A DNA stretch of 35,388 nucleotides from Microcaldota archaeon (lineage in GTDB: Archaea > Micrarchaeota > Micrarchaeia > Micrarchaeales > CABMGC01): positions 1 through 35,388 of the forward strand of contig JAJZNA010000032.1 in the NCBI GenBank assembly GCA_021848065.1, in the 5' to 3' direction. Below the pieces are notes generated by a model. The model saw nothing but the letters and a program-made list of their open reading frames with translations, made no database searches and was not told the origin of the DNA. A program made the translations under genes and the position numbers. Positions 1 to 35,388 of this stretch are shown one piece after another (position 1 is the first letter of the stretch; each line of letters opens with the position of its first letter).

Positions 1-2
1 GC

Positions 3-167
3 CATACGGGAGATAGGGATATAAATGCATCGAAGAATATATTTGAAAGAGCAATCTCTCAAACTACCGAAGGACATTCGGGAAGTTACGCCTCTGGAGA
101 TATTGTAAGACCTTCGCACATGAAGGCGGATGTCGCTGAATCAGGAACTATACTTGGTGCTTCATGA
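3..167 (+). CDS. tnpB: C-terminal end of IS200/IS605-family TnpB (OrfB) transposase/nuclease, truncated by window start
   Basis: Frame 3 reads HTGDRDINASKNIFERAISQTTEGHSGSYASGDIVRPSHMKADVAESGTILGAS*; 'GDRDxNASKNI' is the conserved C-terminal RuvC-III motif of TnpB. Confidence 0.85.
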   Translation, partial: HTGDRDINASKNIFERAISQTTEGHSGSYASGDIVRPSHMKADVAESGTILGAS

Positions 168-190
168 TGACCAATCAAAAAACACCATTG

Positions 191-225
191 GAAGCCCACG
201 ATTTTCAATCGTGGGAGGATGTCAC
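191..225 (+). ncRNA. Right-end hairpin of the IS605-type element / probable 3' end of omegaRNA scaffold
   Basis: Perfect 9-bp stem CCCACGATT-TTC-AATCGTGGG (195-215) followed by AGGATGTCAC, about 27 nt after the tnpB stop; typical IS605/IS1341 right-end layout. Confidence 0.65.
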
Positions 226-362
226 ATCAGGTAACTCTGCAATTATCTGTATTTGCATGGGAGTTATACGACATGAAGCCGAAGGATACGGGCCATTTCT
301 GGGACGCCAGAATGCCATTGACATCAAGTTCGCAGAGTCCTTGATAGAACGGTGCCCATCGC

Positions 363-722
363 ATGTTCATACCTGCAAATGCCGAAGCGTACCATAGAAG
401 CCGCATACTAGAGCAGATATATGATCTCAATGCCCAGGCAGTTGACATCATGGGCAAGGTAGTAAGAAGCCTGGATCCAAGCGACTTTGAAGGCCGCAAA
501 TACCACGTGTGGAATGTACGCCTTACTGCAGGCGAAGCCGCAGTAAACTTTGTAATGTCATTTGCCAAGATCATGTCCACTATGGACAGTACAAATTCTG
601 TAGAGATGTTCCGTCTGGCCGAAGGCCTGGCCCGCAAATTGGGTCTCGAAATCATGGCTAATGCTGCAAGTTCTGAGATTGCGGCACTTTCCAGAAATGC
701 ACTGTCTGACAATAGGCCTTGA
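363..722 (+). CDS. Hypothetical helical protein (possibly 5'-truncated)
   Basis: 119-aa ORF with coding-like composition; upstream in-frame stop at 345-347; no recognised domain. Confidence 0.4.
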   Translation: MFIPANAEAYHRSRILEQIYDLNAQAVDIMGKVVRSLDPSDFEGRKYHVWNVRLTAGEAAVNFVMSFAKIMSTMDSTNSVEMFRLAEGLARKLGLEIMANAASSEIAALSRNALSDNRP

Positions 723-879
723 TGCAACTGCTATCCATTTACCTGAAGAGTAACTCCGCAGTTAATCTCTATGCAAACTTACCAACCCCTCATTTACATC
801 CTTCTATCCTATCCATCCTTCGCGCCCTACATATGCACCACTTTATAAAATTTGGCACGTATATTGTATTGGGATGTAA

Positions 880-1557
880 ATGGTGGAATTGGGATGGCTC
901 GGCCATGCTGCATGGAGAATAAAATTTAGCAAAGCTACGGTTTTTGTTGATCCGTACCTTTCTCAGAATCCTTCTGCTTCTATGAAGGTTTCTGAAATAA
1001 AGGATGCGGATTATGTTATAGTAACGCACAATCATTTCGATCACATTGGCGGCAACGGCAATAATCTTCCTGATGCATTTGCCATAGCAAAGCGCACCAA
1101 GGCAAAGGTTGTCGGCATATTCGAGATGTCTGTTGCAGCACAGAAGGCGGGGCTTAAGGATGCAATAGGTATGAATATAGGGAGCATCGCGGACCTGGGC
1201 CCAATTAAAGTTGGCCTCACTACAGCTATACATTCTGGGGACGAAGCCGGAGTCATAATCAAGGCGGACAATGTAACCATATATCATGCAGGAGATACTG
1301 CCTTATTCAGCGACATGAAACTGATAAAGGAGCAGCACAAGCCAGACATAGCCCTGCTTCCTATAGGTGGGTTCTTCACAATGGGCCCAGAAGAGGCCGC
1401 AAAGGCTGCCGATATGATCGGGGCAAAAGTAACAATACCTATGCATTACAATACTTTCCCTCCGATCAAGCAGGACGCCAAAAAATTCGCAAGGCTGGTA
1501 AAGAAGTCGAATGTCAAGATCCTCAGTCCTGGCGAGGTCTTCAAGTTTACAAAGTGA
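880..1557 (+). CDS. Metal-dependent hydrolase, metallo-beta-lactamase fold (UPF0173/YtkL-like)
   Basis: MVELGWLGHAAWRI..FVDPYLSQNP...VIVTHNHFDHIGGN...HAGDTALFSDM; TATA-like TTTATAAAATT upstream. Confidence 0.88.
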   Translation: MVELGWLGHAAWRIKFSKATVFVDPYLSQNPSASMKVSEIKDADYVIVTHNHFDHIGGNGNNLPDAFAIAKRTKAKVVGIFEMSVAAQKAGLKDAIGMNIGSIADLGPIKVGLTTAIHSGDEAGVIIKADNVTIYHAGDTALFSDMKLIKEQHKPDIALLPIGGFFTMGPEEAAKAADMIGAKVTIPMHYNTFPPIKQDAKKFARLVKKSNVKILSPGEVFKFTK

Positions 1558-1576
1558 TGTTGTAATAGGTGCAAAA

Positions 1577-2137
1577 ATGGCATTGGCATCAATCGCTTTC
1601 TCTATAGGCGCATTCTCGATAGCCGCAATACTATCCGGAATGTTCCTTCTGGGAAAAGACAAGGGAAAAGGGTCTGAGAAGACCTTGGGCGTGATAAACG
1701 TCTTTGTTGGTCTGGCAATAGGTATATCGTCATTGTTGTTGTTATTGACGACTCCGTTTGGAACTACTTCCCCGGCAACTAATGTGGAGCTTATGTTCTC
1801 CCTTCTGCAGCTGATCTTCGCATTCGTGTGGGCCACATTTGGCTTCGCGCTGCTGAATGGATGGGACATGAAGTTCATAGGGAGCATGACTCTTGTGTTG
1901 TTCATATACAACCTGATAACTTTCCTGCTCGTACCGGCCCTATGGTCCGGGGCGTTCACGGCTGCAGGACTTGTGATCGTGGAGCTTACTCTGCTATCTT
2001 ATCTGGCAGACGAGGTCGGCTTCTGGGCAGTGACCCATGGAAAGATGAAGGGTGCGCCGCAGGGATGGATCCTGATAATATCTGGATTCCTTTCAATAAT
2101 CCTTGCAGTGGTTGTGGGTGGCATACTGCCTCTATGA
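1577..2137 (+). CDS. Multi-pass membrane protein, AmiS/UreI transporter-like (tentative)
   Basis: About 6 hydrophobic segments; ATG at 1577 follows the upstream gene closely; FAFVWATFGFALLNGWD and C-terminal GWILIISGFLSIILA pattern resemble AmiS/UreI. Confidence 0.5.
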   Translation: MALASIAFSIGAFSIAAILSGMFLLGKDKGKGSEKTLGVINVFVGLAIGISSLLLLLTTPFGTTSPATNVELMFSLLQLIFAFVWATFGFALLNGWDMKFIGSMTLVLFIYNLITFLLVPALWSGAFTAAGLVIVELTLLSYLADEVGFWAVTHGKMKGAPQGWILIISGFLSIILAVVVGGILPL

Positions 2138-2160
2138 ACTGAAACTGTGATTTAGAAAAC

Positions 2161-2195
2161 CGGTCCGGCCATGTGCCGGGCCGAATCAGTTTTTC
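2161..2195 (+). terminator. Hairpin plus T-tract terminator-like element
   Basis: CGGTCCGGC-CATGT-GCCGGGCCG followed by AATCAGTTTTT just downstream of the 1577-2137 ORF. Confidence 0.45.
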
Positions 2196-2276
2196 CATTA
2201 TTGGGCCGCTTGTTGCCCCATCTATTTTCTTATTTGTACGTCATTATTACATCAAGCATGCATACTGCAGGTTCCT

Positions 2277-4064
2277 CTATGCGGGGGACCGCTTGCGTCC
2301 TCTCTTTCCCGTCCTTCCGAAGCCCCCGAGTATTGTCGATGTGTTTATCAGGGCTATGTGGGAGTATGCCTGCGGGAAGTTGCCTACAAGCTCTCCGCTA
2401 TAGGGGTCTATGTCCTCGGAAAGCAGCCCAAGGTGGTTGGAGTGGGATATTATGTTGTTGAAAAGTTTCACTGCCTCTTCCTTCTCGCCTATCTCATAGA
2501 GCGCTTCAATCAGCCAGAATGTGCATGCTATCAGCGCGTTCTTGGGCATCCCAAAATCATCCTTTGCCGAGTACCTTATAACGAAGCCATTCTTCAGAAG
2601 CCCTGCCTTTATGGCATCAATGGTGGCTTTCATCTTCGGATGGTCGTATTCAATGAAACCGAAGAATGGCATGAGTAGAAGGCTCGCATCCAGCGTGTCA
2701 GAGCCGTAATACTGCACAAACGATTTCATCTTCTCGTTCCATCCGTTCTTGACCACATCCCTCTTTATCTGCCTTGCCACTCCGCTCCACCTCGTGGCCG
2801 CGTCATATTTCTTGAAATGTTTGGCTATCTTGACTGCCCTGTCAACGGCAACCCACGACATCACTTTGGAGAAGGTGAAATGCTCCTGCATATTTCTGAA
2901 CTCCCATATGCTGCTATCCTTGTTCTTCCAGCTGTTTATCGCAGATTCTGCAGACGAGTATACTACGCCCCACTGCTCGTTTGAGAGGTCTCTCACCCTG
3001 TAATCAACATAGAAGAAATGTATCGCATCCAGCAGTTCTCCGAATATGTCCTGCTGCCTGTGCAGATACGCTGCGTTTCCTACCCTCACCGGCCTGGACC
3101 CCATGTATCCCTCCAGGTAATCAAGTGTCCTTTCCTTGAGCTCCCTCTCGCCGTTTATTCCGAAAAGGGGCTGCTGCATAGCCCCGCTTTCTGAGAATAT
3201 CTTATTAAGCCATGTGATGAATTCGTGCGCAACGTCAGACTTCCCTATCCTGAGAAGTGCGAGGACCGTGAAAGAGGCATCGCGTATCCAGCAATATCTA
3301 TAGTCCCAGTTCCTTACGTCCCCTATTATCTCCGGAAGCGACGTGGTCGGCGCTGCCACTATGGCCCCGGAGTCGTCGTAGGTCAACATCCTAAGAGTAA
3401 GGGCGGATCTTATCACATGTTTCCTGAACTGGTCCGGTGCCTTTATGTTTGAAGCCCATTTTTTCCAATGCTCCTGCGTCTTCTTCATGTCTGCCTTTAT
3501 ATCATTTACTGACTGCCCTGGCTTTATCATGTTGTATGTGAGGGCTATGTAAGACTCCTTGTCGATGTCAATGTATTTTCCTTCAACTATCTTGGAAAGA
3601 TCCATGTTGGAGTACACATAAAGTATCTCCTTCTCGGTCTTGTATGCTATCCGGTCCCCCTCGATGCTTACTTTAGGAATTCCTGTAGCGTAGTTGAACT
3701 TGGGGTTTATGCCAAACTTTAGCTTCATGCTCCCTTTCTTGGGCACAACGAATCTCTGTATCTCCGACGCCCTCTTGACGCCTTCCTTGTCTTCGTAATA
3801 TGGGAAGTAGTCATAAAGCTCTATTTCAGCATCCTCGTCGCTGAACGTGGTTTTCAGCACATTCGTGTCATCCACGTATTCCTGCGATCTCTTGCATTCG
3901 TGCTCTGGATCTACTCTGAATTCCCCTCCCTTGCTCTTGTCCAGCAGCTTCGCGAATATGGATGGCGAATCGAACCTTGGCATGCAAAACCAGTCTATCG
4001 ACGCCTCATCCGAAACAAGAGCGATGGTTCTCCCATTGCCTATCATCCCGTATTCCAACGACAT
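2277..4064 (-). CDS. Glycoside hydrolase family 15 glucoamylase/trehalase-like
   Basis: MSLEYGMIGNGRTIALVSDEASIDWFCMPRFDSPSIFAKLLD...NWDYRYCWIRDASFTVLALLRIG...; typical prokaryotic GH15; start placed at the internal MSLEYG. Confidence 0.9.
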   Translation of the reverse strand: MSLEYGMIGNGRTIALVSDEASIDWFCMPRFDSPSIFAKLLDKSKGGEFRVDPEHECKRSQEYVDDTNVLKTTFSDEDAEIELYDYFPYYEDKEGVKRASEIQRFVVPKKGSMKLKFGINPKFNYATGIPKVSIEGDRIAYKTEKEILYVYSNMDLSKIVEGKYIDIDKESYIALTYNMIKPGQSVNDIKADMKKTQEHWKKWASNIKAPDQFRKHVIRSALTLRMLTYDDSGAIVAAPTTSLPEIIGDVRNWDYRYCWIRDASFTVLALLRIGKSDVAHEFITWLNKIFSESGAMQQPLFGINGERELKERTLDYLEGYMGSRPVRVGNAAYLHRQQDIFGELLDAIHFFYVDYRVRDLSNEQWGVVYSSAESAINSWKNKDSSIWEFRNMQEHFTFSKVMSWVAVDRAVKIAKHFKKYDAATRWSGVARQIKRDVVKNGWNEKMKSFVQYYGSDTLDASLLLMPFFGFIEYDHPKMKATIDAIKAGLLKNGFVIRYSAKDDFGMPKNALIACTFWLIEALYEIGEKEEAVKLFNNIISHSNHLGLLSEDIDPYSGELVGNFPQAYSHIALINTSTILGGFGRTGKRGRKRSPA

Positions 4065-4216
4065 CATCCACACCAAAATGTTAGTTTATCGAAGTAATGT
4101 TATAAATCAGTTGCGCAAACCAGTATGGGCGCAGTGCGTTCTGGAGTTGTTCCAGGAATGGAAATATATGCGACTACATGAAATACAAGGAAGGTCAAGC
4201 CCATTTTCGGAAACGA

Positions 4217-4226
4217 ATATATAAAC
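4217..4226 (+). promoter_or_regulatory. TATA box for the cyclase-gdh-aldh operon
   Basis: ATATATAAAC about 35-42 nt before the GTG start at 4259. Confidence 0.4.
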
Positions 4227-4258
4227 TCGTAAACATACTTTATGATATTGGGAGGCCT

Positions 4259-4876
4259 GTGCTTAAAATATATGACATATCAATGAAAATAAGGGAAGGA
4301 ATGCTGGTGTATCCTGGGAACCCAAATCCGCGGATAACACGCTACTCAAAGATTCCGCGAAGGTCAACAAACGAGTCTCTGATAAGCCTTGGCTCGCATA
4401 CAGGCACTCACGTCGACGCTGGATTGCATGTATCAAATTCGGGATACACTGCAGACATGATACCTCTGAGATCGTTTATGGGGCGATGCAGGGTCATAGA
4501 CTTAACCCATTGCGGTAATGAGATACACGGGCATGACTTGAAGGGCAAGATAAACCGCGCCAGGATAGTCCTGCTCAAGACAAACAATTCCACAAAGCAG
4601 TATAAGCGATTCCGCAAGGATTTTGCACATGTCTCAATGGACGCCGCAAAATACCTCATAAGCGCAGGGGTGAAGACAATGGGCATAGACTACCTCAGCG
4701 TAAAGAAATTCGGAACGGACGACGATGTGCACGCGTTAATAATAAACAGAATGACCCTGTTCGAGGGTCTATGCCTGAGGGACGTTCCGGGAGGGCAGTA
4801 TACCTTTCTCGGCCTACCTCTGAGAATAGCCACTGACGGGGCCCCAGCACGAGCCATACTGCTAAAAGAAACATGA
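4259..4876 (+). CDS. Cyclase family / kynurenine formamidase-like metal-dependent hydrolase
   Basis: Motif SHTGTHVDAGLH (HxGTHxDxxxH); GTG start preceded by GGGAGG; MKIREGMLVYPGNPNP. Confidence 0.85.
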   Translation: MLKIYDISMKIREGMLVYPGNPNPRITRYSKIPRRSTNESLISLGSHTGTHVDAGLHVSNSGYTADMIPLRSFMGRCRVIDLTHCGNEIHGHDLKGKINRARIVLLKTNNSTKQYKRFRKDFAHVSMDAAKYLISAGVKTMGIDYLSVKKFGTDDDVHALIINRMTLFEGLCLRDVPGGQYTFLGLPLRIATDGAPARAILLKET

Positions 4877-4880
4877 TTGC

Positions 4881-5981
4881 ATGAAAGCTGCCGCCATAAT
4901 GCCCAAGAAAATAGGATCCCTGCACTTTGTCGAAGTACCCGTGCCAAGGATATCTCCGGAGGAAGTCCTGGTAAGGATAATACGGGTGGGCCTAGACGGC
5001 ACAGACAAGGAGATTGGGATGGGCTATTACGGGACTGCCCCAAAGGGCTGCGATTACTTGATAGTGGGCCATGAGTCATTTGGGAGGGTGGAAAAGATGG
5101 GAGATGGCACATCTGGGTGCGGCTTGAAGGTGGGCGACTATGTGGTGGCAACCGTCAGGCGCCCTGACAAGTGCATAAACTGTGCGGCAGGGGAATCCGA
5201 CATGTGCCTTACTGGAAACTACACCGAGCGAGGGATAAAGGGTGCACACGGCTACATGACCGAGTACTACAAGGAGGTGCCTGCGAACCTTGTAAAGATA
5301 CCAAGTAGCATAGCAGAGCCTGCGGTCATGCTTGAGCCCATGAGCATAGCCGAGAAGGCGGTAACCCAGCCTTTCGAAATACAGTCAAGGATGGTATGGG
5401 CGCCGAAAACTGCGGTGGTGCTGGGCACCGGCACAGTGGGCCTGTTTGCCGCGATGTTGCTGCGGCTAAGAGGCCTTGACGTGGTGTCTGTGGACAGGAC
5501 CGAAAGCAACCCAATAAAGGAGGACATATTCAAGTCTATGGGAATAAGGCATATCAATTCCTCAAAGGTTGCCATTGGGGATATTCCGAAGTCTATTGGA
5601 AAGAATGTAGATATCGTAGTGGAGCTTACTGGAAGCCCAGCCGTAGTCTACGATGCCATGAATCTGTCCGGCCCTAATGGCCTGGTCTCTCTGGTCAGTG
5701 TAACTGGCGGAAGCTACGTTGCAAACGTAGACATGGCCAAGCTGAACTACAATCTTGTGCTAGGGAACAGGGTTGTTGTTGGCGTAGTGAATTCAAACAT
5801 AAAGTACTTTAGGAAAGGCGTAGCTGATATGGTGTCGATAGAGAAGGCACACCCAGGCCTCCTTAAGGGCATGATAACACGACGGGTGCCTTTTGAGGAA
5901 TTCGACAATTATGGTATTCTGGAGGATAGGGAACAGATAAAAGTTGTAATAGAGTTCGAAAAAATTCTTAAAAAAGGGTAA
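4881..5981 (+). CDS. gdh: Glucose 1-dehydrogenase (MDR family, archaeal type)
   Basis: GLDGTDKEI, YLIVGHESFGRVE, CINC..C structural-zinc loop, VVLGTGTVGLFAAMLLRLRG Rossmann motif; archaeal GDH-like throughout. Confidence 0.85.
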   Translation: MKAAAIMPKKIGSLHFVEVPVPRISPEEVLVRIIRVGLDGTDKEIGMGYYGTAPKGCDYLIVGHESFGRVEKMGDGTSGCGLKVGDYVVATVRRPDKCINCAAGESDMCLTGNYTERGIKGAHGYMTEYYKEVPANLVKIPSSIAEPAVMLEPMSIAEKAVTQPFEIQSRMVWAPKTAVVLGTGTVGLFAAMLLRLRGLDVVSVDRTESNPIKEDIFKSMGIRHINSSKVAIGDIPKSIGKNVDIVVELTGSPAVVYDAMNLSGPNGLVSLVSVTGGSYVANVDMAKLNYNLVLGNRVVVGVVNSNIKYFRKGVADMVSIEKAHPGLLKGMITRRVPFEEFDNYGILEDREQIKVVIEFEKILKKG

Positions 5982-5985
5982 TCTT

Positions 5986-7434
5986 ATGGAAAGGGACATG
6001 ATGATGTATATACGTGGCAAGTGGGTAAAGTCGTCAAGCGGCAAAACGCTTGAGAAGCTCAATCCAAGCACTGGCCGCACGATCCGAAGGTTCCAGGCAG
6101 GAACGCGCGAGGATGTCGCTAGGGCCATAGACGCCGCGCAGGAATCCTGGGAGAAGTGGTATGCAAGCGGTTCTGTGGCGAGGTCCAAGGTTATGTACCG
6201 CGCGCTGGGACTTATCTCGAAACACAGGAACGAACTTGAGAGAATACTGATAACAGAAAACGGGAAGATACCCAAAGAAGCGCGCGAGGAAGTCGATGGG
6301 GTCTTGGACCAGTTGCAGTATTACGCAGAATTTGCCAGGAAGATAACTGGAGATCTCGTCGAAGGGGACACCAACTCCAGGAAGATATTGCAATATCTGG
6401 TGCCTTATGGTGTTGTGGTGGCAATAACCCCATGGAACTTCCCCGCAGGGATGGTGGCAAGGAAGCTGGGCCCTGCCCTGATAACTGGAAATTCCGTGGT
6501 GCTTAAGCCGAGCAGTGACACTCCAAGCAGTGCTGCGTGGATAGTGGATAAGTTCGTGCAGGCAGGCATTCCGAAAGGAGTGCTTAACCTTGTCACAGGT
6601 AAGGGCTCGGAGATAGGGGACCATATCGCCTCGCACAGGGACGTGGGGCTGATAACAATGACTGGTTCCACATCCACTGGGCAGAGAATAATGGAGAAAG
6701 CTGCATCAAATATGTCCAAGGTAATACTTGAGCTCGGCGGAAAGGCTCCTTTCATTGTGTGGAAGGATGCGGATCTCCCGTCTGCGCTAAAGGCTCTCGT
6801 ATGGGCAAAGTACTGGAACACAGGCCAATCCTGCATAGCCGCTGAGAGGCTCTACATACATGAGGATGTATACAACACATTTATCAAGAAGTTCGCCGAG
6901 CTCTCCAAGCGCCTGCGCGTAGGCAACCCGGCCCACTCCGACATGGGTCCCATGATAAACAGCGCGGCTGTAAGCAACATGGCTAGGTTTGTCCAAGATG
7001 CAATAGGGGATGGCGCAAGAGTTCTTGTCGGGGGCAAAAGGCTTTCGGGAAAGAATTTTGGGGAAGGCTATTTCTATCAGCCTACCTTGATTGACGGTAT
7101 TGACCAGAAGTCTGAACTATTCCAGGAAGAGGTATTCGGCCCTGTGCTTGGCGCAATGGGCGTTTCCGACGAGGAAGAGATGATACGCCTGGCCAATGAT
7201 TCAAGATATGGTCTTGCATCGTACCTCTTCACCAAAGACCATGGACTCATGTTCAGGGCCGCAGAGGCTGTACGCTTCGGCGAACTTTACATCAACATGC
7301 AGGGGCCCGAGTCTACCCAGGGCTATCACACTGGTTTCAGGCTTACTGGCCAGTCGGGGGAAGGGAGCAAGCATGGCGTATCAGAATATCTCAAGCTAAA
7401 GAACGTTTATTTTGATTATAGCAAGCATGGATGA
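5986..7434 (+). CDS. NAD(P)-dependent aldehyde dehydrogenase, likely glyceraldehyde dehydrogenase
   Basis: ITPWNFPAGMVARKLGPAL, VILELGGKAPFIV, NTGQSCIAAERLYI catalytic Cys, EEVFGPVLG; located 4 nt after gdh. Confidence 0.88.
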   Translation: MERDMMMYIRGKWVKSSSGKTLEKLNPSTGRTIRRFQAGTREDVARAIDAAQESWEKWYASGSVARSKVMYRALGLISKHRNELERILITENGKIPKEAREEVDGVLDQLQYYAEFARKITGDLVEGDTNSRKILQYLVPYGVVVAITPWNFPAGMVARKLGPALITGNSVVLKPSSDTPSSAAWIVDKFVQAGIPKGVLNLVTGKGSEIGDHIASHRDVGLITMTGSTSTGQRIMEKAASNMSKVILELGGKAPFIVWKDADLPSALKALVWAKYWNTGQSCIAAERLYIHEDVYNTFIKKFAELSKRLRVGNPAHSDMGPMINSAAVSNMARFVQDAIGDGARVLVGGKRLSGKNFGEGYFYQPTLIDGIDQKSELFQEEVFGPVLGAMGVSDEEEMIRLANDSRYGLASYLFTKDHGLMFRAAEAVRFGELYINMQGPESTQGYHTGFRLTGQSGEGSKHGVSEYLKLKNVYFDYSKHG

Positions 7435-7449
7435 CCGGGCCCTAGGGGT

Positions 7450-8340
7450 TCATGCCTTTCCAAGCAGTGGCCTTAGCCTTCCGTATGCCTCCCTGCCATC
7501 CTTCTTGCCTATCTCTTCCAGCGGCGGTACGGCACACGTGGACTCCCTACCCATCACCGTATTGTAAAACAGATAGTTGTAGTTTGATGGGAACGGCAAA
7601 CTTCCTGCCTTGGACATGATCTCCGTAAGCAGTGACTGCATCTTCCTTGCCTTTTCTACACTGCCCAGCTCGTACATCTTATGCACCTTCTTTGCAAGCC
7701 CTGTGAAATTTGTAGTGCCACATACTCCTCCGCTAGCACCTAGCATGAGTGATGGCAGAAGGAGATTATCCATGCCCTGGAATATTGCAAGCCTATCGGA
7801 AAACCGATTCACGACCTCAGAGAAGAATCCGAAATCCATGCTGCTGTCCTTTATGCCCACTATGTTTTCATGACTCTCTGCAAGAGAACTTATCGTCTCC
7901 ACTCCAAGCGCATTGCCCGTAAGCTGTGGTATATTGTACAGTATCATCGGCCCATCTATCTCTTTGGCTATACTGCCAAAGTATTTCAGCATGGACTCTT
8001 GGCTTACCCTCATGTAATATGGGGTAACTACTACAACCGCATCAGCTCCTAGCTTCAATGCCTTTTTGGATACCACTACTGTCTCAGAGGCTGAGCCTCT
8101 TCCCGTTCCTGGAAGGAATAGCATGCGCTTTTCAACTCGCTCCCTGAATGCCTCAATGACTGACATGTGCATGTCCTTGTCCATCAATGGGAATGCCCCT
8201 GTGGATCCTGAAGGGAAAACGCCGTCAACTCCGGATTTCTCCAGAAAATGTACAAGCGCATCCACAGCTCTCGCATCAACAACCCCGTCTTTTATCGGTG
8301 TAATAACCGGGCACACAATGCCCTTCATAGCCTTTCCCAT
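7450..8340 (-). CDS. kdgA: 2-keto-3-deoxygluconate aldolase (DapA/NAL family)
   Basis: GVDGVFPSGSTGAFPLMD, ILYNIPQLTGN, IVGIKDSSMDF Schiff-base Lys; genomic context of the ED pathway. Confidence 0.85.
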   Translation of the reverse strand: MGKAMKGIVCPVITPIKDGVVDARAVDALVHFLEKSGVDGVFPSGSTGAFPLMDKDMHMSVIEAFRERVEKRMLFLPGTGRGSASETVVVSKKALKLGADAVVVVTPYYMRVSQESMLKYFGSIAKEIDGPMILYNIPQLTGNALGVETISSLAESHENIVGIKDSSMDFGFFSEVVNRFSDRLAIFQGMDNLLLPSLMLGASGGVCGTTNFTGLAKKVHKMYELGSVEKARKMQSLLTEIMSKAGSLPFPSNYNYLFYNTVMGRESTCAVPPLEEIGKKDGREAYGRLRPLLGKA

Positions 8341-8461
8341 CGCATCACATCAAGTCAACATCCTCAGATGCGACTATAATTACACTTTTTGCACGGCAAC
8401 GAATAAAAGGATTCGGAGCCACTTCTTTAATCATGCTATTTATCATGCTGGATGTGGGATT

Positions 8462-9655
8462 ATGCAGACAATAAAAAACATCGAGATATTTGAATTGGGA
8501 GAAAAGGGTTCTGAGAAGTCAAGTCCGTGGAGCTCGACGATACTTATCCTCAGGATCACTGCAAGCGACGGCACTGTGGGGTACGGAGAGGCGCCTACAA
8601 CAATGATGACTCTACCTGTCCTAGAGGCGATGAAGGAAGTGGGGCGGATACTTAAGGGCAGGAGTGTGGAGGAGATCCAGAAGAATTACATGGAGGTGTA
8701 CAAGCATTCATTCTATCTCCCCGTCTCCATGGAAACTACATCCGCGTTAAGTGCATTTGAAATCGCGTCATGGGACATAGTGGGGAAGATGTACGGCATG
8801 CCTGTATACAATGCATTTGGGGGCAAGGTGCGCGACAAGATAAGGGCATACGCAAACGGTTGGTATGACGAGTGCATCACTCCCGAAGATTTCGTTTCCA
8901 AGGCAAGGTACGCCAAGAAGCAGGGCTTCACTGGGGTGAAGTTCGATCCTTTCGGCGATGCGTTTGATTCACTGGACAGAGAGCACGCATCACATGCGCA
9001 TGACATAGTGTCTTCGTTAAGGGAGCATTTCAAGGACATGGATCTGATGATAGAATGCCACGGCAGGTTCAATGCAAACTCTGCGATAAGGGCCGCAAAG
9101 GCTGTCGAGGATTCTGACCCACTTTTTATGGAAGAGCCAGTGCACCCTGACCAGTTCGAGGGCCTTCTCAGGTTCAGGGCCGCCACAAAGGTCACTGTTG
9201 CTCTCGGCGAGCGCGTGCTAAACAACAACCTCTTCACCAACTACCTCACAAATGACGCGGTGGATGTGCTACAGCCTGACATTACAAATTGCGGCGGGCT
9301 CATGCAGGCCAAGAGCATCTCGCAGGCCGCGCAGTCCTTCGGCGCTGAGATGGCATTCCACAATGCATTCGGGCCTGTGCAGACTGCGGCCACGCTTAAT
9401 GTAGGCTCCACAATACCTAACCTGCTCATACAGGAGAGCTTCGAGGCCTTCTGGCCCGACTGGAAGAAGCGGCTAGTAAAGTCTGGCTATTCCCTGGAGG
9501 ACGGCTACTTCAGGCTGAGTGGAAAACCAGGGCTAGGCATAACTATAGACGAGCACATACTGGACGAATATCAGATCGGTGGGATGGAGAGCTTCAATGC
9601 AGATGAGCCTTCATGGACAGTAAAGGGCACATTCAAGCCCTACTCCAGCAGGTGA
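8462..9655 (+). CDS. Gluconate/galactonate dehydratase, mandelate racemase/enolase superfamily
   Basis: Start at ATG 8462 ([37 protein letters not shown]); [51 protein letters not shown]. Confidence 0.85.
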
Positions 9656-9659
9656 TCGT

Positions 9660-11357
9660 ATGGCTGCACCTGCCAAGAAGGCAAAGGCGCGCTCCGAGGA
9701 TGTTTACGGAGGGCCTATGAAGGCCCCAAACCGGGCTTACATGAAGGCCATGGGGCTTTCAGATTCGGATCTTTCAAGACCCATAATTGGTGTTGGCGCG
9801 GCATGGAGCGAAGCAGGTCCCTGCAACCTTCATACGCTTATGCTGGGCAGGAACGCAAAATCAGGAGTAGCTTCAAAAGGCGGCACAGCCAGGCTGTTCA
9901 CTACGCCGCTCGTCATAGACGGTGTTGCCATGGGGTCCGAGGGGATGAAGTACTCCCTGGTAAGCAGGGAGATAATCGCCAATACTGTGGAGATGACGCT
10001 AAATGCCCATGGCTACGATGGTTTTGTAGGAATAACTGGGTGCGACAAGACAACTCCCGGGATGCTTATGGCGATTGCCAGACTCAACATACCTTCGATA
10101 GTGCTGTACGGAGGAACTACTCTCAACGGCAGCCTATTGGGCAAGAGCATAACGATGCAGGATGTATTCGAGGGAATAGGTGCCTACGTAGGAAACAGGA
10201 TGGATGCCAAAAGGCTCAAGGAACTTGAAGACAGTGCGATACCAACTACAGGAACGTGCGCCGGGCTTTACACTGCAAACACGATGGGCATGATGGCAGA
10301 GGTTCTTGGCATGGCCCTGCCAGGGAGCTCATCTCCGCCTGCTGTTGATGGTTTAAAAATAAAATACGCAGAAGAGTCCGGCAAGGCATCCATGCAGCTC
10401 CTGGAGAGCGGCATAAGGCCTAGGGACATACTTACATACGAGGCATTCGAGAATGCCATAACCGCACTCATGGCTACTGGCGGATCTACAAATGTGGTCA
10501 TCCACCTTCTTGCAATCGCATCCGAGGCAGGCGTAAACGTAACCATAGACGACTTCGAAAGGATAAGCAGAAAGGTGCCCGAGATAGCGAACATGAAGCC
10601 TGGGGGCAAGCACACTATGGAAGATCTGAACAATGTCGGAGGAGTGCCTCTGATTATGAAGAGGCTTCTCGATTCCGGCCTTCTTCACGGGAGCGTGCTC
10701 ACAGTCACCGGTAGGACATTGAAGCAGAACATGTCATCGCTGCACCTCAACACCTATCCAAACGATGTGGTCTCTCCAAAGGGCAAGAAGCCTTACCATG
10801 CTCATGGTGGCATAACAATACTCAAGGGAAGCCTTGCTCCAGAAGGTGCGGTGATAAAGGGCGCCGCATCAGAGATAGCGCGCCATGCCGGCCCCGCGCG
10901 TGTCTTCGATTCCGAGGAAGATGCTTTCGATGCCGTGGCGAATGGGGGAATACGAAAGAACGACGTCGTTGTTATACGCTACGAGGGCCCTAGAGGCGGT
11001 CCGGGCATGCGTGAGATGCTGGCAGTAACTGCCGCAATAGTGGGCAGGGACCTTGGCAAGAGCGTAGCTCTTATAACAGACGGTAGATTCTCCGGAGCTA
11101 CACGGGGCATGATGGTGGGGCATGTGACCCCGGAGGCATATGTTGGCGGGCCGTTGGCAGTGGTAAAGGAGGGTGACATGATAGAGATAGATGTGCCGCG
11201 CTGCAGGCTCAACCTTCTAGTGCCTGACAAGGAGATTGCAGCACGCATTAAATCGTGGAAACGTCCAAGGCCCAAGCACTCTTCCGGGCTTCTGGCGCAG
11301 TACTCCTCCCTTGTCTCGGATGCTTCCCACGGGGCAGTCCTAAGGCCTGCCCTGTGA
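9660..11357 (+). CDS. ilvD: IlvD/Edd-family dehydratase (dihydroxy-acid dehydratase or sugar-acid dehydratase)
   Basis: [63 protein letters not shown]-type motifs. Confidence 0.88.
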
Positions 11358-11487
11358 TTCCCACATCCTAGGATACTGTCCACCAATGCCGCCCACTATC
11401 GTCACAGCGTATTGTGTCCAGGTTCTATCCAGGCTCCAAAAGAACTGGCCTGCATGGCTCTGCGCCCGATGCCCCCAATCTTTAGCA

Positions 11488-13326
11488 TCAGCTCCTTTCC
11501 ATAAACTTAGATATCCTGGATATGTAGTCACTATCATCTTCTATCTTCATGAAGTCGGATATTATGGAACGGTACATGCTCCACGAATATCTCTTGTCCA
11601 TGAAGAGTATGAATGCCCTGTCCTCCTCCCCCCTTATCGCCCTTCCGGCTGCCTGGACTGCCTTCATCACGCCGGGTATAAGATATGCATACTCGTTGCC
11701 CTTCATCCCGAACTTCTTGTTCAGGTACTCTACCTTGGCCTGGAGCTCGAGGTTAGGCCTCTCCAACGGTATGCCCACTATTATTATCCCCTTTATTATG
11801 TTGTTGGCATAGTCTATGCCCTCGCTAAGGCTCCCCCCCATTACTGCAAAAAGGAGATTGTCATCGCTCTCCTTGAACTCCTTGATCATCTGCTCTACCT
11901 GCAGGCTCCTCATCTCTTCCCTCTGAATAAACCTGACCTGCCTCTGCATGTGCCTCCTCACCGAGTTTAGCACTCCGAAGCTGGGGAAGAAGACGGCCAC
12001 GTTGCCGCTGACCCTGTCCTTGACCGAGGCGATCCTATCCGCTATGGACCTGAACTGGTCCGGCGTCCTGCTCGTGTACTTGGTCGAGACCTCCTTGTCA
12101 AGCAGGCATATCCTGTTCTCTTTGGGGTATGGCATGGGGTAGCTTGCCGAGTGTGCGTCCTGGAATCCCAGCATCTCCATATGCATCTTCAAGGGCAGAA
12201 GGGTCCCGCTCATGAACACGTTGGCGTACGCCTGCTTCATCGACTCTATCGCCTCTGAAGGGTACAGGCAGGATATCGACAGCTTTATGCCCTTCCCGTA
12301 CCTTGACACTATCACTGCATTGGAGTCATCGAATGATGATAGCGCCCTGAGGAATCTTGCGATGTGCATGAGCGAGGAGCGCTTTGCCTCTGTATTGTTG
12401 ATATACTCCATCGCTGCCTTCTCGAGCTGGTCGCACACCTCTTCAGTGTTGGTTGTCAGCATGCCCGGTATGTCTTTCTTCTCAACAAACGCCTCTCCGG
12501 GTCCGTCCACCTTTACCTTCGCATCGGCCAGCCCGGAAAGAAGATACTCAAGGTAGCCGAGGTCTATGCCGCTGCGTATCGCTGTCAGCTCCTCCGAAGC
12601 GCGCTGTATCGCCTGCGTGCTCAGCGATGTGCTCATGTAAGATGCGGCAATGTTGGAGATGTTGTGCGCCTCGTCCCATATTATTATGGAGTCCTTAAGG
12701 GAGTGCTCTATCTTCTTGAGGAAGGCCTTCATTATGAATGGGTTTAGCATGTGTGCGTAATCTGCTATCACGAAGTTGGCCTCCCGTGCCAGCTTGGCCG
12801 ATATCTCGTACGCGCACACGCCACGGTCAAAGGACTCGCTAAAGAGCTTGTTGTGGCCGCTCATGCCTGCCTCTTCCAATGCGAAGTCAGGCTTCTCCAT
12901 GTCCCTGGAATTCTCATAGAAGCTGCATCTCCTGTTCTTAACCAACTGCTCGCATGACTTGTAGAAGGCCTCGCCTTCCAGCAGGTTTATCTCGGGATTT
13001 ACGCACATGTTCCTCTTCCCGACCACGTCTATGTACTTCACGCCCATGCTGAACTTGCTTCTCAGGCCCTTGAGCACCTCTACGGCTATCCTGTGCTGCG
13101 AGTTCTTGGGGGTAAGGAAGAAGACATCAAGATCGTGCTCCACGGCGTACGTTAGGCATGCCGATATGGACGCATCCGTCTTGCCTACCCCTGTGGGTGC
13201 GTTTATGAAAATGCTCTTCCCCTGGGCGAGTGCTCCGTATATGTCGAGCATCATCCTCTCCTGGCTGCTCCGCGCCTTTGCGAACCTGAATTTGAAGTCC
13301 ACGGTGGGCACTTTAGGGTTATGCAT
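11488..13326 (-). CDS. XPD/Rad3-family FeS DNA helicase
   Basis: NAPTGVGKTDA Walker A, IWDEAHNI DEAH box, four Cys (MCVNPEI, SCEQL, RRCSFYEN, GVCAYEIS), AAGRAIRGEEDRAFILFMDKRY. Confidence 0.92.
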   Translation of the reverse strand: MHNPKVPTVDFKFRFAKARSSQERMMLDIYGALAQGKSIFINAPTGVGKTDASISACLTYAVEHDLDVFFLTPKNSQHRIAVEVLKGLRSKFSMGVKYIDVVGKRNMCVNPEINLLEGEAFYKSCEQLVKNRRCSFYENSRDMEKPDFALEEAGMSGHNKLFSESFDRGVCAYEISAKLAREANFVIADYAHMLNPFIMKAFLKKIEHSLKDSIIIWDEAHNISNIAASYMSTSLSTQAIQRASEELTAIRSGIDLGYLEYLLSGLADAKVKVDGPGEAFVEKKDIPGMLTTNTEEVCDQLEKAAMEYINNTEAKRSSLMHIARFLRALSSFDDSNAVIVSRYGKGIKLSISCLYPSEAIESMKQAYANVFMSGTLLPLKMHMEMLGFQDAHSASYPMPYPKENRICLLDKEVSTKYTSRTPDQFRSIADRIASVKDRVSGNVAVFFPSFGVLNSVRRHMQRQVRFIQREEMRSLQVEQMIKEFKESDDNLLFAVMGGSLSEGIDYANNIIKGIIIVGIPLERPNLELQAKVEYLNKKFGMKGNEYAYLIPGVMKAVQAAGRAIRGEEDRAFILFMDKRYSWSMYRSIISDFMKIEDDSDYISRISKFMERS

Positions 13327-13392
13327 GCATTTACTATTGCATCTGGGATTAATATTCTATTCCAGAACTAGCGTGCCCTGCGGGGCAGAAGA

Positions 13393-15048
13393 TTACCTTG
13401 CCTTCTGCAGCTTCTCCAGCTCCATCTCGAAGGCAGTGCCAGGCTCCTCTATCCCGAACTCCTTGAGCACCTTGGGGTGCAGCTCTCCGAAGAATCCTGC
13501 GTGAACATCGCCTACCTTTATCTCGGCGCACCTACCTTCTATGAAGCTCGGATGCCTGTAGTGCGATACCGAGTGGGCTATGCCCAGCGCGCCCATCAGC
13601 CCGCCTATCTCTGCTTTTACGTCGTTGAAGTTCCTCTTCGGGTCTATGGTTGCGCCTCCAAGGCTGTACGACTCCGAGGGCATACCCTCCTTGAGCCTGA
13701 ACACCATGTCTATCTCATAGGCGCTCTGCGGCAGCTTGTCATGCGTCGACATGCCGAGATCCTTGAGTATGGACGGAAGAAGCCATGTCCTTAGCATGCT
13801 TATGGCCTCGGTCTTGGGATTCTTGAGCATGACTGCGCTCTCATCTCTCTGAAGGCCTGGCCTGTCGAAGTTGATGTCCTCGTTGGTGAGGTAAGAATTG
13901 GCAAGCTCGCTGAAGCCGAGCCCCACCATCGCCTCCCCCACCTTCCTAGCGAACGATGTCTGCTCCTCCAGCCCTCCCTGCTGCGTGTATGCTATCGGTA
14001 TGGGCCTTATGTAATCGTATCCATAGCCTATCGCTATGTCCTCCACTATATCCTGTTCCCCTATCACATCAAGCCTGTACTCGGGCACCCTGAACCTTAT
14101 GTTCCTGCCTACGAGCGCTGCTTCATACCCCATCTTGTTCGCAAGGGATATGACATTGTTGAATCCTATCTGCACACCTATCTCGCTCTCCATGCGCCTG
14201 AGCGGAACGGATATGTACCTCTCCTGGAGCTCAGGCGTGTACACCTGGTGCGCGCCGTAGTCAACCTTCACCCTTCTTACCCTGCCACCCATGTCCATGA
14301 ATATGGCTGCCATGAGATCTGCTGACTTGTTCACCGCATATTCAGAAGTGCCAGTTATGTCCACGAACATGTTCTTCGTGTTTACAGTTATCTTAGTCCT
14401 TTCGGAGTTGATTATTGGTATGAACGCTATGGTTCCCTCAGAGTCCATGAGCTCGGGGTAGTGGCACACCTTGCCCCTGCGAACTATGCCTGAATAAGCT
14501 TCGCCTTGCTTGGTGGAGTCCAGTATCTCGCTGTAGAGCCTTGCCTCTGTGGACCCAAGGTGCACGAACTTCCCATCAGAGCCGCACCTGTAGGTCAATG
14601 GCGGTTTCATGGCGTCGATGTTGTGCATCCCTATTGCTATCTTCCTCCTATTCCTCCCGTAAGTTCCACAGAACTTCTCAGCGAAGTTTATGAGGTCGAG
14701 AAGCTCAGCTTCGCCTAGGTCAAGTCCCTCTGCCACAACTCCCGCTATGAATGGGAACACCCTCTTCACGCTCGGATGCACCGTGATTGTGAATGCCGGT
14801 TCGGTCTCCTTGGCTATGCTGTAGTTGAAGCTGCTTGATCTGTGCGTGAAGTTCTTTATCGCCCTCGCGAGCCCCACCGCATCGAGAAGGTCGAGCCTGT
14901 TTGGCGTGACCTCCAGCAAAAGCTCCTTGTCGCTGGTGCTCTCTATCTCGAAGCCCAGCTTTGCCGCATGCTCCTTGAGCATCTTCTCGTCAGTGCCTGA
15001 CCCAAGCAGCCTGAATAGGTACTTCTTGTCTATCGTTATTACCGGCAT
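13393..15048 (-). CDS. pheT: Phenylalanyl-tRNA synthetase beta subunit
   Basis: MPVITIDKKYLFRLLG...LLEVTPNRLDLLDAVGLARAI, YRLDVIGEQDIVEDIAIGYGYD. Confidence 0.95.
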   Translation of the reverse strand: MPVITIDKKYLFRLLGSGTDEKMLKEHAAKLGFEIESTSDKELLLEVTPNRLDLLDAVGLARAIKNFTHRSSSFNYSIAKETEPAFTITVHPSVKRVFPFIAGVVAEGLDLGEAELLDLINFAEKFCGTYGRNRRKIAIGMHNIDAMKPPLTYRCGSDGKFVHLGSTEARLYSEILDSTKQGEAYSGIVRRGKVCHYPELMDSEGTIAFIPIINSERTKITVNTKNMFVDITGTSEYAVNKSADLMAAIFMDMGGRVRRVKVDYGAHQVYTPELQERYISVPLRRMESEIGVQIGFNNVISLANKMGYEAALVGRNIRFRVPEYRLDVIGEQDIVEDIAIGYGYDYIRPIPIAYTQQGGLEEQTSFARKVGEAMVGLGFSELANSYLTNEDINFDRPGLQRDESAVMLKNPKTEAISMLRTWLLPSILKDLGMSTHDKLPQSAYEIDMVFRLKEGMPSESYSLGGATIDPKRNFNDVKAEIGGLMGALGIAHSVSHYRHPSFIEGRCAEIKVGDVHAGFFGELHPKVLKEFGIEEPGTAFEMELEKLQKAR

Positions 15049-15049
15049 G

Positions 15050-16522
15050 TCATACCAACCTCCTCTTCCTCAGCCATCCAATGCCGTTGTTGTAAAGCTC
15101 AGATATGCTGGCAAGGCTCGGGTCCTTAACGAGCAATATCCTCTCAACTCCCGCACCCCATGCGAGCACCGTTAGCCTGTTCCTTCTCACTCCGGTTATC
15201 TCCTCCCTTATGATGCCTCCTCCACCCATCTCTATCCATTCGTCCCTGCCTTTTAGCCTTGCCTGGTATTCTGCCCCGGGCTCCACGAACGGGAAGTAGG
15301 AAGGCTTGAACCTTACTTCCACTCCCATATAGTCATACACTCTTGTGAGTGTGTCAAATAGGTTGGCCATGGTGAGCCCCTTCCCTATTATTATCCCATC
15401 CATCTGGTAGAGGTCTGCGAGATGCTTGTAATCTATGGCCTCGTTCCTGAATACTCTGCCAACCGAGAAGAGCTTAACAGGCAGGCTGTACTGCTCCCTG
15501 TTGTTGGCTATATTGTCTATAACCTTGTACACAAACCTTGCAGACACGCTTGTCATGTGTGTCCTTAGCACCAGCTGGCGTGCCGTGTCCTCGCTCCACT
15601 TGGAATGCCATCCCTTCTCATGCGCCCTCTTTATCTTCTTCACGAATTCCCTGCTTTCCACTTCTGCAGACTCCGGCTTTGAGAGGTAGAACGTATCCTG
15701 CATCTCCCTTGCCGGGTGGTCCTGCGGCACGAAAAGCGAATCGAAGTTCCAGAAGGATGTCTCTATTGCAGGTCCCGAGACCTCCTGGAAGCCCATGCTC
15801 ACATAAGCGTCCTTAACCTGGTCTATTATCCTCTTTATAGGGCTCCTCATCGCAGGGATCCTGCCTTCAACACCCACATTGACGTCATACCTCTTGAATT
15901 CCTTGCCCTTCCACGTCTCTCCAGCAATGACGCCCCTATCTACCTGCTCTATAACATCAGAGTACTCAGGCGCATCGAGCCCCTTTTTGGTTATGCCTAT
16001 CCTGTTTATGTACCTCTCGCTATGCACCGCAACCAGCTTCCTCTTTGAAAGGTTATGCATCTGCTGCCCCAACTGCGCCAGGGCCTTCGAATCGTAATCC
16101 CCCTTAGCAAGCCTTCTAAGCAGCATGCCTTCCGGCACGCCCTCTTCGGCTGCCTTCTTTCCCGCCTCTGTCAATTTCAGCTCTCCTGCATCTATGTGGA
16201 TGAAGCCTCCAGCCTTGGCCCACTGGAGCCCTATCCTGGATTTCTGGTCCTGCAGCCCGGCGGCCTTGATATTCTCCTTGAGCATCCTTCTTAGGAGCTG
16301 CTCTTCCGCCAGCCCATCCTTCACATACTCCTTGCCCTCATCACTGATGTCTATCAATTCCTCCTCGCCGTATTCTATATCCACCATTCCTGACTGCTTG
16401 AGGCTCTCGAGCGCCCATAGGGCCTCATCCCTGCCCAAGCCTGAAGCTGACACTAGCTCGTCAAACCCCATGTGGTTTTTTGCGCGCAATGCTTTGAGCA
16501 CCATGGCTTCGTACTTGTGCAT
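15050..16522 (-). CDS. pheS: Phenylalanyl-tRNA synthetase alpha subunit
   Basis: SFWNFDSLFVPQDHPAREMQDTFYL, LRTHMTSVSAR, FSVGRVFRNEAIDYKHLADLYQMDG, PSYFPFVEPGAE. Confidence 0.95.
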   Translation of the reverse strand: MHKYEAMVLKALRAKNHMGFDELVSASGLGRDEALWALESLKQSGMVDIEYGEEELIDISDEGKEYVKDGLAEEQLLRRMLKENIKAAGLQDQKSRIGLQWAKAGGFIHIDAGELKLTEAGKKAAEEGVPEGMLLRRLAKGDYDSKALAQLGQQMHNLSKRKLVAVHSERYINRIGITKKGLDAPEYSDVIEQVDRGVIAGETWKGKEFKRYDVNVGVEGRIPAMRSPIKRIIDQVKDAYVSMGFQEVSGPAIETSFWNFDSLFVPQDHPAREMQDTFYLSKPESAEVESREFVKKIKRAHEKGWHSKWSEDTARQLVLRTHMTSVSARFVYKVIDNIANNREQYSLPVKLFSVGRVFRNEAIDYKHLADLYQMDGIIIGKGLTMANLFDTLTRVYDYMGVEVRFKPSYFPFVEPGAEYQARLKGRDEWIEMGGGGIIREEITGVRRNRLTVLAWGAGVERILLVKDPSLASISELYNNGIGWLRKRRLV

Positions 16523-16537
16523 TCAAACTACACCGTA

Positions 16538-17323
16538 TCAGGCGAAGACTTTAACGTATACGTAAACTGATGTCACACTTAAAAGTATTATGATAAGCAG
16601 GTATATCTGCTGCGTGTAACCCTTGTACATAGAATTGAAGTATGACACTACCTCCTCCTGCAATGACTGGGTCACCAGGTATGAGAACTTAAACTTTGTG
16701 AGAGGCTCGCCCTCGTACCATGAGAATGCTGTGACATTGTTGTAAGTTCCCAGGAAGCTTGGTGGCGGAAAGTCAGGGGCCGGATAGACTGCCACGAGCT
16801 CAGTCCCTCGCGGTATTAGTATGTTGAATCTTGCGTTCTGCGGCAGGGATTCTCCTCCTGGCGCGTGCTGGAAGTTCAGTGCCGCGCTGTCCACCATGTA
16901 CTCGAACTTGCGTGGCCCAACATTCATCACTGAGGTTATATTGTGTGCCACATAGCTCATGGTCAGGCGCGCCTCAGCAGTCCTGCTGTTGCTGTAGAGC
17001 AGCGGGCCCGGAAGCAGCGTGAAGTTGCTTATGCTGGAATCTGGGTTCACTATGTGCTGTATTAGGAGATTTGTGTGCAGCACTGCCGCCCACTCACTGA
17101 GGGTCAGGTTCAGTGCCTGCCTGTCTTGGAGGTACTGTGCCACCGAAGAGTTGGACATGTTTATCGTGAGCGTCTCAACCACCCTGGCAGATGTCGACGT
17201 GTTAAGCACCACTGTTGTATTCAGGTACGTCACGTTCATGTATGCTGATGATATGCCAGAAAGGAATAGGACGAGCGCTGCGCTAAACAGTAACTGTGCC
17301 ATCCTCATAGAACCATTCTTCAC
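16538..17323 (-). CDS. Secreted/membrane-anchored hypothetical protein
   Basis: N-terminal signal/TM (MRMAQLLFSAALVLFLSGISSAYM), C-terminal TM (IYLLIIILLSVTSVYVYV), N-glycosylation-like NxS/T-rich ectodomain. Confidence 0.65.
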   Translation of the reverse strand: MKNGSMRMAQLLFSAALVLFLSGISSAYMNVTYLNTTVVLNTSTSARVVETLTINMSNSSVAQYLQDRQALNLTLSEWAAVLHTNLLIQHIVNPDSSISNFTLLPGPLLYSNSRTAEARLTMSYVAHNITSVMNVGPRKFEYMVDSAALNFQHAPGGESLPQNARFNILIPRGTELVAVYPAPDFPPPSFLGTYNNVTAFSWYEGEPLTKFKFSYLVTQSLQEEVVSYFNSMYKGYTQQIYLLIIILLSVTSVYVYVKVFA

Positions 17324-17455
17324 AATACACTAATACCCCATTACGCTAATTTAAACCTTTCTGAGACGACGGCTGGCGGCAGGCCTTCTCAGGTTCCATA
17401 ATCCTTCCATCCCGCAATATACTTCGCCTGCGTCAGGCTGGAAATCTAACAGGCC

Positions 17456-17589
17456 AGCGCCCAGCCCGATAATATTTGCCCTGCAGCTGCCCATCATGGC
17501 AGGTTGGACAACCTCCTGCTTTGTGTTGCGCAGACCTGCATGGTCTTCATACCCCCTCCCCTGGCCGCTCTCTAGCTGCTATTGGCGCT
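17456..17589 (-). ncRNA. Candidate structured non-coding RNA of unknown class
   Basis: Three nested inverted repeats: AGCGCC(17456-17461)/GGCGCT(17584-17589); GCAGCT(17483-17488)/AGCTGC(17574-17579); CATGGCAGGT(17495-17504)/ACCTGCATG(17534-17542). ATATATAAT TATA-like box at about 17600-17609 points to the minus strand; no plausible ORF. Confidence 0.35.
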
Positions 17590-17698
17590 ACATCATACCA
17601 ATATATAATGTTCATGATAATCCTTCTACCTAGGATATGGGATGGCCGGCGCGCTCTTGCAGTGCTGTGTGCTTCTGGGAAAGGTGCATATGTGCAGT

Positions 17699-17709
17699 GT
17701 ATAAAAACC
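17699..17709 (+). promoter_or_regulatory. TATA box for rpl30-rpl15
   Basis: GTATAAAAACC about 42-50 nt before the uL30 ATG. Confidence 0.4.
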
Positions 17710-17749
17710 TTTCTGAACTAATAAATATGAGATTTAGAAGGTCTAATTT

Positions 17750-18175
17750 ATGAAGGCTGATTTGAACAACAAGCTGATAGCGGTAATACGCGTGAGGGGA
17801 AGGATAGGCGTAAGGAGAAGCATAAACGAGACCCTCTCAAGGCTCAACGTCAAGAAGGTCAACAATCTCTCTTTGGTGTTCGGCACCGCTGCCAATCTTG
17901 GCATGATAGAGAAGTGCAAGGATTTCGTAACGTACGGGCCTGTAGAAGAGGGAGTTCTCGCAAAGCTCCTGGATAGCAAGGGCTCTAAAGTGTCCAAGGA
18001 TGATATTTCATCCATGATGTCCGGCAAGAAGAGGGCCCGCGATGTTCTCAAGCTTCCAATAACAATGCATCCTCCAAGGCGCGGATACGAGGGCATAAAG
18101 CAGAGCTTCGCCGTAGGAGGCGCACTCGGATACCGCGGCGAGAAGGTAAACGAGCTTATAAAGAGAATGGCATAA
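17750..18175 (+). CDS. rpl30: 50S ribosomal protein uL30
   Basis: LIAVIRVRGRIGVRRSINETLSRLNVKKVNNLSLV; archaeal L30 length and pattern. Confidence 0.93.
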   Translation: MKADLNNKLIAVIRVRGRIGVRRSINETLSRLNVKKVNNLSLVFGTAANLGMIEKCKDFVTYGPVEEGVLAKLLDSKGSKVSKDDISSMMSGKKRARDVLKLPITMHPPRRGYEGIKQSFAVGGALGYRGEKVNELIKRMA

Positions 18176-18184
18176 GGTTGTATT

Positions 18185-18571
18185 ATGGTAATCAGAAACA
18201 AGAGCAAGTCAAGGAAATACCTGGGCACAAGGCGATGGGGAGCAGGAAACATAAAGAACAGGAGAGGCGCAGGAAGCAGGGGAGGAGTAGGCCGTGCAGG
18301 AAAGAAGCATAAGTTCACGCGCATAGTAAAGTATGAAAGGGAGAGGCTGGACCACCGCGGTTTCACGCCATGGGGAAGGAAGAAGCTCAATGAGATAAAC
18401 CTGGATGGGGTCTCAAAGGCCGCACAGGGCAAGAATGAACTCAGCCTGCGCGGATACAAAGTGCTCAGCAGCGGTACTTTAACCGCACCTGTCAAGGTCT
18501 CTGCCAGCAGGTTCTCCAAGAGGGCCGCAGAGAAGATAAAGAACGCTGGCGGGGAGGCTGTGCAGCTGTAG
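18185..18571 (+). CDS. rpl15: 50S ribosomal protein uL15
   Basis: MVIRNKSKSRKYLGTRRWGAGNIKNRRGAGSRGGVGRAGKKHK...HRGFTPWG. Confidence 0.92.
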   Translation: MVIRNKSKSRKYLGTRRWGAGNIKNRRGAGSRGGVGRAGKKHKFTRIVKYERERLDHRGFTPWGRKKLNEINLDGVSKAAQGKNELSLRGYKVLSSGTLTAPVKVSASRFSKRAAEKIKNAGGEAVQL

Positions 18572-18578
18572 TGTATCC

Positions 18579-19754
18579 ATGGAAAGCCTCAACATCGCCT
18601 TCTACACCGATACTTATCTTCCGAGCATGGATGGGGTTGTAACTTCTACACTTAATTTCAAGGAGGAGCTTGAGCGCCGCGGACACAAGGTGTATGTCTT
18701 CGCCACCGGTGACATGAAGTCAGCGCGCAAGTTCGCAAAGAAGGACGTATTCGTATATCCGGGCATGGAGTTCAAGCCATATCCGCAGTATAATGTCGCC
18801 CTGTTTCCATACAATTCACTATTCAAGCTATCAGAGCTGGGCATAGACCTCATACACGTGCAGACGCCCATGGTGATGGGCTTTGCCGGAATGATGGCGG
18901 CCAAGATGCTGCGCATACCTATCGTAGGATCGTTCCACACATTAGTTACCAACCGACCCATAGTCGATGCATATTATCCAAAGAACAGGCACCTCAAGCG
19001 ACTGGCCAAGGCGTCAATGCTAAAGTACCTGAAGTTCTTCTACAACCGATGCGACGCGGTGATAGCACCTACGGATACCGTCAAGCGCATGCTCAATCGG
19101 TCCGGGATAGATGATGTACACGTCGTTCCAAACTCTGTCGACACGTCTCTTCTCAGGCCGGGCCCATCGCCAAAGGCCCTTCGCAGGTCTCTGGGCGTTC
19201 AAAAGGATGGCAAGGAGATACTCTACCTGGGCAGGCTGAGCAGGGAGAAGAAGATAGAGGTGCTTCTAAGGGCAGCCAAGTCCTTAATGGAAAAGGATGA
19301 TGGCATAAGGCTTGTAATAGGTGGCACCGGTCCGGCCGAGCACCACTACAAGGCCATGGCCAAGGAACTCGGCATAATGCAGAACACAACATTCACCGGT
19401 TTCGTGGAGAAGTCCATGCTGCACAAGATGTATCTGTCGGCAGATGCCGTCTGCCTTCCGTCAACATTCGAGACGCAGGGCATAGTTGTCCTGGAAGCGA
19501 TGGCATGCGGGAAGCCTGTAGTCGGAGCGGATTATCTGGCCATAAAAGAAATAATAGTCAACGGCAGAAATGGGGAGAGGTTCAGGCCTGGTGATTATAC
19601 TTCCTGTGCCAAAAAGATAGAAAAGGTTTTAAAGAGTAGTGACGATTATAAAGACAGTGCTGTTGAGACGGCAAGGGCGTTTTCAAAAGAAAGGGCAACG
19701 GATAGGTTACTTGATGTTTATAGCCTAGTTTTATCAAAGAAGGCGATTTACTGA
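18579..19754 (+). CDS. GT4-family glycosyltransferase
   Basis: IAFYTDTYLPSMDGVVTSTLNF, VGSFHT, YLGRLSREKKIEVLLRA, STFETQGIVVLEAMACGKPVVG. Confidence 0.9.
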   Translation: MESLNIAFYTDTYLPSMDGVVTSTLNFKEELERRGHKVYVFATGDMKSARKFAKKDVFVYPGMEFKPYPQYNVALFPYNSLFKLSELGIDLIHVQTPMVMGFAGMMAAKMLRIPIVGSFHTLVTNRPIVDAYYPKNRHLKRLAKASMLKYLKFFYNRCDAVIAPTDTVKRMLNRSGIDDVHVVPNSVDTSLLRPGPSPKALRRSLGVQKDGKEILYLGRLSREKKIEVLLRAAKSLMEKDDGIRLVIGGTGPAEHHYKAMAKELGIMQNTTFTGFVEKSMLHKMYLSADAVCLPSTFETQGIVVLEAMACGKPVVGADYLAIKEIIVNGRNGERFRPGDYTSCAKKIEKVLKSSDDYKDSAVETARAFSKERATDRLLDVYSLVLSKKAIY

Positions 19755-20449
19755 GCGAGGATATTAAAACAGAAAAGCCTGCGAATGCAGGGGAGGCCAC
19801 TGCGGCACAGACAAGTGCTCCGGCCGCAGCTCCAAAGGCTCCATCCGCACCGCTCTCCAAGCTGGACCAGCTTAGGGCGGACATAGACGCGGAGAAGAAC
19901 CGCAGGTTTGGCCTCATAAAAGACATAAAGTCTGCAAGGAAGAGGCTTGCCTACAAGGCAGCCGACAAGATAGCAATATCACAGCTATCCGAGATAAGCA
20001 AGAATACTACTAAGAACATAGGCTTCCTGAGAAGGAGGAAGGAGCAGCTCGAGTTCAGAATCGCCACTGAGGCCTTCACGCCTGAGGCAGAAAGGGACCT
20101 CATCATGAAGAAGAATGCAGTGGAGATAGAGCTAGAGGAAGCCCTCAAGTCATTCAGGCTCAGGAAGAAGCTCGAGTTCATAGACGGCGACATCGTCCAG
20201 CTCGAGAAGCAGCTTGTGGAGCTTGACGAGAAGATAAAGGAGTCAGACAAGAAGCTTGACGTGCTATACGGCGAACTCAGATCCATAACAGGGGCGGCGA
20301 CCAGAAGGCCGCAGTTCGACAGGGATAGGAAGCAGCCAAGGGAGCAGCCAAAGCCTCAGGAAGTAAGCCTCGCAGACATCGCCGTGATAAAGGAGAAACG
20401 GTCCGATAAGCAGGAAAGGGAAGAGTCTGACGAGTCGGTGTTGAATTGA
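19751..20449 (+). CDS. Coiled-coil protein, apparently with a non-canonical start (CTG 19751)
   Basis: Frame open from 19724 to 20449; LSEDIKTEKPANAGE...LDQLRADIDAEKNRRFGLIKDIKSARKRLAYKAADKIAISQLSEISKN...; no in-frame ATG/GTG/TTG before 20105, although coding-like sequence extends about 118 codons upstream of that ATG. Confidence 0.65.
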   Translation: MSEDIKTEKPANAGEATAAQTSAPAAAPKAPSAPLSKLDQLRADIDAEKNRRFGLIKDIKSARKRLAYKAADKIAISQLSEISKNTTKNIGFLRRRKEQLEFRIATEAFTPEAERDLIMKKNAVEIELEEALKSFRLRKKLEFIDGDIVQLEKQLVELDEKIKESDKKLDVLYGELRSITGAATRRPQFDRDRKQPREQPKPQEVSLADIAVIKEKRSDKQEREESDESVLN

Positions 20450-21756
20450 AATTGACTTTTTATGGGGCGGCTGGCGAAGTTGGGCGCAGCTGCATACTTC
20501 TGGAGAGCGACAAGGCCAAGATACTTCTCGATGCCGGCATAAAGCTCGGCAAGGAAGTCGAGTTTCCTCTAATAACTGATCATGAGCTAAAGGCTCTAGA
20601 TGGCGTTGTGATAAGCCATGCGCACCTTGACCATTCGGGGTATGTCCCGCACATATACTCCGTAGGCTACGAGGGCTTCATGTACGCCACTAAGCCGTCC
20701 TTCGAGCTCAGCAACGTGCTGATCAGCGACTACATGCGCATATCGACCCCTACCAATGTGGCAAAGGACAGCGTCTCGCGCATGCAGCGGCACACGCGCC
20801 TCATGGAGTTCCACCAGGAGTTTCGGATAAACGACCTCACGCTCAAGTTCCTTCCTGCAGGTCATATACTGGGCAGCGCCATGATAGAGGTTAGCGACGG
20901 AAAGAATGTTCTGCTCTACACTGGTGATATCAACCTGAGGACCACCAAGCTGCTGGATCCCGCATACTCGGAGCACCTTAAGGCAGACACCCTAATAACG
21001 GAATCAACCTACAGCGGCCCGGATGATGTCTTCCAGTCAGAGAAGAAAGTTATAGACCAGATGCTTGCAAGCATAAAGGAGACTATACTCCAAGGGGGCA
21101 AGGTGCTCATACCAAGCTTCGGGGTCGGCCGCGCGCAGGAAGTTCTTATGGTTCTTGACGACTACATGAAGTCCGGGCTGATACCGCCTGCAAAGCTCTA
21201 CATGGACGGGATGATAGGCAAGGCCATGAGGATACACCGCCACAATGTAATCTATTGCAGGGACGAACTCCAGAAGCGCATACTCCTTAACGATGACGAT
21301 CCATTCAAGTCCAAGAACTTCTATGTTGTCACAACCAAGCAGCAGCGTAACAGGATAATACACGGCAGCGAGTCCGCCATAGTTGTGACCACGAGCGGCA
21401 TGCTCACCGGCGGGCCAATACTCACGTACCTCCTCCACATGGCTTCAGACGCCAAGAATAAGATGCTTCTTGTGGGCTTCCAGGCCGAAGGCACTCTCGG
21501 AAGGGAGTTCGAGAACGGCGCCAAGCATGTAAAGATAGACGAGAAAGACGTCACTGTGAACCTCAAGGTGGAGAAGTACCATCTGTCTGCTCACGCCGAC
21601 AGGCAGCAGCTGCTCACGCTGATAGGCAAGATAGACGGGCTCAAGCGCATATTCATAGTGCACGGGGACCCCGCAAAGTCTAAGGACTTCCAGCAGGCGA
21701 TCAAGAGCAAGTACGAGACTTATCTGCCAGAGCTTGCAAGCCACTACGAATTCTAA
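20446..21756 (+). CDS. MBL/beta-CASP RNase, CPSF/aCPSF2-like
   Basis: TTG start overlapping upstream TGA; DAGIKLG, VISHAHLDHSGYVP, GHILGSAMIEV, TESTYSG, PSFGVGRAQEVL, TTSGMLTGGP, LSAHADRQQL. Confidence 0.9.
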   Translation: MKLTFYGAAGEVGRSCILLESDKAKILLDAGIKLGKEVEFPLITDHELKALDGVVISHAHLDHSGYVPHIYSVGYEGFMYATKPSFELSNVLISDYMRISTPTNVAKDSVSRMQRHTRLMEFHQEFRINDLTLKFLPAGHILGSAMIEVSDGKNVLLYTGDINLRTTKLLDPAYSEHLKADTLITESTYSGPDDVFQSEKKVIDQMLASIKETILQGGKVLIPSFGVGRAQEVLMVLDDYMKSGLIPPAKLYMDGMIGKAMRIHRHNVIYCRDELQKRILLNDDDPFKSKNFYVVTTKQQRNRIIHGSESAIVVTTSGMLTGGPILTYLLHMASDAKNKMLLVGFQAEGTLGREFENGAKHVKIDEKDVTVNLKVEKYHLSAHADRQQLLTLIGKIDGLKRIFIVHGDPAKSKDFQQAIKSKYETYLPELASHYEF

Positions 21757-22388
21757 TTTCTCCTCATAACTGCGCCGAACTTTGAAACATACTCATTAGC
21801 GTATGCAATAAATGTCGCGTCTGCAGCCATCCCGCTAACCATGTCCATAGACACTTCCGGGTCCAGAAGCATTATCTCCCCTTTATACGTGCGCATAATA
21901 TTGCCAAATGTCAGGTCCCCATGCCATATGCCTGCCTTGTTTATTGTTGAAACGATGCTTATGGCTCTTCGCAATACGTCCTGCATATTTTTGAATATCC
22001 CCTCCCTTCCCATACCTTCGGCGTGAAGCGAGTTGCTGTATTCTATCAGCGTCTCTCCCATTATGTGCGAGGTGGCATGCCCGACATCTACGCCTAGATG
22101 CCTTAGCAGGCACACTGCCCCAGGCGAATTTTGAGGTATCATGGCGTTTATATCGTCCATGCGCAGCAGCTGCATCATGGCAGTGCCCCTATCGCGCGAC
22201 TTCATTGCAGTGATGTTTCCCCTAGGCAGACAATCAAACACTGGATTTAAGCCTACTGCATCGAGGTCTGCCTTAACGTGCACTTTTCTAGGCTCCCATC
22301 CAAATTCCTTTAGCTGCGCCGCCAGATCCCTCGTCTCTGGGGATATGTCCGCTATCTTCATGCTTCCGTCCTTTGCCTTTAGTGCCAT
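21753..22388 (-). CDS. Atypical protein-kinase-like/aminoglycoside-phosphotransferase-like protein
   Basis: IWHGDLTFGNIM....GEIMLLDPEVS: HGDxxxxN catalytic loop plus DPE metal site; short N-lobe. Confidence 0.65.
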   Translation of the reverse strand: MALKAKDGSMKIADISPETRDLAAQLKEFGWEPRKVHVKADLDAVGLNPVFDCLPRGNITAMKSRDRGTAMMQLLRMDDINAMIPQNSPGAVCLLRHLGVDVGHATSHIMGETLIEYSNSLHAEGMGREGIFKNMQDVLRRAISIVSTINKAGIWHGDLTFGNIMRTYKGEIMLLDPEVSMDMVSGMAADATFIAYANEYVSKFGAVMRRN

Positions 22389-22420
22389 AATAGAATAAGC
22401 CCTCTTGCCTAAATATTGTA

Positions 22421-22906
22421 TTAGCCCCTGCGCGCATTTTCCACGAGCTTAAGCTCTGACAGGACAGCGGCCACATCCTCGCGCCCCATCGACTTGATTG
22501 CCGCGTCAACTGTCTTTCCAAGCCCTTCAATCTCCTTGCGGCGCGCTGCAATCCTTTCATCTGCTTCCGAAGCAGACTGCCTTGCTGCCTTTACTACTGC
22601 TGTCGCTGGGCTGTCCCCGTTCCTTATTAACTCTGCTATAAGCGCTTCCCTTCTATCTGCCCTACTGCTTTCTGCTGCCTGTGCCGTCAGTGTATATGCA
22701 GGGAATGCCCCTTCCTCCTTCTTGGTTGCAAATCCACGGCTTCTCAAAACTCCACATACCTCTTCATGTCCCAGTCTTCCTACTGCATTCCTAATCATGG
22801 AGCTGAAGGTATATGTGTCCATGGTCTGCTGCCCCGGCCCCCTTAGTGATGGTGACAATTCTCCTGCGCGTTCTCCTTGTCTTAGCCCTCTACTTCTAGA
22901 AGCCAT
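22421..22906 (-). CDS. Hypothetical protein
   Basis: ORF of about 161 aa, charged/Ala-rich, no recognised domain; start placed at second Met. Confidence 0.5.
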   Translation of the reverse strand: MASRSRGLRQGERAGELSPSLRGPGQQTMDTYTFSSMIRNAVGRLGHEEVCGVLRSRGFATKKEEGAFPAYTLTAQAAESSRADRREALIAELIRNGDSPATAVVKAARQSASEADERIAARRKEIEGLGKTVDAAIKSMGREDVAAVLSELKLVENARRG

Positions 22907-22948
22907 AAAAACCATAAATCTCGCCTAATCTCTTCTCCTCCTGCATCT

Positions 22949-22978
22949 TATTTTAAAATAGCTATTTTGGCCAAAATA
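22949..22978. promoter_or_regulatory. Overlapping palindromic operator-like element
   Basis: TATTTT-AAAATA-GC-TATTTT-GGCC-AAAATA: alternating half-sites forming 12-, 14- and 16-bp perfect palindromes. Confidence 0.4.
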
Positions 22979-23102
22979 TTTCCAAATGTTTGTTATAATG
23001 TCCAGGCCCCATGCCTTCATGCGCAACCTTTCGGCAAGGCATTTAAATGCGAAGTACCAATCATTAACGTAAATGCCTGCTTCGCATTGACGGTGCAGTA
23101 AA

Positions 23103-23951
23103 ATGATGCCCCTAATTTACCTAGCTATACTCATGGCGATAGGCATATTCGCAGGCTTCGTGGGGTCCATGACTGGCCTTGGCGGTGCGGTAGTGATAAT
23201 GCCTGCGCTTACCCTGCTGCTAGGCATCCCCATAGAGCATGCCACAGGCGCAAGCCTCGTAGCCACCATAGCCACATCGAGCGGAGCGGCCACAGCATAC
23301 GTCAGGGACAAGATATCAAACATAAAGATAGGCATGTCTTTGGAGATAGGCACCACCATAGGCGCCATAATCGGGGCCCTCACCGCAGCATTCGTCTACT
23401 CCCACAATCTCTCGTTCGTAATATTCATACTCTTCGGCGTTGTCGTGCTCACATCTGTCTATCCGACCCTGAGGCGCGGCGACGATGAGAAATCGGCAAG
23501 GCCGGATAGCACAACAAGGATATTCCAAATGCACGGCAGCTACTACGACAAGGCGGAGGGCCGGCGAATAAGCTACAACGGCATAAGATGGTGGCTAGGC
23601 GAGATTGTGATGTGGGTTGCGGGATTCATATCCGGGCTCCTGGGCGTGGGCTCAGGGGTGCTCAAAGTTCTTGCGATGGACTCGGCAATGCATCTTCCAG
23701 TCAAGGTGAGCACTGCTACAAGCGATTTCATGATAGGAGTCACTGCCATAACCGGCGCAGCTATATACTGGGCGCTTGGCTACATCGTGCCAAGCTTGGT
23801 CGCTCCCATAATAGTCGGCGTAGTCGCAGGCGCGTACCTAGGCAGCAAGACAATGGAATCATCGCACAGCACCAGTATAAGGAGAATCTTCATAGCGATA
23901 CTTGTCATAGTTGCGGTTGAGATGATATCTAGGGGGTTGGGCTTCTCATGA
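23103..23951 (+). CDS. TauE/SafE-family (sulfite exporter-like) membrane permease
   Basis: FAGFVGSMTGLGGAVVIMPALTLLLGIPIEHATGASLVATIATSSGAA and repeat FISGLLGVGSGVLKV. Confidence 0.9.
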   Translation: MMPLIYLAILMAIGIFAGFVGSMTGLGGAVVIMPALTLLLGIPIEHATGASLVATIATSSGAATAYVRDKISNIKIGMSLEIGTTIGAIIGALTAAFVYSHNLSFVIFILFGVVVLTSVYPTLRRGDDEKSARPDSTTRIFQMHGSYYDKAEGRRISYNGIRWWLGEIVMWVAGFISGLLGVGSGVLKVLAMDSAMHLPVKVSTATSDFMIGVTAITGAAIYWALGYIVPSLVAPIIVGVVAGAYLGSKTMESSHSTSIRRIFIAILVIVAVEMISRGLGFS

Positions 23952-24253
23952 CAAACGTCGACATGTACAAGATAATATCCTGGTCCTTAAGGATAGGCGT
24001 AGTGGCCAGCGCCCTGCTGCTACTTATAGGCATTGCATTATCGTACTCCGGCATCCAATCCTTGTCTAATCAGGGAGAATATATCCTGACTATAGGCATA
24101 TTCGTCCTGTTTGCCACCCCGGTCGCCAGGGTGGCTATGTCCATCGCTTCGTTTGCCATTGAGAGGAACTGGCTCTATGTGCTCATAACCTCAATTGTCC
24201 TAGCCAACATACTCATAGCGCTATTCGTTATACCTGCTCTGCTGCGCCCCTGA
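23948..24253 (+). CDS. DUF1634 membrane protein
   Basis: Three-TM small protein overlapping tauE stop (ATGA); SLRIGVVASALLLLIGIALS...TPVARVAMSIASFAIERNWLYV. Confidence 0.8.
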   Translation: MTNVDMYKIISWSLRIGVVASALLLLIGIALSYSGIQSLSNQGEYILTIGIFVLFATPVARVAMSIASFAIERNWLYVLITSIVLANILIALFVIPALLRP

Positions 24254-24330
24254 AACCTACGCCTGCACGAGCGAGATACCAGAAATGCGGAAACACCAAT
24301 ATAAACTTGTCTGCCTTCATTCTTATCGGT

Positions 24331-26094
24331 ATGGATATCAAGATCCGCAATTTAGAGTATCTAAGGAAGTGGCTGATTCTAGGCATCCTCATAGGCATAG
24401 CAGCCGGGTTCGGGGCTATAATATTCTACTACATGATAGCGTATGCCCAGGACCTCTTTCTCGGGCATATGGTCGGCATGTCACTTCCCTCTTCAACAAG
24501 CGAGGGCTCCCAGCCGTATGTTCCGGGCAACTACCTTCTAGTTCCAGTGTCCATAATGCTTGGGGGGTTGTTCTCCGGGCTCCTCGTGTATACCTTTGCC
24601 CCGGAGGCAGAGGGACACGGAACCGATGCCATGATAGAGTCATTCCACCACAAGGACGGCAAGATACGCAGGCGCGTGCCCCTGGTCAAGGCCATAGCAT
24701 CTGCGATAACGATAGGCTCTGGAGGCAGCGCCGGGAGGGAAGGCCCAACTGCACAGATAGCTGCAGGCATAGGCTCGTTCCTGGCCGACACATTCAGGCT
24801 ATCCCCAAGCGAAAGAAGGATAGCCGTCCTGGTGGGTACCGGCGCAGGCATCGGAACGATATTCAAGGCCCCTATAGGCGGCGCACTTCTTGCGATCGAG
24901 GTGCCTTACAAGCGTGACTTCGAGACCAATGCCCTCTTCCCTGCAATAGTAGCCAGTGCAATAGGGTACTCCATATTCGGCTCCATAGTCGGGTTCCAGC
25001 CCATCTTCGGATATTATCTGGGGGTGTTCAATCCCCTCAGCCTCCCATTCTTTGCGATACTCGGAGTAGCAGCAGGGATCTTCGTCATTTTCTATGTCAA
25101 GGTATTCTACGAGGTGCAAGGGCTCTTTCGGTCCCTGAGGATAAAGAACCACTACAAGCCAATGATAGGCGCACTGGTCGTGGGGGTCATAGCCCTTATC
25201 TTTCCAGAGGTGATGGGCGTAGGATACGGGTGGGTGCAGATGCTGTTCAACAACAGCGTGCAATCCCTTCCGACATTTGGGCTTCCTCTCCTGCTGGTGC
25301 TGATAGTCCTTCCTTTCGCCAAAGTCTTTGCAACGTCATTCAGCATAGGCTCAGGGGGTTCGGGAGGCGTGTTCGCACCCGGCATATTCATCGGCGCGTC
25401 ACTTGGCCTCATATTCGGCATGCTCTTCAATTACATCAGCCCTTCCATAGCAGCATCTGTCACGCCTTTCGTCATAGTGGGCGCGCTGGCGTTCATGGGC
25501 GGTGCAGGCAAGATACCAATATCAGTCCTGCTCATGGTTACGGAGATGACGGGAAGCCTACAGCTGCTTCCTGCAGCAATGATAGCCGTGGCGCTCTCGT
25601 ACCTCATATCAGGGCAGAACACCATCTACAGCTCCCAGGTCCCTACCCGCACGGACTCGCCTGCCCATGCCCACGAGTTCGACAGGCCAATACTTGAGAA
25701 CATCAAGATAAAGGACCTAGGCACTGTGGACATTGCGCTGACATCCGAGCACAGCGTCTCTTATGCCAGGAAGAGGATGCATTCCATGGGCCTTACAAAC
25801 CTGCCAGTTGTTGACAGCAAGGGGGGCAAGGTGCTAGGCAAGGTATCCATGCTAAACCTTCACGGCGGATACCTGCGCAAGCTCGGCACCGCTCCGATGG
25901 ACCACATAGAGGCCGTCAGGCCGCAGGACTCTGCAAGGCGTGCCATGACGATAATGGCCAAGTGCAGGACTACCTGGGTGCCAGTGGTTCAAAAGGGGAA
26001 GTACATGGGCTGCGTAACTCTGGGAAGTGTAGGTGACAGGTACAACAAGCTATTCGGGGATATATTCCGCAAGAGTTCGTCGTCCAGGAAGTGA
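24331..26094 (+). CDS. ClC-family chloride channel/antiporter with C-terminal CBS pair
   Basis: GSGGSAGREGPTAQIAAG, GSGGSGGVFAPGIFIGA, two CBS-like segments (VSYARKRMHSMGLTNLPVVDSKGGKVLG; ARRAMTIMAKCRTTWVPVV). Confidence 0.92.
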   Translation: MDIKIRNLEYLRKWLILGILIGIAAGFGAIIFYYMIAYAQDLFLGHMVGMSLPSSTSEGSQPYVPGNYLLVPVSIMLGGLFSGLLVYTFAPEAEGHGTDAMIESFHHKDGKIRRRVPLVKAIASAITIGSGGSAGREGPTAQIAAGIGSFLADTFRLSPSERRIAVLVGTGAGIGTIFKAPIGGALLAIEVPYKRDFETNALFPAIVASAIGYSIFGSIVGFQPIFGYYLGVFNPLSLPFFAILGVAAGIFVIFYVKVFYEVQGLFRSLRIKNHYKPMIGALVVGVIALIFPEVMGVGYGWVQMLFNNSVQSLPTFGLPLLLVLIVLPFAKVFATSFSIGSGGSGGVFAPGIFIGASLGLIFGMLFNYISPSIAASVTPFVIVGALAFMGGAGKIPISVLLMVTEMTGSLQLLPAAMIAVALSYLISGQNTIYSSQVPTRTDSPAHAHEFDRPILENIKIKDLGTVDIALTSEHSVSYARKRMHSMGLTNLPVVDSKGGKVLGKVSMLNLHGGYLRKLGTAPMDHIEAVRPQDSARRAMTIMAKCRTTWVPVVQKGKYMGCVTLGSVGDRYNKLFGDIFRKSSSSRK

Positions 26095-26205
26095 CATCCT
26101 GCTGCTTATTTATAACTTTCTGAAAATGCAAGCAAATAAATACCGGCCTAAATATTTCTACATCTTTTTTATAGCCCCAGCCCCATAATCCAAATTGGTG
26201 AAACT

Positions 26206-26382
26206 ATGGCAAAGAGTTTTGCATGCAGGGACATAGGTATGTCGTGTGACTTCACAGCAAGGGCCGGAAGCGAAGAGGAGTTAATGAAGAAGATAGCCAG
26301 CCACGCTAAAAAGGCACACAATATGCGCCAGATAGATCCCGCGACAATGGAAAAGGTAAAGGAAGCCATAACCGACGAATAA
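26206..26382 (+). CDS. DUF1059 small protein (58 aa)
   Basis: MAKSFACRDIGMSCDFTARAGSEEELMKKIASHAKKAHNMRQIDPATMEKVKEAITDE*; CRDIGxxCDF signature; absent from the supplied ORF list. Confidence 0.85.
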   Translation: MAKSFACRDIGMSCDFTARAGSEEELMKKIASHAKKAHNMRQIDPATMEKVKEAITDE

Positions 26383-26402
26383 CCCACGGCTCATTCTTAA
26401 CA

Positions 26403-26430
26403 AAGGATTACTCCTTCTTTTTGTTTTTTT
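26403..26430 (+). terminator. Small hairpin plus oligo-T terminator
   Basis: AAGGA-TTAC-TCCTT followed by CTTTTTGTTTTTTT after the DUF1059 gene. Confidence 0.45.
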
Positions 26431-26517
26431 GTATTACACTCCTGAGCCATGCCCAGGACTTCAGGCACCGTACATAATGGCTTATTAATCCATTCCAAGC
26501 GAAGATATTGTGAGTCC

Positions 26518-26790
26518 ATGGACAAGGAAGAGGCCGCAATGAGGCTATCAGAACACCTCAAGCTAAAGCCCGGGGTCGTAGAGGATTTTGAATTCAGGGA
26601 GGTAAGGAACGGGTGGGTAGCCACGCTGAAGGGCGATTTCAAGCACTGGTACGACATACCTCTGGGAGTCACAGCGTACTCTATAAGCGAGAAGACCGGA
26701 AAGATAAGGTCTTACGGGGAGAGCATGCGCAAGGACAGCTTTGCCATGCCTACTGCGGCCAGGGCCGAAGAGGACCTCGCAAAAGAATAA
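26518..26790 (+). CDS. Hypothetical 90-aa protein
   Basis: MDKEEAAMRLSEHLKLKPGVVEDFEFREVRNGWVATLKGDFKHWYDIPLG...; ATG 26518 chosen over upstream ATG. Confidence 0.6.
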   Translation: MDKEEAAMRLSEHLKLKPGVVEDFEFREVRNGWVATLKGDFKHWYDIPLGVTAYSISEKTGKIRSYGESMRKDSFAMPTAARAEEDLAKE

Positions 26791-26914
26791 TCAGGCCACA
26801 GTGAAGTACGGCTTGCATTTTAAGGGTAAACATCTTGCAAAATACCTGCTCATTGTTAATTTCCCAATCTGCACCAGTTGATTATAAAATATCCGCGCGC
26901 GATATAATGGCGGG

Positions 26915-27619
26915 TTGGATTGGTTGGACGAGGCTCTATCTGTCTCTGGACTTTGCGTTAAGGTTCAGGGCAGGACGCTCCTTGATGGCGTAGGCTTCAG
27001 CGCAAAGAAGGGCGAGACCATGGCCATAGTTGGGCCCAATGGCTCTGGAAAGACTACTTTGTTTAGGGCCCTTCTAGGAATTGTGCCTTATACTGGTGAG
27101 GTGAAGTGGGGTTCTGGAAAGAAGATCGGATACGTGCCCCAGAGCCTCATATCAACAGACCTGCCGATATCAGTTGAGGAGTTCCTAAGGTTCAAGTGCA
27201 AGGCCGGGCTTGACAGGTGCATAGGGTATGTCGGGTTGCACAAGGACGTACTGGGCCAGCAGCTCGGCTCGCTTTCAGGCGGCCAGCTCCAAAGGGTTCT
27301 AATAGCCTGGGTCATAGTAGACAATCCTGACATCCTGCTTATGGACGAGCCCACCTCAGGAGTGGACATAGGCTCCGAGGAGCCAATATACCAGAAGGTC
27401 ACGCAGCTCAAGAAGAGCATGGGCATGACCGTGCTGCTAATCTCGCACAACCTTCACGTGGTGATGCACTATTCGGACCACCTGCTTGCGCTGAACAGGC
27501 GCCAGACATTCTACGGGCCTACCTCCGGCCTATCAAGCTCAAGGATACTGGGGTTGATGTACGGAAGCACATCCGGCATAAAGGGACTGGAGAGGCACTC
27601 CCGCAGGCCGTTTAGGTGA
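26915..27619 (+). CDS. ABC transporter ATP-binding protein, ZnuC/metal type
   Basis: VGPNGSGKTTLFRALLG Walker A, LSGGQLQRVLIAW signature, DILLMDEPTSGVD; TTG start. Confidence 0.9.
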   Translation: MDWLDEALSVSGLCVKVQGRTLLDGVGFSAKKGETMAIVGPNGSGKTTLFRALLGIVPYTGEVKWGSGKKIGYVPQSLISTDLPISVEEFLRFKCKAGLDRCIGYVGLHKDVLGQQLGSLSGGQLQRVLIAWVIVDNPDILLMDEPTSGVDIGSEEPIYQKVTQLKKSMGMTVLLISHNLHVVMHYSDHLLALNRRQTFYGPTSGLSSSRILGLMYGSTSGIKGLERHSRRPFR

Positions 27620-27623
27620 AATC

Positions 27624-28418
27624 ATGGCAGATCTCTATTTAGCTCTCATAGTCGGCGCCTTTGTCGGCACTGCGGCAGGATACCTGGGATCCATAATGGT
27701 CTCGCGCCGCATGGCGCTTGTTGGGGACGCACTCTCCCACGTGGCCTTGCCTGGCCTTGCCATAGGCCTCATGCTCAATTTCAATCCGTTCATAGGCGCA
27801 TTTGCGTTCCTCGCAGTTGCCGCAGTTCTCACCTGGCACATACAGAAGCGCACAACGCTTCCTATGGAAGCGATAATCGGTGTGATATTCGTGCTGGCAC
27901 TCGCCATAGGAATACTGATAACCCCCCAGGTAGACCTCCTCGATGCCCTTTTCGGAGATATCTCCACGGTAAATCTGACAGACCTTATCATTACGGTTCC
28001 TGTATCCCTGCTTGTTGTAATGATAACGCGTGCCATATACGACCGGCTTGTGTTGACCATGGTGTCCGGCGAGCTTGCCATGTCAAGCGGGGTGAACGTC
28101 GAGCGCATAAACCTGGCGTATCTTCTGCTCGTGGCCGTGATAGTCGCAATAGGCATAAAGGAGGTAGGCACCTTGCTTGTAGGGGCCGTTGTAATAGTGC
28201 CGGCTGCCGCTGCCCGAATGGTGGGCACCAGCCTGAGAAGGTACTCCCTCATGAGCGCCTCCTTCGGGCTCATAAGTGCACTATCGGGGATACTGATATC
28301 TGGCTTCAGCGGCCTTCCCGCAGGGCCGATGGTGGTGATATCTGGCGCAGCAATATTTGCAGTTATGCTTTCCGTCCGCCGCATATCACCAATTTTCCAT
28401 GTTCCTGTGCAAAGGTGA
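27624..28418 (+). CDS. ABC-3 family metal transporter permease (ZnuB-like)
   Basis: GSIMVSRRMALVGDALSHVALPGLAIGLML, ISTVNLTDLI, KEVGTLLVGAVVIVPAAAARM. Confidence 0.9.
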   Translation: MADLYLALIVGAFVGTAAGYLGSIMVSRRMALVGDALSHVALPGLAIGLMLNFNPFIGAFAFLAVAAVLTWHIQKRTTLPMEAIIGVIFVLALAIGILITPQVDLLDALFGDISTVNLTDLIITVPVSLLVVMITRAIYDRLVLTMVSGELAMSSGVNVERINLAYLLLVAVIVAIGIKEVGTLLVGAVVIVPAAAARMVGTSLRRYSLMSASFGLISALSGILISGFSGLPAGPMVVISGAAIFAVMLSVRRISPIFHVPVQR

Positions 28419-28496
28419 CTGCTAGGAACTTGACAAATTATAAACCTTCCTTTTGATTATACTTTGTGGTTTCTCTTCTCTTTGATGTCGTCGGTT

Positions 28497-28546
28497 TCTT
28501 CTGTAGCAACCAACACGATTAGCGTGTTGGTCGCCTTGCCAGAAGA
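28497..28546 (+). promoter_or_regulatory. Hairpin leader upstream of transposase start
   Basis: ACCAACACG-ATTAG-CGTGTTGGT core stem (28509-28531) enclosed by TCTTCTG/CAGAAGA (28497-28503/28540-28546), ending 8 nt before the ATG. Confidence 0.5.
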
Positions 28547-28554
28547 GTTTTAAC

Positions 28555-29415
28555 ATGAAAATAGAAGAGTTGAAGAATAAAATACCAGAGGTTTGTGCAG
28601 CTGCACGTATTATAGTGCAGGAACATGGGCATACGAAGAAGTTTGCGAAACATATAGTTGCATTAGTTGTGAAACAGATAAAACACCTGACGGATATTGA
28701 ACTTGTAGAATTTGTTGGTACGGATAAAATTGGAAAGATGTTAGGTTACAAAATTATGCCTACCTTTTCGACATTTTCAAAGGTAAGAGAACGCTCAGAT
28801 CCAAATATCCTTAGAGATTTGAATAATTGGATACTGCAAGATAGATTTAAAGGGAGACGAGTGCGCCTTCTTGCACCAGATAGTACTGACATAGATGCAA
28901 GTTCGCATGATGACAAAGATGCGAGATGGGGGCATAGAACGCCTTCGAAAAGAGAGCAGGAAGATGCAAATGGCAAAGCCAACGAGATGTTCTTTGGTTA
29001 CAAATTGCATGCAATTGCAGATGCAGAATCCGACATTCCATTGGGGTTCTTTATTGCACCTGGAAATAGGCATGACTCTGTATTTTTCCACAATTTGTTT
29101 GAAGATGTGAAGAAACGATTCTGCGTTATGTTTGGTGCCAAACTACTTGCAGATTCAGGATATGACGCAACGAGGATATACAAAGAAATCCATGACAATA
29201 ATATGGAGGCAGTTATTTCAAGAAACGGGAGAGGCCATAGAAAATCAGAGGTTCCAAAGGACCCAGAATATGGGAAAAGATGGTCTATTGAAAGGATATT
29301 CTCGCGTTTGAAGGAGGTATTCGGACTTTCCAAAAATAGGTTTATTGGCATCAAAAAGGTGTCAATTCACATCTATTCGTGCCTCATTGCATACTTGATG
29401 GAATATCTGATATGA
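28555..29415 (+). CDS. DDE (IS4/IS5-superfamily, DDE_Tnp_1-like) transposase
   Basis: LLAPDSTDIDAS, LLADSGYDATRIYKEI, GKRWSIERIFSRLKEVFGLSKNRF (R-E-K type C-motif). Confidence 0.85.
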   Translation: MKIEELKNKIPEVCAAARIIVQEHGHTKKFAKHIVALVVKQIKHLTDIELVEFVGTDKIGKMLGYKIMPTFSTFSKVRERSDPNILRDLNNWILQDRFKGRRVRLLAPDSTDIDASSHDDKDARWGHRTPSKREQEDANGKANEMFFGYKLHAIADAESDIPLGFFIAPGNRHDSVFFHNLFEDVKKRFCVMFGAKLLADSGYDATRIYKEIHDNNMEAVISRNGRGHRKSEVPKDPEYGKRWSIERIFSRLKEVFGLSKNRFIGIKKVSIHIYSCLIAYLMEYLI

Positions 29416-29514
29416 TAGTGCATGTTCATTGACGATGGTGGTTGTATGTAAATGTCAAGTCCCTAGTGACTGCTCCTAGTTATCTTTATAAAGTCTAATT
29501 GCGAGTGTTAATAC

Positions 29515-29898
29515 ATGGCCTTTGCAAAAAGTACGCCAAGCGCTGGCGCTACAAGGAAGCGCGGAATACTTCTTACCATATGGTTGGCACTTATGCTGAT
29601 AGGATATCTCATATCCGCAGTCACATACCTCTTCATGAATTCCGTAGTAACCTCTGCCATCCCCGGCATGTCTTCCGCAGTCATATATCTGCTCGGCGTA
29701 GTCTCACTTGTGGGCATAGCTGCCGTGTACCTGATGTTCACGTGGAAAAAGCTAGGCTTCTACATCGCGATAGGTATAGCTGCCATAAGCTTCATTGTGA
29801 ATGCAGCGTATCTTGGCATAGTGAATGCCATCCTCGGCCTTATCGGGATAGTGATACTCTACATCCTCATACGCGGCAAGCTGGGCCAGTTCGAGTGA
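29515..29898 (+). CDS. Small four-TM hypothetical membrane protein
   Basis: 127 aa with four hydrophobic segments; TATCTTTATAAAG TATA region upstream. Confidence 0.6.
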   Translation: MAFAKSTPSAGATRKRGILLTIWLALMLIGYLISAVTYLFMNSVVTSAIPGMSSAVIYLLGVVSLVGIAAVYLMFTWKKLGFYIAIGIAAISFIVNAAYLGIVNAILGLIGIVILYILIRGKLGQFE

Positions 29899-29914
29899 AG
29901 CCCCTGCTTCACCT

Positions 29915-30814
29915 TCACGGCTGCGCGTATCCAGTAGTCCATGCTGACGTGTACGATACTGCTGTAGCCTGGCCGTTGTTAGAGTTGCCGCTGTAGTCCT
30001 GCGCGTTTCCATTAAGGGGCCACCATCCTACAACATGCAGCGGATCTATCGGCGCACCTCCAATGCCTTCAGTATAAAGCTCCTTTATCTGGTTGGCAGA
30101 TAGCGTCGTGTTGTATATTTGTATGTTGGACAGGTATCCATCGAAGTACGTGGAGTAAACCGGACCGCCGTACCCTATGTACAGCGGGTTCACTGATCCA
30201 TTCAGGGCTCCTTTTACGGATGCGCTTGATTTTCCAAGCAGTGCTCCATTCAGGTATACTGCTATCGTATTTGTGCTGGACTGGTACGTGACCGTGCCGA
30301 ATTGCCATTCGTTTACTGCTACTGGGGATGGCGTCTGGTAATAATTGGATCCGCTTGTAGTGGTCAGTCTGGTGCCCAGAACCGTGCTGGAATGGAACAT
30401 ATCGTACTCGTTGGTGCTTGTGCTCGACTCCTTGCCCAGTATCCTTACGGTTGATGACGGTATTGATGCAGCATTTATCCATGCCGCTATGGTGATGTTT
30501 GCCGGGTTAATGCTTCCACTTGACGGTATGGATACCTTGCTATTCTTTCCGTCAAACACAGCGACATACATGGGCAGCTCTCCCTGGCACTGCCCTTGCA
30601 GAGTCACGGACTCGACATTCCGCACAACCTGGCACGCTCCTGCCGTCGCCTTCGGTGCGAAGTTCGCAGAGTTGAATATCCCAAGTTCAAAAAGAGCAAC
30701 CATCACTATTGCAATGATGAGTATCGCCCATCCGTATGTCATCAGATACTCCATTGCAGATTGGGCCTTTGTCTTTCCTCTAAAACGACTAATTCCTGCC
30801 CAAACTCCGCGCAT
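29915..30814 (-). CDS. Class III signal peptide (pilin-like) LamG/jellyroll protein, array copy 1
   Basis: KAQSAMEYLMTYGWAILIIAIVMVALFELGIFNSANFAPKATAGACQVVRNVESVTLQGQCQGELPMYVAVFDG...GIGGAPIDPLHVVGWWPLNGNAQDYSGNSNNG... Confidence 0.85.
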   Translation of the reverse strand: MRGVWAGISRFRGKTKAQSAMEYLMTYGWAILIIAIVMVALFELGIFNSANFAPKATAGACQVVRNVESVTLQGQCQGELPMYVAVFDGKNSKVSIPSSGSINPANITIAAWINAASIPSSTVRILGKESSTSTNEYDMFHSSTVLGTRLTTTSGSNYYQTPSPVAVNEWQFGTVTYQSSTNTIAVYLNGALLGKSSASVKGALNGSVNPLYIGYGGPVYSTYFDGYLSNIQIYNTTLSANQIKELYTEGIGGAPIDPLHVVGWWPLNGNAQDYSGNSNNGQATAVSYTSAWTTGYAQP

Positions 30815-30818
30815 TCGA

Positions 30819-30860
30819 CAACTACCTGATTATAGTCTCTCGCAAAAGCAATAAATAACT
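30819..30860 (-). promoter_or_regulatory. Array promoter module, copy 1
   Basis: Minus strand GTTATTTATTGC...CTATAATCAGGTAGTTG shared with upstream regions of copies 4 and 5. Confidence 0.5.
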
Positions 30861-30868
30861 GACCGCAC

Positions 30869-31753
30869 TCACGGCTGCGTATACATCGAAGTCCACGCAG
30901 AGGTATAAGCTATCCCAGTTGCCTTTCCATTGTTCGAGTTGCCCGAGTAGTCCTGCGCGTTGCCGTTTAGCGGCCACCAGCCAACGATGTGGATCGGGTC
31001 TATGGGCGCGCCGCCGATGCCCTCCTGATACAGTTGCTGCACATCATTCGCAGATAGCGATTTGTTATATATCTGTACATTGGATATGAATCCCACCCAT
31101 TTGCCGCCCCAGCCATTTCCTATATCCAGCGGTGAACTTGCAGCTATTGCATTAGCATTCAAATTCTTGCTGCTGGTAGTCACAACGAGCTTCCCATTGA
31201 CATCGCGATAGTTTACGATGCTGTTTCCGTCATATGAAAAGGCATAGAAATGCAGGTTCCCATCGCTTACTTTAGGTGAGTATAAGCTGTATTGGATGGT
31301 ATCTATGTAAACCAGCTCATCACCGCCATATAATGCGTCCTGCCCCAACGATAATCCATAGGCATTGCCTGGATTATAGTTGACCATGCCCATGCTGCCA
31401 GTGGCAGATGTTGATGCCCACACTGTAATTGTCACAGAAGCGGAGCCTGAAGAGGTTATCGCATCTACTCCAGGTATATTCGCAACGCTTATTATGCTAT
31501 TGCCATCGAACTGCGCGACGTACCTGGGCAGCTCCCCCTGGCACTGCCCCTGCAGGGTTGTCGACTCGACATTCCGCACGACCTGGCAGGCCCCTGCCGA
31601 TGCCCTGGGTGCGAAATTGGAGCTGTTGAATACGCCCAACGCAAAAAGGGCAACCATAACCACTGCGATGATCAGTATCGCCCACCCATAAGTCATCAGG
31701 TACTCCATTGCAGACTGTATCTTGAATGACTTGCCACGCAGCTTATGTTCCAT
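30869..31753 (-). CDS. Class III signal peptide LamG/jellyroll protein, array copy 2
   Basis: KIQSAMEYLMTYGWAILIIAVVMVALFALGVFNSSNF...ELPRYVAQFDGNSII...GIGGAPIDPIHIVGWWPLNGNAQDYSGNSNNG. Confidence 0.85.
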   Translation of the reverse strand: MEHKLRGKSFKIQSAMEYLMTYGWAILIIAVVMVALFALGVFNSSNFAPRASAGACQVVRNVESTTLQGQCQGELPRYVAQFDGNSIISVANIPGVDAITSSGSASVTITVWASTSATGSMGMVNYNPGNAYGLSLGQDALYGGDELVYIDTIQYSLYSPKVSDGNLHFYAFSYDGNSIVNYRDVNGKLVVTTSSKNLNANAIAASSPLDIGNGWGGKWVGFISNVQIYNKSLSANDVQQLYQEGIGGAPIDPIHIVGWWPLNGNAQDYSGNSNNGKATGIAYTSAWTSMYTQP

Positions 31754-31756
31754 TAC

Positions 31757-31796
31757 CCTACCTGAAAATTGATTGCATGTGAAACAATAAATAACT
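31757..31796 (-). promoter_or_regulatory. Array promoter module, copy 2
   Basis: Minus strand GTTATTTATTGT...AATTTTCAGGTAGG. Confidence 0.45.
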
Positions 31797-31804
31797 TTCA
31801 GACC

Positions 31805-32680
31805 TCACGGCTGCGAATATCCCGAGGTCCACGCTGCAGTGTATGAAACTCCAGTAGAATTGCCGTTGTTGGAATTGCCCGAGTAGTCCTGCGCGTTACC
31901 ATTAAGCGGCCACCACGCCACTATATGTACTGGATCTATGGGCGCGCCGCCGATCCCCTCCAGATAGAGCTGTTCAACGTCATTGGCTGATAGCGATACA
32001 TTGTATATTTGCACATTGGATATGTCCCCTTTCACGTAGTCTCCCTTGTAATATGGGTTATACCCTATTGCAACGCTGATGTTGCTCCATACTGTTCCGG
32101 TGAAGCTCCCGGCACCTACTTGCTTGCCGTCTATGTATGCTTTGACGCTTCCTGCTGACCTGTCATAAGTGCCTACATAGTAGTACCATTCTCCCGGATG
32201 TATCGTATATGCCCAAGCTGCAGTGCCTTTAGATATGCTATTACCTACATCAAACCATCCACCAGCTCCGCCATCGTTCATCATCAGCTGGAAGCCCACG
32301 TTGTTCGAATCAGTATGCCCGTTAGCAACGATTCTCGGATTCTGGCCATAGCTTACGTTCGGAAAATACATCCACGCGCTTACGGTCATGGAACCCATGT
32401 TGTCAGTGAAATAAGGTGTACTTATGTATGATAATCCTTTGAAATAAGGCACATACATGGGCAGCTCCCCCTGGCACTGACCCTGCAGCGTTGTCGATTC
32501 GACATTCCTCACGACCTGACACGCCCCTGCAGTTGCCCTTGGGCTGAAGTTTGAACTGTTGAATACGCCCAGTGCGAAGAGTGCAACCATCACAACTGCG
32601 ATAATCAGTATCGCCCACCCATAAGTCATCAGGTACTCCATTGCAGACTGAAGTTTGTATCCGTGGCTTGTGCGCTGCAT
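31805..32680 (-). CDS. Class III signal peptide LamG/jellyroll protein, array copy 3
   Basis: KLQSAMEYLMTYGWAILIIAVVMVALFALGVFNSSNFSPRATAGACQVVRNVESTTLQGQC...; start at ATG 32680 preferred over 32695 from TATA spacing. Confidence 0.8.
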   Translation of the reverse strand: MQRTSHGYKLQSAMEYLMTYGWAILIIAVVMVALFALGVFNSSNFSPRATAGACQVVRNVESTTLQGQCQGELPMYVPYFKGLSYISTPYFTDNMGSMTVSAWMYFPNVSYGQNPRIVANGHTDSNNVGFQLMMNDGGAGGWFDVGNSISKGTAAWAYTIHPGEWYYYVGTYDRSAGSVKAYIDGKQVGAGSFTGTVWSNISVAIGYNPYYKGDYVKGDISNVQIYNVSLSANDVEQLYLEGIGGAPIDPVHIVAWWPLNGNAQDYSGNSNNGNSTGVSYTAAWTSGYSQP

Positions 32681-32740
32681 AGAAGTATCGCCCATGCAAA
32701 TATTATATTACTTTTGAAGTGGGCTATTGGGGCTTCATGT

Positions 32741-33577
32741 TTACGGCTGCGTGTACCCGGAAGTCCACGCCGACGTATACGACACCCCGCTTGCCTTGCC
32801 ATTATTTCCGCTGCCAGAGTAGTCGTTTGCATCCCCGTTCAGCGGCCACCATCCAACAACGTTGAGTGGAGATATCGGCACGCCCCCTATCCCTGCCATG
32901 TACTGCGACTTTATGTCATTGGCTTGAAGCGATGTGTTGTACATCTGTACATTGGCAATGGCTATGGTAGGGGCAGCTGCCTGGGGACCTATTGTCCAGT
33001 TTGATATTGTAGAGCCACCGCTGCATGACCACGCCCCTCCAGTTAAAACGCCATTTATGTAAACGGAACACAAGCTCCCGTCATCAACCCCTATCACATT
33101 ATACCAGGTGTTCAGGGCCGGCTTAAAAATGCCTATGCTACGTCCTGGAAATTTACACCACATGGTATTCGAGGAATCAAAAACACATCCGCCCAGAGCA
33201 GTTGAGAATATCGTGGGGTAATTTGTTGAGGATAGTGTCTGTTCTTGGAACCAAAACGAGAAAGAATAGGAATTTGATAGTTTGGTGGAGGAAATCAACA
33301 CCTTCCCGCTAGGTCCTGGTACGAGCACAAATTGCGGTATCTCATTGCCGCACTGCCCTTCAAGGTTAATCCCTTCGACATTCCTCACGACCTGGCATGC
33401 CCCTGCAGTTGCCCTTGGGGTAAAATTGGCAGAATTAAACACGCCCAACGCAAAAAGGGCAACCATCACTATTGCAATTATCAGTATGGCCCAGCCATAA
33501 GTCATCAGGTACTCCATTGCAGACTGGGCCTTGAATCTTCTGTCTGAATGATTCAGGTATGCCCAGGATCTGTACAT
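32741..33577 (-). CDS. Class III signal peptide LamG/jellyroll protein, array copy 4 (most divergent)
   Basis: KAQSAMEYLMTYGWAILIIAIVMVALFALGVFNSANFTPRATAGACQVVRNVEGINLEGQCGNEIPQFV...GIGGVPISPLNVVGWWPLNGDANDYSGSGNNG. Confidence 0.85.
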   Translation of the reverse strand: MYRSWAYLNHSDRRFKAQSAMEYLMTYGWAILIIAIVMVALFALGVFNSANFTPRATAGACQVVRNVEGINLEGQCGNEIPQFVLVPGPSGKVLISSTKLSNSYSFSFWFQEQTLSSTNYPTIFSTALGGCVFDSSNTMWCKFPGRSIGIFKPALNTWYNVIGVDDGSLCSVYINGVLTGGAWSCSGGSTISNWTIGPQAAAPTIAIANVQMYNTSLQANDIKSQYMAGIGGVPISPLNVVGWWPLNGDANDYSGSGNNGKASGVSYTSAWTSGYTQP

Positions 33578-33580
33578 GCA

Positions 33581-33622
33581 TCAACTACCTGATTATAATC
33601 TTCCATAACGCAATAAATAAAC
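33581..33622 (-). promoter_or_regulatory. Array promoter module, copy 4
   Basis: Minus strand TTTATTTATTGCGTTATGGAAGATTATAATCAGGTAGTTGA. Confidence 0.5.
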
Positions 33623-33635
33623 TGGCATATGCCGA

Positions 33636-34541
33636 TCATGGCTGCACATATCCTGACATCCAAGCCGAAGTGTACGCCACTGCGCTCTGCTGTGCGTTGT
33701 TAGAGTTGCCGCTGTAGTCCTGCGTGTTACCATTAAGCGGCCACCAGCCTATCACGTTCAAAGGGTCTATCGGCGCCCCACCCAAACCCTGCGAGTAAAG
33801 CTGTTTTATCTCGTTTGCAGATAGGGAAGTGTTGTAGAATTGGTAATTGGCAATCATGCCTTTATAGCGCGCGCCGGAGCCGCAATTTGTGCTGTCAGGA
33901 ATACCGAGTGCATAGAACATAGAATATGCGCCGCCAGGCACCGTACGCACTCCGGTTCCGCTGTTTCCAAAAGCGCCGTTTATGTACCCTTTGTAAGCGC
34001 TTCCATCATAAGTCATCACTATGTTGCTCCACTGGTTTGTCGGCACGGTGCCTATATTGACGCATGCAAGTGCCCACATCCGTATGTAAACGCTTCCAGA
34101 GACGAGCTCTATCCAGGTATCGTGCCACGAGCTGCTGGATGCCGGCAGGGTTTCTACCTCATCAACAATATCTCCGCTTGTAGAGGCAGGGTTTATCCAG
34201 ATGGATATGGTGAACTTCTGGCTATTGCTGTTCATGGAAGCAAAGCCCGTGTTCTGCACTGCATAACTGCTCTGCCCATTTAACTGCGCGACATACATCG
34301 GCAGCTCTCCTTGGCACTGCCCCTGCAGCGTAACCGATTCGACATTCCTCACGACCTGGCACGCTCCTGCCGTCGCCTTCGGTGCGAAATTGGCAGAGTT
34401 GAAGATGCCCAGCTCGAACAGGGCAACCATCACTATTGCAATGATGAGTATCGCCCATCCGTATGTCATCAGATATTCCATTGCAGACTGGAGTTTCAGA
34501 TTTCTGCGATTACGCCAATTGCCTGCCCCGAACCTGCACAT
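33636..34541 (-). CDS. Class III signal peptide LamG/jellyroll protein, array copy 5
   Basis: KLQSAMEYLMTYGWAILIIAIVMVALFELGIFNSANFAPKATAGACQVVRNVESVTLQGQCQGELPMYVAQLNG...GLGGAPIDPLNVIGWWPLNGNTQDYSGNSNNA. Confidence 0.85.
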   Translation of the reverse strand: MCRFGAGNWRNRRNLKLQSAMEYLMTYGWAILIIAIVMVALFELGIFNSANFAPKATAGACQVVRNVESVTLQGQCQGELPMYVAQLNGQSSYAVQNTGFASMNSNSQKFTISIWINPASTSGDIVDEVETLPASSSSWHDTWIELVSGSVYIRMWALACVNIGTVPTNQWSNIVMTYDGSAYKGYINGAFGNSGTGVRTVPGGAYSMFYALGIPDSTNCGSGARYKGMIANYQFYNTSLSANEIKQLYSQGLGGAPIDPLNVIGWWPLNGNTQDYSGNSNNAQQSAVAYTSAWMSGYVQP

Positions 34542-34544
34542 TCA

Positions 34545-34586
34545 ACAACTACCTGATTATACTCTTCCATATAGCAATAAATAACG
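34545..34586 (-). promoter_or_regulatory. Array promoter module, copy 5
   Basis: Minus strand GTTATTTATTGCTATATGGAAGAGTATAATCAGGTAGTTG. Confidence 0.5.
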
Positions 34587-34600
34587 TCTGCACGCACTGG

Positions 34601-34890
34601 TCACGGCGGTGTGTACCCAGAAGTCCATGAGGATATGTACGAGACCCCTGTCGATTGGTCGTTGTTTGCGTTTCCAGAGTAGTCATTCGCGTTACCATTA
34701 AGCGACCATCATGTGACCAGGTGGGTGATATCTACGGGCATTCCTCCTATCACTCCAGCATAGAGCGCGCTTATCTGGTTTGCATCAAGCGATGTGTTGT
34801 ACACTTGCATATTCGATACCATGCCCTGGAATGGGGACACCGCGGTGCCTATGACCCACTTCTCGTTAGCTTCGTAGTAGCTGCCTGCTG
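34601..34890 (-). pseudogene. Degenerate sixth LamG copy (C-terminal part only, internal stop)
   Basis: Minus strand reads YYEANEKWVIGTAVSPFQGMVSNMQVYNTSLDANQISALYAGVIGGMPVDITHLVT*WSLNGNANDYSGNANDQSTGVSYISSWTSGYTPP*; TGG-to-TGA at the conserved WWPLNG. Confidence 0.75.
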
Positions 34891-34983
34891 GGCCTGAGCG
34901 CCAGCAAGGGCCATATTGGACTGGAGTAAAATCGCCATGATTATGGCAAGGCTGCTATAGCGCATCCCCAAAATTCTGTTCAT
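34849..34983 (-). CDS. Short ORF with Sec-type signal peptide overlapping the pseudogene (probable truncated remnant)
   Basis: MNRILGMRYSSLAIIMAILLQSNMALAGAQAQQAATTKLTRSGS*; frame shifts into LamG remnant. Confidence 0.35.
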   Translation of the reverse strand: MNRILGMRYSSLAIIMAILLQSNMALAGAQAQQAATTKLTRSGS

Positions 34984-35011
34984 GGCTGCATCCTGCAGTA
35001 TTCTTCCAAGC

Positions 35012-35386
35012 TCAGCATGTAAGCCACTGGCACGAAGTAGCAGGGCATGAATTGCCTCCCAGGTCGACGTTTCCGCTGCCAGTTGCTACGGATGTGCCGC
35101 TGCACAACGCGCCGCTGACAGTATCCTTGAGGTTATTGTCCTGCAGCGATGATGCCGTCATGTTCACGAGGTATGTTCCACCCTCCTTCGATCCCACAGT
35201 ATTGTTTCTTAGCGTCACCGACGCGCTCGAGCCGACCACCATGCCGTTCGAAGTCGCCTCGCTTATCAGGTTGTTCTCTATAGTAGTGCCGTTGGCGTAG
35301 TATGCATATATTCCCGTGGCCGTGTTTGTTATATTGTTCTTGCTTATCTGCGAGTTGATGGCGTTTACTGCATATATGGCCGTTTG
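35012..35386 (-). CDS. C-terminal part of a NosD/PbH1-like right-handed beta-helix surface protein (continues beyond window)
   Basis: QTAIYAVNAINSQISKNNITNTATGIYAYYANGTTIENNLISEATSNGMVVGSSASVTLRNNTVGSKEGGTYLVNMTASSLQDNNLKDTVSG...; repeated xxxNxIxxxxxGIxx turns. Confidence 0.7.
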   Translation of the reverse strand, partial: QTAIYAVNAINSQISKNNITNTATGIYAYYANGTTIENNLISEATSNGMVVGSSASVTLRNNTVGSKEGGTYLVNMTASSLQDNNLKDTVSGALCSGTSVATGSGNVDLGGNSCPATSCQWLTC

Positions 35387-35388
35387 CG

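Follow-up and report, generated by a model that had tools for sequence, protein, structure and literature searches.

Gene-encoded circular permutation of the LamG head in pilin-like proteins throughout an order of Micrarchaeota

In this work, we analyzed the LamG pilin genes of a Microcaldota archaeon (GTDB phylum Micrarchaeota) on contig JAJZNA010000032.1, the whole 35,388-nucleotide stretch of which is referred to as the window. The proteins carry a genuine, gene-encoded circular permutation of the LamG head, a domain of carbohydrate-binding type; the permutation extends throughout the order. A sequence-only reading of this DNA had proposed the permutation; it is supported by an opening profile, rotation, swapped-order BLASTP matches, a clean phylogenetic distribution and monomer models, and, being a property of the whole order, it reaches further than had been stated. 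The computed evidence comprises the homology of the tail to canonical openings, the score gained on rotation, the order-wide spread, the purifying conservation of the tail and the co-occurrence with pilus machinery. Altogether, we consider it very probable that these proteins are type IV-like pilins whose LamG jellyroll head is permuted by its opening segment; most likely this happened in one event in the stem of the order, through truncation of a tandem array.

LamG pilin genes of the window

Five LamG pilin genes lie on the minus strand of the window: gene 1 (29915..30814; 299 aa), gene 2 (30869..31753; 294 aa), gene 3 (31805..32695; 296 aa), gene 4 (32741..33577; 278 aa) and gene 5 (33636..34541; 301 aa). 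The four ORFs named earlier in 29915-33577 are all present, and the fifth (33636-34541) falls outside those coordinates. Gene 1 encodes a hydrophobic pilin helix, a Cys61-Cys76 hairpin, a LamG core (30083..30553, minus strand; PF13385 positions 1-151, matched end to end by residues 88-244 of the protein) and a C-terminal opening strand. Genes 2, 3 and 5 share this architecture, and gene 4 has the most divergent core. PF13385 scores for genes 1 to 5 were 83.4, 40.4, 78.8, 28.4 and 60.1 bits, respectively, all above the gathering score of 27.6. The permuted opening segments, located by the opening profile and by rotation, also on the minus strand, are at 29918..30067 in gene 1 (GIGGAPIDPLHVVGWWPLNGNAQDYSGNSNNGQATAVSYTSAWTTGYAQP), 30872..31021 in gene 2, 31808..31957 in gene 3 (here also by BLASTP against a viral LamG protein), 32744..32893 in gene 4 and 33639..33788 in gene 5. 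Each window pilin thus reads hydrophobic helix, Cys hairpin, 'YVAxFDG', '..VQIYNxSLSANxIxxLY' and tail, with the tail consensus 'GIGGAPIDPxHxVGWWPLNGNxxDYSGNxNNGxxxxVxYTSxWTSGYxQP*'. The C-terminal third of a decayed copy was detected at 34604..34900 (minus strand), where an in-frame TGA separates core and tail (THLVT*WSLNGNANDYSGNANN).

The genome (1.2 Mb in 35 contigs) contains 17 LamG pilin genes, as arrays and singles, one of them cut by a contig end. All 17 copies share the same build: K-x-QSAMEYL.. helix, Cys hairpin, variable LamG core and conserved 50-residue tail. The nearest named relatives are bins of Micrarchaeota. Nearly all copies carry K-x-QSAMEYLMTYGWAILII, as expected for a short charged leader and a following QSAMEYL.. 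hydrophobic helix with Glu at +5; the helix spans residues 16-44 in the models, and the genome encodes pilus machinery in the form of a T2SSE ATPase, two T2SSF proteins and a prepilin peptidase. No curated pilin family was found among the Pfam matches at E<=1, and the only such match in NCBIfam, to the TafC fimbrial family, was far below its cut-off and ran through the LamG part.

The tail as the opening of canonical LamG domains

The canonical 'WPLDGN..D.SGN.N.G' start stands in the C-terminal tail, after the core, in 5/5 window pilins and 17/17 pilins of the genome, which confirms the reversed order proposed for these proteins. Likewise, the N-terminal linker has no opening motif of its own, since the upstream score was 0 in every pilin head. 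The opening profile was built from 42 canonical-order domains; 32 of these belong to Micrarchaeota from other families in the same class, and 10 come from bacterial and haloarchaeal records. It matched all 84 pilins of our collection, each time in the tail, with 14.6-34.4 bits, the best of 840 shuffles reaching 6.1. With a canonical-order profile of the whole domain, the mean score was 74.6 bits for the native proteins, 94.6 bits after the tail had been moved in front and 73.6 bits when a shuffled tail was moved instead; rotation thus gained 20 bits on average, and did so in 83/84 pilins. Besides, a cut-point scan put the optimum where the tail begins for genes 1 to 5 alike, and in 99 of 100 ORFs WWPL follows VQIYN at a spacing of 36.

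The sequence-only reading had also suggested searching PF13385 with a concatenated query, to see whether a continuous hit would span the junction between C- and N-terminus. In its PF13385 version this check is uninformative, because the model has the FDG strand as its first element and is therefore blind to the permutation; a canonical-order profile in which the opening is included was built as a substitute, and with a doubled query its best hit was a single one spanning the junction. For the same reason, namely that the Pfam model omits the opening strand, Pfam-based annotation hides the permutation.

Direct comparison with a canonical viral LamG protein (L189), which opens with LVGWWPLNGDAKDRSGNLNHG, led to the same result. 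In BLASTP, residues 3-32 of L189 matched residues 258-287 of the gene 3 protein (E 3e-9) and residues 114-198 matched residues 168-244, that is, in swapped order. As L189 was retrieved by the pattern GWWPLNG, its closeness to the tail is partly selected, whereas its order is not. Pairwise tests against the closest openings (L189 and L190) were well above shuffled controls, whereas distant openings taken alone were not, and when the tail by itself was used to query solved structures, only chance matches came up.

Distribution and tandem LamG proteins

Selecting loci by PF13385 alone, we surveyed the first LamG domains of the two families, f1 and f2, that make up the window's order. The opening was downstream in 29/32 and upstream in 0/32; the remaining 3/32 were unscored and show, by eye, degenerate downstream openings (AVWLPLYGSVSDHS, QFWLPLFGSASDHS and AWVPLEGDGNSYG). 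In other families of the class, 13 of 14 single LamG domains had the opening upstream only. A search with the 50-residue tail found it in 62/116 genomes of the phylum, all of them f1 or f2, and among the phylum genomes listed it was absent from two f1/f2 genomes and from every other family. Tail matches per genome reach 51, in a genome of ~0.8 Mb. The canonical order occurs in a pilin-like protein of 341 aa from outside the window's order (L153, family f6), and in a bacterial pseudopilin of comparable architecture (L111). The closest opening motif came from viral contigs, in two proteins of canonical order, and the phages and plasmids searched contained no further permuted copies, the plasmid LamG matches inspected being all canonical. 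The phylogenetic border is sharp, with the domain permuted throughout one archaeal order and canonical in the remaining families of its class. Our literature search found no account of permuted LamG domains in Micrarchaeota.

Next to the pilus operon, which encodes a T2SSE ATPase and two T2SSF proteins, lie genes for large multi-LamG surface proteins. In a tandem protein of 1098 aa, domain 1 has an opening downstream only, domains 2-4 have one upstream, and none follows domain 4; the opening in front of domain 2 has a score of only 5.2 bits but can be read as TAWWPMVYGSGTTLYDLSS. With four cores and as many openings, one consistent assignment is left, in which domain 1 is permuted and domains 2-4 are canonical. 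In relatives, LamG proteins of three to four domains with openings between the cores show the same pattern of a permuted first domain and canonical later ones. The permutation-by-duplication model predicts tandem-array intermediates (PMC3320104) and, judged by their sequences, the tandem LamG proteins look as expected for the intermediates of duplication and truncation. In a tree of cores, the domains of the window's order cluster (4 changes versus 23.6 after shuffling), though the cores are too diverged for the tree to prove one origin. A single origin by duplication and truncation in the stem of the order is the most likely history. It would have started from a truncated tandem LamG array, with a new start in repeat n past its opening and a stop in repeat n+1 before the FDG strand. 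The presence of both registers in one chain leaves this route open to detailed testing.

Predicted structure, alternative readings and known systems

The permuted segment would comprise ~38 residues, corresponding to the first strand, the D-x-SGN loop and the return. The stalk would join the head at the FDG strand, the second element of canonical LamG domains, so that the head is probably tethered at a different edge. The chain would then traverse the complete jellyroll as far as the C-terminal helix and a conserved 11-residue turn, GIGGAPIDPxH, after which the former first strand, VVGWW, would return to the sheet as the last one, the C-terminus clasping the domain near its entry point. In the pilus it is presumably the N-terminal helix that packs, the Cys hairpin serving as a neck. 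If the LamG pilins assemble into pili, as seems probable, a pilus would show many heads with variable cores, presumably binding surfaces, and with helix and clasp constant.

AlphaFold2 models are in agreement with this arrangement. The monomers of gene 1 (pLDDT 83.4, pTM 0.77) and gene 4 (pLDDT 73.3, pTM 0.63) both have the VVGWW strand directly after the C-terminal helix, at residues 261-265 and 240-244, respectively; confidence in the gene 1 tail is no more than moderate, with block means of 76 and 59 for residues 261-280, and it is low, below 50, for residues 262-278, the last of gene 4. Since the strand is placed in monomer models, pairing occurs there within the same chain, and the WW strand is predicted to pack into the sheet of its own molecule.

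Against this stands the possibility of a domain-swapped clasp, in which the tail strand supplies the missing strand to a neighbouring subunit's jellyroll, as in donor-strand exchange. A last strand at a free terminus would suit such an exchange, and the tail, much the best conserved part of the head, is conserved in the manner of an interface: mean entropy over the 84 sequences was 0.58 bits in the tail, 0.53 in the helix and 2.72 in the core, although this set was collected partly by WWPLNG patterns, which inflates the conservation of the tail. The 17 copies of the genome itself, found by their cores and hence unbiased, follow a similar trend. However, the two monomer predictions place the pairing in cis, the linker from helix to strand is constant and short, type IV-like pili are assembled by way of the N-terminal helix and can do without strand exchange, and large non-array surface proteins have the same arrangement. 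We therefore regard the swapped clasp as unlikely, and a pilus in which donor-strand exchange between neighbours holds the lectin heads together as no likelier. If the strand were detachable, the inter-domain strand of tandem LamG proteins could serve either the preceding or the following domain.

A second alternative concerns the likeness to pentraxins, and holds that no permutation took place, a pentraxin-type order with a C-terminal extra strand having always been retained. Pentraxins dominate the Foldseek matches in the PDB (e.g. 8pvq, TMt 0.76 over 219 columns), most of them covering 212-226 columns of targets of ~200 residues with TMt 0.68-0.76. In mature C-reactive protein, whose sequence was verified, the chain opens with the equivalent strand and closes with NVLNWRALKYEVQGEV, and hhalign paired this last strand with VVGWWPLNGNAQ, the alignment continuing through WWPLNGN; folding work on C-reactive protein assigns strands A and B to the N-terminal end and strands L and M to the C-terminal end (PMC5784126). 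The strand order is consequently not new to the fold, because pentraxins begin at an FDG-type strand and end with an extra strand: the pilin heads have the usual order of pentraxins, and the change is relative to LamG_3. In contrast, Pfam Pentaxin (PF00354) scored only ~14.3-16.6 bits, below its cut-off of 25, with weak matches in 9/17 paralogues, whereas Laminin_G_3 reached 83.9 bits in LamG pilins. The D-x-SGN-x-N-x-G stretch matches canonical openings residue by residue and is missing from the pentraxin end; at the sequence level, the tail motif links the pilin heads to LamG_3 and not to pentraxins. Furthermore, all LamG domains sampled from elsewhere, whether from different families of the class or from bacteria, haloarchaea and viruses, are of canonical order. 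A retained pentraxin order is, in our judgement, quite improbable.

The tail might instead be a vestige, the structurally idle start of a deleted second LamG domain, as the tandem LamG proteins with openings between cores in the same genome could suggest. Among paralogues, however, tails are 70-75% identical while codons agree at only 42-47% of identical residues, which argues that selection on the protein maintains the tail. In addition, WWPLNG, DYSG, W292 and Y296 vary little or not at all and the spacing is fixed, which makes a vestige very improbable. Recent gene conversion was considered as the cause of the tail conservation and ruled out, since codon identity at identical residues in the window copies is similar in tail (0.47) and core (0.41); it is 0.60 in the N-terminal module. 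Finally, although the motif has only ~25 residues, many of them common in loops, its chance origin or convergence as an unrelated glycine/asparagine-rich motif is hardly conceivable with profile, rotation, cut-point and L189/L190 pairwise scores far above shuffles.

The permutation of the LamG head by its opening segment can be set beside several known systems. Bacterial and archaeal LamG domains of the Laminin_G_3 family (PF13385) have the motif WPLxGNxxDxSGNxNxG in common with the pilins, whose cores pass the Pfam cut-off; the difference is that in the pilins the opening follows the core instead of preceding it, the new termini lying just before the FDG strand. With the pentraxins CRP, SAP and PTX3 (PF00354), the pilins share the linear order of FDG-type strand, C-terminal helix and last strand; they differ in falling below the Pfam cut-off, in lacking a common tail motif and in having a pilin helix where pentraxins are secreted pentamers. 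Concanavalin A and favin are related by a circular permutation within the same jellyroll superfamily (PMC3320104). Whereas concanavalin A is permuted after translation, in the pilins the permutation is encoded in the gene and affects the first segment alone. In C2 domains of type I and II, an edge strand of a beta-sandwich is shifted from the N- to the C-terminus and both forms are natural (PMC12051499), although fold and lineage are other than those described here. Thus, this kind of strand order is already known, because pentraxins and C2 domains show equivalent orders or permutations. Potato type II inhibitors and swaposins, of unrelated folds and from outside the archaea, present permuted domains derived from register-ambiguous tandem repeats (PMC2259423, PMC3320104).

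In a related archaeal genome, that of the ARMAN-2-related archaeon Mia14, LamG-like genes are expanded, some of them at type IV pilus loci, and have been proposed to serve in host contact; the parts of that account available to us are silent on strand order and permutation (PMC5498576). An adhesive function of the LamG pilins toward a host or a surface would fit such published views of LamG proteins in these archaea (PMC5498576), and host-dependent archaea may touch their hosts through proteins carrying these heads. More generally, the comparison of LamG pilins, canonical LamG domains and pentraxins suggests that LamG and pentraxin strand orders can interconvert.

Flanks of the LamG pilin array

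At the array end lies a decayed LamG pilin fragment (34604-34900, minus strand), interrupted by an in-frame TGA exactly at the boundary between the core and the C-terminal WWPL segment (the clasp) and directly preceded by the start remnant of a secreted protein (about 34984). This fragment could represent a silent cassette or plain decay. The array is also adjoined by an ORF read by eye as transposase-like (28555-29415, plus strand), a possible source of rearrangements within it.

LamG proteins in relatives and in the own genome

In G067 and other relatives, tail matches reach up to 51 in a genome of about 0.8 Mb, which is an extreme expansion given such a reduced size. One relative encodes a LamG pilin of 661 aa (L024:3782-5764, plus strand) in which the chain does not stop after the usual WWPL clasp but continues into a long linker of Ser, Thr and Asn and, as read by eye, two repeats of the Hint (intein-like) type. 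In the own genome, a pilus operon encoding an ATPase and two TadC-like proteins (L186, C22:76000-92500) is adjoined by three large surface proteins with pilin-like N-termini and 4, 1 and 2 LamG domains, respectively.

Canonical-order counterparts outside Micrarchaeota

Two viral contigs (L189 and L190) carry genes for multi-LamG proteins that have the canonical order. Outside Micrarchaeota, no motif found comes closer to the archaeal clasp than the opening of these proteins, LVGWWPLNGDxxDxSGN. L189 was retrieved with the pattern GWWPLNG, so that its closeness, but not its strand order, partly reflects selection. A Miltoncostaea plasmid encodes a bacterial pseudopilin with a canonical-order LamG head (L111:403-1773), which shares the pilin-lectin idea with the archaeal LamG pilins but differs from them in strand order.
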